A stretch of 64,000 bases of DNA from an uncultured Bryobacteraceae bacterium (GTDB taxonomy: Bacteria > Acidobacteriota > Terriglobia > Bryobacterales > Bryobacteraceae): NCBI GenBank assembly GCA_937924525.1, contig CALDSU010000004.1, positions 62,001 to 126,000 on the forward strand, written 5' to 3'. Under the pieces are notes generated by a model that ran no database searches, was not told where the DNA came from, and saw only the letters and a list, made by a program, of their open reading frames with translations. The translations under genes were made by a program, and so were the position numbers. Positions 1-64,000 of this stretch are shown piece by piece; position 1 is the first letter of the stretch, and every line of letters starts with the position of its first letter.

Positions 1-297
1 CGCCCCCAGGAACATGCCGACCCGGATGGCTTCCAGCGCCCGGTCGAATTCCTGCCGGAGCGGGTTCCGGCCGAAGTCGGTGGTGACCGTCACCATGGAC
101 ATGGAAAGACCCCGGTCCAGGTATGCGCTGCGGAGTTGTTTGAGGTACGCCGTGCCCACGTCCGGCAAGTCACGCAGATGCAGGCTGGCCGCCTCGACGT
201 TGAGCTGCCGGCAAACGTCAAGGAACTGGAAGATCGTCAGGGAGCCTTGCGCGAGGGACCGCGCGTAATTGAGCGAATAGTTGCTGATCTTGATCAT
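1..297 (-). CDS. Sugar phosphate isomerase/epimerase (xylose-isomerase-like TIM barrel), partial
   Basis: This is the first 99 codons of a gene that runs off the left edge. The protein starts MIKISNYSLNYARSLAQG and continues with FQFLDVCRQLNVEAASLHLRDLP, the first beta strands and helices of the AP-endonuclease-2-like sugar isomerase fold. The start is the ATG at 297; an upstream ATG at 320 is out of frame and stops at once. A TATAAG box about 24 nt upstream on the minus strand could be its -10 element, back to back with the promoter of the next gene. Specific substrate unknown. The absence of a signal sequence suggests a cytoplasmic protein. Confidence 0.7.
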   Translation of the reverse strand, partial: MIKISNYSLNYARSLAQGSLTIFQFLDVCRQLNVEAASLHLRDLPDVGTAYLKQLRSAYLDRGLSMSMVTVTTDFGRNPLRQEFDRALEAIRVGMFLGA

Positions 298-320
298 GGC
301 CGGGTCCGGGAGCTTTTCAT

Positions 321-348
321 CTTATAACAGCGCCTGAACGGGTATAAT
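321..348. promoter_or_regulatory. Back-to-back -10 boxes of a divergent promoter region
   Basis: TATAAT at 343-348 on the plus strand ends 7 nt before the ATG at 356, and TATAAG lies at 326-321 on the minus strand, facing the TIM-barrel gene. No good -35 box is visible for either. The plus-strand geometry would place transcription start at or next to the A of the ATG, giving a leaderless message. Confidence 0.45.
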
Positions 349-355
349 GCTGCGG

Positions 356-799
356 ATGAAGCGCAGCATACTGGTGGTGCTCGTCAGCGGCGCGTTATGC
401 GGGCTGGCGTGCGCAAGGAAGCCCATGAAAGAGTTCCTGAACCTGGACGACAAGCGCCCACCGGGGTACACCCACGTGGTCACCTCGCCGCCCGGCAAAA
501 TGGTTTTCTTGTCGGGGATGGCGGGTGCGAATCCCGACGGGTCCATGCCGCCGGATTTCCGGACGCAGGCGGACAACACATTTCGGACGATCGGCCGCGC
601 GTTGAAGATGGCCGGCGCCGACTTCCAGGACATCGTGAAGATCAACTACTTCCTGGCGGACATGAAGTACATCGGAGAACTGCGGGAGGTGCGGGCCAAC
701 TACCTGAACATGGAGGCGCCGCCGGCGGCGACGGCGGTGCAGAGCGGCCTGACCGGGATCTTGTTGGAAGTCGAATGCATCGCAATGATTCCGGAATGA
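356..799 (+). CDS. Exported RidA-like (YjgF/UK114 family) protein lacking the key arginine
   Basis: The body matches the RidA fold: VFLSGMAG, a DFRTQADNTFRTIGRAL stretch and the C-terminal LLEVECIAMI strand, in a 147-residue protein. Two features are unusual. An N-terminal hydrophobic segment with small residues and cysteines (about residues 4-19) looks like a Sec signal, possibly a lipoprotein signal. The family motif Pro-Ala-Arg, whose Arg binds the substrate carboxylate in imine deaminases, reads Pro-Ala-Ala here (residues 123-125). It is therefore probably not a classical enamine/imine deaminase. An ATG at 347 is also in frame, but it overlaps the TATAAT box, so 356 is preferred. The stop overlaps the next start by 4 nt. 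Confidence 0.8.
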   Translation: MKRSILVVLVSGALCGLACARKPMKEFLNLDDKRPPGYTHVVTSPPGKMVFLSGMAGANPDGSMPPDFRTQADNTFRTIGRALKMAGADFQDIVKINYFLADMKYIGELREVRANYLNMEAPPAATAVQSGLTGILLEVECIAMIPE

Positions 800-1671
800 G
801 CCGGCGGACCTGTGTGGGGGCGGCGGTAGCGGCGGTCCTTTCCGCCGACGCGCCCGTGCCGATCATCGATATCCATCAACACACGCCCTACAGCACGCGT
901 ACGCCGGAAGAACTGGTGCGCCATCAGCAGACCATGGGTGTGGCCAAGACGGTGCTGTTGCCTGCCGGGCGGGCCTATTCGCTCGCCGTCGGCATTGGCG
1001 GCAACGAGGCCGCGCTGGCCCTGGCGCGGCGCTACCCCGGCCAATACTATTTTTTCGCCAACGAACTGCCCGACATTCCCGAGACCAAAGCGACCCTGGA
1101 AAAGTACTTGAAACTGGGCGCCATCGGCATCGGCGAGCAGAAGTTTCACGTGGCGTGCGACGGCCCGGCGATGCAACTGGTGGCGTCGGTGGCGCAGGAA
1201 TTCAACGTCCCCGTGCTGATGCACTTCGAGCACGGGGCCTACAACCTGGAGTACGAGCGGTTCCCCAATCTGCTCAAGCGCTTTCCGAAGGTCAACTTCA
1301 TTGGTCACGCGCAGACCTTTTGGGCCAACATCGACCAAGGCCACATCCAAAGCATCCTCTATCCGCGCACGCGGGTGACGCCGGGAGGGTGGACGGACCG
1401 CTGGCTGGCCGACTACCCGAATTTCTATGGCGACCTGAGCGCTGGTTCCGGTCTGAACGCGTTGCAGCGCGACGAAGAGCACGCACGGGAATTCCTGAAG
1501 CGCCACCAGGACAAACTACTTTACGGGAGCGACTGCAACGACCGGATGGGGCGCGGCGGCGGCTGTTCCGGCTGGCAACAGATGGAAATGATCCGTAAGC
1601 TGGCGCCCGACCGGGGGGTGCAGCGGAAGATTTTCCACGACAACGCGGCGAGGATCATGCGCTTGAGTTGA
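796..1671 (+). CDS. Amidohydrolase-2 family metal-dependent hydrolase, exported
   Basis: A 291-residue protein with the amidohydrolase TIM-barrel landmarks: the HxH metal motif in IIDIHQH near residue 30, later histidines in VLMHFEHG and FIGHAQTFW, and the C-terminal aspartate in LLYGSDCND. The N-terminus MSRRTCVGAAVAAVL has an Arg pair followed by a short hydrophobic stretch, so it is probably exported. It starts with ATG overlapping the RidA-like stop (ATGA), so the two are translationally coupled. The 3' end overlaps the convergent histidine kinase gene by 17 bp. Substrate not identifiable; relatives act on cyclic amides, lactones or decarboxylate aromatic acids. Confidence 0.8.
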   Translation: MSRRTCVGAAVAAVLSADAPVPIIDIHQHTPYSTRTPEELVRHQQTMGVAKTVLLPAGRAYSLAVGIGGNEAALALARRYPGQYYFFANELPDIPETKATLEKYLKLGAIGIGEQKFHVACDGPAMQLVASVAQEFNVPVLMHFEHGAYNLEYERFPNLLKRFPKVNFIGHAQTFWANIDQGHIQSILYPRTRVTPGGWTDRWLADYPNFYGDLSAGSGLNALQRDEEHAREFLKRHQDKLLYGSDCNDRMGRGGGCSGWQQMEMIRKLAPDRGVQRKIFHDNAARIMRLS

Positions 1672-3748
1672 GGGTTGGCTCCGCGGCGCCCTTGCCGACC
1701 GGTTCGTCCGGGGCAGCGCCCGCCGCGGGCGCCCAGCGGTGCAGCGCGCCCCACAGATCCTCGGCCGTGACCGGCTTGGTGATGTAGTCGTTCATGCCCG
1801 CCTGCAAGGCTTTCCGCCGGTCGGAGTCCATGGCCGCCGCCGTGATGGCCACGATGGGGATGTCCCGGTTTGGTCCGGGCGTGTCGCGGATCTTCCGCGC
1901 CGCGCCGCAGCCGTCGAGCACGGGCATGAAGCAGTCCATGAAGATGACGTCATAACGCCAGGAAGCGGCTTTCTCTACCGCCTGCTGTCCGTTCTCGACG
2001 ACATCCACCCGGCAACCGGCTTTCTCGAGAAAGCGGCGGATGACCATCCGGTTCGTCGGGTTGTCCTCGGCCAGCAGCACCGATTTCGGTACCGGCGCGG
2101 CCGGCCGGGCGCCGTTCCCGCCGTGCTCGCGCGCGGGCGGCGGCGCGGCCCCTGCCGGCCAGGGCAGTTCGAACCAGAAGAGGGAACCGACGCCCTCCTG
2201 GCTCCGCACGCCAATCCTGCCTCCGATGGCCTCGACGAGCGCTTTGCATAACGCCAGCCCCAAACCGGTGCCGCCGAAAATACCCGTTACGGAAGGCCCG
2301 GCCTGGACATACTTTTGGAACAGGCGCGGCAAAAGGCCGGCGGCGATGCCGATGCCGGTGTCCTCGACTTCCACGCGCAAGCCGTTGCGCCACATCGCCC
2401 GCAAGCAGACTTCGCCCCGCACCGTGAACTTCACGGCGTTGCTCATCAGATTCCAAGCCAGTTGCCGGAGGCGGTCCGCGTCGCCCCGCACGACTTCGGG
2501 CACGCCGTCGTCCACCTCCATGCGGCAGCTGATTCCCTTGATGGCAGCCGCGGCCTGAAAGGCGTCCACCACTCCTTGCAGCACCGGACGCACCGGGAAA
2601 TCGCGCGCATTGATAATGAGGCGGCCGGCTTCGGCCTTCTTGAGATCGAGCAGGTCGTTGAGCAAATGCTGCAGCGATTTGCCGCTGTCGAGGATGATGT
2701 CCACGTACTGGCGGGCCTCGTCGTCCATGCGGCAGCCCTTCATCAGTTCGGCGGTGGAAAGCACGCCTCCGAGCGGAGTGCGGATTTCGTGGCTGACGGC
2801 GGCGATGAACTCCGATTTGGCCTGGGCGGCGCGTTCGGCTGCTCTCCGCGCCAACGCGATGCGCCGGTTCATCAGCACCAGAGCGAGCAACAGAACCCCC
2901 GCGCCGGCGATGCCGAATCGGAGCGTGGCGATCTGCCAACGGGCCTCCTGCTCCTGGAGCATCAGTTCGGTATCGCCGAACCACAGCGGCTGCCAGCGTT
3001 TGATAGCCCGGGCCAGCGTTCCATCGGCGCGCATGTCGGAGATCCGTTCCCGGAGGTCGGCCAGCACCGCGGACCGGTACTTGGGTCCCGCCAATCCTAC
3101 CTCGACCGCCGCGCCGCGCAGGACTTCGGCGTAAAGGGGGATTCCTTGGCATTCCGAGGGCCGGGTCAGCAGAAGTTGCTGGAACAGCACCGCATCCAAG
3201 ACCGCCGCATCGGACTGCCCGCGGCACATGGTCAGGACGGCGTCCAGGCGGCTCCTGGACGGCATCTTCCGGACTTGAGGCAATCGCCGCTCCACCAACT
3301 GGTTCGTCACGGGTCCGTTCACATGGCTGACGGTCGTGCGCGGGGAGACCTCCTCTTGCAGGACGCGCTTTTCCGCCCGGCTGACCAGGCAGAAGTCGGT
3401 GCGCAACCAGGGCTTGGAAAGGTAGAATTCTTTCTGGCGCTGCGGCAAAGCGCCGACGGCGGGACAGAGGTCAACCTGCCCGTGGCGGATTGCGGCATCG
3501 CAGCCTCCGGGGAAGGTATGCATGTTCACCCACTGCAAACGGTAGCCGCCCCGGCGGGCCGCTTCCTCAAGGACATCCACGGCCAGCCCCCGCGCTTTCC
3601 CGTCGGGTTTCCAGGTGGTTTCGGGAGGGGATTCCGCAGCGCCTACAATCAGTTGCAAGGGCTCCGTGGGCCGGAGCCACAGCCACCGAGAACCGGTGGC
3701 CGCTGCTCCGAGCAGCAGGACGACGAGCAAAGCCGGAGCGGTTTTCAT
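1655..3748 (-). CDS. Hybrid sensor histidine kinase with periplasmic solute-binding sensor and receiver
   Basis: 697 residues. Order: N-terminal signal/TM (about 4-20); a type-3 solute-binding (SBP_bac_3) sensor domain (about 31-260); a second TM (about 275-295); dimerisation/phosphoacceptor domain with SHEIRTPLGG (His320); HATPase with N box NLMSNAVKFT, DTGIGIA and GGTGLGLAL; receiver with LLAEDNPTNR, phosphoacceptor Asp605 in FMDCFMP and the conserved Lys in ITKPV. It should sense a small, perhaps amino-acid-like, ligand in the periplasm and relay phosphate His to Asp. No Hpt or output regulator lies next to it. A second kinase of the same design sits at 21320. Confidence 0.9.
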   Translation of the reverse strand: MKTAPALLVVLLLGAAATGSRWLWLRPTEPLQLIVGAAESPPETTWKPDGKARGLAVDVLEEAARRGGYRLQWVNMHTFPGGCDAAIRHGQVDLCPAVGALPQRQKEFYLSKPWLRTDFCLVSRAEKRVLQEEVSPRTTVSHVNGPVTNQLVERRLPQVRKMPSRSRLDAVLTMCRGQSDAAVLDAVLFQQLLLTRPSECQGIPLYAEVLRGAAVEVGLAGPKYRSAVLADLRERISDMRADGTLARAIKRWQPLWFGDTELMLQEQEARWQIATLRFGIAGAGVLLLALVLMNRRIALARRAAERAAQAKSEFIAAVSHEIRTPLGGVLSTAELMKGCRMDDEARQYVDIILDSGKSLQHLLNDLLDLKKAEAGRLIINARDFPVRPVLQGVVDAFQAAAAIKGISCRMEVDDGVPEVVRGDADRLRQLAWNLMSNAVKFTVRGEVCLRAMWRNGLRVEVEDTGIGIAAGLLPRLFQKYVQAGPSVTGIFGGTGLGLALCKALVEAIGGRIGVRSQEGVGSLFWFELPWPAGAAPPPAREHGGNGARPAAPVPKSVLLAEDNPTNRMVIRRFLEKAGCRVDVVENGQQAVEKAASWRYDVIFMDCFMPVLDGCGAARKIRDTPGPNRDIPIVAITAAAMDSDRRKALQAGMNDYITKPVTAEDLWGALHRWAPAAGAAPDEPVGKGAAEPTLNSSA

Positions 3749-3837
3749 CTGATCGGCCTACCGTCCGTTATCGGCATGTTTGTTCCCCGCCTGTAGGCGG
3801 CTTTTTGCCCGGCATTCCCTTGCAGCCGCCAGCCCGC

Positions 3838-3843
3838 TATACT
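3838..3843 (+). promoter_or_regulatory. -10 box TATACT for the DUF1080 gene
   Basis: TATACT ends 7 nt before the GTG at 3851, the same spacing as at the RidA-like gene. No Shine-Dalgarno sequence lies between them, which supports a leaderless transcript and the GTG start. Confidence 0.4.
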
Positions 3844-3850
3844 CGACGCC

Positions 3851-4720
3851 GTGACCTTCCCGCGATGCCTTCCGCGCCTGGCGACCCTGCTGGCGGCTGC
3901 CACCGCTGCCGGATTCCTGGTGGCGCAACCGCTTGCAGAACGCCAGGATTGGATCCAACTGTTCAATGGCCGGGATCTGACCGGCTGGAGCCCTAAGATC
4001 CGTGGCTACCCGTTCGGAGAAAACTTCGGCAACACCTTTCGCGTCGAAGACGGCGTACTGCGCGTCGCTTACGACCAGTACGAAACTTTCGACGACCGGT
4101 TCGGCCACCTTTTCTACCGCGACAAGTTCTCCTACTACATCCTTGCCGTCGAGTACCGCTTCACCGGGGAGCAGGCGCCGGGAGGCCCGCCGTGGGCTTT
4201 CCGCAACAGCGGCATCATGGTGCACTGCCAGCCGCCGGAAACCATGTTTCGCCATCAACGCTTCCCCGCCTCGATTGAAGTGCAGTTGCTGGGCGGGTCC
4301 GGGACCGGCGAACGGCCCACCGCGAATGTGTGCTCGCCCGGCACGCACATTGTGATGAACGGAGAACTGGTCACGCGGCACTGCAACCCGTCGCGGTCGC
4401 CCACGTTTCACGGGGACCAGTGGGTGCGCGTGGAAGTGATCGTACATGACGGCCAAACCATCCGGCACCTGGTGAACGGGGAAGAAGTCCTCGCCTACGA
4501 GAAACCTCAGATCGGAGGAGCCACCCCGGCGGATTTCGGAGAGGTATCCCAGCGGGAGGGAGAGCTGCTCACCGAAGGCTATATCTCGCTGCAAAGTGAG
4601 AGCCACCCCATCGAGTTCCGCAAAGTCGAACTGCTGGATCTGGTAGGGTGCATGGATCCGCAGGCGAAGAACTACCGGAAGTATTTTGTGAAGGCGGACC
4701 GGTCGCGGTGCCGGTACTAA
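3851..4720 (+). CDS. Secreted DUF1080 (3-keto-disaccharide hydrolase-like) protein
   Basis: A 289-residue protein with a signal peptide (about 1-25, ending near FLVAQP) and one concanavalin-like beta-sandwich of the DUF1080 type: WIQLFNGRDLTGW at the start, the FRNSGIMVHCQPPE core, and ISLQSESHPIEFRKVELLDL near the end. Members of this family hydrolyse 3-keto-glycosides; that activity is family knowledge, not shown here. The tail GCMDPQAKNY followed by a final cysteine resembles a recurrent cysteine-bracketed C-terminal motif of secreted proteins. The GTG start is favoured by the -10 box 7 nt upstream and by the complete signal peptide it gives. It stands alone, followed by a strong hairpin. 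Confidence 0.85.
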   Translation: MTFPRCLPRLATLLAAATAAGFLVAQPLAERQDWIQLFNGRDLTGWSPKIRGYPFGENFGNTFRVEDGVLRVAYDQYETFDDRFGHLFYRDKFSYYILAVEYRFTGEQAPGGPPWAFRNSGIMVHCQPPETMFRHQRFPASIEVQLLGGSGTGERPTANVCSPGTHIVMNGELVTRHCNPSRSPTFHGDQWVRVEVIVHDGQTIRHLVNGEEVLAYEKPQIGGATPADFGEVSQREGELLTEGYISLQSESHPIEFRKVELLDLVGCMDPQAKNYRKYFVKADRSRCRY

Positions 4721-4728
4721 CGGGGCGG

Positions 4729-4775
4729 CGGTCTCCGCGCGGCGGGCAGGTCGGAGAGTCGCCGCGCGGAGACCG
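4729..4775 (+). terminator. Perfect 16-bp inverted repeat, putative terminator
   Basis: Arm 4729-4744 is fully complementary to 4760-4775, with a 15-nt loop. It begins 8 nt after the DUF1080 stop codon and precedes the ilvD promoter. No T tract follows, so it could be a Rho-independent-like terminator without a U run, or an mRNA 3'-end stabiliser. Confidence 0.55.
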
Positions 4776-4801
4776 GCGCAGCGGCTGGCGTAACCGCCTT
4801 G

Positions 4802-4807
4802 TAAGAT
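4802..4807 (+). promoter_or_regulatory. -10-like box TAAGAT for the ilvD operon
   Basis: TAAGAT lies 10 nt before the ATG at 4818, just after the terminator-like hairpin. The transcript would have a leader of only about three nucleotides. No T-box, attenuator or leader peptide is visible, although branched-chain synthesis genes often carry one. Confidence 0.35.
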
Positions 4808-4817
4808 AGAGGATTCT

Positions 4818-6488
4818 ATGAAACTCCAGAGCTACACGATCACCCAGGGCCGGGATCGCGCTCCCGCGCGCTCGTATCTCAAAGCGATTGGCTATACCGA
4901 CGAAGATCTGAAGAAGCCGATTATCGGGATCGCCAACACCTGGATCGGCACCATGCCGTGCAACTTTCTGCTCCGGGACCTGGCGCAGGACGTAGCCCAG
5001 GGCATCCGGGAGGCGGGCGGAACTCCCATGGAGTTCAACACCATCGCCATCAGCGACGGCATCACGATGGGCACCGAGGGCATGAAGACGTCGCTGGTGA
5101 GCCGCGAAGTAATCGCCGATTCGATCGAGCTGGTGACGCGGGGCCATATGTTCGACGGCGTGGTCGCCCTGGTCGCTTGCGACAAGACCATCCCGGGCGC
5201 GGCGATGGCCTTGCTGCGGATGAACATCCCCGGTGTGATCCTGTACGGCGGGTCGATCCTGCCCGGCAGATATCGCGACCGGGACATCACCATTCAGGAC
5301 GTATTCGAAGCGGTCGGCGCCTGCGCGGCGGGCAAGATCACCGAGCAGGAACTGCGGGAGATCGAGGACGCCGCCTGCCCGGGCGCCGGCGCGTGCGGCG
5401 GGCAGTTCACCGCGAACACGATGGCCACCGTGATGGAGTTTATCGGGCTATCGCCATTGGGCACGGCGGCGTCGCCGCAGGTGGATCCGCTCAAGAAAGA
5501 TGCCGCCCGGTATTGCGGCCGGGTGATTCTGAACGCAGTCCGGAACAACCTGCGCCCGCGCGACATCTGCACCCGCCAGGCGTTTGAGAACGCGATCGCC
5601 TGCGTCGCCGGCACCGGGGGATCGACCAACGCGGTGCTGCATCTGCTGGCGATGGCGCGCGAGGGGGGCGTCGAACTCAAGATTGACGACTTCCAGGCCA
5701 TCAGCAATCGTACGCCCATCTATGTCGATCTCAAGCCCGGCGGCAAATACGTGGCCCTGGATGTGCACCAGGCGGGCGGCATCCCCGTCATCGTCAAACG
5801 CCTGATCGACGGCGGTTACGTGGACGGGAAACAACTCACGGTGACCGGGCGCACGCTCGGGCAGGAAGCAGCGCAGGCCAACGAGACGCCAGGCCAGCAG
5901 GTGATCCACCCGCTGGACCAGCCGCTCAAGCCGTCGGGCGGGCTCGCCATCCTGCGGGGCAACCTCGCGCCCGAAGGCTGCGTGATTAAACTCTCCGGCC
6001 ACAACCGGAAGAAGCACACCGGTCCCGCGCGCGTCTTTGAGCGGGAAGAGGACGCCATGGCCGCCGTCACCGCGGGCCAGATCCACGCCGGGGATGTGGT
6101 GGTGATCCGCTACGAGGGACCCAAGGGCGGGCCAGGCATGCGCGAAATGCTGGGCGTGACCGGCGCGATTGTCGGCAGAGGTTTGGGGGATAGCGTGGCG
6201 CTGGTCACCGACGGACGATTCAGCGGCGCGACGCACGGTTTCATGGTTGCGCACGTGGCCCCGGAGGCGGTGGTGGGCGGGCCCATCGCCGCGTTGCAGG
6301 AGGGCGACCCGGTAACCATTGACGTAGAGGCGGGCGAAATGAATATGGAAGTCGCGCCGGAGGTGATTGCCGAGCGCCTCCGCGCGTGGACGCCGCCGCC
6401 GCCCCGCTACCGCAGCGGAGTGATGGCCAAGTACGTCAAGCTGGTCGGCTCGGCGTCGGAGGGCGCGATTACGTCCCAGGTGTTTTAG
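4818..6488 (+). CDS. ilvD: Dihydroxy-acid dehydratase
   Basis: IlvD dehydrates 2,3-dihydroxy-isovalerate and the isoleucine analogue to the 2-keto acids, the third step of valine/isoleucine synthesis, using an Fe-S cluster. The 556-residue length is normal. Both family signatures are present: CDKTIPGAAMA (Cys121) and ALVTDGRFSGATHG. Candidate cluster ligands are Cys48, Cys121 and Cys193 (in CPGAGACGG), and Asp80 in ISDGITMG is the usual metal ligand. It heads a three-gene operon: proC starts on the base after its stop codon. Confidence 0.96.
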   Translation: MKLQSYTITQGRDRAPARSYLKAIGYTDEDLKKPIIGIANTWIGTMPCNFLLRDLAQDVAQGIREAGGTPMEFNTIAISDGITMGTEGMKTSLVSREVIADSIELVTRGHMFDGVVALVACDKTIPGAAMALLRMNIPGVILYGGSILPGRYRDRDITIQDVFEAVGACAAGKITEQELREIEDAACPGAGACGGQFTANTMATVMEFIGLSPLGTAASPQVDPLKKDAARYCGRVILNAVRNNLRPRDICTRQAFENAIACVAGTGGSTNAVLHLLAMAREGGVELKIDDFQAISNRTPIYVDLKPGGKYVALDVHQAGGIPVIVKRLIDGGYVDGKQLTVTGRTLGQEAAQANETPGQQVIHPLDQPLKPSGGLAILRGNLAPEGCVIKLSGHNRKKHTGPARVFEREEDAMAAVTAGQIHAGDVVVIRYEGPKGGPGMREMLGVTGAIVGRGLGDSVALVTDGRFSGATHGFMVAHVAPEAVVGGPIAALQEGDPVTIDVEAGEMNMEVAPEVIAERLRAWTPPPPRYRSGVMAKYVKLVGSASEGAITSQVF

Positions 6489-7322
6489 ATGGACCAGCGC
6501 ATCGCCGTTTTGGGCGCGGGAAACATGGGCGCCGCCCTCATCGGCGGCATGTTGAAGGGCGGCGTGGCGGCCCCCGGACAGGTGGTCGCCACGGTCCGCT
6601 CCGAAGAGCGCGCCCGCGCGGTCTCCGAGAAGTTCGGCATCCTGACCCTGGCCGGCGAGAACCGCCGCGCCGTGGAAAACGCCGACGTGGTGATTCTCAG
6701 CGTCAAGCCGGGTACGCTTCCCAAGGTGCTGGCCGAGGTCCGCGAGGCGCTGCATGATCGCCAGGTGCTGGTGTCGCTGGCCGCCGCAGTGCCGATCGCG
6801 CTGATCGAGCAAGTCGCCGGCAAACACCTGCCCATCTTCCGCGCCATGCCGAATATCCCGGTGGTGGTGGAAGAAGGCGCCACGGCGATCGCCTGCAATC
6901 CCCGCTGCTCGGTGGAACACCGCCAGATGGTGCGGAGCATCTTCGAGGCCGTCGGGGTGGCGGTATTCGTCGACGAAGAGTTGATGCACGCGGTCACGGC
7001 GCTGTCCGGCAGCGGACCGGCCTATGTGTATATGGTGATCGAAGCGATGATCGCGGGTGGGTTGAAAATGGGCCTGTCCCGGGAGATCGCCACGCGCCTG
7101 GCCGAGCAGACCGTGCTGGGCGCCGCCAAACTGGTGCGGGAAACCGAACTGCACCCCGCGGTCCTGCGCGACCAGGTGATCACGCCGGGAGGCGTCACCA
7201 TCTCCGCCATTCACGAACTGGAACGCCACGGCTTGCGCGCGATGCTGATCTCCGCCATTGAAACCGCCACGCGTCATTCCGAAGACCGCATGCGCGCCCT
7301 GCTCGAAAAGAACCGGACATGA
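6489..7322 (+). CDS. proC: Pyrroline-5-carboxylate reductase
   Basis: ProC reduces 1-pyrroline-5-carboxylate to proline with NAD(P)H in the cytoplasm. The 277-residue protein has the N-terminal Rossmann motif VLGAGNMGAALIGGM, the middle NIPVVVEEGATAI segment, and the C-terminal signature running from LSGSGPAYVYMV through LAEQTVLGAAKL to PGGVTISAIHELE. Its ATG directly follows the ilvD TAG and its stop overlaps the ymdB start by 4 nt, so all three genes are probably co-translated. Confidence 0.96.
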   Translation: MDQRIAVLGAGNMGAALIGGMLKGGVAAPGQVVATVRSEERARAVSEKFGILTLAGENRRAVENADVVILSVKPGTLPKVLAEVREALHDRQVLVSLAAAVPIALIEQVAGKHLPIFRAMPNIPVVVEEGATAIACNPRCSVEHRQMVRSIFEAVGVAVFVDEELMHAVTALSGSGPAYVYMVIEAMIAGGLKMGLSREIATRLAEQTVLGAAKLVRETELHPAVLRDQVITPGGVTISAIHELERHGLRAMLISAIETATRHSEDRMRALLEKNRT

Positions 7323-8101
7323 GAATCCTGTTCATCGGCGACATCTTCGGCTCGCCCGGCCGGAACGTGGTGGCCGACCACGTGGAGGACATCGTCCGCC
7401 GGGAGAAGGTGTCGCTGGTGATCGCCAACGCCGAGAACGCCGCCGGGGGGTTTGGCATCACCCCGGGCATCGCCGATGACCTGTTCGACCTGGGCATCGC
7501 GGTGCTCACGTCCGGCAATCACATCTGGGACAAGCGCGAGATCTACGATTACCTGGACCGTCATCCGCGTTTGCTGCGCCCCGCCAACTATCCGGCGGAC
7601 TGCCCCGGCAAAGGCGTCTATGTGGACCGCACCAAGACCGGCGTCGCCTACGCCGTGGTGAATTTGCAGGGACGCACCTACCTGCCGGCGATCGAGTGCC
7701 CGTTCCGCACCGCGGACCGGCTGCTGGCCGAGATCGGAGCGGACGTCAAGGTCCGATTCGTGGATTTCCACGCGGAGGTCACCAGCGAGAAGATGGCGAT
7801 GGGCTGGTATCTGGACGGACGGGTCAGCGCCGTAATCGGCACCCACACGCATGTGCCCACCGCCGATACGCGCCTGCTGCCGGGCGGCACCGCCTACCAG
7901 ACCGACGTGGGCATGACGGGGCCCTACGATTCGGTGATTGGCGTCGACAAGGACCTGGTGTTGAAACGTTTTCTCACCTACATGCCCAACCGCATGGAAG
8001 TGGCTCGCGGGCGGGTGGAGTTCCACGCGGTCATCGTCGACGTTGAGGACGCCACCGGGCGGGCCACCGCCGTACGCCGCTTCACTTTGGCGGGCGACTG
8101 A
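7319..8101 (+). CDS. ymdB: YmdB-type metallophosphoesterase (TIGR00282 family)
   Basis: The 260-residue protein begins RILFIGDIFGSPGRNVV and carries the binuclear-metal ligands of the family: Asp in GDIFG, Asn and Glu in NAENAAGG, SGNHIWDK, the His in FVDFHAE, and GTHTHVPTADTR. Characterised Bacillus YmdB hydrolyses 2',3'-cyclic nucleotides and affects biofilm and motility decisions; that role is known only from relatives. It is the last gene of the ilvD-proC operon (ATGA overlap). It is cytoplasmic; no signal sequence is seen. Confidence 0.9.
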   Translation: MRILFIGDIFGSPGRNVVADHVEDIVRREKVSLVIANAENAAGGFGITPGIADDLFDLGIAVLTSGNHIWDKREIYDYLDRHPRLLRPANYPADCPGKGVYVDRTKTGVAYAVVNLQGRTYLPAIECPFRTADRLLAEIGADVKVRFVDFHAEVTSEKMAMGWYLDGRVSAVIGTHTHVPTADTRLLPGGTAYQTDVGMTGPYDSVIGVDKDLVLKRFLTYMPNRMEVARGRVEFHAVIVDVEDATGRATAVRRFTLAGD

Positions 8102-8110
8102 GCCCTCTGG

Positions 8111-8866
8111 TATGCCAGGCGGATCGACCATGCTCATGCGCAACGCCTTTGGCGAGGGCGCCGCTGCCGTGCTCGACGGCGACCGGCTGATTCTCGGCTT
8201 CGATCAGGAGGAGAATTCCCACCTGCTGGCGCTCGACAAGCGCACCGGCAGCAGATCTGGCGCGCCGACCGGGACGAGGTCAGCGCCTGGTCGCCGCCGC
8301 TGGTCACCGCCGTCAACGGCAGGAAACAGATCATCGTCAGCGCCACGCGGCGGGTCCGCGCCTAACGAATACGACACGGGCAAAGTCATTTGGGAGACCG
8401 CCGGGCTGGGCACCAACGTCATCCCGGCTCCCGCGACCCGAACCTGCTCGCCATTCGCCTGGGCCGCACGGGAGATCTGACCGGCTCGGACGCGATTCTC
8501 TGGACCAACCAGCGAGGCAATTCGTATACCCCTTCGCCGGTGCTGCACGAAGGCAAGATCTACTTCGTCACCGATACCGGGCTGGTGAACTGCTTTGACG
8601 TGCTCACCGGAGAAGCGCACTACCGGCAGCAGCGTCTGCCGCAGCCGTACAACTTCAAGGCGTCGCCGGTGGGCAGCAACGGCAAGCTGTGCCTGGCCAC
8701 CGAGCAGGGCGATGTGGTGGTGCTCAAGCTCGGCACGGCCTATGAAGTCCTGGCCACCAACACGCTTTCCGGGCAGATGTTCATCGCATCGCCGGCCGTG
8801 GCCGAAGGCGACTTGTACTTGCGGGGGCAGAACACGCTGTGCTGTATCCGGGAGGGCGGACGTTAG
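8111..8866 (+). pseudogene. Decayed PQQ-like beta-propeller protein (BamB-like)
   Basis: Blade-like sequence is spread over two reading frames. LDGDRLILGFDQEENSHLLALDKRTG is in one frame. A single-base loss near 8250 moves the continuation QIWRADRDEVSAW into another. TAA at 8363-8365 interrupts the expected RVRAYEYDTGKVIW, and removing one A restores the frame. At about 8431-8437 roughly a blade's worth of codons is missing between VIPAP and RDPNLLAIRLG, with another frame change. The last 140 codons, with NSYTPSPVLHEGKIYFVTDTG, are intact. The N-terminal half of a normal propeller is also absent. The multiple lesions make this a genuine pseudogene rather than a single sequencing error. Confidence 0.75.
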
Positions 8867-8881
8867 GCGCAAGGCCGGAAC

Positions 8882-11513
8882 ATGCGCTGGGTAGCCGTTC
8901 TTCTGCTCCCCCCCTCACCGCGGCCGCCGCCGGCGAACCGGCCGACTTCTTCGAAGTGCGCGTCCGGCCGGTGTTCGCCCGGTATTGCCACGCCTGCCAC
9001 ACGCGGTCGAAACTGGGCGGGCTGGAGATCACCTCGCGCGAGGCGCTGTTGCGCGGCGGCAAACGGGGCGCGGCGATTCTACCCGGCAATCCCACCGAGA
9101 GCCTGTTGATTCGCGCCGTGCGCAAGAACGGGGACGTGAAAATGCCTCCGCAGGGGCGTTTGACCGACCGCGAAATCGAAAACCTCGAACTCTGGATCAA
9201 GGCCGGCGCGCCGTGGCCGGAAACACAGGGGACGCCGCCGCCGCCGACCGGCGGCGAGTACGTGATTACGGCCGAGCAGCGTGCGTTCTGGTCGTTCCAG
9301 CCGATCCGGCGGCCGGCAGCGCCCACGGTGCGGAATCGCGCCTGGCCCCAAACTTCGATCGACGCGTTCGTGCTGGCCAAACTGGAGGAGAACGGTCTGA
9401 CGCCCGTCGCGCCCGCCGACCGGCGCACCTGGCTCCGCCGCGCGACGCTGGATCTGACCGGCGTGCCGCCCACCCCGGAGGAGGCGCTGGCGTTCGAGCG
9501 CGACACCGCCCCGGACGCGCGCGCCCGGGTAGTGGAACGGCTGCTGGCCTCCCCCCGCTATGGCGAGCGCTGGGCCCGCTACTGGCTGGACGTTGTGCGC
9601 TACGCCAACGACACGATGTTCGGCAAGCCGCCCGCGTTCGACCGCTACCGCGACTGGGTGATTCAGGCGCTGAACGACGACCTGCCGATGGATCGGTTTC
9701 TGAAGGCGCACCTCGCGGGTGACCTGCCGCGGGACACCGGCCGCGATCTGCGGCCCGCGCTGACGCCGTTCGTCGATACTTCCAGCGGATTCGCCGATGA
9801 CGATCGCGTCGACCTCGTGGGGCGCGGCTTCCTGGGGCTGACCCTGCAATGCGCCCAGTGCCACGACCACCAATACGACCCCATTCCCACGCAGGATTTC
9901 TACTCGCTGATGGGCGTGTTCCGCAGCACACGCCCGCGCGAAATTCCGCTGGCGCCGGCCCCGGTGGTGGAAGAGCACCGGCGTCTCCGGCAGGCCGCCG
10001 ATGAGGCTGCGAAAGCGGTGAAAGAATTTGTCGACGCCGAGAACGCGCGGGTGATCGGGAGCCTGGCCGGCAAGACGGCGGCGTACCTGCTGGCGGCGCG
10101 CGAGGCGGGCCCGGCCGGGGGGCTGGACCCCGAGACGGTCGCCCGCTGGCGACGCTACCTGCGCCAGCCGGTCAAGCCGCACCCGTTCTTCCGGACCTTT
10201 GAGTCCCTGCCGGCGCGCCAGGCGGCCGCGCCGCGCGCCGAAGCCCTGCGTCTGGAAAAGCTGATTCTCGAGGCGCTGGCCGAAAAGGGGCGCGTCGACG
10301 CATACAACCGTATGCTGACCGCGGGCGTGGATGTGCAGCGCATGCTCGGCGAGGTGGAAGGGCGCACCATGGCGCGCGACCGGTACATGTTGTGGCAGGA
10401 CCTGTGCGCGCGCGGCAATCCGCGGGCGGCGCTGTCCGGTCCGGACGCGCGGGTGGACGGCGTGCTGTATTACCGGCCCGAAGCGCTCGGCCGCTTTCTG
10501 TCGCCCGCCCGGGCGCAACTGGCGGCGCTCGGCGCCCGCGCCGCCGAACGCAAACAGCGCGTGCCGCCGCCGTATCCCTACCTGAGCGCCATCGCAGATC
10601 TGCCCACGCCGCTGAATCTGCGCGGCCACGTGCGTGGCAGCGCGGAGAACCTCGGCCCCGAAGCGCCGCGGCGCTTTCTGCGCATTCTTTCCGACGGCGA
10701 GCCACCGCCCTTCCGGCACGGCAGCGGACGCCTGGAACTGGCGGAAGCGATCGCCAGCCCGCGCAATCCGCTCACCGCGCGGGTGCTGGTGAATCGCCTT
10801 TGGCAGTGGCGGTTCGGCCAGGGACTGGTGCGCACGCCGGCTAACTTCGGCCAAACCGGCGAGCGGCCCACGCACCCGGAGCTGCTGGACTACCTGGCGG
10901 GACGCCTGATCGATCAGGGCTGGTCGCTGAAGAGGCTGCACCGGGAGATGCTGCTTTCCTCCGTCTATGCCCTGAGCGCGGCGCGGAGCGCGGCTCATGA
11001 CGCCGCCGATCCGGACAATCGCCTGCTGGGGCGTTTCGCGCGGCGGCGCCTGGACGTCGAGGCGCTGCGGGACTCCATGCTGGCGGTGAGCGGGACGCTC
11101 GACCCGGCGGCGGGCGGTGCGCCCTTGCCGCTCGACGCGGCCACCAACCGCCGGCGCACCGTGTATGGCTTCATCAGCCGCCAGCGTCGCGATCCGCTGC
11201 TGGCGGTGTTCGATTTTCCCAATCCCAACCTGACCAGCGAACAGCGCGTACCCACCACGGTTCCGACGCAGCGGCTTTTCCTGTTGAACGGCGAGTTCAT
11301 GGAGCAGCAGGCGAAGGCGCTCAGCCGCCGTGCGAAAGCCGAAACGGACGGCTCGGGGCAAGCGCGGCTGCACCGGATCTGCGCGCTCGCCGACCAGCGC
11401 GCGCCCGAGCCCGGGGAGGTCGCGCGCGGGCTGCGCTTCACTGCCGCGGGCGAAGAGGCGTGGGCGCGTTTTGCCCAGGTTTTGCTGGCGGTGAACGAAT
11501 TCCTCTATATTGA
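8882..11513 (+). CDS. DUF1549/DUF1553 planctomycete-type cytochrome-like protein, frame broken at both ends
   Basis: The intact core (8917 to about 11505) has an N-terminal haem-type motif CHACH in FARYCHACHTRSKLGG, the DUF1549 domain (IDAFVLAKLEENGL, a second CxxCH in LQCAQCHDHQYDPI) and a C-terminal DUF1553 domain ending LLAVNEFLY. The start MRWVAVLLL at 8882 is a signal peptide in a different frame from the body; adding one C to the C7 run at 8908-8914 joins them seamlessly. The natural TGA at 11511 is out of frame by one base, so the frame runs on to 11880 across the next gene. Family members are secreted and nearly always paired with DUF1501 proteins, as here. Molecular function is unknown. 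Confidence 0.75.
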
Positions 11514-11524
11514 GGAGCATCCTC

Positions 11525-12907
11525 ATGCGACGACGCGACCTGCTTGGCGGCCTGGCGAACGGATTTGGCCTGTTCGCTTTCTCGCAGGTGGCCCCGCGCG
11601 CCTCGGGCGCCGGCCCGCTCGCGCCCAAAGCGCCCCACTTCGCGGCGAAGGCCAAGCGCGTCATTTTTCTATTCCTGAATGGCGGGCTGTCGCACGTCGA
11701 CTCGTTCGACCCCAAGCCGCTGCTGGCGAAATACCACGGCAAGCCGAGCCCTATCGGCAATCTGCGCACCGAACGCAAGACGGGCAACCTGATGGCGTCG
11801 CCCTTCGCGTTCGCGCGGTACGGGCAGGCGGGACTGGAGGTGCGCGAGTTATTCCCGCAAGTCGCGCGCCATGCCGATGAACTCTGCCTGATACGGTCGA
11901 TGCACACCGACATCCCGAACCACCCGCCCGCGCTGGTGATGATGAATTGCGGGCGCAACGTGATCGGGACGCCGTCGTACGGATCGTGGATTACCTATGG
12001 GCTCGGTACGGAAAATCAGAACCTGCCTGGTTACGTGGTGCTGTGTCCGGGCAAGCCCAACGCGGTAGGCGCGCAACTGTGGTCGTCGCAGTTTCTGCCC
12101 GGCGTTTACCAGGGCACGCACATTCAGAATGACGAGCGCGCCGCTGACCCGGACGGGCTGATCCCGTTCCTGCGCCCTTTGCGCCTGTCCGACGCGCAGC
12201 AGCGCGAACAGGTGGATTTCCTCACCGAGATCAACCGCGAGCACCTGCGCCGGCGGGAGGGGGACGCCGAGCTCGAGGCCAGCATTCAGGCGATGGAGAT
12301 CGCCTACCGGATGCAGGCGGAGGCCACCGACGCCTTCGACCTGCGAAAGGAGAAGCCGGCGACGCATGCGCGCTATGGCGATTCGAATTTTGGCCGCGGC
12401 TGCCTGCTGGCGCGGCGGCTGGTGGAGCCCGGCGTGCGCACGGTGCAAGTCTTCTTCGAAGCCAGCGACCCCTGGGACCACCACGCCGACATCATGATGC
12501 ACCAGCAGCTGGCGGCGATGGCCGATCCGGCGATCGCGGCGCTGCTCGACGATCTGCGGGTTTCGGGCTTGCTGGCCGAAACGCTGGTGCTGGTGGGCTC
12601 CGAGTTCGGCCGCACGCCGACGGCGGAGATCAGCGTCCGCCAGTTCCTCCAGAATGGGCGGGATCACAACCCCTATGGATTCACGGTGTTGCTGGCGGGC
12701 GGCGGCGTCCGGGGAGGCTACGCTCACGGCGCCACGGACGAATGGGGCTGGCGCGCGGTGGACAAACCGGTGCACGTCCACGATCTGCACGCCACCCTGC
12801 TCCACCTGCTGGGGTTCGATCATACGCGGCTGACGTATCATTACAGCGGTCGCGACTTCCGGCTGACCGATGTGGAAGGAAATGTGGTGAAGGAGATTAT
12901 GGCGTGA
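11525..12907 (+). CDS. DUF1501 family exported protein, copy 1
   Basis: 460 residues, with a Tat-like start (MRRRDLLGGLANGFGL), then the DUF1501 signature of the alkaline-phosphatase/sulfatase superfamily: LFLNGGLSHVDSFDPK, IRSMHTDIPNHPP, GLGTENQNLPGYVV, GSEFGRTP, NGRDHNPYGF and HVHDLHATLLHLLGFDH. The ATG at 11525 is fixed by GAGGAG at 11512-11517, 7 nt upstream, and by the Arg-rich export signal; a TTG 15 nt earlier is also in frame. It overlaps the next DUF1501 gene by 4 nt. The family's substrate is unknown; its partner is usually a DUF1549/DUF1553 protein, as here. Confidence 0.88.
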   Translation: MRRRDLLGGLANGFGLFAFSQVAPRASGAGPLAPKAPHFAAKAKRVIFLFLNGGLSHVDSFDPKPLLAKYHGKPSPIGNLRTERKTGNLMASPFAFARYGQAGLEVRELFPQVARHADELCLIRSMHTDIPNHPPALVMMNCGRNVIGTPSYGSWITYGLGTENQNLPGYVVLCPGKPNAVGAQLWSSQFLPGVYQGTHIQNDERAADPDGLIPFLRPLRLSDAQQREQVDFLTEINREHLRRREGDAELEASIQAMEIAYRMQAEATDAFDLRKEKPATHARYGDSNFGRGCLLARRLVEPGVRTVQVFFEASDPWDHHADIMMHQQLAAMADPAIAALLDDLRVSGLLAETLVLVGSEFGRTPTAEISVRQFLQNGRDHNPYGFTVLLAGGGVRGGYAHGATDEWGWRAVDKPVHVHDLHATLLHLLGFDHTRLTYHYSGRDFRLTDVEGNVVKEIMA

Positions 12908-14274
12908 CGCGAAGGCAGTTGCTGCGCTCGCTCGGCGCGGGCGGCGGATGGCTGGGTTTGCAGGGGATGTTGGGCGCGGCCACCGCAGGTTCCCCCTTGG
13001 CGCCGAAAGTCCCACACTTTCCCGCCAAGGCCAAGCGCCTGGCGTATCTGTTCCTCAACGGCGGTCCGTCGCACGTGGACACCTTCGATCCCAAGGCGCT
13101 GCTGACCAAACACCACGGCCAGCCGATCCCCAGCGGCAACCTGAAAACGGAACGGCGCACCGGGAACCTGCTGAAGTCGCCCTTCACCTTCCAGCGTTAC
13201 GGCAAGAGCGGCATCGAGGTCAGCGAGATCTTCCCCGAACTCGGCAAGCGGATCGATGACATCTGCGTGATCCGCTCGATGCACACCGACCTGCCCAATC
13301 ACGAGCCGTCGCTGCTGATGCTCAACTGCGGCGACCGGCTGCCTGGCCGCCCGTCAATGGGCTCCTGGCTGACATATGGGTTAGGCACCGAGAACCAGAA
13401 TCTGCCGGGTTTCGTAGTGATGTGTCCGGGCCTGCCGGTGATCGGACCGGAGTTGTGGACGTCCAGTTTTCTGCCCGCGGTGTATCAGGGCACGCACATC
13501 CCGAACCACGAAACAGATCCCGAAAAACTCATCCAGCACATCCGCGGCGCCGCGCCGCGCGAAACGCAGCGCGCCCAGCTTGACCTGCTGGCCCGACTGA
13601 ACCGCCGCCACCAGGAACGCGAAGGCGACGACCCCCAACTGGAAGGCGCGATCCAGGCCATGGAGATCGCCTACCGCATGCAGACCGAAGCCCCCGACGC
13701 GTTCGACATCGGCCAGGAGCCGGAAGCGGTGCGCGCCCGCTACGGCGAAGGCGACTTCGCGCGCGGCTGCCTGATCGCGCGCCGGCTGCTCGAGCGCGGC
13801 GTGCGCATGGTGCAAGTCTATTTCGGCAACTCCCAACCATGGGACAACCATGACGACATCCTTATCCACCGGAAGCTGGCCGCCCAATCCGACCGGCCCA
13901 TGGCGGCCTTGCTCCAGGACCTGAAGGCGTCGGGACTGCTGGACGAGACCATTGTGTTGATCGGCGGCGAGTTCGGGCGTACCCCGTCGGTCGAAACCAG
14001 CGGGCTGGTGTATGTTCAGAACGGCCGCGACCACAACAATCACGGCTTCTCGGTGCTGGTGGCAGGCGGCGGCTTCAAGGGCGGCTACGTCCACGGCGCC
14101 ACGGACGATTTCGGTTTCAAGGCGGTGGAAAAGCCGGTCCACCCGCACGACCTGCACGCCACGATTCTGCACCAGATGGGCTTCGACCATACGCGGCTGA
14201 CCTACCACCATAGCGGGCGGGACTACCGGCTGACCGACGTGGCAGGCAACGTGGTGCGGGAGTTGCTGGCTTGA
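12904..14274 (+). CDS. DUF1501 family exported protein, copy 2
   Basis: 456 residues, starting at a GTG that overlaps the previous stop (GTGA). The N-terminus TRRQLLRSLGAGGGWLGL is a Tat-type signal (TRRQLL). All family landmarks are present: LFLNGGPSHVDTFDPK, IRSMHTDLPNHEP, GLGTENQNLPGFVV, GGEFGRTP, NGRDHNNHGF and HPHDLHATILHQMGFDH. It aligns with copy 1 over its full length with almost no gaps and most motifs identical, so the pair is a tandem duplication that diverged. Both probably act outside the cytoplasmic membrane; function unknown. Confidence 0.88.
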   Translation: MTRRQLLRSLGAGGGWLGLQGMLGAATAGSPLAPKVPHFPAKAKRLAYLFLNGGPSHVDTFDPKALLTKHHGQPIPSGNLKTERRTGNLLKSPFTFQRYGKSGIEVSEIFPELGKRIDDICVIRSMHTDLPNHEPSLLMLNCGDRLPGRPSMGSWLTYGLGTENQNLPGFVVMCPGLPVIGPELWTSSFLPAVYQGTHIPNHETDPEKLIQHIRGAAPRETQRAQLDLLARLNRRHQEREGDDPQLEGAIQAMEIAYRMQTEAPDAFDIGQEPEAVRARYGEGDFARGCLIARRLLERGVRMVQVYFGNSQPWDNHDDILIHRKLAAQSDRPMAALLQDLKASGLLDETIVLIGGEFGRTPSVETSGLVYVQNGRDHNNHGFSVLVAGGGFKGGYVHGATDDFGFKAVEKPVHPHDLHATILHQMGFDHTRLTYHHSGRDYRLTDVAGNVVRELLA

Positions 14275-14325
14275 AGGGGTCGGCGCGAGCTTGGTCCAGG
14301 GCGCAAGAAGCGGGCCACGCTGGCG

Positions 14326-14331
14326 TAAAAT
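14326..14331 (+). promoter_or_regulatory. -10-like box TAAAAT upstream of the beta-helix gene
   Basis: TAAAAT ends 9 nt before the ATG at 14341, in a 66-nt gap with no Shine-Dalgarno sequence. It would give a leaderless or two-to-three-nucleotide leader transcript. Confidence 0.35.
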
Positions 14332-14340
14332 AAGGGCGTC

Positions 14341-15657
14341 ATGCATACGCTGGGCCGCCGGGCGTTGTTCGGGATTCCTTTCCTGGCGTTTGCGCAAGGC
14401 AACGGGAAGGACGCCCGGGCGGTGGAGGAAGTGCGCGCGGGCCGGCGCAAGGTGGCCAACGCTGCGTGGTGGGGCTTTGACCCGCAGGATTCCACCGCGG
14501 CGTTGCAAGCGGCGCTCGATTCGCCAGCGCCGGCGGTGGTGGTGCCGTACATGGGCGCGCCGTGGGTGGTGACGCCCCTCCAACTCCGCAGCCACCAGGA
14601 ACTGCTCTTCGAGCCGGGCGTTCTGGTCCTGGCCAAGAAGGGCGAATTTCGCGGACGCGGCGACAGCCTGTTCACCGCCAGCGGCGTCGAGAACCTGACC
14701 ATTCGCGGCTACGGCGCCACCTTCCGCATGCACAAGCGCGACTATCAGAAAGCGCCCTACGAGAAGGCGGAGTGGCGCATGGGCCTTTCGCTGCGCGGCG
14801 TCAAGCACGTGCGGGTCGAGGGACTCCGCATCGAGAGCACGGGCGGCGACGGCTTCTACATCGACGGCGGCGCCGGACGGGCCTGGAGCGAAGACATCGT
14901 GCTGAGAGATTGCGTCGCACACGACAATCACCGGCAGGGGCTCAGCGTGATCAGCGCGCAACGCCTGCTGGTGGAAAATTGCCGCTTCTCCGCCACCAGC
15001 GGCACGCCTCCGGAGGCGGGGATCGACCTGGAGCCCGACACGGAAGAGCAGCGGCTTTCCGATATCACCATTCGCAACTGCGCCTTCGAGAACAACCATG
15101 GCCACGCCTTGCTGGTCTACCTGCGGCCGCTCAGCCGCCAATCCGCCCCCGTTTCCATCCGCGTGGAACGCTGCCTGTCGCGCATGAGCGCGGGCGAGAC
15201 GCACGGGTGGGCCGGTTACGCCATCGGGACCGCGAAGGACGACGGGCCGCCAGGACTGATTGAACTGGTGGAGTGCGTGGCGGAGCACACGGGCCGGGAG
15301 GGCCTGAAAGTGTTCGACAAATCGGCCGGGAGCGTCAAGGTGCGCGCCGAGCGGTGCCACTGGAACAATCCCTGGAACGCGCCGGTTCCCGAATACGGGG
15401 GCCCGCGGGTGCCGGTGCTGGTGGAATTGCGGCGCGCGGAGCTGACGAAAGAGCCGGGAGGAATCGAGTTCGCCGACTGCTATGTCTACGATTCGGCGCC
15501 GCGGCCGGCGGTGCAGTACGAGGACGCTACGGAGAGCGCTCCTCTGGTGGAGGTGGCGGGCAGAATCCTGGTGCGCGATCCCGAAAGGGCGCGTCCTCGG
15601 CTCGGAACGCGGACGCGGGGGGTGAACCTGCGAGTGGAATCGCTTAGCACCACGTAG
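14341..15657 (+). CDS. Secreted right-handed parallel beta-helix protein
   Basis: 438 residues, with a short N-terminal signal (about 1-18, ending FLAFAQ). A pectate-lyase/glycoside-hydrolase-28-like repeat pattern follows, with turns such as VENLTIRGYGATF, VKHVRVEGLRIEST, SEDIVLRDCVAHDN and LSDITIRNCAFENN, each rung about 20-25 residues. This is the fold of polysaccharide lyases, epimerases and carbohydrate hydrolases. No specific catalytic signature can be assigned, so it may bind or degrade a plant or microbial polysaccharide. Single gene; convergent with the Clp-like gene beyond the small ORF. Confidence 0.75.
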   Translation: MHTLGRRALFGIPFLAFAQGNGKDARAVEEVRAGRRKVANAAWWGFDPQDSTAALQAALDSPAPAVVVPYMGAPWVVTPLQLRSHQELLFEPGVLVLAKKGEFRGRGDSLFTASGVENLTIRGYGATFRMHKRDYQKAPYEKAEWRMGLSLRGVKHVRVEGLRIESTGGDGFYIDGGAGRAWSEDIVLRDCVAHDNHRQGLSVISAQRLLVENCRFSATSGTPPEAGIDLEPDTEEQRLSDITIRNCAFENNHGHALLVYLRPLSRQSAPVSIRVERCLSRMSAGETHGWAGYAIGTAKDDGPPGLIELVECVAEHTGREGLKVFDKSAGSVKVRAERCHWNNPWNAPVPEYGGPRVPVLVELRRAELTKEPGGIEFADCYVYDSAPRPAVQYEDATESAPLVEVAGRILVRDPERARPRLGTRTRGVNLRVESLSTT

Positions 15658-15679
15658 GCGCGTGACGGCGGCAGTAGCC

Positions 15680-15969
15680 ATGGATCCGATGATTCTTCTG
15701 CGGGCGTTCGGAGTGGGGGCCGTCGCGATCTGGATCACGCTGGGGATCGCCGGGTGCGCGGGGGATGCCCGGCGCAGGGAGAGTCTGCCCTTCTGGTAAC
15801 CCTGGCGGTGCTTGTGTTCTTCCCGTTGGGCCTGCTGGCTTGGCTGGTCTTCCGGCCGGGGCGGCAGCCGGCCGGCGGGCGGGTCAGGCCCGGCGAGTTC
15901 CCCGGCTTCCCGCCGCGCGGCCCGCTTCCACCGCGACGCTTCCCGCCATCCGCGCCAACTGCGAAGTGA
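15680..15969 (+). pseudogene. Small two-TM membrane protein split by a frame change (low certainty)
   Basis: ATG at 15680 opens a 39-codon frame with one TM segment (ILLRAFGVGAVAIWITLGIAG) that stops at 15797-15799. The adjacent frame continues without a gap as VTLAVLVFFPLGLLAWLVF, a second TM ending in an Arg-Pro-Gly tail. Joined, they would make a compact two-helix membrane protein similar in layout to small PLD-N-like proteins. The tail overlaps the end of the convergent Clp-like gene by 86 bp. It could be a broken gene, an indel error, or two unrelated short ORFs. Confidence 0.35.
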
Positions 15970-17059
15970 ACGACGAGCCGATCAGTTGGGTCATGGCGTA
16001 CTCGGGCAGGTCCTCGGCCTCCTTGGTGAACACTAGGCGTCCGGAGGCGTGGTCGTAGTCTACCCGCACCATGTCGCGGGCGCGGATCTGTTCGGTCGCA
16101 ATCAGGTTCGACAGCGGGTGAACCAGGTTCCGCTCGAGGACACGTTTCAGATGGCGGGCGCCGTACTTGACGTCGGTGCCTTGCGCGAGCAAATGCTCTT
16201 TGGCGCCCGCCGTGAGCGAGAAGACGAACGGCACGTTGACCGGAGATTCGAAGACGCGCCGCTGCACCATCCGCAACTCGATGTCCAGGATTTTTCGCAG
16301 CTCCGGCTCTCCCAGGGGCCGGAACACAACCATTTTGTCGATGCGGTTCAGGAACTCCGGGGTGAATTTCTTGCGGGCCGCTTCCAGTCCTGTGCGGGCG
16401 ATCTTGCCGTCCAGTTGCGGATTGGTTCGCGCGGTTTCCCGGCTGTCGGGGGAGGCGCCGAAGCCCAGCCGGGGACGCAGCAGCGACTCCATCTCGGTGG
16501 CGCCCAAGTTGCTAGTCATGAAGATCAGGGTGCGGGAAAAATCCACCCGGCGGTTGTCGCCCAGCGTCAGCGTGGCCTTGTCCAGGATGCCCAGCAACAG
16601 ATTCCACAGCGCGTCGCTGGCCTTTTCGATCTCATCGAACAGGACAAAGCTGAGTTTGCACGTCTCGGTCTGGAACTGATTCAAAGCTTCCTGGCAAAGC
16701 ATGGGATGGGTTTCCCGGTGTCCCAGGTAACCCGGAGGCGACCCGATCAGCTTGGCGATTTCGTGGCTGTGCTGAAATTCGGCGCAATCCACCTTGATCA
16801 CCGCCTGGGCATCGTTCACCAGCGCTTCGGCCGTGGCTTCCACCAGCCGCGTCTTGCCGGACCCGGTGGGCCCGAGGAACAGGAAATTCCCCACAGGCCT
16901 TCCGGGCTGGGTCATCCCGGCCAGATAGGTTTGATAAATGTTTACGATATGGCCGATCGCCTCGTCCTGACCGACGACCCTTGCTTTCAGCTTCGCCTCC
17001 AGGCGGTCGGCATGCTGTCCGGTGAGGGTAGGATCCAGCGGCTGATTGGTGCGTGTCAT
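15884..17059 (-). CDS. Single-ring Clp/HSP100-type AAA+ ATPase without N-domain
   Basis: 391 residues from the ATG at 17059 (an in-frame GTG lies at 17107). It consists of one AAA+ module of the ClpA/B/C second-domain type: Walker A GPTGSGKT (63-70), Walker B VLFDEIEKA (139-147), sensor-1 MTSN, arginine finger FLNRID, and the small C-terminal domain with sensor-2 GARHLKR. It lacks the N-domain and first AAA ring of ClpA/ClpB, at about half their length. An LGF tripeptide at 198-200, between sensor 1 and the arginine finger, sits where ClpA/ClpC/ClpX carry their ClpP-binding loop. It is probably a cytoplasmic unfoldase; no protease gene is adjacent. Confidence 0.85.
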   Translation of the reverse strand: MTRTNQPLDPTLTGQHADRLEAKLKARVVGQDEAIGHIVNIYQTYLAGMTQPGRPVGNFLFLGPTGSGKTRLVEATAEALVNDAQAVIKVDCAEFQHSHEIAKLIGSPPGYLGHRETHPMLCQEALNQFQTETCKLSFVLFDEIEKASDALWNLLLGILDKATLTLGDNRRVDFSRTLIFMTSNLGATEMESLLRPRLGFGASPDSRETARTNPQLDGKIARTGLEAARKKFTPEFLNRIDKMVVFRPLGEPELRKILDIELRMVQRRVFESPVNVPFVFSLTAGAKEHLLAQGTDVKYGARHLKRVLERNLVHPLSNLIATEQIRARDMVRVDYDHASGRLVFTKEAEDLPEYAMTQLIGSSFTSQLARMAGSVAVEAGRAAGSRGTRRA

Positions 17060-17169
17060 GGGCGTCAGTTCCAAAAGCGGGGGATGCGCCTGAACCTGCT
17101 GGCGCACCCTCCGGGATTAGCTCCAGCATGCGCTGTGCCAAGATTCCTTATCGGCCAATGACGGCCCCG

Positions 17170-17889
17170 TCAGTTGCCCGCCCGGGGCGGTTTCGAGGGG
17201 CGCATCTCCACGCGGCTGACCAACGTCCGCTCCGGCATCCGCAACAGCGACGTGACCACCTGCGCGACGTCTTCCGGCGCGATTTTCCAGCTTGCCGCGC
17301 CGGATCGGGCCGAAAAGTCCGTGTCGACGCTCCCCGGCATCACGTAGGAGACACGGATGTTGTCGTAGCGGAGGTCCTGCATCATCGCCTCGCTGAAACC
17401 GTTGAGGCCAAACTTGCTCGCGTTATACGCCGCCCCGCCGGGGAACGCGTTTTTGCCCGCTAAACTGCTGATGTGAATAATGTAACCGCCGCCGCGGGCC
17501 TGCATCAGCGGAATCGCCAGCCGGGAGCAATAGAACACTCCGTTCAAGTTGAGGTCAATAACTTGGCGCCATTGTTCTACGCTCAGCTCGGCAATGCTGC
17601 GAAAAATGCCAATGCCGGCATTGTTGACCAGGATGTCAAGGCCCCTGAACCGCTCGCGCACTGTTTCAAATAGGTGCTCCGCCGATTCCCAGTTTGAAAC
17701 ATCGGCGGGTTCGCCGATCACGGAACCGAACACGGATAGCTCCTCGACGGCTCGGTGGACCGCGTCCTTTGTCCGCCCGCAGATGGCCACTTGGGCGCCC
17801 GCGCGCAACAGGTCCTCCGCGATGGCCCGGCCGATGCCCCGGGTGGCGCCGGTGACTAAAGCCTGTTTCCCCGACAAAAAAGTGTCCAT
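17170..17889 (-). CDS. Short-chain dehydrogenase/reductase (SDR)
   Basis: 239 residues with the classical SDR layout: cofactor motif TGATRGIG near the N-terminus, an Asp in the PADVSN segment, NNAG motif in LVNNAGIG, catalytic Ser in IIHISSLAG, and the YNASK catalytic pair. It resembles FabG/3-oxoacyl-reductase-like or sepiapterin-reductase-like members; the substrate cannot be told from sequence. The start is the ATG at 17889, which gives a normal N-terminus; the open frame extends further upstream without any family similarity. TATTAT lies 8 nt upstream. It is divergent from the gene at 17953, with only 63 nt between them. Confidence 0.9.
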   Translation of the reverse strand: MDTFLSGKQALVTGATRGIGRAIAEDLLRAGAQVAICGRTKDAVHRAVEELSVFGSVIGEPADVSNWESAEHLFETVRERFRGLDILVNNAGIGIFRSIAELSVEQWRQVIDLNLNGVFYCSRLAIPLMQARGGGYIIHISSLAGKNAFPGGAAYNASKFGLNGFSEAMMQDLRYDNIRVSYVMPGSVDTDFSARSGAASWKIAPEDVAQVVTSLLRMPERTLVSRVEMRPSKPPRAGN

Positions 17890-17897
17890 AGCCTCCG

Positions 17898-17903
17898 ATA
17901 ATA
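17898..17903 (-). promoter_or_regulatory. -10-like box TATTAT for the SDR gene
   Basis: On the minus strand TATTAT ends 8 nt before the SDR ATG. The intervening CGGAGGCT contains GGAGG but too close to the ATG (2 nt) for a standard ribosome-binding site. Confidence 0.4.
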
Positions 17904-17934
17904 GCGTGGCGCGGGGAGCCTGCCGGAGCCGGAA

Positions 17935-17943
17935 TGTTACACT
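17935..17943 (+). promoter_or_regulatory. Extended -10 box TGTTACACT for the 17953 gene
   Basis: TGT followed by TACACT (17938-17943) makes an extended -10 element ending 9 nt before the TTG start at 17953. Only about 30 nt separates it from the opposite-facing SDR -10 box, so the two promoters share the same short intergenic region. Confidence 0.35.
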
Positions 17944-17952
17944 CGAATTGAG

Positions 17953-19035
17953 TTGGAAACACGGGATTTTGTTCAAGCGCCAGAGCCCGTAGAAGCCGGG
18001 GCGGGGGAACTGCCGCGGCGTCTCCGGGAGGTGCTGGAAGCCGAGACCGGCTGGCTGCGGCAGGAGTTCGTCGAACGCTGCGCCCCCCAACTCGCGGCCT
18101 TGGCGGCCGATGCGGAAGCGGCCGGCCGTGCCGAGGCGGCGCGGCGGGCGCGCGCCGGACTGACCTCGGAATTGGCCCAATCGTTGCGACGGTTGCGGCA
18201 GGCGGTCACGCCCGAGCAAATCGCCTTCTGGCTGGTCGATGCAGCCGCCTCCGTTTGCCCCCGGGTGGCCCTGCTCTCCGTAGTGGACCCGGTGGTGGAA
18301 GGGGTCCGGCTTCGGGGCGTCGATTCAGACGCGGCTCGGGCGGCTTTCGAATCCTTAGACCTGGTGCTGCCCGAGGCGCCCGCGCTCGCCGAGTGCGTCG
18401 GCAGCCGGGAAATGTTGACGGCCGTCGCCACGCCGCGCGAGGTTTCGCCACAACTGGCAGGGGTGTTTGGCCACGTTCCGGGAGAGAAAGTCTTTCTGTT
18501 CCCCGTGGTGGTGCGAGGCGATGCGGCCGCCATCGTGTATGCCGCTCCCGGTCCCGCCGACGCCGATGTGGAGGCTCTGGAGCTGTTCGTGCAATTGGCG
18601 GCTATGGCCACCGAGGCCCTGCTGGGGAGGCCGGCGCCTGCTTCGGAGGTTGCCCCGGAGGAAGCCGGCGCGGGCCTGATTCAAATCGCGGGCGCGGTGC
18701 AGCCGGCGGCGGCGAGTCGTGCTCTGGAAAGTTTGATCTGGCTGGAATTGAGCGAAGAAGACAAGGAACTGCATCTGGGCGCCCGCCGGTTTGCCCGGGT
18801 CAAGGTGGCCGAGATCCGGCTCTATCAGGCCGAAGCGGTCGAACAGGGCCGGCGGCGGCGCAATCTGTACGGCGTGCTGAAGGAATCGATGGATGAGGCT
18901 CGCGAGGCGTTCCGCCAGAAGTTTGTGAGCGCCTCGGAAACCATGATCGACTACTTGCACCTGGAGTTCGTGAAGAGCTTGGCTCATGACAATCCCGCGC
19001 TGCTCGGTGCTGGCTATCCTGGTCCGCTCGTTTAG
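17953..19035 (+). CDS. Conserved acidobacterial protein of unknown function with GAF-like middle domain
   Basis: 360 residues from a TTG start. N-terminal helical part (to about residue 85, rich in Glu, Ala and Arg); a middle alpha/beta region (about 90-230) resembling a GAF-type sensor, with the strand pattern VALLSVVDPVVEGVRLRG and KVFLFPVVVRGDAAAIVY; and a highly charged C-terminal helical domain (about 260-345), with ARRFARVKVAEIRLYQ. No signal sequence or TM. It overlaps the start of the lytic transglycosylase gene by 50 nt, so the two are probably coupled. I cannot assign a function. The TTG start rests on the extended -10 box just upstream and could be wrong. Confidence 0.65.
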   Translation: METRDFVQAPEPVEAGAGELPRRLREVLEAETGWLRQEFVERCAPQLAALAADAEAAGRAEAARRARAGLTSELAQSLRRLRQAVTPEQIAFWLVDAAASVCPRVALLSVVDPVVEGVRLRGVDSDAARAAFESLDLVLPEAPALAECVGSREMLTAVATPREVSPQLAGVFGHVPGEKVFLFPVVVRGDAAAIVYAAPGPADADVEALELFVQLAAMATEALLGRPAPASEVAPEEAGAGLIQIAGAVQPAAASRALESLIWLELSEEDKELHLGARRFARVKVAEIRLYQAEAVEQGRRRRNLYGVLKESMDEAREAFRQKFVSASETMIDYLHLEFVKSLAHDNPALLGAGYPGPLV

Positions 19036-21295
19036 GTTGACGGCGGCGATCGCGGCAGCGGTCTGGCTGCATGGCGCTCCCTCCGCCGCCAGCGCGGCCT
19101 CGCCGGCCCAGGCGACCGCGAAGAAGCCGGCTGCGAGCAAGACCAAAGCGGCGTCCCAGGCCAAGGCCGCGCCGTCCGCGCCGGCAAGAAAGGCTTCCGC
19201 CCCGCAGCCCAAAGCGAAAGCCGGCCCCGCGACGGCATCCGCCGCGCAACGGGCCGCCCGGGCCCTCAGTCCTCTCCACGCGCGCCTGGCCTCCGGCATC
19301 GAAGCCTATCACGCCAACCGGATGGCGGACGCGGCGCGCGCGCTCGAGGGGCTTGCCGGCAAGTTTCCCAAGGTGGACGACTATGTGCTATTTCACTTGG
19401 GCGCCGCGCGTTTGAACCTGGGCGACCCCGCCACCGCCCGCCAGTTGCTGCACCGCGTGGTGACAAGCAGGCCCGAATCTCCTTTCCTGCCGCAGGCAAT
19501 TTTGCTCGAGGCGAAGGCTCTGACCGATCTCGGCGAGCCCCGCGAGGCGCTGCGCCTGCTGGAAAGCCGCCAAGCCAGTGTGCCGCCCGCGTCGCTGGCC
19601 CTGGCTCAAGGCAAGGCTTGGGAAGCGCAAGGAGAGAACCAGCGAGCGGTGGCCGCGTATCAGCGGGTCTACTACGGCTTCCCGCTCGCGGAGCAGGCCT
19701 CGCGCGCCGCCGAAGCGCTGGCTGCCCTGCGCCGCGCCATGGGCGCCAGCTATCCGGAACCGGGACCAGCGGAACTTCTCGAGCGCGCCGGCAAACTGTG
19801 GGACGGGCGCGAGTACGCCCGCGCGCGAGACGAATACACTCAGATTCAGCCCCGCGTCACGGCCTCCGGGCGGGAGTTGGCGATTCTGCGCGCGGCGGCG
19901 GCGCTCTACCACCTGCAACAGGTTCCCGCCGCCGAGCGCGAGTTGAGCCGCCTGCGGATGGAAACGCCGGAAGTCGAGGCGGAGCGTTTGCACTATCTCT
20001 ATTTGTGCGCGGCTCGCCAAGGTCAGGATGCCGAGGCCGAACGATTGCTGGAGGTGCTGGCCCGTGAATATCCCTCTTCGCCCTGGCGTTTGCGGGCTCT
20101 GCTGGCCTTTCAGGGGCGCTACCTGATGCGTGACGAAACCGGTGTCTACGGCCCCCGTTATCAGGCGTGCGCCGAATCGTTCCCGGATGCGCCCGAGGCG
20201 GCGAACTGCCACTGGCGGGTAGCGTGGCTGGCCTACCGCCGCCGCGACGCTGACGCAGCCGCGCGCCTTCGCGAACACGCCGTCCGGTATCCGGGCTCTC
20301 CCAAGGCGAGCGCTGCCCTGTACTTTTTCGCCCGCCTGGAGGAACAGGCCGGACACCGGGGGGTCGCCCGCGCGGTTTACGAATACGTGGAGAGCCAGTA
20401 TCCCCATTACTATTACGGCCTCCTGTCGCGCGACCGGCTTCAGGATGCCGCGCTGGCCAAAGCGCAGCCGGATTCGGCGGCGCGTGAGTGGCTGAGCCGC
20501 TTGCCCACTCCGCAGCGGCCGCCGGTGGACGTGCGCATGACTCCGGCCACCGAAACCCGGATCGCGCGTTCCCGCGTTCTGCGCGAGGCAGGCCTGAAGG
20601 ACCTGGCGGTGCTCGAACTGAGGGTGGGCGCGCGCACGGACGCGGCGCCGGCGGCCGTGGCTTTGGAACTGGCCCGGCAGGCAGATACGCCGGCGCAGGG
20701 TTTGCGCTTCATGAAGAGCCTGATCAGCGATTATTTTGGCCGCAACCTGGAGGAGCTTCCCGAAGCGGTCTGGCGTCAATTGTTTCCGCTGCCCTACCGG
20801 ACCGAGCTGTGGAAACACGCCGGATCCCACGACTTGGACCCGTATCTGGTGGCGGGCCTGATCCGGCAGGAATCGGAATTCGATCCGCAAGCGCGCTCCC
20901 GCGCCAACGCCCGCGGGCTGACCCAAGTGCTGCCTGCCACGGGGCGCGAGTTGGCCCGGCGCGCCGGCATCGCGAAGTTCCATACGCAGATGCTGCACCA
21001 GCCGGACGTGAGCCTCCGCTTGGGTGCGCTGATGCTGCGCTCCATGCTGAATTCGTGGAACGGGAAGTGGGAAGAGACGCTGGCCAGCTACAACGCCGGC
21101 CGCTCGCGCGTGGTCAGTTGGCTGACGTGGGGTGACTTTCAGGAACCAGCCGAGTTTGTCGAAACCATTCCGTTCACCGAGACGCGCGAATATGTCCAGG
21201 CGGTGATTCGGAATGCTCGCCTGTACCGGCGGATCTACGAATCGGGCCAGACGGCGCGCGCCGGCGGCTCGGATTCCCGGCCCGCCACGCCGTAA
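18986..21295 (+). CDS. Soluble lytic murein transglycosylase
   Basis: 769 residues. A signal peptide (about 12-38) is followed by a low-complexity Lys/Ala/Pro linker (about 40-95), a long superhelical TPR-like region (about 100-580) and a C-terminal SLT catalytic domain. The catalytic Glu lies in LIRQESEFDP, followed by ARGLTQVLPATG and SYNAGRSRV, the standard Slt70-type motifs. The enzyme cleaves peptidoglycan between MurNAc and GlcNAc, leaving 1,6-anhydro ends, in the periplasm. Its ATG lies 50 nt inside the preceding unknown gene. Confidence 0.9.
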   Translation: MTIPRCSVLAILVRSFRLTAAIAAAVWLHGAPSAASAASPAQATAKKPAASKTKAASQAKAAPSAPARKASAPQPKAKAGPATASAAQRAARALSPLHARLASGIEAYHANRMADAARALEGLAGKFPKVDDYVLFHLGAARLNLGDPATARQLLHRVVTSRPESPFLPQAILLEAKALTDLGEPREALRLLESRQASVPPASLALAQGKAWEAQGENQRAVAAYQRVYYGFPLAEQASRAAEALAALRRAMGASYPEPGPAELLERAGKLWDGREYARARDEYTQIQPRVTASGRELAILRAAAALYHLQQVPAAERELSRLRMETPEVEAERLHYLYLCAARQGQDAEAERLLEVLAREYPSSPWRLRALLAFQGRYLMRDETGVYGPRYQACAESFPDAPEAANCHWRVAWLAYRRRDADAAARLREHAVRYPGSPKASAALYFFARLEEQAGHRGVARAVYEYVESQYPHYYYGLLSRDRLQDAALAKAQPDSAAREWLSRLPTPQRPPVDVRMTPATETRIARSRVLREAGLKDLAVLELRVGARTDAAPAAVALELARQADTPAQGLRFMKSLISDYFGRNLEELPEAVWRQLFPLPYRTELWKHAGSHDLDPYLVAGLIRQESEFDPQARSRANARGLTQVLPATGRELARRAGIAKFHTQMLHQPDVSLRLGALMLRSMLNSWNGKWEETLASYNAGRSRVVSWLTWGDFQEPAEFVETIPFTETREYVQAVIRNARLYRRIYESGQTARAGGSDSRPATP

Positions 21296-21319
21296 GCCGG
21301 CCCGCGCCTTCCCGTCCGA

Positions 21320-23803
21320 GTGGAGAGCGCGGCTTACAATCTCAGAGAGGGAGGGACGCAGAACCTGCCGGGAGGGGTAAGGCGCTGGAGGGTGTGGCTG
21401 CTGGTTGCCGGCGGCGTCGCGGCGATCGGAGGCGGACTCTGGCTGATCAACCGAGCGAGGCCGGATCGCGTCTACCGCTTGGGCTACCGGGAGATGCCTC
21501 CCTATCAGTTCACGACCGATGCGGGACTGGCGGATGGTTTTGTGCCGGAAGTGGTTTCGGAGGCGGCGCGGCGCACGGGACTCCGTTATGAGTGGGTCGC
21601 GGTCCGCGGCAGGCTCACCGAAGCGCTGCGCGCGGGAGCCGTCGACCTGGTTCCCTTATGGATCGCCCGGCGTACCGGAGACCCGCCCCCTGGCGTGACG
21701 GACCGGTGGATGTTGCTCCAGTACGGGCTGGTCGTGCGCGCGCCTTTTCGCGGCAGTGTGGAGCCGATTCCGCGCCACTGGCGCGTCAGCCACGATGACG
21801 CCGGCGGCAGCGCGGCGCTGGCCGGGGAGATCCTTTCCGCGGTTGCGCGAGCGCCTCGTGCAGGCTCCGCCGAGGCTTTTCGCGCGCTCTGCCTGGGCGA
21901 TGCGGAAGCCGCGTTTTTGGAGGTCCGCGTCGCCGAACGCTGGCTGCTCGAACGTCCTCCCGGTTGCGGAGACATCCCGCTCCGCTTTGTGCCGCTGCCT
22001 TCCGCGTCCGCGCCGGTGGGCTTCGCGTACGCGACCTCCGCTCGTTCCGCCGCGGTTGCTCTCCGGCTGGAGGTGCTCGAGATGGCTCGCGATGGCGCCC
22101 TCGCGTCTCTCGCTACGCGTTGGTTTTCCTTTGGTCCGGATGAAACCTCGTGGCTGTCCGGCGAGGCCCAGGAGCGCCGTTTCCAATGGGTTCTGTTCTC
22201 GGGGATCGCCGTCCTGCTCCTGGCCCTGGCGTTCAGCCTGCGCCAAACCCGCCTGATGCGCCAGGCGCAATTGGAGGCGAATCGGGCCAATGCCGCCAAG
22301 GGAGAATTTCTGGCCAACACCAGCCATGAGATCCGCACTCCGATGAACGGCGTGCTGGGCATGAGTTCGCTGCTGCTGGATACCCCGCTGACCCCGCAGC
22401 AGCGCGAGTATGCGGAGGCCATCCAGCGCTCCGGCCAGAGGTTGTTGGAAATCATCAACTCCATCCTGGATTTCGCCCGCATCGAGTCCGGACGGCTCGA
22501 ACTGCGCGCCGCTCCGTTTGATCTTCGCGCCGAGATCGAAGAGGCCGCCTGCCTGCTGGCCGAGCAGGCGGAACAGAAGGGATTGGAGTTAATCGTGCGC
22601 GTGAGCGCCGCCGTCCCGGACCAGGTCCGCGGCGATGCGGGGAGGCTCCGCCAGATTCTGCTGAACCTGTTGGGCAACGGGATTAAGTTCACCGCGCGCG
22701 GTGAGGTGGAAATCTCCTGTTTTCCTGAGGAAACGCCGCCGGGCCAGACTCCGCGGTATCGCTTCGAGGTGCGAGACACCGGTCCCGGCATCGCGGAGGC
22801 CACTGCCCGGCGGCTTTTCAGGCCGTTCGTTCAGGCGGACACCTCAACCACCCGCCGCTTCGGCGGCACGGGACTGGGCCTGGCGATCTCGAAGGAACTG
22901 GTGCAATTGATGGACGGTGAAATCGGGGTCCGGAGCCGGCCCCACGAGGGTGCGGTGTTCTGGTTCACCGTGCGGCTCGCCCCGGTCCCGGCCCGGCCCG
23001 AATCGTGGGAAGGGCTCGGGGTGGGGCGTTCGGTTCTGCTGGTTGAGGGCCATGCGGCCCAGCGGCAGGCGATCCGGGAAGCGCTGGAGGCGTACGGTTT
23101 TGCGGTGCGGGAAGGCGCTTCGTGGGAGGAAGCGCGGGTGGTGCTGGCCGAGGGTTGGCCGGTTGCGGTGGCGGTCATCGACGATGGCCTGCCGGAAGGC
23201 GGCCTGGCAATCGCCCGACGCGCGCAAGAGGTCGGCCTGCCGCCGGAGAAAATCCTGCTGGTGACCTCCTTTTCCCGCCGTCCGGCTCCGGACGAGCTGG
23301 CCGCCGCCGGCATTCGCGCGTCGGTAGCCAAGCCATTACGCCGGCGGGCCTTTGCCGCCGCGTTAGCCCGCCTGCTGGGTTCGCCGCCGCAGGAAGACGG
23401 GATTGCCGCTTGGACCGTGCCCCCGCGCGTGCTGGTGGTTGACGACAACGCGGTCAATCAAACGGTGCTGCTGCGTCTGCTGGAGAAAATGGGAGTCCAC
23501 GCCGACATGGCCGCGGACGGCGCCGCCGCCGTCGAAGCGGCCCGGGCGCGGCGCTACGATTTGGTCCTCATGGATTTGCACATGCCGCGCCAGGACGGCC
23601 GTCAGGCGACCAGGAACATCCGGGCGCTGGAATCCGGCAGGCGCGTGCCTATCATCGGCATCACGGCCAGCATGGCTACCGACGAGATGGACCGGTGTCT
23701 TCAGGCGGGCATGGACGATTTTCTGTTGAAGCCCATCACGGCGGAGAGTGTGCGCGCCGCCATTGAGCGGTGGACAAGCGGCGGAACAGACTCCTTGGCG
23801 TAG
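21320..23803 (+). CDS. Hybrid histidine kinase: solute-binding sensor, kinase, pseudo-receiver and receiver
   Basis: 827 residues from a GTG. Order: TM (about 23-46); SBP_bac_3-like periplasmic sensor (about 50-270); TM (about 288-308); HisKA with [10 protein letters not shown] (His336); HATPase with [17 protein letters not shown] and [10 protein letters not shown]; a first receiver-like domain (about 570-690) in which the usual acidic pair reads VEG; then a canonical receiver with VVDDNAVN, Asp752 and LKPIT. The start is uncertain: TACAAT at 21335-21340 looks like a -10 box inside the first codons, so a downstream start such as the GTG at 21392 is possible. It is the same class as the kinase at 1655. 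Confidence 0.88.
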
Positions 23804-23804
23804 C

Positions 23805-23831
23805 CCGGCGGGGGTCGTGATCCCCCGCCGG
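23805..23831 (+). terminator. 10-bp GC hairpin after the hybrid kinase gene
   Basis: Arms 23805-23814 and 23822-23831 are perfectly complementary, with a 7-nt loop, starting 2 nt after the kinase stop codon. No T run follows. It probably ends or protects the kinase transcript before the aroC promoter. Confidence 0.5.
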
Positions 23832-23875
23832 AAGCGCATCGTTACAGGCTGATATCATAACTATTTCGTCCCCTC

Positions 23876-25048
23876 ATGCTACGTTTTGAAACCGCCGGCG
23901 AATCGCACGGCGAGTGCCTGGTGGCTACGCTGACCGGTTTGCCGGCGGGAGTGCCGGTGTCCGTCGCTCAGATTGATCGCGAACTCTGGCGCCGCCAGCA
24001 AGGTTACGGCCGCGGCGGCCGGATGAAAATTGAAACGGACCGGGTCCACCTGGTGGCCGGGGTCCGTCATTCGATCACCATCGGCTCGCCGGTCGCCATG
24101 CTGCTCGCCAATAAGGACTGGAAGAACTGGACCGAAGTGCTGCCGGTGGAAGCGGCGCCGGACAGCGAGGAGAAAAAGAAGCAGGTTACGCGGCCCCGTC
24201 CCGGGCACGCCGACCTGGCCGGCGCCATCAAGTACAACTTTCACGACGCGCGTTACATTCTGGAACGGGCCAGCGCCCGGGAGACCACCGCGCGCGTGGC
24301 GGTGGGCGCGCTGTGCAAACAATTCCTCGCCCAGTTCGGCGTCGGCATCCTCAGCCATGTGATTCAGGTGGGCAGCGCCACGTTGGGGCGTCCGGCGGCG
24401 TGGGAGGAACTGGTGGCGTTGCGCGAACGCGACGAGGTCCTGTTGGGCTGCGTGGATCCGGAGGCGGAGCAGCGCATGAAAGAGGTGGTGGACGAGGCTT
24501 ACCGCACGGGCGACACGGTGGGAGGCGTCTTTGAAGTGGTGGTGCGCGGCGCCCCCGTCGGGTTGGGCTCGCACATCGCCTGGGATACCCGGTTGGATGG
24601 ACGCCTGGCGCAGGCGATCGTGTCGATGCAGGCGGTGAAGGGCGTCGAAATCGGTTTCGCCGCGGAAGGATCCGCCCACTTTGGTTCGCGCGTGCAGGAC
24701 ACCATCCACTATCGCCGCGAGGAGCGCCGCTTCACTCGCGGAGCCAACCGGGCCGGCGGGTTGGAAGGCGGCATGACCAACGGCGAAGACATTCTGGTGC
24801 GGGGGATGCTCAAACCCATCTCGACGCTGCGCCGGCCGCTGGAATCGGTGGACCTGCTCACCCGCGAGCCATCCCCGGCCGCCTACGAGCGCTCGGACGT
24901 CTGCGTGGTTCCCGCGGCGGGCGTGATCGGGGAAGCGATGGTGGCGTTTGTGCTGGCCCAGGCCTTGCTGGAAAAATTCGGCGGCGATTCCCTCGCCGAG
25001 ACGCGGCGGAATTTCGAGGGCTACCAACGCCAGGTGCAAGAGTTCTGA
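23876..25048 (+). CDS. aroC: Chorismate synthase
   Basis: AroC removes phosphate from EPSP to give chorismate, the last shikimate-pathway step, with reduced FMN. The 390-residue protein carries AGESHGECLVATLTGLPAG at the N-terminus, RPRPGHADLAGAIKY, ERASARETTARVA and GLEGGMTNGEDI, the family's FMN/EPSP-binding motifs. Length is normal. The sequence upstream (TATCATAACTAT at about 23853-23864) is AT-rich and could hold the promoter. It heads a run of closely packed housekeeping genes: def begins 3 nt after its stop. Confidence 0.97.
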   Translation: MLRFETAGESHGECLVATLTGLPAGVPVSVAQIDRELWRRQQGYGRGGRMKIETDRVHLVAGVRHSITIGSPVAMLLANKDWKNWTEVLPVEAAPDSEEKKKQVTRPRPGHADLAGAIKYNFHDARYILERASARETTARVAVGALCKQFLAQFGVGILSHVIQVGSATLGRPAAWEELVALRERDEVLLGCVDPEAEQRMKEVVDEAYRTGDTVGGVFEVVVRGAPVGLGSHIAWDTRLDGRLAQAIVSMQAVKGVEIGFAAEGSAHFGSRVQDTIHYRREERRFTRGANRAGGLEGGMTNGEDILVRGMLKPISTLRRPLESVDLLTREPSPAAYERSDVCVVPAAGVIGEAMVAFVLAQALLEKFGGDSLAETRRNFEGYQRQVQEF

Positions 25049-25050
25049 CG

Positions 25051-25566
25051 ATGACCTATCCGATTGTGAAGTACGGCGACCCGGTTCTCGAAAAGCAGGC
25101 GGAGACGGTGACCGAGTTCGGCACGCCGGAACTCGAGAAGTTTCTCGAGGACATGTTCGAATCCATGTACGCCGCCAAAGGGGTGGGGCTGGCCGCGCCG
25201 CAGATCGGCGTTTCCCGCCGCATCGCGGTGATCGATTGCTCCGTGGGGGAGAATCCGGCGGAAAAGATCGTCCTGATCAATCCCGAGATCATCCGCGTGG
25301 AAGGCAAGCAAAAGGGGGAGGAAGGCTGCCTGAGCATTCCCGGCTTTCGCGAGGAAGTGGTGCGCGGCCAGAAGGTGACGGTGCGCGCGCAGAACGCGCG
25401 GGGCGAAACGTTCGAGATGACCGGCGAGGATCTGCTGGCCCGCGCGTTTTTGCACGAAACCGACCATCTGAACGGGCGCCTGTATATCAGCCACCTCAGC
25501 GCGCTGAAGCGCGATCTGATCAAACGCAAGGTCCGCAAGCTGCAAAAAGCCGGCGAGTGGGCCTGA
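25051..25566 (+). CDS. def: Peptide deformylase
   Basis: Removes the formyl group from the N-terminal Met of nascent proteins. The 171-residue protein has all three deformylase motifs: GVGLAAPQIG, EGCLSIPG (metal-binding Cys) and HETDHLNG (the two metal histidines and the catalytic Glu). It lies between aroC and fmt; fmt starts 2 nt after its last base. Def-fmt pairing is the usual arrangement because the two enzymes act on the same formyl-Met cycle. Confidence 0.97.
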   Translation: MTYPIVKYGDPVLEKQAETVTEFGTPELEKFLEDMFESMYAAKGVGLAAPQIGVSRRIAVIDCSVGENPAEKIVLINPEIIRVEGKQKGEEGCLSIPGFREEVVRGQKVTVRAQNARGETFEMTGEDLLARAFLHETDHLNGRLYISHLSALKRDLIKRKVRKLQKAGEWA

Positions 25567-25567
25567 C

Positions 25568-26494
25568 ATGCGAGTGGTGTATCTCGGTACGCCGGAGTTC
25601 GCGGTGCCGCCGCTGGAGCGTCTGCTGGAAGCCGGCTACGACGTGTCGCTGGTGGTGACGCAGCCCGACCGGCCGAAGGGGCGCGGCCGGCAAGTGGCGG
25701 CTTCTCCCGTCAAGGCGTGCGCCGAACGCCACGGCTTGCCCTTGTTTCAGCCGGAGCGGATCCGCCGGCCGGAGTGTGTCGAGCGCCTGCGCCAGGAGGG
25801 CGCCGACGTCATGGTGGTCGTGGGCTATGGGCAGATCATTCCGCAGGCCATCATCGACCTGCCGCGCTTGGGCATCATCAACGTGCACGCGTCGCTGCTG
25901 CCAAAGTACCGGGGCGCGGCGCCGATCCAGTGGGCGGTGGCGCAGGGCGAGACGGTGACGGGCGTCACGACCATGCGGATTGACGCGGGCTTGGACACCG
26001 GGGATATGCTGTTGAAGGCGGAGGTGGAGATCGGACCGGAGGAGACCGCGGCGGAACTCAGCCCGCGCCTGGCCCGGGCGGGCGCGGAGTTGCTGGTTCG
26101 CACGCTGGCCGGCCTGGAGGCGGGGACCATCGCGCCTCAGCCGCAAGATCATGCTCAGGCTACCCTGGCGCCCATGCTGAAAAAGGAAGACGGCCTCATC
26201 GAGTGGTCCTGGCCGGCGCGCGCCGTCCACAACCGGGTGCGGGGCATGCAGCCGTGGCCGGGCGCGTACACCACGTTCCGCGGACAGACGCTGCAGATCT
26301 GGCGGACACGCCTGCGGGAAGATGCGGCGCCGCCGGGCGTGCTGCGGAAGATCGGCCGGACGCTGGTGGCCGGCTGCGGCGGAGGCGGCGGCGTGGAACT
26401 GCTGGAAGTGCAACTGGAAGGCAAGAAGCGCATGTCCGGAGAGGCGTTCGCCAACGGACAGCGCCTGATGCAGGACGAACAGCTAGGAGCATAA
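25568..26494 (+). CDS. fmt: Methionyl-tRNA formyltransferase
   Basis: Transfers formyl from 10-formyl-tetrahydrofolate to initiator Met-tRNA. 308 residues: N-terminal Rossmann domain starting VVYLGTPEFAVPPL, the formyltransferase signature NVHASLLPKYRGAAPIQWA with its catalytic Asn and His, and the IDAGLDTGDML loop with the catalytic Asp. The C-terminal OB-like domain (from about residue 205) begins KEDGLIEWSW. Coupled to def and, two nt later, to argJ. Confidence 0.97.
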   Translation: MRVVYLGTPEFAVPPLERLLEAGYDVSLVVTQPDRPKGRGRQVAASPVKACAERHGLPLFQPERIRRPECVERLRQEGADVMVVVGYGQIIPQAIIDLPRLGIINVHASLLPKYRGAAPIQWAVAQGETVTGVTTMRIDAGLDTGDMLLKAEVEIGPEETAAELSPRLARAGAELLVRTLAGLEAGTIAPQPQDHAQATLAPMLKKEDGLIEWSWPARAVHNRVRGMQPWPGAYTTFRGQTLQIWRTRLREDAAPPGVLRKIGRTLVAGCGGGGGVELLEVQLEGKKRMSGEAFANGQRLMQDEQLGA

Positions 26495-26496
26495 GG

Positions 26497-27675
26497 GTGG
26501 AGATACCGCTCGGATACCGGTTCGCGGCCGCCTACGCCGGCATTCGCAAAGTAGCGAAAGACGATCTGGCTCTCATGGTTTCGGAGCGACCCGCCGCGGC
26601 GGCGGCGGCATTCACGCAGAACCGGGTGCAGGCGGCCCCGGTGCGCCTGTCCCGCAAGCATTTGGCGTTATCGGGCGGGCAGGTGGCGGCGGTGCTGGTC
26701 AACGCGGGCAACGCCAACTGCGCCACGCGAACCGGAGACCGGGTGGCGCGGGAAACCTGCCGCGCCGCGGCGCGGGCGCTGGGCGTCGCGCCGAGCCACG
26801 TCTTGCCCGCATCGACCGGGGTGATCGGCGTGGAACTGGATCCCGGGTTGATCACCCGCGCGCTGCCCGCTTGCGTGGCGGCTCTCTCTCCCGCCCACTT
26901 CGCGCGGGTGGCCGAGGCCATCATGACTACGGACACGCGGCCAAAGACCGCTTTCGCGCAACTGAAGACGCCCGGCGGCGTCATCCGGATCGCGGGCATG
27001 ACCAAGGGCGCGGGCATGATTCAACCGCTGATGGCGACCACGCTGGCGTTTGTGCTGACCGACGCGGCGCTGCGCCCGCGCGCGCTGCGCGCGATGCTCC
27101 GGCGCACGGTCGAGACCAGCTACAACCGCCTGTCGGTGGACGGCGACACCTCGACCAACGACACGATGCTGCTGCTCGCCAACGGCGCTGCGGGCGTGGC
27201 GCCTGCCGGCAAAACGCTGGCGCGCTATGAAGGCGCGGTCAGCGAGGTGATGCAGGACCTGGCCCGCCAGATCGCGCGCGACGGCGAAGGCGCCACCAAG
27301 CTGGTGACCGTAGAGGTGAAGGGCGCGGCGACGGAACGCGACGCCGTGCGGATCGCGCGCGCGATTGCCAATTCGCCGCTGGTGAAGACCGCCATCGCCG
27401 GCTCCGATCCGAACTGGGGCCGCATCCTCTGCGCGGCGGGCAACGCGGGCGTGCCGTTCGATCCGGCGCAGGTGGATATCGCGATGCAGGGGGTCAAAGT
27501 GTGTTCCGCGGGGCTGGGCGCCGCTTTCTCCGAAGACGAGCTCAAACGGAAGCTGGACGGCCCCGACTGTCTGATTGAATTCCGCATCCGCGGCAAAGGC
27601 AAAGGCGCGACCCGCTTCTGGACGTGCGACTTCACCGCGGAGTACGTGCAGATCAACGCCAGCTACCGGACGTAG
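26497..27675 (+). CDS. argJ: Bifunctional ornithine acetyltransferase / N-acetylglutamate synthase
   Basis: ArgJ transfers acetyl from N-acetylornithine to glutamate (and in bifunctional forms also makes N-acetylglutamate from acetyl-CoA), closing the cyclic arginine pathway. 392 residues from the GTG at 26497, chosen because TAGGAGC lies about 7 nt upstream and the N-terminus then matches the family (IPLGYRFAAAYAGIR). The autocatalytic cleavage region is present: TKGAGMIQPLMATT, with the Ala-Thr site whose Thr becomes the nucleophile. SVDGDTSTNDTM and SDPNWGRI are further conserved segments. Whether it is mono- or bifunctional cannot be told from sequence. Confidence 0.95.
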   Translation: MEIPLGYRFAAAYAGIRKVAKDDLALMVSERPAAAAAAFTQNRVQAAPVRLSRKHLALSGGQVAAVLVNAGNANCATRTGDRVARETCRAAARALGVAPSHVLPASTGVIGVELDPGLITRALPACVAALSPAHFARVAEAIMTTDTRPKTAFAQLKTPGGVIRIAGMTKGAGMIQPLMATTLAFVLTDAALRPRALRAMLRRTVETSYNRLSVDGDTSTNDTMLLLANGAAGVAPAGKTLARYEGAVSEVMQDLARQIARDGEGATKLVTVEVKGAATERDAVRIARAIANSPLVKTAIAGSDPNWGRILCAAGNAGVPFDPAQVDIAMQGVKVCSAGLGAAFSEDELKRKLDGPDCLIEFRIRGKGKGATRFWTCDFTAEYVQINASYRT

Positions 27676-28110
27676 ATGGCTTCGCGGCGCACGTTCGTGC
27701 TGGGTTCGTTGGGCCTCCGGGCGCTGGCAGGTGTGGACCGCGGCATTCTGGACCTGCTCGAGACGGTCGCGGCCGCCCTGACCGAAGGCGAACTGCGGAT
27801 TTTCCTGGGCTGTTTTGAAAAGGAGCTGGCGGAACGCCCCGCACTCGAGCGCGACGCCGCCGCCTTGATGGAACAGCACCTGATCAGTTGCTCGATCGAG
27901 GTGCTGGCCGAAGTAGGCGAAGGCGACCGCCGGCGGCTGGAGTTGGACTGGATGATGGACCTGAAAGCGCGGATACCCGGGGCGCCGCCCACGTCGGCCG
28001 CGCCCGGCCGTTCGGTCCGTCGGCGGGAGCAGGTGCGCGTTGAGGTTCGCCGCCACGGCCGCCGGTGGCGGTTTGCGGCGTTCGAGCCGCTGCGTTTGTT
28101 TGCGCCGTAG
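27676..28110 (+). CDS. Small protein of unknown function downstream of argJ
   Basis: 144 residues, starting on the base after the argJ stop. The first 18 residues (SRRTFVLGSLGLRALAG) have an Arg pair and a weak hydrophobic stretch, but this is probably not a true export signal, since the rest looks cytoplasmic: an acidic helical middle (GELRIFLGCFEKELAERP) and a basic C-terminal part (VRRREQVRVEVRRHGRRW) with beta-strand character. I do not recognise a family. The tight spacing suggests co-transcription with argJ and the amidohydrolase that begins 9 nt later. Confidence 0.6.
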   Translation: MASRRTFVLGSLGLRALAGVDRGILDLLETVAAALTEGELRIFLGCFEKELAERPALERDAAALMEQHLISCSIEVLAEVGEGDRRRLELDWMMDLKARIPGAPPTSAAPGRSVRRREQVRVEVRRHGRRWRFAAFEPLRLFAP

Positions 28111-28119
28111 GGGATACCG

Positions 28120-29772
28120 ATGCGAGTTTGTATGTTCGCGATGCTGACCTTGCCGCTGGGGGCGTGGGAAGCGGACCTAGCGATCGTGAACGCGCGGATC
28201 CGGACGATGGATCCGGCGCGGCCGCTGGCGGAAGCGGCGGCGGTCGTCCACGGACGGATCACCGCGCTGGGAACCAGTTCGGAAGTACGGAAATTCGTGG
28301 GTTCGCGTACCCGCCTGATCGACGCGCGCGGGCGCCTGGTGCTGCCTGGCTTCAACGACGCCCACGTGCACTTCCTGAACGGCGGTTTTCAACTGGCCAG
28401 CGTCGACCTGCGCGACGCGGATTCCCCGGAGGAAATGGCGCGGCGGATTCGCGCCTTCGCCGCCGGACGGCCGAAGGGCGAGTGGATTGTGGGCGGCAGT
28501 TGGGATCACGAACGCTGGCCGGGCGCGCCCCTGCCCACGCGCGAATTGCTGGACCGCGCGGCGCCGGATCATCCCGTGTGGGTCCGGCGGCTGGATGGGC
28601 ACATGGGAGTCGCCAGCAGCGCCGTGCTGCGGATGGCCGGCATCACGCGGGACACGCCGGATCCCCCGGGCGGTCTGATCGTGCGCGACCCGCGGACGGG
28701 TGAGCCTGCCGGCGTGCTGAAAGACGCCGCGATGGATCTGCTCAGCAAGGTGCTGCCGGCTCCTTCTCCTGCGCAGAAGCGGGAGGCGGCGCTGGCCGCC
28801 ACGCGACATGCCGCTTCGCTGGGCGTGACCAGCGTCCAGGACATGTCCGCCGGGGCCGATGTGGGCGTGTATCAGACTTTGCTCGGGCAGAGGGAACTGC
28901 GCACCAGGGTGTATGCGGTCTCGGCGCTGCCCGAGTGGGAGCGCCTGGCGCGCACGGGAGTCCGGGCGGCTTTCGGCAGCCCGTTCCTGCGAATCGGCGG
29001 GCTGAAAGGCTTCTCGGATGGCAGCCTGGGATCGACCACCGCCTGGTTTTTCGACGCCTACCTGGACGCTCCGGATACGAGCGGGCTTCCGGCCGGAGAA
29101 ATGTTTCCGGAAGGGACGATGCTGGCCCGCGTGCGTGGCGCGGACGCGGCCGGGTTGCAGGTGATGATTCACGCTATCGGCGACCGCGCCAACGACGCCG
29201 TGCTGACGCTCTATGAACAGGTGACCGCGGAGCGCGGCCCGCGTGACCGGCGGTTTCGGATCGAGCATGCGCAGCATTTGCGCCCCCGCGACATTCCGCG
29301 CTTTCGAACGGGCGAAGTGATCGCTTCCATGCAGCCCTATCACGTGATCGATGATGGCCGCTGGGCGGAGAAGCGTATCGGCGCCGAACGGGCGGCGGGA
29401 ACCTACGCCTTCCGGTCGCTGCTGGATTCCGGCGCCCGGCTGGCGTTCGGCTCCGACTGGCCGGTGGCGCCGCTGAACCCGCTGGAAGGCATCTACGCCG
29501 CCGTCACACGGCGCACGTTAGACGGCAAGCGCCCGCACGGGTGGGTGCCGGAGCAGAAGATTTCCGTCGAGGAGGCGGTGCGGGCTTACACCTCGGGCTC
29601 GGCGTATGCCGAGTTCGCCGAAGACGACAAGGGCGTCCTCCGTCCAGGGCTTGTTGCCGATCTGGTGGTGCTTTCCGAGGACATCTTCACCCTCGATCCG
29701 GTGCGCATACCCGAAGTAAAGGTGGACCTGACGATTGTCGACGGGCGCGTGGTCTACGAACGGGGACGCTAA
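28120..29772 (+). CDS. YtcJ-type amidohydrolase (Amidohydro_3 family)
   Basis: 550 residues. A short hydrophobic N-terminus, then [17 protein letters not shown] and [17 protein letters not shown] with the HxH metal pair; [25 protein letters not shown] and [13 protein letters not shown] supply further metal ligands; and [16 protein letters not shown] supplies the late Asp. This is the standard order for YtcJ-like deacetylase/N-substituted-formamide-hydrolase relatives. Substrate unknown. The N-terminal [18 protein letters not shown] could be a signal peptide. It ends the aroC-argJ transcription run. Confidence 0.88.
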
Positions 29773-29973
29773 CCGCCCGTGTCTGCCATCGCGGATGCCG
29801 CCGGAGGCTCGCCCGGAAGCCGCTGAAACGATGAGCCGCGAACGGCAGCGCTGGAGCATGGTCGCGCTTTGGACACGGGCTGATCGGCGCGGCGGATGGC
29901 CCTTGGCGTGCGGATTCGAAGGTGGCGAATGCGCCGCCGATGGAGTTTGGGGCGGCCGGCCAAGCACTTACCT

Positions 29974-30774
29974 ATGGGAATCCGTCGGGGCTGGGCGCCC
30001 CTGCCCAGGTTGGCCGCGCTCTCGGTGGGCGTTTCCGCGCTATGCGGAGCCGCCGAACCCGTTTCCGGCGAGCCCGGGCAAGCTGCCCGGCCTGCGGGGC
30101 GCTGGACCGCCACCTGGCAGAGCGGACTGGCGCAGCGCATGCAACTTTCGTTAGGTGGCGCCTTCGGGCAAGGCCCTGCTCAGCAGAACCGTCTTACAGC
30201 CACCCGGTCAGGTGTATTGCGCGCGAACGACTCGTTGCAGTTCTACGGCTGGACGACCACCGACCTGCGAGAAGGCGCCACGGATTTCGAGACCGGAGTC
30301 CGCTACCGTGCGCCGCTGCGAAAGATGGCCGGCGGCGTCTGGATGGCAGGGGGCGGGCTGGAGCACTGGAACTTCCCCTCGGTGTTGGGCGGCACGCGCG
30401 ACCTGACGCTGGACACGTACCTGGGCTGGCACGGCGGCGAATCGTTTCCCGTCACGTTCTCGGCCAACGGGAAGACCTTGCTGGTGTCCGACCTCCCGCT
30501 GGGCACGTTCGTTTGTTTCCAGGCCCAGCATCTGGTGAAGCTGTTCCGTGCGGGCGGCGTAGATTTCCGCCTCAGCCATGGCCCGGCGTACGTCTACAGT
30601 TGGGACCTGTACGCGGCTGGAGGACATCGGGTGCTGCGCTATTACGGTACGGTGACCGCCGCGCGGGGGCGTTGGGCTGTGGAGTTGATGTTCCGCCCGC
30701 AGGCGGGCCTGCAACCCGCGATTCCGGACAACCGGTTCTGGGGAATCTCCTTGCAGCGGCGATTCGGGCGTTAG
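29974..30774 (+). CDS. Possible outer-membrane or secreted beta-rich protein, unknown family
   Basis: From the ATG at 29974 the 266-residue product starts with a signal-like segment (RRGWAPLPRLAALSVGVSALCGAAE). It continues with alternating strand-like stretches ending in aromatic residues (LQFYGWTTTDLREGATDFETGVRYR, VLRYYGTVTAARGRWAVELMFRP) and a final FWGISLQRRFGR, which resembles a beta-barrel C-terminal strand. I recognise no family. The frame is open from 29896, but that region adds only a basic non-signal extension. Expression signals are weak. Confidence 0.5.
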   Translation: MGIRRGWAPLPRLAALSVGVSALCGAAEPVSGEPGQAARPAGRWTATWQSGLAQRMQLSLGGAFGQGPAQQNRLTATRSGVLRANDSLQFYGWTTTDLREGATDFETGVRYRAPLRKMAGGVWMAGGGLEHWNFPSVLGGTRDLTLDTYLGWHGGESFPVTFSANGKTLLVSDLPLGTFVCFQAQHLVKLFRAGGVDFRLSHGPAYVYSWDLYAAGGHRVLRYYGTVTAARGRWAVELMFRPQAGLQPAIPDNRFWGISLQRRFGR

Positions 30775-30779
30775 GTACG

Positions 30780-30800
30780 GTCGCGCATGGAAGGCGCGAC
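30780..30800 (+). terminator. 7-bp hairpin after the beta-rich protein gene
   Basis: GTCGCGC (30780-30786) pairs with GCGCGAC (30794-30800) around a 7-nt loop, 5 nt after the stop codon, followed by the AT-rich TAATCTAAAC. Plausible terminator between convergent genes. Confidence 0.35.
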
Positions 30801-30866
30801 TAATCTAAACAAAGACCTAGCCCGGCGTTTCGCTGGCAAAGCCACGACGCGCCGGCGGCGGTCCGG

Positions 30867-32096
30867 TTAGGGCGCGGAGGCGGGACACGGGCGGGCGGCG
30901 ACCTCTCCCTCTTTTTCCGTCAGCAGCCAGCAGCCGTCTTTTTCCAGGCTCAGTTCGTTACCGTTCCAGAGCGCCTTGGCGGGAGCCCAGTCGCGCGGCA
31001 ACTGGAGCCGGAGTTGGCTCACCGCCCGGGTGATGAGGAGCAGTTCGCGCGACTCCGGGAGCCAGGCGCCTTGCACCCGGGCCGTGACGGTGGTTTCCAA
31101 AGCCGGCAGTTTGATGGCGGTCTCAAGGCGCAGGCGCTCGTCGCCGCGCAAGACGGTGACGGCGGTCAGCTTTGGTTCGATTAGTTCGTCCATGAAATCG
31201 GCGTACGCCTGGCCGTCTTTGATGTCGGCGCCTCCCACGGCGACGATCCGGTCCTTCAGCCGGAGCGGTCCGGAGTACCTGTCCGGCAGCCAGACCACTT
31301 CCACGCCGGGGCCGGGGTCTTCGGGCCGGTAGCCGAAAGGTCCGATCTCAAGGGCCGCGCCCGAACCGGGCTTGACCCGCGTTGGGGGGACGGCATCATT
31401 TCTCCGCCGCGGGTTGACGTTGACGATCTCCAGCCAGTAGCAGCGGGCGAACGCCAGGCTGTGGGTCTCGCAGTCGATCTGGAAAGGCGCCGCAGGGCGG
31501 CGGCGCTGGCTCAGCCACTCGAGCACCTGGTCGCGGGTCCAGCGGTGGGCCGCCGCAAATTGAAATCCCGCTGCTTTCAGTTTGGCCTGCACCTTGGCGG
31601 TGTAGGCGGGCGGGTCCAGCCAGAGCAGGGGAGTGGTGGACGTACCGGCGGCGTACAGCTTGTTGGTGTTGATGGCGGGGGCGGGCGTGCCCTCGATGGC
31701 CAGGCCGGCGGCGAACTCATCGGGAATGCGGGCCAGCGTATAGAAGATCCCCGGCGTCGAGGCGCCTGCCAGGTAGACGCGGCTGCGATCCACGGGCAGC
31801 CGCCCGGCAGCGTCGTGCATGGCCATCTGCACGGCCTTCACCTCGCCATCATGCAAACCGGAGACGGGCAGCGTCATCACCAGCCAGTCCGCGGGAAACG
31901 TGGCGGTCCAATGCCGCCAGGCTGGTTGCGGATCGCCCTCGGCCAGGATCACGGCCAAGGGCCGCGGAGCCGCGCCTTCCGGAGCGGCCGAGTAGACATA
32001 GCGCAGCGCGGCATTGCCGACGCGCACCTCCGCTTCCCGCGCTTCCTGCGCGGCCAGCAGCGTCGCCCATGCCCACAGCAAACCCGCGCTCCGCAC
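30867..32096 (-). CDS. Secreted protein with alpha/beta-hydrolase-like and PDZ-like domains
   Basis: 409 residues from a GTG, with a signal peptide (about 1-17, ending LLAAQE). The first half looks like a degenerate alpha/beta hydrolase: PLAVILAEGDPQPAW, then YLAGASTPGIFYTLARIPDEFA in the region of a nucleophile elbow, which reads Gly-Ala-Ser-Thr-Pro rather than a clear GxSxG. The second half contains PDZ-like segments (PLRLKDRIVAVGGADIKDGQAYADFM). Probably a periplasmic or envelope protein; no reaction can be assigned. It is the last gene of a minus-strand run, 5 nt after the small coiled-coil gene. Confidence 0.6.
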   Translation of the reverse strand: MRSAGLLWAWATLLAAQEAREAEVRVGNAALRYVYSAAPEGAAPRPLAVILAEGDPQPAWRHWTATFPADWLVMTLPVSGLHDGEVKAVQMAMHDAAGRLPVDRSRVYLAGASTPGIFYTLARIPDEFAAGLAIEGTPAPAINTNKLYAAGTSTTPLLWLDPPAYTAKVQAKLKAAGFQFAAAHRWTRDQVLEWLSQRRRPAAPFQIDCETHSLAFARCYWLEIVNVNPRRRNDAVPPTRVKPGSGAALEIGPFGYRPEDPGPGVEVVWLPDRYSGPLRLKDRIVAVGGADIKDGQAYADFMDELIEPKLTAVTVLRGDERLRLETAIKLPALETTVTARVQGAWLPESRELLLITRAVSQLRLQLPRDWAPAKALWNGNELSLEKDGCWLLTEKEGEVAARPCPASAP

Positions 32097-32101
32097 GCGA
32101 C

Positions 32102-32428
32102 CTACTTTCGGATCCGGTTCCGGATGCGCTTGGCCAGCTTCTCGATCTCCTCGGTTTTCTTCAGAGCCGACAGGGAGAGCACGTGCCGGTCGTTCTTCAC
32201 CAGTTCGTCTTCCAGGTCCTCGGCCAGTTGGCGCAGCTTCTTAACCTCTGCGAGGGACTTCTCGTGCTCGGCCTTCAGGATCTCCTCACTCTGCTTCTTG
32301 CCGCCGGGCAGGCGAACGGTGGTTTCCTTGGTGGGGTCGGAGTCGGGCAGGCGAGGCCAACGGTCCTGCCAGGACTGCGCCTGGAGCGCACACGCCAAAG
32401 CGATGGCCATTGCGGCGAGACGGAACAT
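32102..32428 (-). CDS. Small secreted coiled-coil protein
   Basis: 108 residues: signal peptide (about 1-18, ending CALQAQ), then a highly charged helical body with heptad-like spacing (AEVKKLRQLAEDLEDELVKN and EEIEKLAKRIRNRIRK). Length and composition are typical of small exported coiled-coil proteins found next to larger partners in acidobacteria. It is encoded immediately upstream of the PDZ/hydrolase-like protein and probably works with it. Function unknown. Confidence 0.65.
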   Translation of the reverse strand: MFRLAAMAIALACALQAQSWQDRWPRLPDSDPTKETTVRLPGGKKQSEEILKAEHEKSLAEVKKLRQLAEDLEDELVKNDRHVLSLSALKKTEEIEKLAKRIRNRIRK

Positions 32429-32451
32429 TCGCGATACCAGCTTTCTCTATC

Positions 32452-33660
32452 TTACTGACGGCTGCCGGCGGCGCCCGGTGACGGAAACATGTGCCGGCGG
32501 TGGTAGTGGCGCGGCCATGGACAGCGGCGCTTAGCCATCAGGATCTGATAGACGTCGGTGAAGCCGTCCTCGAAGTTCGCCGCGGAGGCCGCCAGGTAAA
32601 GCAGCCAGGTGCGGTAGACGCGCGCCGGGACCAGGCGGAGACAGACGTCCTGGCGGGCCTGAAGGCGCTCGACCCAGGCCCGGCACGTGAGGGCGTAGTG
32701 GGGACGGAGGTTTTCCACATCGAGAACCTCGAAGCCCGCCTGCTCCGCCTGGTGGATGACGCCGGAGAGCGGCGGCAGGTCGCCGCCGGGAAATACCTCG
32801 CGCTGGACAAACCGCCACGCGACGCCCGGCCGGACCGACTCCGGCCGCGCCAGTCCGTGGTTGAGAAAACGGCCGTCGTGGCGGAGCAGCGCCTCCATCT
32901 GGCGGAAGTACTCTCCCAGCCGTCTTACGCCGACGTGCTCGAACATGCCGACGGAGGCAATCTTATCGAACGAGGCCTGCAGATCGCGGTAGTCCAGATA
33001 GAGAATCGACGCCTGGACGCCGGCGCCCAGGCCGGCAATCATGCTGGAGGCCGCGTCGAATTGCCGGCGGCTCAGCGTGCAACCGGTCGCGTGCGCGCCG
33101 TAGGCCTCCGCCGCCCGGGCCACCAGGGCGCCCCAGCCGCAGCCGACGTCGAGAAACCGGTCGCCGGGACGCAGTTCCAGCTTGCGGCAGATCAGGTCGA
33201 GTTTAGCCAACTGTGCGGTGTCGAGCGGCCACTGGGGATCCTCAAAGTACGCGCAGGAGTACACCATGCGTGCATCGAGGAATTGGCGGTAGAACTCGGT
33301 GGGATGGTCGTAGTGGTGTTCGATATTGGCGCGCGCGCGGGCGCGGCTCTGCCACCAGCGCTCGGGCCGCAGGGGTTCGGCCCAGGCGGCCAGCCGCGCC
33401 AGCAGACGGAACCAGCCGCGCGGCTGCCGCGCCTGGGCGGCGCGCAGGGCGGCGACCAAGTCACCGCGCACTTGGATGCGCCCGTCAAGGAAGGCAAGCG
33501 CCGCCCGGTACAGATCGCCGCGTTCGAGCAAGGCGGCTTCCTTCGGGCCCTGGGCGCAAATCGTGAACGAAGGCTGTTCCCGGCCTGACGGCGCACCCGC
33601 TCGCGGGGGCGAATCCACGGGTTGCGCCGGAGAAGGGGAGGCCAGGGTGACGCTTTCCAT
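32452..33660 (-). CDS. Cyclopropane-fatty-acyl-phospholipid synthase family methyltransferase
   Basis: 402 residues from the ATG at 33660, fixed by GGGAGGTG about 6 nt upstream. The core is a SAM-dependent CFA-synthase methyltransferase: HYDHPTEFYRQFLD, MVYSCAYFEDP, SAM-binding motif LDVGCGWGALVARAAE, TGCTLSRRQ, IASVGMFEHVG and FLNHGLA. The enzyme adds a methylene from SAM to double bonds of membrane phospholipid acyl chains. Relatives can instead methylate, so the exact product is uncertain. The N-terminal 90 residues are less conserved. No obvious -10 box was found in the 200-bp upstream region. Confidence 0.85.
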   Translation of the reverse strand: MESVTLASPSPAQPVDSPPRAGAPSGREQPSFTICAQGPKEAALLERGDLYRAALAFLDGRIQVRGDLVAALRAAQARQPRGWFRLLARLAAWAEPLRPERWWQSRARARANIEHHYDHPTEFYRQFLDARMVYSCAYFEDPQWPLDTAQLAKLDLICRKLELRPGDRFLDVGCGWGALVARAAEAYGAHATGCTLSRRQFDAASSMIAGLGAGVQASILYLDYRDLQASFDKIASVGMFEHVGVRRLGEYFRQMEALLRHDGRFLNHGLARPESVRPGVAWRFVQREVFPGGDLPPLSGVIHQAEQAGFEVLDVENLRPHYALTCRAWVERLQARQDVCLRLVPARVYRTWLLYLAASAANFEDGFTDVYQILMAKRRCPWPRHYHRRHMFPSPGAAGSRQ

Positions 33661-33861
33661 GGCTGCACCTCCCGCCGCGGACGGCACGCCCGCCGCTGCC
33701 CGGCGTGCCCTGGCCGCACCGGCCTCAGCTCCGCCAGGGAACGCCGGCGTCGGCAAGCGTCCGTGCCGCGGCCTATTCCCTAGCTGTAGGCTAATCCCGC
33801 CTCGCCGCCTTGGCAAGCCCCCGCGCGCCCGCGGAACCACGCCTGGCACGGGAGGCAGGTC

Positions 33862-34749
33862 TCAGGCTCGGCGCAGGTCGAGATCTCGCAGGATCGGCGC
33901 CAGATGGGCGTACGCTAAAGCGGCTGCGCGAGCACCGTTGTAGCCGGGTTGAGTTTGCACTTGCCGGGACACTTCCACCAGCACCCACCCGCGCCAGCCT
34001 CTCCGTTTGACCAGGCTGAAGTATTCCACGTAATCGATGCTGCCTTGACCGGGCAAGAGAAACTCGACCTTCCCATCCGAGACGCGCGAGTCCTTGACGG
34101 TGAGGAACGAGGCGCGGGGCAGGAGCGCGTCCATGGTGGCGGCCAGCGTCAGGCCGCGCAACTGAAAATGACCGTAGTCATAGATGGCCGTGAGCGCGGG
34201 ATGTCCGACGTCGTCCAGCAGGGCGAGCAGTCGTTCCGGAGTGTCGACGGCCTGGCTGACGTGGGCTTTCACCGCCAGCGTGATCCGCGCCTCGTGCGCC
34301 GCGCGCGCCCAGTCCACCAGGCGGGCGGCCATGCGGGCGCGCACTTCCGGCCACTGGCCCGGACGCCCACCCAGCACCGTTTGCAGCAGCGGCGGCCTTG
34401 CGGGCGCAACGTCATGCGCCAGTTGGGCGTCGGCGCGAATCCGGCCGAGGGTAGCATCATGTTCGGCCTCCGCGGCCAGCAGGTTGAACGAGTCGATGAT
34501 CGTGGGGATGGGGAAACCGGTGGCGCGCAGAGCGCGGCGGGCGCTATCGGAGAGACGCGCCGGCGCGCTTGGCCAGTCCGGCATGGCGCACAGTTCCATG
34601 CCGTCGTAGCCGAGCCGGCGAATGACCGCCAGGGCGTCTTCGACCGGCAGGGTTTGCAGGCCGTAGTTGCTGGCGTGGAGGCGAATCGCCGGCGCCGGCG
34701 TCGCCGTGGCCGCGCCCGCCAGCCAGGCGGCAAAGCTTCGCCGGGTCAT
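33862..34749 (-). CDS. Tat-exported xylose-isomerase-like TIM barrel (sugar isomerase/epimerase)
   Basis: 295 residues. N-terminus TRRSFAAWLAG is a Tat-type signal (twin Arg then hydrophobic), followed by a TIM barrel with LHASNYGLQTLPVEDALAVIRRLGYDGMELC and later ligands in AVKAHVSQ, AIYDYGHFQL and LVEVSRQ. Such proteins isomerise, epimerise or cleave (3-keto) sugars. It overlaps the Gfo/Idh/MocA gene by 4 nt, so the two enzymes are probably made together in the periplasm and act on the same sugar. Confidence 0.82.
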   Translation of the reverse strand: MTRRSFAAWLAGAATATPAPAIRLHASNYGLQTLPVEDALAVIRRLGYDGMELCAMPDWPSAPARLSDSARRALRATGFPIPTIIDSFNLLAAEAEHDATLGRIRADAQLAHDVAPARPPLLQTVLGGRPGQWPEVRARMAARLVDWARAAHEARITLAVKAHVSQAVDTPERLLALLDDVGHPALTAIYDYGHFQLRGLTLAATMDALLPRASFLTVKDSRVSDGKVEFLLPGQGSIDYVEYFSLVKRRGWRGWVLVEVSRQVQTQPGYNGARAAALAYAHLAPILRDLDLRRA

Positions 34750-36038
34750 GCCGGCTCCGGATAGTTTTCCCCGGTCCCCTCGTAACCGGGCCGCGGCGGG
34801 GCCTCCGGCAGGACCTGTTGCGTTTGCGGATCAAAGGCGAACATGCGCCGCAGCCGGTAAGAGTCGGCCGCCAGCTTGATGGCCACCATGGTCTGGTAGC
34901 CCAACGCCGCCGGCAGCACGGGCGGCTTGCGGGTGCGCATGCAATCGAAAAAGTTGCGCGCGTGATTGACGCGGATTTCAGTGAGATCTTTCGGCGAGGC
35001 TTCCAGGTGGAGTTCCGCCTTGCCGGTCCGGGATTGGAACTTCGCGCGAAACTGCCGGTCCGGCGTGACTTGAATCGCTCCGGGATGGAAACTGATGGTC
35101 GCCTCGTGGCCGTAGATCGCCGGGGCATGAAAGCGCTCGGGTCCCGCCGACGCGGCCGAGGAGGCGATGTTGATGTGGAAGTCGCCGTATTCGGCCGTCA
35201 TGGAGAAGGTTTCGGGCGCTTCACGGTCCTTCCACTGGTAGATGCCGCCGTGCCCGCTGACCAGACGTGGAAAGCGCCCTCCCAGCGTCAACAGCAGCGG
35301 CGCCAGCCGGTGATAAAAGAAATCGGAGACGACGCCGTTGGAATAGTCCCAATATTTCCGCCAGCGGAAGAAGCGCTCGCCGCTGAAGGGACGTTTGGGC
35401 GCGGGGCCCAGGAACGCGGGCCAGTCCACCGTTGCGGGCGTCGCTTCCTTCTCGATCTCGTACTGCCATAAGCCGTACACGGAATTCATTGAGTAGGTCG
35501 ACTGGGCGAAGAGCACGTTGCCGATCCAACCCTGTTCGATCACCTCGCGCGCCAGGGTGTAGCGCGGGTCCGAGCACCACTGCGCGCCCACCTGCAAGAC
35601 GCGGCCGGTCCGGGCCACCGCGTCGGCGATCTCCCGGGCTTCGGCCAGGTGGTAGGTCATTGGCTTTTCCAGGTAAACGTCCTTGCCGGCGCGGAGCGCA
35701 TCCATGGTCATGCGATAGTGCCAGTGCTCGGGCGTGACGACCAAGATGGCGTCGATGTCCGGGCGGGCGAGCAGCTCGCGGTAGTCGTGATGGACCTGGC
35801 GTTCTTCCAGCCCCGCCTGCTGCCGGGCGCGTTCCCGGGCGAGGGTGTAGATGTCGCTCACGCCCGCGACGCGCACCTGGCCGGCGTCCACCATCGGCTT
35901 GAGGTACAGGCGGAGGTGGCGCATGCCCAGGTTGCCGCAGCCGATCAGTCCCGCCTGAATGCGGTCGTTGGCGCCCAGCACGCGGGCGTAACTGGCGGCG
36001 GTCGAGATCAGCATGGCGCGGCGGCTGACGGCGGTCAT
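34746..36038 (-). CDS. Exported Gfo/Idh/MocA-family oxidoreductase
   Basis: 430 residues from the ATG at 36038, chosen because GAGGAGGAAAAAGGG precedes it closely, whereas the open frame upstream has no family similarity. The N-terminus SRRAMLISTAASYARVLGAND is a Tat-type signal, then the Rossmann motif AGLIGCGNLGMRHL and the conserved VTPEHWHYRM, AGKDVYLEKPM and WDYSNGVVSDFFYH segments. The family oxidises or reduces sugars, often at C3, with NAD(P). A TAAAAT box 35 nt upstream gives a conventional leader with a ribosome-binding site. Divergent from cydA. Confidence 0.88.
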   Translation of the reverse strand: MTAVSRRAMLISTAASYARVLGANDRIQAGLIGCGNLGMRHLRLYLKPMVDAGQVRVAGVSDIYTLARERARQQAGLEERQVHHDYRELLARPDIDAILVVTPEHWHYRMTMDALRAGKDVYLEKPMTYHLAEAREIADAVARTGRVLQVGAQWCSDPRYTLAREVIEQGWIGNVLFAQSTYSMNSVYGLWQYEIEKEATPATVDWPAFLGPAPKRPFSGERFFRWRKYWDYSNGVVSDFFYHRLAPLLLTLGGRFPRLVSGHGGIYQWKDREAPETFSMTAEYGDFHINIASSAASAGPERFHAPAIYGHEATISFHPGAIQVTPDRQFRAKFQSRTGKAELHLEASPKDLTEIRVNHARNFFDCMRTRKPPVLPAALGYQTMVAIKLAADSYRLRRMFAFDPQTQQVLPEAPPRPGYEGTGENYPEPA

Positions 36039-36072
36039 CCCTTTTTCCTCCTCTCCGAGCGGAACCGCGTCT

Positions 36073-36078
36073 ATTTTA
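36073..36078 (-). promoter_or_regulatory. -10 box TAAAAT for the Gfo/Idh/MocA-TIM barrel unit
   Basis: TAAAAT on the minus strand, 35 nt before the ATG at 36038, with GGAGGAAAAAGGG in between. Unlike most first genes here, this unit would have a normal leader with a Shine-Dalgarno sequence. Confidence 0.4.
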
Positions 36079-36149
36079 CTGCGAACGGCCCGCGCCCGTC
36101 CTTCGCCCGCTTGCGCGGGAGGCCGCCGACTGGCGTAGGCTGGAAAGGT

Positions 36150-37505
36150 ATGGACTCCGCGCTTACCGTCCACCGGTTGCAGTTTGCATTTACTGTCACT
36201 TACCACTATCTCTTCCCCCAGCTCACGATGGGGCTGGCTCTGTTGATCTTCTGGTTCAAGACGCGGGCCTGGCGTTACGGCGATGCGCACGCGAACGCGG
36301 CGGCCCGCTTTTGGATTCGCATCTTCGCCATCAACTTCGCCCTTGGCGTCGTGACCGGAATCCCCATGGAATTCCAGTTCGGGACCAACTGGGCGCAGTT
36401 CTCGAAGGCCGCCGGCGGCGTCATCGGCCATACGCTGGCGATGGAAGGCGTGTACTCGTTCTTCCTGGAATCTACGTTCCTGGGACTGCTGCTAGCCGGC
36501 GAACAGCGCGTCGGCCGCTTTGTGCACTGGCTGGCGGCGCTGTGTGTATTCGTGGGCTCCTGGTTGTCGGGTTTCTTCATCATCGCCACCGACGCCTGGA
36601 TGCAGCATCCGGTCGGCTACCGTCTCGGACCGGACGGGGAAATCTTGCTGGACAGTCTTTGGGCGTTGCTCACCAATCCGTGGCTGTTCTGGCAGTATTG
36701 GCACAACCAGATTGGTTCCGTGGTGACCGCGAGTTTCGTGATGTGCGCGGTAGGGGCGTACTACCTGCTGCAGAAGCAGCACGAGGAATTTGGGAAGACC
36801 TTTCTGCGCTTGGGGGTGCCGGTGGGCCTGGTGGCGGCGTTGTTGATGGCGTTTCCCACCGGCGACGGGCAGGGGCAGATGGTGGCCCGCCATCAGCCGG
36901 TGACGCTGGCGGCCATGGAAGGACTGTTTGACACGGAAAGAGGCGCGCCGATCGCGCTCATCGGCCAGCCTGACGTGGAGAAGCAGCGGCTGGACAATCC
37001 GCTGCTGATCCCCAAGGCGCTGAGCTTTCTGACTTACAAGCGCTGGAATGCGGAGGTGCGCGGGCTCAACGCCTTTCCCCGCGACCAGTGGCCGGACAAC
37101 ATTCCGCTGCTTTACTACAGCTTTCACATCATGGTGGGGCTGGGCACGCTGTTCATCGCACTGATGGCGCTGGCCGGCTATGCGTTATGGCGCGGCCGGC
37201 TGTTTGCCTCGCGTCCCCTGCTGTGGGCGCTGATGCTGGCTTTTCCTTTCCCCTATATCGCCAACACGGCAGGTTGGATGACCGCCGAGATCGGACGCCA
37301 GCCCTGGCTGATCTACGGTTTGATGCGCACTTCGGAGGGCGCCTCCCACCTGGTTTCGGCCGGCAACGGGCTGTTTACGCTGCTGGGGTTCATGGGGCTC
37401 TACACGGTGCTCAGCATGCTGGCGGTGTTCCTGCTGGTGCGCGAGATTGAGCATGGTCCGGAGGTCGCCGCGCCGGCGCCGGAACCCGAAGCGGTGGCGG
37501 CGTAG
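36150..37505 (+). CDS. cydA: Cytochrome bd ubiquinol oxidase subunit I
   Basis: CydA carries haems b558, b595 and d of the bd-type quinol oxidase, which reduces oxygen to water without pumping protons. 451 residues with about nine TM helices; His19 in VTYHYLFPQLTMG is the conserved haem ligand, GNMEGVYS-like LAMEGVYSFFLEST and TNPWLFWQYWHNQIG follow, and GWMTAEIGRQPW contains the late Met ligand. The Q loop looks short, and GRQPW resembles the CIO-type subgroup. TAGGCT 8 nt before the ATG is a weak -10 candidate. cydB follows within 14 nt. Confidence 0.95.
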   Translation: MDSALTVHRLQFAFTVTYHYLFPQLTMGLALLIFWFKTRAWRYGDAHANAAARFWIRIFAINFALGVVTGIPMEFQFGTNWAQFSKAAGGVIGHTLAMEGVYSFFLESTFLGLLLAGEQRVGRFVHWLAALCVFVGSWLSGFFIIATDAWMQHPVGYRLGPDGEILLDSLWALLTNPWLFWQYWHNQIGSVVTASFVMCAVGAYYLLQKQHEEFGKTFLRLGVPVGLVAALLMAFPTGDGQGQMVARHQPVTLAAMEGLFDTERGAPIALIGQPDVEKQRLDNPLLIPKALSFLTYKRWNAEVRGLNAFPRDQWPDNIPLLYYSFHIMVGLGTLFIALMALAGYALWRGRLFASRPLLWALMLAFPFPYIANTAGWMTAEIGRQPWLIYGLMRTSEGASHLVSAGNGLFTLLGFMGLYTVLSMLAVFLLVREIEHGPEVAAPAPEPEAVAA

Positions 37506-37518
37506 AAGGAGAATGGCC

Positions 37519-38553
37519 ATGGAGACGTTCTGGTTTTGCGCGGTCGCGGTGATGGTGGCGATGTACGTGGTGCTGGACGGCTTCGACCTGGGCGTGGGCG
37601 CGCTGCATTTGTGGGCGGCGCGCACGGAGCCGGAGCGGCGGATGTCGCTGCGCTCGATCGGCCCGGTGTGGGATGGCAATGAGGTCTGGCTGCTGGCGGC
37701 CGGCGGCGTGCTCTATTTCGCCTTTCCGGCGCTGTACGCCTCCAGCTTCAGCGGCTTTTATCTGCCGTTGATGGTGGTGCTGTGGCTCCTAATCCTGCGC
37801 GGGACCGCGCTTGAGCTGCGCAACCACCTTGGCAACGCCGTGTGGAGACCCTTCTGGGACGTGGTGTTTTCCGGCGCGAGCGCGCTGCTGGCGGTCTTCT
37901 TCGGCGCGGCCCTGGGCAACGTGGTGCGCGGCGTACCGCTGAGTGCCGACGGTTATTTCTTCCTGCCGCTCTGGACGCATTTTGGGGTGCGGGGGGAAGT
38001 GGGGATTCTCGATTGGTACACCCTTCTGGCGGGCGTGGCCGCGCTGGTGACGCTGCTCAGCCACGGCGCGCACTGGCTGGCGCTGAAAACGGCGGGACCG
38101 CTCCACGAGCGGGCGGAGAAGGCCGGGCGCGCGCTGTGGCCGGTGCTCCTGGCGGTGACGGTCGCGCTGACGGCGGCCAGTTTCGCGGTGCAGCCGCGGC
38201 TGGGCGCGCGCTTTACCGAGGCGCCTGGCAACTTCGTGTTCCCCGCGCTGGCGGTGGCGGCGCTGGCGCTGATGCGCGTGTGGCGGGACGAGTTGAAACG
38301 CTTTCTGGCCTCGTGCGCGTTCATCATCGGCATGCTGACGAGCGCCGCCGCCGGAGTCTATCCCTACGTCCTGCCTTCCCACCAGGACGCCGCGCGCGGG
38401 CTGACCATTTATAACGCCGCCGCGCCGCAGCCAGGCCTGACCTGGGGGCTTTATTGGTGGGCGCCGGGCATGCTGCTGGTGACCGCCTACTTCGTGTTCA
38501 CCTATCGCAACTTCGCCGGCAAGGTTTCCGGCGAAGAAGGCGGGCATTACTGA
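37519..38553 (+). CDS. cydB: Cytochrome bd ubiquinol oxidase subunit II
   Basis: 344 residues, about eight TM helices, beginning METFWFCAVAVMVAMYVVLDGFDLGVG, with the conserved GPVWDGNEVWL and FPALYASSFSGFYLPL segments. It is the structural partner of CydA in the bd oxidase. The ATG at 37519 is preferred over the in-frame ATG at 37513, because AAGGAG at 37506-37511 is then 7 nt upstream. No separate CydX or CydDC genes are present in the window. Confidence 0.94.
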   Translation: METFWFCAVAVMVAMYVVLDGFDLGVGALHLWAARTEPERRMSLRSIGPVWDGNEVWLLAAGGVLYFAFPALYASSFSGFYLPLMVVLWLLILRGTALELRNHLGNAVWRPFWDVVFSGASALLAVFFGAALGNVVRGVPLSADGYFFLPLWTHFGVRGEVGILDWYTLLAGVAALVTLLSHGAHWLALKTAGPLHERAEKAGRALWPVLLAVTVALTAASFAVQPRLGARFTEAPGNFVFPALAVAALALMRVWRDELKRFLASCAFIIGMLTSAAAGVYPYVLPSHQDAARGLTIYNAAAPQPGLTWGLYWWAPGMLLVTAYFVFTYRNFAGKVSGEEGGHY

Positions 38554-38584
38554 CCGGAAGGATTTGCGCCGGCGCGCCGGTTCG

Positions 38585-38593
38585 TGTCAGAAT
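38585..38593 (+). promoter_or_regulatory. Extended -10-like box TGTCAGAAT
   Basis: TGT then CAGAAT (38588-38593), ending 10 nt before the ATG at 38604, without a Shine-Dalgarno sequence. Weak match; listed because of its position. Confidence 0.25.
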
Positions 38594-38603
38594 CACGCCT
38601 TCG

Positions 38604-39838
38604 ATGGACGCACCAACGTACGAGCTGCTTTTACGGGGCGGGACGCTGATGGATCCGGCGCTGCCTGTCGACCGGCGGGCCGACCTGGCGGTCGCGGGGG
38701 GCCGCATCGCCGCTATCCTCGACCCCGGAACCGAAGCGAGCGCCGCCCGCACGCTGGACGTGAGCGGGTTGCGGGTGACGCCTGGATTCATCGACCTGCA
38801 CGTGCACGTGTTCTCGGGCGTCACCCATTACGGCGTCGACCCGGACCCCACCTGCCTGGCTCGCGGCGTCACGACGGCGCTCGACGCCGGTTCCAGCGGC
38901 GCGCTCACTTTTCCCGGCTTTCGTAAGTTCGTGATCGACGTCAGCCAGACGCGGGTGCTGGCGCTGCTCAACATTTCCGCGCTGGGTATGGTGCCCGGCC
39001 AGGAGACGCCGATCGAACTGGGCGAACTCGAAGACCTGCGTTTCTGCGACGTGCCGCTGGCGACAAAAATCATCGAGGCCAACCGCGACCGGATCATGGG
39101 CGTGAAGGTCAGGCTCTCGCATTTTCTCGCCGCGGGAGGCAAGAACGAAAAAGGAGCGCTGTTGCGGGCGCGCGAGGCCGCCGACGCCGTGGGGCTCCCC
39201 TGATGGTGCACTCGCCCTGTTCCAGTCTGTCGATCGGCGAGGTCCTGGCGGAGATGCGCCCCGGCGACATCCTCACCCACTGTTTTCACAGCCACGCCTG
39301 CGGCATCGTCGGCCGCGACGGCCGGGTGCCGTCCGTGGTGCGGAAAAAAGTGGAAGAGGGTCTGCGGCTGGACGTGGGTCACGGGCGGGGCAGTTTCACC
39401 TTCGAGGTCGCCCGGTCGTGCATGGGGCAGGGCGTGCTGCCGGACACGATCAGCAGCGATCTGCACGTGTACAACCTGCATGGGCCGGCATTCGACCTGG
39501 TGACCACGATCAACAAGTTTCTCCACCTGGGCATGGAATTAGGAGAGGCGCTGCGGCGGGTGACCACGACTCCGGCCCGGGTGCTGGGGATGAGCGGCGA
39601 AATCGGCACGCTGCGGCCCGGCGCGTGGGCCGACCTGGTGGCTCTGGAGCCGTGCGAGGGCGAACATGCGCTGACCGATAGCTCTGGCCGCACCGAGGTG
39701 GCGCGCCGCTGGGTGGCGCCGCGCGTCGTGATCCGCGGGGGCGCCGTGGTGGACGTGCTGCCCCGGCCGGAATCGTCGGGCGACTACTTCGGTCCGCCGC
39801 GGGTGCCGCCGCAACCGGAGACCTCAGGACAGCGATGA
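38604..39838 (+). pseudogene. Amidohydrolase/deacetylase (dihydroorotase-like), frameshifted at 39201
   Basis: The N-terminal half (38604-39203) has LLLRGGTLMDPALP, TPGFIDLHVHVFSG (HxH) and IMGVKVRLSHF, with the usual metal-bridging Lys position. It stops at TGA 39201-39203 right after AADAVGLP. The C-terminal half continues from 39203 in the next frame with MVHSPCSSLSIGEVL, DILTHCFH, SSDLHVYN and GTLRPGAWADLVAL. Adding one C to the C run at 39197-39200 restores an unbroken reading frame of about 411 codons. The lesion is single and lies in a homopolymer, so this may be an intact gene with a consensus error. Likely a COG3964-type metal hydrolase; substrate unknown. Confidence 0.75.
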
Positions 39839-41424
39839 CGGGCCGCTGCGGGTTCTGGTTGCTGCTCGTGGCCGGCGTGGTTCACGCCGAAGTGGTCCTA
39901 TCGCCGCTGTTCGGGGACCACATGGTTTTGCAGGCTGGCGTCCGCGTCCCGGTGTGGGGCTGGGCCGCTCCCGGCGAAGCGGTGACCGTGGAATTCCGGG
40001 GTGAGCGCCATACGGTGCGGGCCTCGGCGAGCGGCGAGTGGCTCCTCCACCTCGGACCGCTGCCGGCTGGCGGTCCGGACGAAATGCGCATTGCGGGAGA
40101 GACGTGGCGCCATTTCAGCCGTGATCACGACTCCTGGGCGCCGCCGGAGCAACTACGGCTGACCCACCTGCGCAACACGGGCGTGAATGACCTGATGATT
40201 CGCGACGTGCTGGTGGGGGAGGTGTGGCTATGCGGCGGCCAGTCAAATATGGAGTGGCCGGTGGCGGCCATGGCGGACGTGGCGCGGGAACTGGCCGGAG
40301 CGGAGCGGCCCCGCCTGCGGCTGTTCACGCAGGACCGCGTGGTGGCCAGTCAGCCGCAGCGGCTGGCCGCGGGCCGGTGGGTGGCCAGCACGGCGGATAC
40401 GGCGCGCGATTTCTCGGCGGTCTGCGCGGTCTTCGGGCAGCGGCTTCAGGATGTGCTGGGCGTGCCGGTGGGGCTCCTGGACAATTCCTGGGACGGCACG
40501 TACCTCGAATCCTGGCTCCCCCGGGAGGCGCTCGAGCGCATTCCGGAGTCGCGGCCGTGGCTCGACTTGTGGAAACAATATGCGCGCGACTCTCCGGCGG
40601 CGCGGGCGGAGTTCGCCCGGCGGTTGGAAGAATGGCAGCGGCTCGCCGCGGCCGCGCAGGCCGAAGGCCGCCCGACCCCGGTGAGCCCGGGACAACCGCG
40701 CGGTCCGGGGCACAAGTACAGTCCCTACGGTTTGTTTAACGGAATGGTTGCTCCGCTGGCGCCCTTTGGTTTGCGCGGCGTGGCCTGGTACCACGGCGAA
40801 GGCAACGCCGAGCGGGCGGCCGAATATGAGACGCTGCTGGTCTCGCTGATCCACGAATGGCGTGCGGCATGGCGCGCGCCCGACCTGCCCTTCCTGCTGG
40901 TCCAACTTCCGAATTACGCCCAGCAGTATGCGCCCGCGGGGGCCTGGTCGGCGATTCGGGAAGCGCAGGCCACGGCGGCCGGACGCACCGGCAGCCACCT
41001 GACCGTAACGATCGATTTGGGCGACCCGGGCGACATCCATCCGCGCCGCAAGCGGCCGTTCGGCGAGCGGCTGGCGACGACGGCGCTGGCGCGGGTCTAC
41101 GGACGGCCCGGCTTTCCTTCCATGGGTCCCGAGTTCCGAACCACGACCGTGGAGGGATCGCGCGCCCGGTTGCGTTTTCGCCATACCGGCGGTTTGCGGC
41201 TGCTTCCTCGGGAGGACGGACGCAGCGGATTCCTGCTGGCGGGCGTGGATCGGGTCTTCCACCGCGCGACCCGCGCCCGGCTGGAAGGGGAAGAACTGGT
41301 GGTCGAGAGCGCGGCCGTCTCGCGCCCGGCCGCCGTACGCTACGCGTGGGAAGATGATCCGCCCTCCGCGTTGACAGATGCCACGGGCCTGCCGGCGCCG
41401 CCGTTTCGCACGGACCAGTGGTGA
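39835..41424 (+). CDS. Sialate O-acetylesterase (SGNH family)
   Basis: 529 residues with a signal peptide (about 1-18, ending VVHAE). The N-terminal beta domain (LFGDHMVLQAGVRVPVWGWAAPGE) is typical. The SGNH hydrolase domain has WLCGGQSNMEW (catalytic Ser), LLDNSWDGTYLESW, and the Asp-His pair in DPGDIHPRRKRPFGERL. It removes O-acetyl groups from sialic acids or other acetylated sugars in the periplasm or outside the cell. Its ATG overlaps the preceding stop (ATGA). It is convergent with the TPR gene, with 3 nt between them. Confidence 0.87.
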   Translation: MTGRCGFWLLLVAGVVHAEVVLSPLFGDHMVLQAGVRVPVWGWAAPGEAVTVEFRGERHTVRASASGEWLLHLGPLPAGGPDEMRIAGETWRHFSRDHDSWAPPEQLRLTHLRNTGVNDLMIRDVLVGEVWLCGGQSNMEWPVAAMADVARELAGAERPRLRLFTQDRVVASQPQRLAAGRWVASTADTARDFSAVCAVFGQRLQDVLGVPVGLLDNSWDGTYLESWLPREALERIPESRPWLDLWKQYARDSPAARAEFARRLEEWQRLAAAAQAEGRPTPVSPGQPRGPGHKYSPYGLFNGMVAPLAPFGLRGVAWYHGEGNAERAAEYETLLVSLIHEWRAAWRAPDLPFLLVQLPNYAQQYAPAGAWSAIREAQATAAGRTGSHLTVTIDLGDPGDIHPRRKRPFGERLATTALARVYGRPGFPSMGPEFRTTTVEGSRARLRFRHTGGLRLLPREDGRSGFLLAGVDRVFHRATRARLEGEELVVESAAVSRPAAVRYAWEDDPPSALTDATGLPAPPFRTDQW

Positions 41425-41427
41425 AGA

Positions 41428-43077
41428 CTACCGGAGCGCCAGAGCCTTGGCTTCATCCTGAGCCGCGCCGGCCGCGTCTCCCATTGCTTTGCGGGCGACG
41501 CCGCGATTGTGATACGCGTTCGCATAGCGGGGGTTCAGACGGATGGCCTCGGAGAAATCCTCGATTGCCTTCCGGTAGTCTTTCAGGCGCAAATAGGCGA
41601 AGCCGCGCGCGTTCCAGGCTTGCGGAAGGTCGGGTTGTAATTTCAGAGCTTCGTCCAGCGCCGCGATGGCCTCGCGGAGCTTTCCGGACTGGAGCTGTTG
41701 CCGCCCACGCGTATGCCATTGTTCGGCGGAGAGTCCCGCGTCGCGCCTGGGACGGGCCGGTTCGGCGGGCGGTGGCTGTTCGGCCGCAGGCGCAGCGGCG
41801 CGTTCGGTCCGCGGCGCGGGAGGCGGGGGCGGCGCGGAGGCCGGGGGGCGCTCGGGCGCGGGTTCCGCCGGGCGCGGCGCCGCGGCTGCCGCCGCGGCCT
41901 TCTGCTGTTCTTCCAGCGCCGCCTTGGCGCGTTCGAGCACGCGGCTGGCCTCGGCGTGATTCGGGTTCAAATCCACGGCGCGTTGAAGGTCGAACGCCGC
42001 TTGCGCAAAGTCGCCCAAAAGAAAATACGCGCTCCCCCGCGCGAACCAGGCGTCGGCGTTTTGCGGATTCAGTTCGATCGCTTTGCTGCGGTCAGCCAGG
42101 CCCTCCTCGTGACGGCCCAAAAAGTGATACGAACCGCCGCGAGCCAGATAAGCCTCGGCGGAATCAGGCAGGAGGCGCACGGCCTCATTGCGGTCCGCCA
42201 GCGACGCGGCGTACTTCTGCTGCTGGACGTACACGGAGGCGCGCGCCAGGTAAGCGGCGGGGTTCGACGGGTCCAGTTTGAGCGCCGCCGTGAAGTCCGC
42301 CACGGCGTCTTCGAGCCGTCCCACCAGCCGGTAGGCCTCCCCGCGCAGGACATACGCGCGGGCGGAGTTCGGATTTAATTCCAACGCGCGCGTCAGGTCG
42401 GGGACGCCGCGGTCGAAGCGGCCCATCTGGCCATAGGCGAACCCGCGTTCCAGGTAGGCCTCCGCCGTATCGGGCTCGATGCGGACCCAGGAATCGAAGT
42501 CGTCGACCGCATCCTGGTAGCGGCCGAGCGCGGCGTAAGTCAGTCCGCGCTCGCGGTACCCTTCCGGGCGATCCAGACGGAGCTTGATCGCCCGCGTGAA
42601 ATCTTCGAGCGCGAGCTGGTTTTCGCCAAGCTGCCGGTATGCCTTGCCGCGGCCCAGGTAGCTTTCCGGGCGCTCGAACTTGAGCCGGATGCTGGCGGCG
42701 AAATCTTCCACGGCTTTACCGGGGAGTTGGAGAGTTAGGTAGCATTCTGCGCGCGCGGCGAGGGCGGGCGCATCCTCGGGACGCAGGTCGAGCGCTCGGG
42801 TGAGGTCTTCCACCGCGCGATGGCAATCGTTCTGTTGCGCGTACAGGCGGCCGCGCTGCGACCATGCGGGGGCGTAGGCCGGATCGGTCTGCGCCGCCTC
42901 GCCGTAGCGGGCCAGCGCGGAGGCGGTGTCCCCGGCGGCCTCCAGTTTTTGGCCGGCCTCCACCAGTCGCGCAGCCCGGCGCGAATCGGCGCGCTGCGCC
43001 AAGGCAGCGCCGGCCATCCCCCCGAGACACAGAAACAGAATCGCCCTGCGCAACGTGCACCCGTCCCGGCGAGCCAC
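41428..43077 (-). CDS. Secreted TPR-repeat protein
   Basis: 549 residues from a GTG, with a signal peptide (about 10-28, ending GAALAQ). It has about nine consecutive TPR units (for example ALARYGEAAQTDPAYAPAWS and ALEDFTRAIKLRLDRPEGY), then a Pro/Ala-rich linker (about 390-445) and three more TPRs at the C-terminus. TPRs bind other proteins; the linker lets two TPR blocks act separately. It follows tpiA by 8 nt in the deoB-tpiA operon. The specific partner is unknown. Confidence 0.82.
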   Translation of the reverse strand: MARRDGCTLRRAILFLCLGGMAGAALAQRADSRRAARLVEAGQKLEAAGDTASALARYGEAAQTDPAYAPAWSQRGRLYAQQNDCHRAVEDLTRALDLRPEDAPALAARAECYLTLQLPGKAVEDFAASIRLKFERPESYLGRGKAYRQLGENQLALEDFTRAIKLRLDRPEGYRERGLTYAALGRYQDAVDDFDSWVRIEPDTAEAYLERGFAYGQMGRFDRGVPDLTRALELNPNSARAYVLRGEAYRLVGRLEDAVADFTAALKLDPSNPAAYLARASVYVQQQKYAASLADRNEAVRLLPDSAEAYLARGGSYHFLGRHEEGLADRSKAIELNPQNADAWFARGSAYFLLGDFAQAAFDLQRAVDLNPNHAEASRVLERAKAALEEQQKAAAAAAAPRPAEPAPERPPASAPPPPPAPRTERAAAPAAEQPPPAEPARPRRDAGLSAEQWHTRGRQQLQSGKLREAIAALDEALKLQPDLPQAWNARGFAYLRLKDYRKAIEDFSEAIRLNPRYANAYHNRGVARKAMGDAAGAAQDEAKALALR

Positions 43078-43085
43078 GCCCGGAA

Positions 43086-43835
43086 TCAGAAGTGGACGAT
43101 GGAGGCGAAGGAAACCGGGTCGAGGCTGGCTCCGCCCACCAGTCCGCCGTCGATTTCCGGCTGCGCCATCAATCCCTTGATATTGTCCGGCTTCACGCTG
43201 CCGCCGTAAAGGATGCGGACGGCGCGGGCGGCCTCCGCGCCAAACTTGCCCTCCACCTGCGCGCGGAGGACCCGATGGGCGTCGGCGGCGATCTCCGGCG
43301 TGGCGGTGCGGCCGGTGCCAATGGCCCAGACGGGCTCGTAGGCGATGACAATCCGGCTGAACTCGTCGGCGGTGAGCGGAGCAATGCCGCCCTGGAACTG
43401 GCCGGTCAGCACGGCTTCCGTCTGGCCGGCTTCGCGCTCGGCCAGCATTTCGCCGACGCAGACGATGGGAGTCAGGCCGGCCTCCAGCGCCGCGCGGGTG
43501 CGCTTGAGCACCGTTTCCTCCGTCTCGCCGAAGAACTGCCGCCGTTCGCTATGGCCGATGATGACGTGCGAGCAACCGCTGGCCTTCAGCATCGGCGCGG
43601 ACACCTCGCCGGTGTAGGCGCCTTCCTTGAGCCAGTAACAGTTCTGCGCGCCCACCTGGACGCGGCTGCCCCGCGTGGCGGCCACGGCCGCCGCCAGGTT
43701 GGTGAACGAGGCGCAGATCACCATCTCGCAGTGCGCCGCCGAGGCGACCAGAGGCAGGAACTTCTCGAAGAAAGCTGTAGTTTCGGCGGGAGTCTTGTAC
43801 ATTTTCCAATTGCCCGCCATCACAGGGGTTCTCAT
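43086..43835 (-). CDS. tpiA: Triosephosphate isomerase
   Basis: Interconverts dihydroxyacetone phosphate and glyceraldehyde 3-phosphate. 249 residues with the whole active site: Asn and Lys in AGNWKMYK, His in [11 protein letters not shown], Glu in [12 protein letters not shown], and the C-terminal phosphate loop [12 protein letters not shown] and GGLVGGASL. Length is standard. The start overlaps the deoB stop by 4 nt (ATGA), and the TPR gene follows. Confidence 0.97.
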
Positions 43836-44992
43836 AGGATTTCGGGTAAAAAGCTGGTTCCTTTCGCGATTTCGGTTTGAAAATTCCGGGCTACAGTCTG
43901 GCCGATGTCGGCCAAGGAGTCGCGGGTGTCGAGATCGGCGGCGCGCGCGTTGGGCCCATAGGCCAGCAGCGGGGTGTACTCGCGGCTGTGATCGGTGGAC
44001 GGGGTCGTGGGGTCACAGCCGTGATCCGCGGTCAGGATGGCCAGATCTTCCGGACCAAGACGGGCTTCCAAGACAGGCAGCCACGCATCGAACTCTTCGA
44101 GCGCCTGCGCGTAGCCCTCCACGTCGTTCCGGTGGCCGTAAAGCTGGTCGAAATCCACCAGGTTCACCCAAACGAAACCGTGGGGAGTGCGGTCGAGCGC
44201 CTCCAGCGTGCGCGCCATGCCCTCGGCATTGTTCTTCGTCGGGAAAGACAGGGTGAGGCCACGTCCTGAGAACACGTCGGCGATCTTGCCGACGCCGGTG
44301 ACGGGGACGCCGCGTTCAGCCAGGCGATCGAGCAGCATGCCTCGAGGGGGCGGCACGGCGTAGTCGTGGCGGTTTGCGGTCCGCACGAACCGGCCGGCGG
44401 AACCCACGAACGGGCGCGCGATCACGCGGCCGACTTGGTGCGGTCCGGTCAGCAAGCCGCGGGCGATCTCGCACATCCGATACAGTTCCGGGACAGGGAT
44501 CACCTCTTCGTGAGCGGCGATCTGAAACACGCTGTCGGCCGAGGTGTAGACGATGGGACGCCCGGTGCGCAGGTGTTCCTCCCCCAATTCGCGGATAATT
44601 TCCGTGCCGGAGGCCGGCTTGTTGCCCAGCACGCCGCGGCCGATGGCCTGCTCGAACGGTTCGATGATTTCCTGCGGAAAGCCCTGGGGGTACAAAGGAA
44701 ACGGCCGGTCCAGATGAATGCCCGCCATCTCCCAGTGCCCGGTGGTGGTGTCCTTGCCCGGAGAGGCCAGGGCGCAGCGGCCGAAGGCGGCCAGCGGACG
44801 CGGGGCGGGCGCGATGCCGGGCAGACTTTTCAGATTTCCCAGACCCCAGCGGGCCAGATTCGGCAGGCGCAGCGGGCGCCGGCGGGCCAGGTTGCCCAGC
44901 GTATCGCTGCCCGCGTCCCCATAGGCGCCGGCGTCGGGCATCTCGCCGACACCGACGCTGTCGAGGACAACGACCGCGATGCGCCGCCACAT
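43832..44992 (-). CDS. deoB: Phosphopentomutase
   Basis: DeoB interconverts (deoxy)ribose 1- and 5-phosphate in nucleoside salvage. 386 residues from the ATG at 44992; the open frame continues upstream but is not conserved. The N-terminus [15 protein letters not shown] carries the first metal Asp. [16 protein letters not shown] holds the catalytic Thr; [33 protein letters not shown] and [20 protein letters not shown] supply the metal ligands. This alkaline-phosphatase-fold family needs Mn2+. First gene of the deoB-tpiA-TPR unit; divergent from the Gfo gene. Confidence 0.95.
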
Positions 44993-44998
44993 GCTTCG

Positions 44999-45007
44999 AG
45001 CGTAGCA
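44999..45007 (-). promoter_or_regulatory. Extended -10-like box TGCTACGCT for deoB
   Basis: On the minus strand, TGC then TACGCT ends 6 nt before the deoB ATG, with no ribosome-binding site in between. It is one of several short-spaced -10 candidates in the window. Confidence 0.3.
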
Positions 45008-45082
45008 CGGCGGGTTCGGCGGGCCGCCGGCGGCGGTGTTAGCATAAGAGCTTACGCGCAAATCGCGGAGTTTGCATCGAGT

Positions 45083-46285
45083 ATGCAGTCCCGACGCAAG
45101 TTTCTCGGTGGGGTCGCGTCCGGTTTGGCCGGCACGCTGGCGTCGCCCCCCGTCCTGGGCGCCAATGAGCGCATTCGCCTGGGCGTCCTGGGCGCGGGGG
45201 AGCGCGGCATGGTCCTGCTCCGCGAGGCGATGAGCTGTCCGCACACGGAAATCGCGGCAGTTGCGGACGTCTACTCGCGCCGGGCCGAGGAAGCGGCCAA
45301 AATTGCGCCGGCAGCCAAGCTTTACGCGGACTTCCGCTCGCTGCTGGATGAGACGGCCATCGACGCGCTGCTGATCGCCACGCCGCAACACCTGCATGCG
45401 GAGCACTTTATCGCCGCGGTTGCAGCAGGCAAACATATTTACCTGGAGAAAGCCATGGCCTTCACAGTGGACCAGGCGAAACAAATGCGGGCGGCATACC
45501 GGAACGCGGCGGGCAAGCTGACCGTGCAAATCGGCCACCAGGGCTGTTCGTCCGGGCTGATGGAAGATGCGCGAAAGTTCGCCACCGCGGAGAATCTGGG
45601 CAAGGTGTCGGCGATTGTCGCGCGGATGTTCCGCAACACGCCGCACGGCAAGCCGCAGTGGTCGCGGCCGGTCTACCCGGACATGACGCCGGAGAACATC
45701 CGGTGGGAGCAGTTTCTGGGGGGCGCGCCGGCGCGTGAGTTCGACCCGCACCGGTTCGCCAACTGGCGGCTCTACTGGGATTACTCGGGCGGCAACGTGT
45801 TCGAGAACATGAGCCAGCAGCTTTGTTTCTGGACGAAGGTGCTGGACTTGGAGATTCCCGCGCGGGCGAGCATGACGGGCGGGGTGCACGTGTGGCAGGA
45901 CGGGCGGGAAGTGCCCGACACGATGCAGGTCACCCTCGAGTACGCGGGCGGGTTGATGTTTTCATGGACTTCGGGGTTCGGCAACAACCACCTGGGCGTC
46001 TCCGAGGACGTGCTGGGCACCGACGGCACGCTGTCGAAGGGGCAGCAGATCCGCTACTACCCGCAAAAAGTGAACCGGCCGCAGGCGAACGAATTGGCGG
46101 GCATGGAGCGGACGCCGCCGGCGGCGCACCTGCGGAACTTTCTCGACAGCGTCCGCGGGGGCGCGACGCCAAACTGCCCGTTCGAGACCGGCTACCGGGT
46201 CTCGATCGCCTGCCGGATGGCGGTGGAGAGCTACCACCAGCAGCGTCCGGTGTGGTGGGATGCGGCGCGCGAAGAGATTGTCTGA
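45083..46285 (+). CDS. Exported Gfo/Idh/MocA-family oxidoreductase, second copy
   Basis: 400 residues. N-terminus [21 protein letters not shown] is a textbook Tat signal (SRRKFL), then [14 protein letters not shown] (NAD(P)-binding), [31 protein letters not shown] and [15 protein letters not shown]. The C-terminal domain is the usual Gfo/Idh/MocA beta sheet. Probably a periplasmic sugar dehydrogenase. It begins a unit with meaB, mtnP, a glycosyltransferase-like gene and a DUF1080 gene, though only the next few are tightly spaced. Only distantly similar to the copy at 34746. Confidence 0.87.
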
Positions 46286-46291
46286 AGCACC

Positions 46292-47023
46292 GTGAAGGCG
46301 CAAGCGTGGCTGGACTGGTTGCGGAGCGGAGATCGCCGCGCTGTGGCGAAAGCGATCACGGCGCTGGAGGACCGCGAGGCGGAGGCGCTGGAGGCCCTCG
46401 GCCGCCTGCCGCGCGGCGGCGGGTGCGTCGTGGGGATTACTGGCGCGCCCGGCGCGGGCAAGAGCACTCTGATTGCCCGCCTGGCTAAGGAATTCCGGTC
46501 GCGGAACCAAACCGTCGGTATTCTGGCCATCGACCCGTCCAGTGAACGGACCGGGGGCGCGGTGCTTGGCGACCGCATTCGCATGCAGGACCTGTGCACG
46601 GACCGGGGCGTCTTCATCCGCTCGATGGCGACCCGGGGCGTGCATGGCGGTCTGGCGCCCGCCGCCGCCGACACCGCCCGCCTGCTGCGCGACACCGGGC
46701 GCGATTGGGTCCTGGTGGAAACCGTCGGGGTAGGGCAGTCGGAGGTGGACGTGGCGCGCCTGGCGGATCTGACCCTTGTGCTGCTGGTGCCGGGCATGGG
46801 CGACGAGATCCAAACGTTGAAAGCCGGCATTATGGAAATCGGCGATCTGTTCGTGATCAATAAAGCGGACCGTCCCGGGGCCGGCCAACTCGAGGAGGAA
46901 ATCCGCGCCTCGGTCGAGCACGCGGTGATCTTCCGGACCATCGCCGCCGACGGAACGGGCATCGCGGAACTGGCGGACGCCATTGCGCGCGTCCACGCTC
47001 AAAACAAGGAGAATCATCGTTGA
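46292..47023 (+). CDS. meaB: Short MeaB/ArgK-family GTPase
   Basis: 243 residues from a GTG. All G-protein motifs are present: P-loop GAPGAGKST, ILAIDPSSERTGGAVLGDRIRM (switch I region), VETVGVGQSEVDV (DxxG equivalent) and NKAD. In characterised organisms this protein protects adenosylcobalamin-dependent acyl-CoA mutases. It is some 70-80 residues shorter than usual: the C-terminal arm that dimerises in MeaB is missing, and the protein ends shortly after IAADGTGIAELADAI. No mutase gene is in the window. The stop overlaps the mtnP TTG by 3-4 nt. Confidence 0.85.
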   Translation: MKAQAWLDWLRSGDRRAVAKAITALEDREAEALEALGRLPRGGGCVVGITGAPGAGKSTLIARLAKEFRSRNQTVGILAIDPSSERTGGAVLGDRIRMQDLCTDRGVFIRSMATRGVHGGLAPAAADTARLLRDTGRDWVLVETVGVGQSEVDVARLADLTLVLLVPGMGDEIQTLKAGIMEIGDLFVINKADRPGAGQLEEEIRASVEHAVIFRTIAADGTGIAELADAIARVHAQNKENHR

Positions 47024-47880
47024 ACGCACCGATCGGCGTCATAGGTGGAAGCGGGCTCTACGCCATGCCCGGTTTCGAAGCGCAAGAGCAGCTTTGGGTG
47101 GAGACCCCCTGGGGGCGGCCCTCGGACGTCGTGGTGGCGGGCACGCTGGCCGGCAGGCGGGTGGCGTTCCTGGCCCGCCACGGCCGGGGCCACCGCGTCT
47201 CGCCCTCCGAGCTGAATTTCCGCGCCAACATTTACGCGATGAAGACGCTGGGCGTTGAGCGCATCATCAGCCTCAGCGCGGTGGGCTCGCTCAAAGAAGA
47301 ACACCATCCGCTCGAGTTCATCATCCCGGACCAGTTCTTCGACCGGACTCGCGGCCGGGTCTCCACGTTTTTCGGCGAAGGGCTGGTGGCGCACATCAGC
47401 TTTGCCGACCCGGTTTGTCCGCAGCTTTCACGGCTGGTGGCGGACTGCTGTCCGGCCGTGGGGGTTACGGGCAAACTGGGCGGCGTCTATCTCTGCATGG
47501 AGGGGCCGGCCTTTTCCACCAAGGCGGAGTCGAACATCTACCGCTCCTGGGGCATGGACGTGATCGGGATGACGAACCTCCAGGAAGCCAAACTGGCGCG
47601 CGAGGCGGAGATCTGTTACGTCACCGTGGCCATGGTCACCGATTACGACTGCTGGCATGAGGACCATGACGCGGTGACCGTGAACGACATTCTGGCGAAT
47701 TTGACGAAGAACGCCGAGAACGCGGCCCGCCTGGTGGCCGAGGTGGTCGCCCGCATGCCCGAGACGCGCGAGTGCAAGTGCGGCGCAGCGCTGGCCCATG
47801 CCATCATCACGGACCGGAACCTGGTTCCCGCGGAAACCTTGAAAAAACTGGGGCCGCTCGTTGCCAAGTACTTCGTTTAG
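47020..47880 (+). CDS. mtnP: S-methyl-5'-thioadenosine phosphorylase
   Basis: Cleaves 5'-methylthioadenosine to adenine and methylthioribose 1-phosphate (methionine salvage). 286 residues from the TTG at 47020, supported by AAGGAGAA 5-8 nt upstream and by the family N-terminus IGVIGGSGLYAMPGF. Further motifs: ARHGRGHRVSPSELNFRAN, CMEGPAFSTKAESNIYRSWG, IGMTNLQEAKLAREAEICY and MVTDYDCW, which favours MTA over inosine as substrate. It overlaps the MeaB gene by 4 nt at the 5' end and the next gene by 20 nt at the 3' end. Confidence 0.94.
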   Translation: MNAPIGVIGGSGLYAMPGFEAQEQLWVETPWGRPSDVVVAGTLAGRRVAFLARHGRGHRVSPSELNFRANIYAMKTLGVERIISLSAVGSLKEEHHPLEFIIPDQFFDRTRGRVSTFFGEGLVAHISFADPVCPQLSRLVADCCPAVGVTGKLGGVYLCMEGPAFSTKAESNIYRSWGMDVIGMTNLQEAKLAREAEICYVTVAMVTDYDCWHEDHDAVTVNDILANLTKNAENAARLVAEVVARMPETRECKCGAALAHAIITDRNLVPAETLKKLGPLVAKYFV

Positions 47881-49066
47881 CGCAGCCGCGCAGCGGCTGC
47901 TGGAGAGCTGCCTGCGGGGCGAAGAGCCGGAGGCAGCGTGGCTGGACGAGCTGGCGTCGCCGGAGGGCTCGCGGGAGTTCTTCCGCGTTGTGGTGGAGGG
48001 TTTGGCGGACCGCTTCGAGCCGGAGGGCGTCGAAATTTACGCGCGGCTGATGGCGGCCGTGCTGGCGCGGCGCGACCACGGCCTGGACCCGGGGGCGCTG
48101 GTGGCGCGCTACGCGCGGGTACGCGCGGTCCGGCGATACGAGGGGCCCGATCCGCCCGAGGTGGTGGTGCTGTCGCGGGTCACCCTGGGCGCGGATGTCG
48201 CCATTACGAGCCGGCTGCTGGATGCAGCCAAACGGCGCTTTCCTCGCGCCGTCCTCCGGCTGGCCGGCAGCCGCAAGGCGTGGGAGTTATTCGCGGGCGA
48301 TGAGCGCATCGGGCATCTGGAGATTGCCTATCCGCGCGCCGGATCGCTGGAAGAACGTCTGACGCCGGCGGCCGAACTGCGCCGCAAACTTCCGCCGGAA
48401 GCCCTGGTGCTCGACCCGGACTCGCGGCTGACCCAACTGGGCCTGCTGCCGGTTTGCGAGGACGGGCGCTACCTGCTGTTTGACAGCCGGTCGTTTGGCG
48501 GCGACGGCCAGGAAACGCTCGGGGCGCTGACCTCGCGCTGGTGTGAACAGACGCTCGGCGTCAAGGGCGGAGCGTTTCTGCGGCCCGCTTCCGTCGCGGC
48601 CCGGCCGGCGGGGAAGGTCTGCACGGTCAGTTTGGGCGTAGGCGAAAACCCGGCCAAACGCGTGCCGGGCGGCTTTGAAACCGACTTGCTCCGCCTGCTG
48701 TTGGCGCGCGGTTTCCATGTGCTGATCGACAAGGGCGCCGGCGGCGAGGAGGCCGAGCGCGTGGAGCGCGCGCTCACCGGCGCGGGTCACCGGAACCGGA
48801 TCACCGTTTTCGACGGGGCCTTCGCGCCGTTTGCCGCCGCCATCATGGCCAGCGATCTGTATGTGGGCTACGATTCGGCCGGACAACACGTCGCGGCCGC
48901 GGCGGGCGTGCCGCTGGTGAGCATCTTCGCCGGATTTCCCTGTGACCGCATGTTCCAGCGCTGGCGGCCCAGCGGCCGCCGCGTGCAGGTGATCAAGGTC
49001 GATCTTGCCGAACCCGCTCTCGTATTGGACCAAGTACGGCGCGCGCTGGACCGCCTCGCGTTATGA
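47861..49066 (+). CDS. Glycosyltransferase-9-like (heptosyltransferase-type) protein
   Basis: 401 residues from a TTG inside the mtnP 3' end (20-nt overlap). A poorly conserved helical N-terminal part (about 1-100) precedes a GT-B-like pair of Rossmann domains: VVVLSRVTLGADVAITSRLLDAAKRRFP resembles the acceptor domain of GT9 enzymes, and the C-terminal part ends in DLYVGYDSAGQHVAAAAGVPLVSIFAGFP, the nucleotide-sugar pocket. It is therefore likely to transfer a sugar to an envelope lipid or polysaccharide. The activated sugar is unknown. Start codon uncertain. Confidence 0.65.
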   Translation: MPSTSFSAAAQRLLESCLRGEEPEAAWLDELASPEGSREFFRVVVEGLADRFEPEGVEIYARLMAAVLARRDHGLDPGALVARYARVRAVRRYEGPDPPEVVVLSRVTLGADVAITSRLLDAAKRRFPRAVLRLAGSRKAWELFAGDERIGHLEIAYPRAGSLEERLTPAAELRRKLPPEALVLDPDSRLTQLGLLPVCEDGRYLLFDSRSFGGDGQETLGALTSRWCEQTLGVKGGAFLRPASVAARPAGKVCTVSLGVGENPAKRVPGGFETDLLRLLLARGFHVLIDKGAGGEEAERVERALTGAGHRNRITVFDGAFAPFAAAIMASDLYVGYDSAGQHVAAAAGVPLVSIFAGFPCDRMFQRWRPSGRRVQVIKVDLAEPALVLDQVRRALDRLAL

Positions 49067-49067
49067 T
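49062..49067 (+). promoter_or_regulatory. -10 box TATGAT for the double-DUF1080 gene
   Basis: TATGAT ends 11 nt before the ATG at 49079, overlapping the stop codon of the preceding gene. No Shine-Dalgarno sequence is present, so a leader of only a few bases is expected. Confidence 0.35.
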
Positions 49068-49078
49068 GGGTTCTCGCC

Positions 49079-50257
49079 ATGCGAACCCTGTCTGTTCTGC
49101 TCCTGTCCGCGGGCCTCGTGCTGGCCCAGTCCAATCGCCTGACCCCGCAGGAAGCGGCTGACGGCTGGATTCTCCTGTTCGACGGAGAAACCACCTTCGG
49201 CTGGACCGCGGAAGGCGACGCCGTCTGGAAGGTAGCCGACGGCGCGCTGGTGGCCGACGGCAGCGCCGCGGGCTGGCTGCGCACCAACAGCGAATTCGCC
49301 GACTTCGTGCTGAAGGCCGACTTTCGCACCGCCGCCGATGGCAACAGCGGCATCTTCCTGCGCTCGGCCAGGCGGGGCGCTCCCCACGAAACCGGGTACG
49401 AACTCCAGATCTTCGACCACCAGCCCGCCGGCTTCCACACCGGGTCCCTGGTGAACCATCTGAAGGCGAAAAAGCCGGTCCAGATCAAAGACAACCAGTG
49501 GATGAGCTACGAGGTGGAGGTGCAAGGGAATCATTTTCTCGTCAAGCTGGACGGCGAGCGGGTGCTTTACGGCCGGGACAACAAGAGCCGCGTCGGGCAC
49601 ATCGGCCTCCAGATTAATAAAGATAAGCCGGTCCAGTTTCGCAACCTCAAACTGCGGCCGCTCGGCCTTCAGCCGCTCTTCAATGGCAAGAACCTGAAGG
49701 GCTGGCAGGAAGTGGACGCGCCGAAACCGAAGGAGAAGCCTGTGTGGACCGTGACCAACGGCATGATCCACGTGGAGAAAGGCCCCGGGCAACTGGAGAG
49801 CGAGCGGGCCTTTCAGGATTTCATTTTGCAGCTCGACATCCGGACGAATCCGCAAGGCCCGGATCACCATCCCAACAGCGGCGTCTTCTTCCGGGGGTTG
49901 CCGAAGACGTTCTGGTCGGGTTACGAGGCGCAGATCCGCAACGAGTACAAGAACAACGACCGCGCGCAGCCGCACGACTTCGGCACGGGAGGCTTGTATC
50001 ACCACCAGCCCGCGCGCCGCGTGGTGCCGAACGACGGCGAGTTCTTCACCATGACCGTGCTGGCCCGGGGACGCCACCTCGCCACTTGGGTCAACGGCTA
50101 CCCGACGGCGGATTGGGAGGATACGCGGCCCGAAGGAACCAACGCGCGCAAGGAAGCGGTGACGCTGCCAGGCGTATTCAGTCTCCAGGCTCACGACCCA
50201 ACGACGAACCTGGACTTTAAGAACATCCGGGTGGCGGAAATGCCGAAGGCGAACTGA
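49079..50257 (+). CDS. Secreted protein with two DUF1080 domains
   Basis: 392 residues: signal peptide (about 1-17, ending LVLAQS), first DUF1080 domain (about 25-200, with GWILLFDGETTFGW, GNSGIFLRSARRG and VGHIGLQINKDKPVQFRNLKL), then a second (about 205-390, LQPLFNGKNLKGWQEV, NSGVFFRGLPKTFW, GVFSLQAHDPTTNLDFKNIRV). The conserved NSGIF/NSGVF core occurs in both halves, so this is an internal duplication. It is expected to act outside the cytoplasm on (3-keto-)glycosides, as the family does. The protein at 3851 is a single-domain relative. Confidence 0.88.
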   Translation: MRTLSVLLLSAGLVLAQSNRLTPQEAADGWILLFDGETTFGWTAEGDAVWKVADGALVADGSAAGWLRTNSEFADFVLKADFRTAADGNSGIFLRSARRGAPHETGYELQIFDHQPAGFHTGSLVNHLKAKKPVQIKDNQWMSYEVEVQGNHFLVKLDGERVLYGRDNKSRVGHIGLQINKDKPVQFRNLKLRPLGLQPLFNGKNLKGWQEVDAPKPKEKPVWTVTNGMIHVEKGPGQLESERAFQDFILQLDIRTNPQGPDHHPNSGVFFRGLPKTFWSGYEAQIRNEYKNNDRAQPHDFGTGGLYHHQPARRVVPNDGEFFTMTVLARGRHLATWVNGYPTADWEDTRPEGTNARKEAVTLPGVFSLQAHDPTTNLDFKNIRVAEMPKAN

Positions 50258-50282
50258 CTTCTTTGCGACGGGCGGGACGCGG

Positions 50283-52793
50283 TCAGACCTTTCCGGCCCG
50301 CAGTTCCTCCCGCACCGACCAGACGTAGCCGCGGACGTTCGGCGAGGGGCTGCGGGCGGCGGCGGCCTCGGCTTCGTGGAGGTAGGCGAGGGAGGCCGCG
50401 AAATCGCACAGCGCGTGCGACACGCGAGCCAGTTCGCTGCAGGTATACGCGAGCCCGGCGGGTAAGCGGTTCTTCTCGTAAAGTTCGCGGGCGCGGGCAT
50501 ACCAGTCGGAAGCGGCCGTGAAGCGGCGCCGGCCGCGTTCGAGGTCGCCCAGTTTCTGGTACACATTGGCCAAACCCATTTGATTCCGCTGCGCTTCGTA
50601 GGCGGCGGCGGCTTCCAGGTACAGCTCGCGCGCCAGGCCGGTCTCGCCTGCGGAGGCTTCGAGGTCGCCGAGGCTCTTCAGCGCGTTGGCTTCGCCGACG
50701 CTCGCCCGCAGTTGCCGGTAGATTTGCAAAGCCTGGCAGATGCGGTCGCGGGCTTCGGCGGCGGCGCCGGTCTGACGGTGCAGTTCGGCCAGGGCGAGCA
50801 GGGCGTTGGCCTGGCCGACGCTGTGGTAGAGGCTGCGGTAGGTTTCCAGGGCTTGGGTAAACAGACGGCGCGCGCCCTCCTGGTCGCCGCGACGCCGGGC
50901 GGCCTCTCCCAGGCCAAGGGAAATGCTAGCCAGCCTGCGGGGACTGTTGGCAAGGGTGGCGGCGGCCAGGGCCTCTTCATACTCGCGCGCCGCGGCCTCG
51001 AGATCGCCGCGGCGGAGCGCCAGTTCCGCCAATCCCTCGCGCGCCGCGGCCGCGCCGTCCCGCTCGCCGCGTTCGATGAACAGGTCGAGCGCCTCGCGGT
51101 AGCACAGTTCGGCTTCGGCAGGGCTTTGGCTGCGGCCGATCCGGGCGAGCCCCAACAGGGTCCGGGCGCGTTCGGCGGCGTGGCCGTTGCCGGGCAGCAT
51201 GTCCAGGCAGCGGCGATACTGGCGCGCGGCATCCTCGAATCGCCCGTGACGCCGTTGCAGGTCTCCGAGGGCGCGCAAGCAAGCCGCCAGCCGGCCGGTT
51301 TCCCGTTCCAGTTCGAAGATGCCGGCGGCGCGGCGGAACTCGGTTTCGGCCCGCTCGGGGTCGGAGGCGCTGTCCAGGGTGGCCAGCTTTTCGCAAACCA
51401 AGGCGGTCCCGAGGCGGTCGGAGTCCGCCTCGTAAATGGCGAGCGCTCCCTGGTAATGCGCGCGCGCCGCGTCGCCGCGCGGCAGGGCCCGTTCGGCATC
51501 TCCCAGCGCCACCAGCAGGCGGGCGCGCCGGATCGGCGGCAGGGTCTCGCCCGCCAGGGTGAAGGCTTCGCTCAGGCAGCGCCAGGCTTCTTCCGCCCGG
51601 TCCTGCGCCAGTTCAAAGCGGCCGAGGTCCTCGAGGAGCGAGGCTAGGCGGTCCGGCGCGGCCAGAGTCCGGAGCAGGGCAAGCGCCTGCTGAAAGTAAG
51701 CCCGGGCGTCCGCCGCGTGTCCGGCGCGCGCCTCCAGACCCGCCAATTGTTGCAAGGTGCGGGCGAGGCGATCGCTGTCCCGCTGCGCCATGCACTGCGG
51801 AATGCGGGCGAGCAACCGCGCTTCCGCCTCCCGCGGGGCCAGCCATTCGCCGTCCACTTCGACGCAGCCGGAGGCTTCGTCGGCAGTCGCCCAAGCCGGC
51901 GCGGCCGAGGCGATCCGGCGGGCCAGTTCCGCATAGGCGCGCCCCAAGGGCGTGGGGTGCGTTTCGTCTTCCACGGCCGCGGCGAGTGCTTCGCCAAAGC
52001 CATAGCGAGGCTGATGCGGCAGGGCGCAGGCGTTGAAATAGGCGTGCAGGTGACACGCGGACAACCCAAAGAGCTCGCGGAACACCGCTTCCCATCGCTC
52101 CTGGTAGCCGGCGGGATCGGGTCCGAAGCGCCACCGGACGGCGAGGGCCGTCTCCGCGCCGTCTCCGCGGGAGGGAACCGGCAACACCACGAAGGGGCGA
52201 GTTGGTTCCTCCCCGTCACGGTAGCCGTGCGCCAGGCGCGCAACCTCGATCGTTCCGTCCAGGCTCGCCCCAGCGGGCGTGAACAGCATGACCAACTGAT
52301 CCGGCAGCATCATGGCGCACATGCCGCTCATTTCGTTGACGCCGCTTGGAGAATCGATCAGCACGTAGCGGTAACGACCTCGCCACCACGCCGCCAGTTT
52401 CTGGATCAAACCGGGCTGGCGCTCGTCCAGGGAGCGCCATGCAAGGCCGGCCACCCGCGCGGCATAGGATTCGTCGAAGCGGCCGGCAGGCAGGAGGCGG
52501 AGGTTATCCCAGCGAGTCTGCTGCACGAAGGGGGCGGGGTCGGTGTCCGGGTCCGCCGCCAGCGATTCGAACAGGTCGATCAGACCCGGCGCCTCGCCGG
52601 CGCCGGTCTCCGGGAAGTAGCGGTGCAAGGCGGGCGCTTCCAGGTTCCAGTCGATCATCAGCACCGCGCCTTGCCGCGCCAGCAGCGTCGCGACGTTGGC
52701 CAGCGCCATAGTGCGTCCGGTCCCGCCGGTGTACGAGTAAAACGTGAGGATTCGCCCTTCGGCCAATTGCGTCTCTCCCGGTTTGCCACCCAT
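50283..52793 (-). CDS. ParA/MinD-like ATPase domain fused to TPR repeats, with degenerate P-loop
   Basis: 836 residues, no signal sequence. The N-terminal 300 residues are a deviant-Walker-A (SIMIBI) ATPase of the type seen in TPR-fused FxsT/KGGVGR-like proteins: ILTFYSYTGGTGRTMALANVA, VLMIDWNLEAPALHRYF, and YVLIDSPSGVNEMSG with Asp147. The usual signature lysine is Thr22, the P-loop lysine is Arg27, and the Asp-x-Asp motif reads Asp48-Trp-Asn50. The rest (about 330-830) is more than ten TPR units (e.g. ARAYFQQALALLRTL, ARRLFTQALETYRSL). It may be an ATP-binding scaffold or non-hydrolysing switch. It is divergent from actA across 293 bp; the ATG at 52793 is the best start. Confidence 0.8.
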   Translation of the reverse strand: MGGKPGETQLAEGRILTFYSYTGGTGRTMALANVATLLARQGAVLMIDWNLEAPALHRYFPETGAGEAPGLIDLFESLAADPDTDPAPFVQQTRWDNLRLLPAGRFDESYAARVAGLAWRSLDERQPGLIQKLAAWWRGRYRYVLIDSPSGVNEMSGMCAMMLPDQLVMLFTPAGASLDGTIEVARLAHGYRDGEEPTRPFVVLPVPSRGDGAETALAVRWRFGPDPAGYQERWEAVFRELFGLSACHLHAYFNACALPHQPRYGFGEALAAAVEDETHPTPLGRAYAELARRIASAAPAWATADEASGCVEVDGEWLAPREAEARLLARIPQCMAQRDSDRLARTLQQLAGLEARAGHAADARAYFQQALALLRTLAAPDRLASLLEDLGRFELAQDRAEEAWRCLSEAFTLAGETLPPIRRARLLVALGDAERALPRGDAARAHYQGALAIYEADSDRLGTALVCEKLATLDSASDPERAETEFRRAAGIFELERETGRLAACLRALGDLQRRHGRFEDAARQYRRCLDMLPGNGHAAERARTLLGLARIGRSQSPAEAELCYREALDLFIERGERDGAAAAREGLAELALRRGDLEAAAREYEEALAAATLANSPRRLASISLGLGEAARRRGDQEGARRLFTQALETYRSLYHSVGQANALLALAELHRQTGAAAEARDRICQALQIYRQLRASVGEANALKSLGDLEASAGETGLARELYLEAAAAYEAQRNQMGLANVYQKLGDLERGRRRFTAASDWYARARELYEKNRLPAGLAYTCSELARVSHALCDFAASLAYLHEAEAAAARSPSPNVRGYVWSVREELRAGKV

Positions 52794-52989
52794 TGTAGGG
52801 CAGCAGGGCGCCCTGACCGTAGAGGGAATCCTCCTAGTCGCCCGTGGGAAAGTGCTGGCCGGGAAGTTGTTTTTTCAACGTTTTGCGGCCTCTGCCCCGG
52901 GACGCGCGGATTCTTGCATCTTCCCCCCGCAGGTGTGGCATCATCCATAACGGACGAACAGGACTTGTTTCCTCCCCTATTGACGTGTT

Positions 52990-52995
52990 TATAAT
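52990..52995 (+). promoter_or_regulatory. -10 box TATAAT for the act-cox operon
   Basis: TATAAT in the 293-bp region divergent from the ATPase-TPR gene; TTGTTT at 52965-52970 could be a weak -35 with a 19-nt spacer. The leader would be about 85 nt, with a GGGGGAGGAG purine run at 53054-53063 that is too far (24 nt) from the ATG at 53087. The rest of the gap shows nothing I can identify. Confidence 0.45.
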
Positions 52996-53086
52996 GAGGC
53001 TTACCCCTGCAAGTTGAATTGTTGAGGAGGCGGCGACCATCCGCCGGCTTCTTGGGGGAGGAGAGTAGTCTAGGCCATACGAATCC

Positions 53087-53746
53087 ATGCCGCAGATATT
53101 TCACCGCAGCGCGAATATCTATTCCAAGGCGAGCATCGTCGGGGGAGTGTTGTTCGCCGGTTTGGCGTTAACGTTGATATTGACCATCAGCCGGTCCTCT
53201 TACGCTACCCAACAAAACGTCAACCGCGACCAGCCTGTCCCCTTCAGCCACGCCCACCACGTCGGCGGCATGGGGCTCGACTGCCGGTATTGCCACAATT
53301 CCGTGGAGATCTCCAGCAGCGCGAATGTCCCGCCGACCAAGACGTGCATGAACTGTCATTCCATGGTCTGGAACGAGAGCCCGACGCTGGAGCCGGTACG
53401 GGCCAGCTTCCGCACCAACGAATCGATTGCGTGGACGCGGGTCCACGATTTGCCAGACTACGTTTATTTCAACCACAGCATCCATGTCAACAAAGGCGTG
53501 GGTTGCCAGACCTGTCATGGCCAGGTCGACCGGATGGCGCTGATGGCGCAGCATTCCCCATTGACGATGGAGTGGTGCCTGGATTGCCACCGCCAGCCGG
53601 AGCGCTATGTCCGCAAGCGGGAAGATGTCTTCCGCATGGACTATGTGCCGCCATCCAACCAGCTCGAATTGGGGAAGCAGTTAGTCGCGGAGTACAAAAT
53701 CGCCAAGACCGAGAACCTGACCAGTTGTTCCACCTGCCACCGGTAG
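53087..53746 (+). CDS. actA: Alternative complex III pentahaem cytochrome c subunit
   Basis: 219 residues: N-terminal TM anchor (about 17-38), then a periplasmic domain with five CxxCH haem sites: CRYCH, CMNCH, CQTCH, CLDCH and CSTCH. Further histidines (SHAHH, HDLPDY, NHSIH, QHSPL) supply distal ligands. It matches ActA of the quinol:cytochrome c oxidoreductase alternative complex III, where it passes electrons from the iron-sulfur subunit towards ActE and the oxidase. First gene of the operon. Confidence 0.93.
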   Translation: MPQIFHRSANIYSKASIVGGVLFAGLALTLILTISRSSYATQQNVNRDQPVPFSHAHHVGGMGLDCRYCHNSVEISSSANVPPTKTCMNCHSMVWNESPTLEPVRASFRTNESIAWTRVHDLPDYVYFNHSIHVNKGVGCQTCHGQVDRMALMAQHSPLTMEWCLDCHRQPERYVRKREDVFRMDYVPPSNQLELGKQLVAEYKIAKTENLTSCSTCHR

Positions 53747-53815
53747 GGGTGCGGGGGATCGGTCAAGGATTGGCAAGCGGGAGGCCGGCGGTTGCGCCTC
53801 TCGAAGAGGGTAGAC

Positions 53816-56836
<3,021 letters not shown>

Positions 56837-56848
56837 GCGGGAAGCGGC

Positions 56849-58246
56849 ATGGAGAACACATCAACCGTGAAAGAACTATCCCTGGCCGAACGGGAACGGG
56901 CCGCGGTCATTGGCCCGGGCCATACCTTCGCCACCATCACGGACAAGATCGCTTCGATCGTGTTGCATGAGCCCTCGCCGGCGTCCTGGTGGCTGGGGCT
57001 GCTGATCGGTCTCACGCTCCTCAGCGGGCTGGGCCTGTCGGTCGGCTACCTGTTGTTCAAGGGCACCGGAATCTGGGGCATCAATATTCCGGTAGGCTGG
57101 GGCTTCGCGATCATCAACTTCGTCTGGTGGATCGGCATTGGCCACGCCGGCACGCTGATCTCGGCGATCCTGCTGCTGCTGAAGCAGCGCTGGCGAACGT
57201 CGATCAACCGCTTCGCCGAGGCGATGACGTTGTTTGCCGTGGCCTGCGCGGCGATCTTCCCCGTCATTCACACCGGGCGTCCCTGGCTGGCGGCCTACTG
57301 GCTGTTCCCGTACCCGAACACCATGGCGCTGATGCCGCAGTTTCGGAGTCCGTTGATGTGGGACGTGTTCGCGGTGTCCACGTACGGCACGGTTTCCCTC
57401 CTGTTCTGGTATGTCGGGCTGATTCCGGATTTGGCGACGCTGCGCGACCGGGCCACGGCGAAGTTTCAAAAGATCGCCTATGGCATTCTCTCGCTCGGTT
57501 GGCGGGGGTCGGCGGTGCACTGGCACCGCTACGAGACGGCATCGCTGCTGCTGGCGGGTCTGGCGACTCCGCTGGTGCTCTCGGTGCATACCATCGTGAG
57601 CTTCGACTTCGCTGTGTCTGTCATCCCGGGCTGGCACGCCACCATCTTCCCGCCGTATTTCGTCGCCGGCGCGATCTTCTCCGGATTCGCCATGGTGGTG
57701 ACGCTGTCGATCCCGATCCGGGCGATCTACGGCTTGCAGGACTTCATTACGCTCAAGCACCTCGAGAACATGGCGAAGGTGATGCTCGCCACCGGGTGGA
57801 TTGTCTTTTATGGATATCTGATGGAGATCTTCATCGCCTGGTACAGCGGCAACGAGTACGAGCGCTACATGATGATCAACCGGCAGATGGGTCCCTACGC
57901 GCCGTTCTACTGGGCGCTGATCTTCTGCAATGGGATCGCGCCGCAGATTTTCTGGTGGAAGAAGGCCCGCACCAGCATTCCCATCCTGTTCATCATGTCG
58001 ATTGTCATTAACATCGGCATGTGGCTGGAGCGCTTCATCATCGTGGTGACCAGCCTGCACCGCGACTTTCTGCCCTCCTCGTGGGGCATGTACTGGCCGA
58101 CGATTTGGGACTGGATGACGTACGCCGGCACCCTCGGCCTGTTCCTGACTCTGTTCTTCCTGTTCATCCGGGTGTTGCCGATGATTTCGATCTTTGAAAT
58201 GCGGACCATCATCCCGCAGGCCAAAGTGGCGGGGGTGCATAAGTAA
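56849..58246 (+). CDS. actC: Alternative complex III NrfD-type membrane subunit
   Basis: 465 residues with about ten TM helices and the NrfD/PsrC fold: [23 protein letters not shown], the [17 protein letters not shown] segment, WYSGNEYE and WWKKARTS. In ACIII this subunit binds quinol and delivers electrons to ActB. Its last codon overlaps the next start by one base (TAATG). A 12-nt gap separates it from actB. Confidence 0.93.
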
Positions 58247-58818
58247 TGGCGGGCGAATCGATGCACAGCGTGGAGACGGCCGACGCCGGGCCGAGCCTTT
58301 ACGGGCTGCTGGCCGAGTTCGACAATCCCAACGACCTGGTGCGGGCGACCCGCCAGGCTTACGCCGCCGGGTACCGCAAGCTGGATGCGTACTCGCCTTA
58401 CCCGGTGGAGGAAGCCTGGGAGGCGATTCCGCATCACTCCAACCGGGTGCCGCTGGCCGTGCTGTGCGGCGCGCTGGCCGGCATGTGCGCCGGTTTCGGA
58501 TTACAGACGTGGGCCTCGACGATGTACTATCCGATGAACATCGGCGGCCGGCCGGACTTGAGCTGGCCTTCCTTCATCCCGATCACCTTCGAGCTGGCGG
58601 TGCTGTTTGCCTCGTTTGCGGCGGTGTTCGGCATGCTCATGATGAACGGGCTGCCGCAGCCTTATCATCCGCTGTTCAACTCGCCGCGTTTCGCGACCGC
58701 GTCGCGCGACCGGTTTTTCCTGTGCATCGAAGCGCAGGACCCCCTGTTTGACCGCCAGGACACGCTTCGTTTTCTGGCTTCCCTGGAACCTCGGGAGGTA
58801 GCCGAAGTTGAAAACTGA
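58246..58818 (+). CDS. actD: Alternative complex III membrane subunit (DUF3341)
   Basis: 190 residues with two TM helices (about 66-86 and 107-130). It begins with a conserved cytoplasmic domain containing [38 protein letters not shown], diagnostic of DUF3341/ActD, and ends with [21 protein letters not shown]. It is a structural subunit next to ActC. The ATG is joined to the actC stop (TAATG), and the 3' end overlaps actE by 11 nt. Confidence 0.93.
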
Positions 58819-59443
58819 ATCCCCCCGCCGTTCCCGCTGGCTGATGGCGGCGCCGCTGGTGTGGCTGGCGGTCACCGGCTGCCGGCAGGACATGCACGAT
58901 CAGCCGAGGTATGAGGCGCAGGAAGAGAGCAGGTTTTTCGAGGACCGGCGCGCGTCCCGCCCGCTGCCCGAAGGCGCCTTGGCCCGCGGCTTCCTCCGCC
59001 AGGACACGAAATTCTACCAAGGCAAAGACGGCGATCAGATGGTGAAGGAATTTCCCTTGCCGGTAACCGCCGCGCTGCTCGCGCGCGGCCAGGAGCGCTA
59101 CAACATCTACTGTTCGCCATGTCATGGCCAGACGGGGGACGGCAACGGCATGATCCCGAGCCGCGGCGCCAAGCACCCGCCGTCGTACCATCTCGACCGG
59201 CTGCGCGAGGCCCCGGTCGGCTATTTCTACGATGTGATTACCAACGGCTTCGGCGCGATGTATGACTACTCGGCGCAGATTCAGGACCCGCAGGATCGTT
59301 GGGCCATTGTGGCCTATATCCGCGTGTTGCAGCGGAGCCGATACGCGCCGGAAACCGACGCGCCGGCGGAGGAACGCAACCGCCTGGGACCGCCGCCCGC
59401 CAAGCCAGTGGTCCCAGCCGCCACCACGGGAGCCGCCCAATGA
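58808..59443 (+). CDS. actE: Alternative complex III monohaem cytochrome c lipoprotein
   Basis: 211 residues from a TTG inside the actD end. Signal with a lipobox at AVTGC (Cys25), then a class-I-like cytochrome c domain with the haem site CSPCH (Cys102, Cys105, His106) and distal Met151 in FGAMYDYS, and the [27 protein letters not shown] region typical of ActE. It should carry electrons from ActA to the oxidase. The stop overlaps the actF start (ATGA). Confidence 0.92.
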
Positions 59444-60633
59444 GCGCCATACCATATAACACCCCCGCCGAACTGCTCGGCGAAATGGACCGCACCCGGT
59501 CACGCTGGCTGCTCGCCGGCCTGCTTGGACTGGCCGCCGCCGCGGGCGGCTATTTCGCCGATCCGCAGCGTTTCTTTCAGTCCTATTTGTACGCTTACGT
59601 CTTTGTGTTCGGTTTGGCGATGGGCTCGCTGGCCCTGACGATGTTGAACCACCTGACGGGCGGCGCCTGGGGCATCATGATCCGCCGGATCCTGGAGGCC
59701 GGCTCGCGGACCTTCCCGCTGCTGCTTATCCTGTTTCTGCCGATCGCGCTGGGCGTGTTCCAGATCTTTCCCTGGGCGCCTCACGAGGTGGCCGAGCAGG
59801 ACCACCTGATCCACGAGAAGTCCGCGTATCTCAACGTGCCGTTCTTTTTCGCGCGGGTGGCCGGGTACTTTCTCATCTGCCTGTTTCTGTCGTTCCGCAT
59901 CAGCCGCCTCTCGGCCCAGCAGGACGAACACGGAGCGGAACCGTACTACACCAAACTTCAACGGTTGAGCGGGCCGGGGATCCTGCTGTACGGGCTTACC
60001 GTCACCTTCTTTTCGATCGACCTGATCATGTCTCTGGATCCCCACTGGTTCTCGACGATCTTCGGCATTTTGCTCCTGGGCTGCCAGGGCGTGAGCACAT
60101 TCGCTTTCGCGATCATGGTGCTGGTGTGGTTGATGCGGCAGCGGCCGATGTCGGAGGCCGTGCGCTCGGTTCATCTCCATGACCTAGGCAAGCTCATGTT
60201 TGCTTTCGTCAACCTCTTTGCGTATTTCAACTTCTCGCAGTTCCTGATCATCTGGTCAGGCAACCTGCCGGAAGAGACCACGTGGTATCTGAAGCGCACC
60301 ACCGGCGGCTGGCAGTACGTGAGCATCGCGATCATGGTCCTGCATTTCTTCGTGCCCTTCTTTCTCTTGCTGTCGCGGAATCTGAAGCGGACACCGGGTA
60401 AGGTGAGCAAAGTGGCGGGCTGGCTGATTTTCATGCAGCTCGTGAATGCCTATTGGCTGGTGATGCCGAGTTTCCATGAACGCGGTATTCACCTCCATTG
60501 GCTGGACGCAGCCACGCCTTTGGCGATTGGCGGGCTGTGGATGTGGGTGTTCCTGGGCCAGTTGAAGCAGCGGCCGTTGCTGCCGGTCGGGGACCCGATG
60601 CTCGAGGAGGCTTTGCACAGTGGCGGACACTAA
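59440..60633 (+). CDS. actF: Alternative complex III second NrfD-type membrane subunit
   Basis: 397 residues with about ten TM helices. It begins with a short cytoplasmic segment, then [31 protein letters not shown], and has [12 protein letters not shown], a [22 protein letters not shown] region and [39 protein letters not shown], diagnostic of ActF. It is the second quinol-site-type subunit, not redox active, probably part of proton translocation. It starts within the actE stop (ATGA) and overlaps the next gene by 14 nt. Confidence 0.93.
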
Positions 60634-61069
60634 TTTCGAGTCGCACGTCGTACGCGGGGAACACGGGGCCCACGAAGCTTCCGACATCAACGTGATCTCC
60701 ATTTCGCGGTTTGGCATCTGGATTTCCGCCGTAACGCTGGCGTCGATGTTCGGGATGTGGTTTCTGCTCCAGTACCTGACCCACCGCGAAGAAGCGAAGA
60801 GCCCGGCGGCGCGCCCGATGGCGGCCGAAAATCCAATGAAGATGCCGCCCGCGCCAAACTTGCAGGGGACGCCGCGGCCGGACCTGAAGCAGTTTCTGGC
60901 CGCCGAGCAGCGGAAGGCTGCGGAGTACAAATGGGTGGACGGCGAGAAACGCATGATCCAGATTCCGGTGCAGCGGGCTCTGGAGTTGGTGGCGAAAGAG
61001 GGGCAATTGCCGGTCTGGACTCCGGCGGCGGTTCCGGCCGCCAAGGCGCCGGGGGGCGCCGCGCGATGA
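60620..61069 (+). CDS. Small membrane protein between actF and the SCO gene
   Basis: 149 residues from a GTG, overlapping actF by 14 nt. One TM helix (about 32-52: FGIWISAVTLASMFGMWFLLQYL) preceded by a short acidic N-terminus (HEASDINVISIS) and followed by a periplasmic-side tail rich in Pro and Ala with a conserved-looking KQFLAAEQRKAAEYKWVD. Position and layout suggest an ACIII accessory subunit (comparable to ActG) or an assembly factor. The sequence alone does not settle which. Confidence 0.7.
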   Translation: MADTNFESHVVRGEHGAHEASDINVISISRFGIWISAVTLASMFGMWFLLQYLTHREEAKSPAARPMAAENPMKMPPAPNLQGTPRPDLKQFLAAEQRKAAEYKWVDGEKRMIQIPVQRALELVAKEGQLPVWTPAAVPAAKAPGGAAR

Positions 61070-61905
61070 ACCTGGGGCGGCTAGCGGTTCTCCTCGCGGC
61101 GGGCGCGGGTGCGCTGGTGGCGCAACGCCCGCCTTCGAACTTCTTCCGCGAGCCCGTGGGGCGTCCTTCGACCATGAAGGATCCGCAACTGGAGGGCATC
61201 GGCATCGAGCAGCGGCTGAACGCCGCCCTGCCGTTGGACCTGGAATTCCGCGATGAAAACGGCGCCACGGTGACTTTACGCCGGTATTTCGGCGCTCGCC
61301 CGGTCGTGATCGCGCCGGTCTACTTCGAGTGTCCCATGCTGTGCACCCAGATTCTGAACGGGCTGGTGAGCAGCTTGAAAGCAGTGACGTTTGTATCCGG
61401 CGAAGATTTCGACGTGATCGCGGTGAGCTTCGACCCGGCCGAAGGTCCCGAGCTGGCCAGGAAGAAAAAGAATACCTACCTGACGCGTTTTGGCCGGAAA
61501 GGCGCGGAGCGGGGCTGGCACTTTCTGACGGGAGACGAAGCCAACATTAAGACGCTGATGGATGCGCTAGGTTTTCGCTATAAATACATACCGGAATCCA
61601 AGCAGTTCGCCCACGCCAGCGGAGTGATGGTGGCGACGCCCGATGGGAAGCTGTCGCGGTATCTTTACGGCGTCGAATACGAACCCCGGCACATGCGACT
61701 GGCGCTGGTGGAAGCCTCGCAAGGCAAGATCGGCTCACCCGTCGATCAGTTCCTGCTGTTCTGCTACCACTACGACCCCGCCACCGGGAAGTACAGCGCG
61801 GCGGCCTTGAATATCATCCGTTTGTTGGGGGTGCTCACGCTGGTGGCCCTCTTTTCGTTCATCTTCCTTAGCGCGCGCCGCAGCCCGGCGCAGAAGACGG
61901 CATAA
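61066..61905 (+). CDS. SCO1/SenC-family copper chaperone
   Basis: 279 residues: signal (about 1-19), thioredoxin-like domain with the copper-binding CxxxC in YFECPMLCTQI (Cys89, Cys93) and the third ligand His183 in FAHASGVMV, plus a C-terminal TM (about 247-270). SCO proteins deliver copper to the CuA centre of cytochrome c oxidase subunit II, whose gene follows 5 nt later. The C-terminal anchor is unusual for SCO1, which is normally anchored at its N-terminus, but it is seen in relatives of this sequence context. Confidence 0.9.
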   Translation: MNLGRLAVLLAAGAGALVAQRPPSNFFREPVGRPSTMKDPQLEGIGIEQRLNAALPLDLEFRDENGATVTLRRYFGARPVVIAPVYFECPMLCTQILNGLVSSLKAVTFVSGEDFDVIAVSFDPAEGPELARKKKNTYLTRFGRKGAERGWHFLTGDEANIKTLMDALGFRYKYIPESKQFAHASGVMVATPDGKLSRYLYGVEYEPRHMRLALVEASQGKIGSPVDQFLLFCYHYDPATGKYSAAALNIIRLLGVLTLVALFSFIFLSARRSPAQKTA

Positions 61906-61910
61906 TTCCC

Positions 61911-62921
61911 ATGGGCTCCATACCTTTCCTTCCTCCGTCGGCGTCCTCGGTCTCAGGCGAGGTGGACGCGTTCTACTTCTTCATGGTGGCGGTGACGGCG
62001 TTCTTCTCGCTGTTGGTGTTTGGCCTGGTGGTTTTCATGGCGGTCAAGTATCGCCGCAAGTCCGACCAGGACCAGCCCCGGGCGATCCTGGGCAGCGTGC
62101 CGCTGGAAATCGTCTGGACCGCCATTCCGTTCCTCATCGGCATGGTGATGTTCGGCTGGAGCGCGAAGATCTTTTTCACGATCATGACGCCCCCGGAGGA
62201 CGCCATCGAGATGTACGCCACCGGTAAGCAATGGATGTGGAAGATCCAGCACCGCAACGGCAAGCGCGAGATCAATGAACTGCACGTCCCGGTGGGCCAG
62301 GCGATCAAGCTCAAGATGACTTCGGAAGACGTCATCCACAGCTTTTTTGTCCCCGCCTTTCGCACGAAGATGGACGTGCTGCCCGGCCGCTACACGACCA
62401 CCTGGTTTCGGCCGACCAAGGTCGGCAAGTATCACCTGTTTTGCACCGAGTACTGCGGCACCAAGCACTCCGGGATGATTGGCTGGGTATATGTGATGCA
62501 ACCCGAGGACTACCAGAAGTGGCTGCAAGGCGACTCCGGGGAGGGGACGCTGGCGCAGCGGGGAGAAAAGTTGTTTAACGAACTGGGGTGCGCGAACTGC
62601 CATCGCACGGATGGCAAGGGGCGCGGCCCGTCGCTGGTGGGCGTCGCCGGGGAGATGGTGGAACTCGAACGCGGCGCTAAAGTGCTGGCCGACGAAGAGT
62701 ACTTGCGTGAATCCATCCTGAATCCGCAGGCCAAGCTGGTAGCCGGCTACCAGGGCATCATGCCGGTCTTCCAAGGCCTGGTCAGCGAAGATCAACTGCT
62801 CCAGTTGATCGAGTATTTGAAATCGATTGGCAAAACCCAGAAGGCGCCGGCCGCGAAACCCGCCGCGCCCGCCAGCCGCACCGCGGCGACTGCCGCCACT
62901 GTACAGGGGAAGGGATTATGA
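61911..62921 (+). CDS. coxB: Cytochrome c oxidase subunit II with fused cytochrome c
   Basis: 336 residues. Two TM helices (about 20-46 and 68-91) are followed by the cupredoxin domain with the full CuA set: His143, Cys178, Glu180, Cys182, His186 and Met189. A C-terminal cytochrome c domain has CANCH (Cys227, Cys230, His231) and a Met ligand probably in IMPVFQ. This is a caa3-type arrangement, so electrons from ActE can enter directly. A Pro/Ala-rich tail ends the protein. The stop overlaps the coxA start by 4 nt. Confidence 0.95.
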
Positions 62922-64000
62922 GCACGGTATCGTCGACGATTCCCGAGGCGAAGCCGAACTATTTGACCTCGGACTTTAGCATCAAGTCCTGGCTGTTGAC
63001 CACCGACCACAAGCGGATCGGGATTCTCTACCTGATCTCGATTTCGCTCATGTTCCTGCTGGGTGGGATCCTGGCCGGGTTGATCCGCCTGGAACTGCTG
63101 ACTCCCACCGGAGACGTCTTCCAGCCGGAGAATTACAACAAGATTTTCACCATGCACGGCGTGGTGATGATCTTCTTCTTCCTGATCCCCTCGATCCCGG
63201 CGACGCTGGGGAACTTTCTGATTCCGCTGATGATCGGCGCGCGGGACTTGGCGTTTCCGCGTATCAACCTGCTGAGCTGGTACATATACCTGGTCGGTGG
63301 CGTCCTGACGCTCAGCGCGATGGCGCTGGGGGGCGTGGATACCGGTTGGACATTTTACACGCCCTACAGCAGTACGTACTCCAATACGTACGTCATGTTG
63401 ACCGCGCTCGGCGTGTTCGTTTCCGGGTTCTCGTCGATTCTTACGGGCCTGAACTTCATCGTCACCATTCACCGCATGCGGGCGCCGGGGCTGACGTGGT
63501 TTCGGCTGCCGCTCTTCGTCTGGGGTCACTACGCCACCAGCCTGATTATGATCCTGGGCACACCGGTGGTGGCGGTGACCATTTTGCTGGTGGCCCTCGA
63601 GCGCGGATTGCGGATCGGCTTCTTCGATCCGGCGCTAGGTGGCGACCCGGTGCTTTTTCAGCACTTGTTCTGGTTCTACTCTCACCCGGCTGTCTACATT
63701 ATGATTCTGCCGGGCATGGGCGTGCAAAGCGAGCTGATCGCGGCCATGTCCCGAAAGAAGGTCTTTGGCTACGAAGTGGTGGCCATTTCCAGCGTAGCAA
63801 TCGCCGTCATCGGTTTTCTGGTTTGGGGACACCATATGTTCGTCTCCAGCCAGAGTTGGTACGCAGGTCTGGTGTTCTCGTTCCTCAGCTTCCTGGTGGC
63901 CGTCCCCTCGGCAATCAAGGTGTTCAACTGGACGGCGACGCTTTACCGAGGATCCAACGCGTTCCTGACGCCCATGCTCTACGCGTACGGGTTCATCGGC
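62918..64000 (+). CDS. coxA: Cytochrome c oxidase subunit I (partial, cut by the window end)
   Basis: The first 361 residues of the haem-copper catalytic subunit, 5' complete. Haem a ligand His80 in FTMHGVVM, CuB ligand His256 in YSHPAVY with the cross-linking Tyr260, and CuB His305/His306 in WGHHMF are present. Tyr254-Ser255 replace the Glu of the A1-type GHPEVY, so this is an A2-type oxidase. The C-terminus, with the haem a3 ligand, lies beyond 64000. The ATG overlaps the coxB stop (ATGA). Confidence 0.95.

Follow-up and report, generated by a model that had tools for sequence, protein, structure and literature searches.

ATPases of the MinD/ParA type with a deviant Walker A motif are recognised by two lysines, as in KGGxxGK[ST]. 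In E. coli MinD the signature lysine touches the ATP of the partner subunit, and the D40A mutant carries out no ATP hydrolysis (PMC6803595); the D57N mutant of Get3 binds and traps ATP without hydrolysing it (PMC12506534). McdA (SGGQGKT) is without the signature lysine and yet is a strong, fast ATPase (PMC6328274; its motif is also given in the motif table of PMC9178275), and BcsQ, in whose motif RGGVGTT both lysines are missing (PMC9178275), docks on cellulose synthase as an ATP-bound dimer (PMC11470070), so the absence of the first lysine is not conclusive by itself. MinD/ParA-like domains also occur in the VMAP and FxSxx conflict systems, where they are predicted to be inactive (Kaur et al. 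2020, PMC7159879).

The NF047398 family (“KGGVGR-motif variant AAA ATPase”) has arginine in place of the P-loop lysine, together with the first lysine of KGG and the second aspartate of DWD. KGGVGR-variant ATPases are widespread, often carry fused immune-type domains and have been little studied; a literature search for KGGVGR found no paper. The protein described here is an uncommon variant of this known, poorly understood family. It is encoded in the window, i.e. the whole stretch of 64,000 nucleotides that was analysed, from the genome (G000) of an uncultured Bryobacteraceae bacterium, a soil acidobacterium.

Architecture and family membership

The gene and its two parts are as follows:

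50283..52793, minus strand: CDS of 836 amino acids, MinD/ParA-like domain plus TPR solenoid (open reading frame, translation, profile matches, model)
51891..52763, minus strand: MinD/ParA-fold domain, residues 11-301 (NF047398, 111 bits; AlphaFold pLDDT 89.6; VIA-align Z 25 against MinD structures 1g3q and 3q9l)
50298..51836, minus strand: TPR solenoid of about 12 helical hairpins, residues 320-832 (Pfam TPR_12, model)

The open reading frame, strand and residue numbers of the first-pass annotation are exact, and its description of an ATPase-TPR fusion is borne out by Pfam TPR_12, which matches seven stretches of the C-terminal part (120 bits), and by the whole-protein model, in which the helices between residues 320 and 832 form a TPR solenoid. 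Pfam finds nothing else in the protein except weak AAA/CbiA matches. The NF047398 profile covers residues 14-186 with 111.4 bits (115.4 in the genome-wide search), above the curated cut-off of 90 bits. AlphaFold gives residues 11-301 a confident MinD/ParA fold (pLDDT 89.6), and VIA-align superimposes the domain on 1g3q and 3q9l with Z 25.1 and an rmsd of 2.4-2.6 over 233-239 residues, which places it in the SIMIBI fold. The whole-protein model has a pLDDT of 83 and a pTM of 0.53, the latter making the relative placement of the ATPase and TPR domains uncertain. The TPR arm is probably the partner-binding part. The sole usable start of the frame is the ATG at 52793, but it is tentative, as the nearest AGGAGG, at 52830-52835, is about 37 bases upstream. 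Residues 14-172 (52278-52754) are hit with 48 bits by PDC-M28B, a PADLOC model for a phage-defence candidate.

With NF047398 the window protein shares a score above the cut-off, R27 in place of the P-loop lysine, GG.GR, D48, the general layout and the N-terminal place of the domain in a multidomain protein. It differs in having neither the eponymous first lysine (T22) nor the second aspartate of DWD (N50), and its TGGTGRT also departs from the two-lysine motif of MinD/ParA. As lysine 22 is present in 76 of 80 relatives, the protein is classified as a degenerate offshoot rather than a typical member.

Motif residues, ortholog and distribution

Three motifs of the ATPase domain deviate from the family:

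52710..52733, minus strand: degenerate deviant Walker A YTGGTGRT, residues 21-28, with T22 for the signature lysine and the family-normal R27 (alignment of relatives, codons)
52644..52652, minus strand: degenerate DxD motif D48-W49-N50, with N50 for an otherwise invariant aspartate (alignment of relatives, codons, MinD alignment)
52341..52355, minus strand: switch-II-like DSPSG, residues 147-151, DSRTG in the family, with P149 for an arginine present in 79 of 80 (alignment of relatives)

The readings T22 (ACC), R27 (CGC) and D48-W-N50 (N50, AAC) made earlier are all correct by translation and codons. Among 80 aligned named relatives, all taken from GTDB genomes, every one has R27, D48 and D50, and 76 have K22. 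The statement that both P-loop lysines are lost is thus right for position 22, whereas R27 is the family norm, and the true anomalies of the protein are K22T and D50N. The scan patterns permitted K, T or S at position 22 and D, N or S at position 50, so variants of the window type were not hidden by the scan. Five more changes are found at near-invariant positions (G55A, R149P, D154E, T160A and Q176A); in total 7 of 39 positions of at least 90% conservation are lost, compared with 0-3 in the other aligned relatives and 9 in the Massilia proteins. R149P is not clearly harmful, since true MinD has DSPAG or DCPAG here, close to the resulting DSPSG. G23, G24, G26, R27 and D48 are kept. N50 aligns with the position of D40 in E. 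coli MinD, which we take to be that of D57 in Get3.

The nearest relative (L039) comes from another genus of the same bacterial family (genome G003) and has the same ATPase-TPR architecture, with 51% identity over the ATPase domain and 43% over the full length including the same TPR part. Its motifs are YSGGTGRS and DWS, with DSR retained. The same two positions are therefore lost in both proteins, to different residues (T or S at 22, N or S at 50), contrary to the earlier view that relatives keep the first lysine. The two form a clade with support of 100/96 in a tree built with columns 22 and 50 masked. The ortholog is intact over 850 aa and shares the conserved C-terminal segment GLAYTCSELARV. 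These are the only two known orthologs of the degenerate clade, and they are too divergent for dN/dS. As identity over the domain at least matches that over the whole protein, the ATPase domain is not simply decaying.

Within the same bacterial family, the next relatives retain both K and DWD, and their C-terminal parts are of other kinds. L043 is likewise TPR-rich, but none of these relatives aligns with the window protein past the ATPase domain. G003 encodes a second KGGVGR protein, in which the lysine is kept. No other NF047398 protein above the cut-off is found in G000, so that genome offers no catalytic partner from the same protein family. Of 237 family genomes, two (G000 and G003) were seen to encode the degenerate protein at full length. 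The pattern [ST]GGxGR[ST]M was found only in the window among 396 phylum genomes; as G003 lies outside this sample, the search shows only that the variant is uncommon. The single-sequence scan of genome contigs gave no matches, whereas the alignment-based scan did find relatives.

Hydrolysis and a putative scaffold role

By analogy with MinD D40A and Get3 D57N, ATP turnover has likely been lost in the window protein. The same DxD position is changed as in these mutants, from Asp to Asn as in Get3; the mutants are laboratory constructs with both lysines, whereas the change here is natural. With McdA the clade shares a small hydroxyl residue in place of the signature lysine (serine in L039, threonine in the window), but McdA keeps the P-loop lysine and is highly active. 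Nucleotide may possibly still bind through D48 and what is left of the P-loop (GGTGRT), which is our guess, and weak binding or catalysis is possible given that R27, D48 and the three P-loop glycines are kept. The first-pass view of a nucleotide-binding or inactive scaffold rather than a hydrolysing switch is accordingly retained for the likely loss of hydrolysis, through the equivalence of D50 with MinD D40, and not for its other grounds: R27 is universal in the family, and McdA shows that too much weight was put on the missing first lysine.

The best explanation, to which we assign a probability of about 0.6, is that the protein is a hydrolysis-deficient MinD-like pseudo-ATPase scaffold with a partner-binding TPR arm. 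A KGGVGR-variant MinD/ParA-like lineage has lost K22 and D50 in one clade, represented by two genera; the degenerate domain would serve as a structural module, possibly holding nucleotide, without hydrolysis; and the long C-terminal TPR arm would bind a putative partner. This is supported by homology, the predicted fold, the fused TPRs, the loss of both residues in two genera, the long open frames and continued conservation; the scaffold role itself and the identity of the partner are guessed. Drift fits as well as specialisation, since the window protein has more losses than its ortholog. The best analogy for a structural role is BcsQ, which shares a SIMIBI fold without both lysines (VIA-align Z 22) and, as a dimer with bound ATP, works as part of an assembly (PMC11470070). 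BcsQ differs in being without a TPR fusion, in lying in another operon and in an identity of about 15%; no BcsR partner or cellulose operon was found among the flanking genes examined. More doubtful is a natural counterpart of the Get3 D57N trap, in which nucleotide would be bound and never hydrolysed, so that the domain would stay dimeric and carry a pair of TPR arms.

Rather than having lost activity in this clade, the whole KGGVGR-variant family may already be non-catalytic, with K22T and D50N as further drift in a domain that, as in its relatives, would only bind. Arginine replaces the catalytic lysine in all relatives, the relatives are fused to TIR, NACHT, NB-ARC, nSTAND1-WD40, FtsZ or TPR, and inactive domains are predicted in VMAP and FxSxx systems (PMC7159879); the near-absolute conservation of K22, D48 and D50 in the relatives is hard to explain if the family is dead, and we consider this a minor possibility. 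An active ATPase or nucleotide switch, in which R27 takes the P-loop lysine role as in the family, the signature lysine is substituted for by some other basic residue and water is activated by D48 or a different acidic residue, seems distinctly unlikely: the strong ATPase McdA and the conserved R27 and D48 speak for it, but McdA retains its P-loop lysine, and D50 is invariant in the 80 relatives and its MinD equivalent is required for hydrolysis.

A decaying gene or assembly artefact would account for the seven lost near-invariant positions and the patchy distribution, but is highly improbable. The 836-aa frame is intact, as is the ortholog from the other genus, which is without the same two residues and conserves the C-terminal segment. 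Nor can a single sequencing error yield T22, as at least two base changes separate lysine from ACC; the read-level error proposed earlier as a refutation is therefore rejected.

A pseudo-ATPase scaffold would add a case of a MinD-type domain apparently turned scaffold, and a clade in which exactly K22 and D50 are lost lets nature itself provide the contrast with which to ask if ATP hydrolysis is required in this family. It is reasonable to guess at a function in stress or conflict signalling, since the family is often fused to TIR, NACHT, NB-ARC and nSTAND1 and inactive MinD/ParA-like domains are predicted in conflict systems (PMC7159879); the protein would have in common with these a MinD/ParA-like domain of predicted inactivity that is linked to further modules. 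It does not have the fused or adjacent partners of FxSxx-COOH and VMAP systems: no TIR, AP-ATPase, NB-ARC, peptidase, radical-SAM, MoxR or vWA partner is present in the window protein or the flanking genes examined.

Genomic context and lysine losses elsewhere in the family

As annotated earlier, the gene lies divergently beside act genes (cytochrome c, Fe-S protein and NrfD), which begin at 53087, 293 bases away. Other neighbours in the window are MeaB, PNP_UDP_1, glycosyltransferase 9 and 3-keto-disaccharide hydrolase. A scan of the divergent region for promoters and terminators found none. The suggested link to respiration does not hold up: NrfD/ActC occurs in 136 of 150 family genomes, against two of 237 for the degenerate protein, and in G003 the two are on different contigs, so the adjacency is best read as incidental. 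The neighbourhood of the G003 ortholog has nothing in common with the window, and the relatives' loci share with the window only the gene itself, although a few unrelated ORFs of the window have distant matches there. Viral and plasmid sequences searched held no close copy. The Rhizobium plasmid matches to the ATPase family (H7, H8 and H10) also overlap or adjoin genes annotated as MqsA-family antitoxin.

K22 has changed at least four times on the tree across the sampled family: in the window pair, in Massilia, in Pseudoduganella aquatica (to Q) and in one Bryobacterales protein (to R). The Massilia relatives (L094, L104 and L114, at about 6001-6957 in each) have DSAPVRS as P-loop with DWDLEAPG intact, and make up what their motifs indicate is an independent pseudo-ATPase lineage within the same family. 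In L097 and L027 the signature lysine alone is changed: Pseudoduganella aquatica has QGGAGRS, and a genome from the bacterial family to which the window belongs has RGGAGRS.
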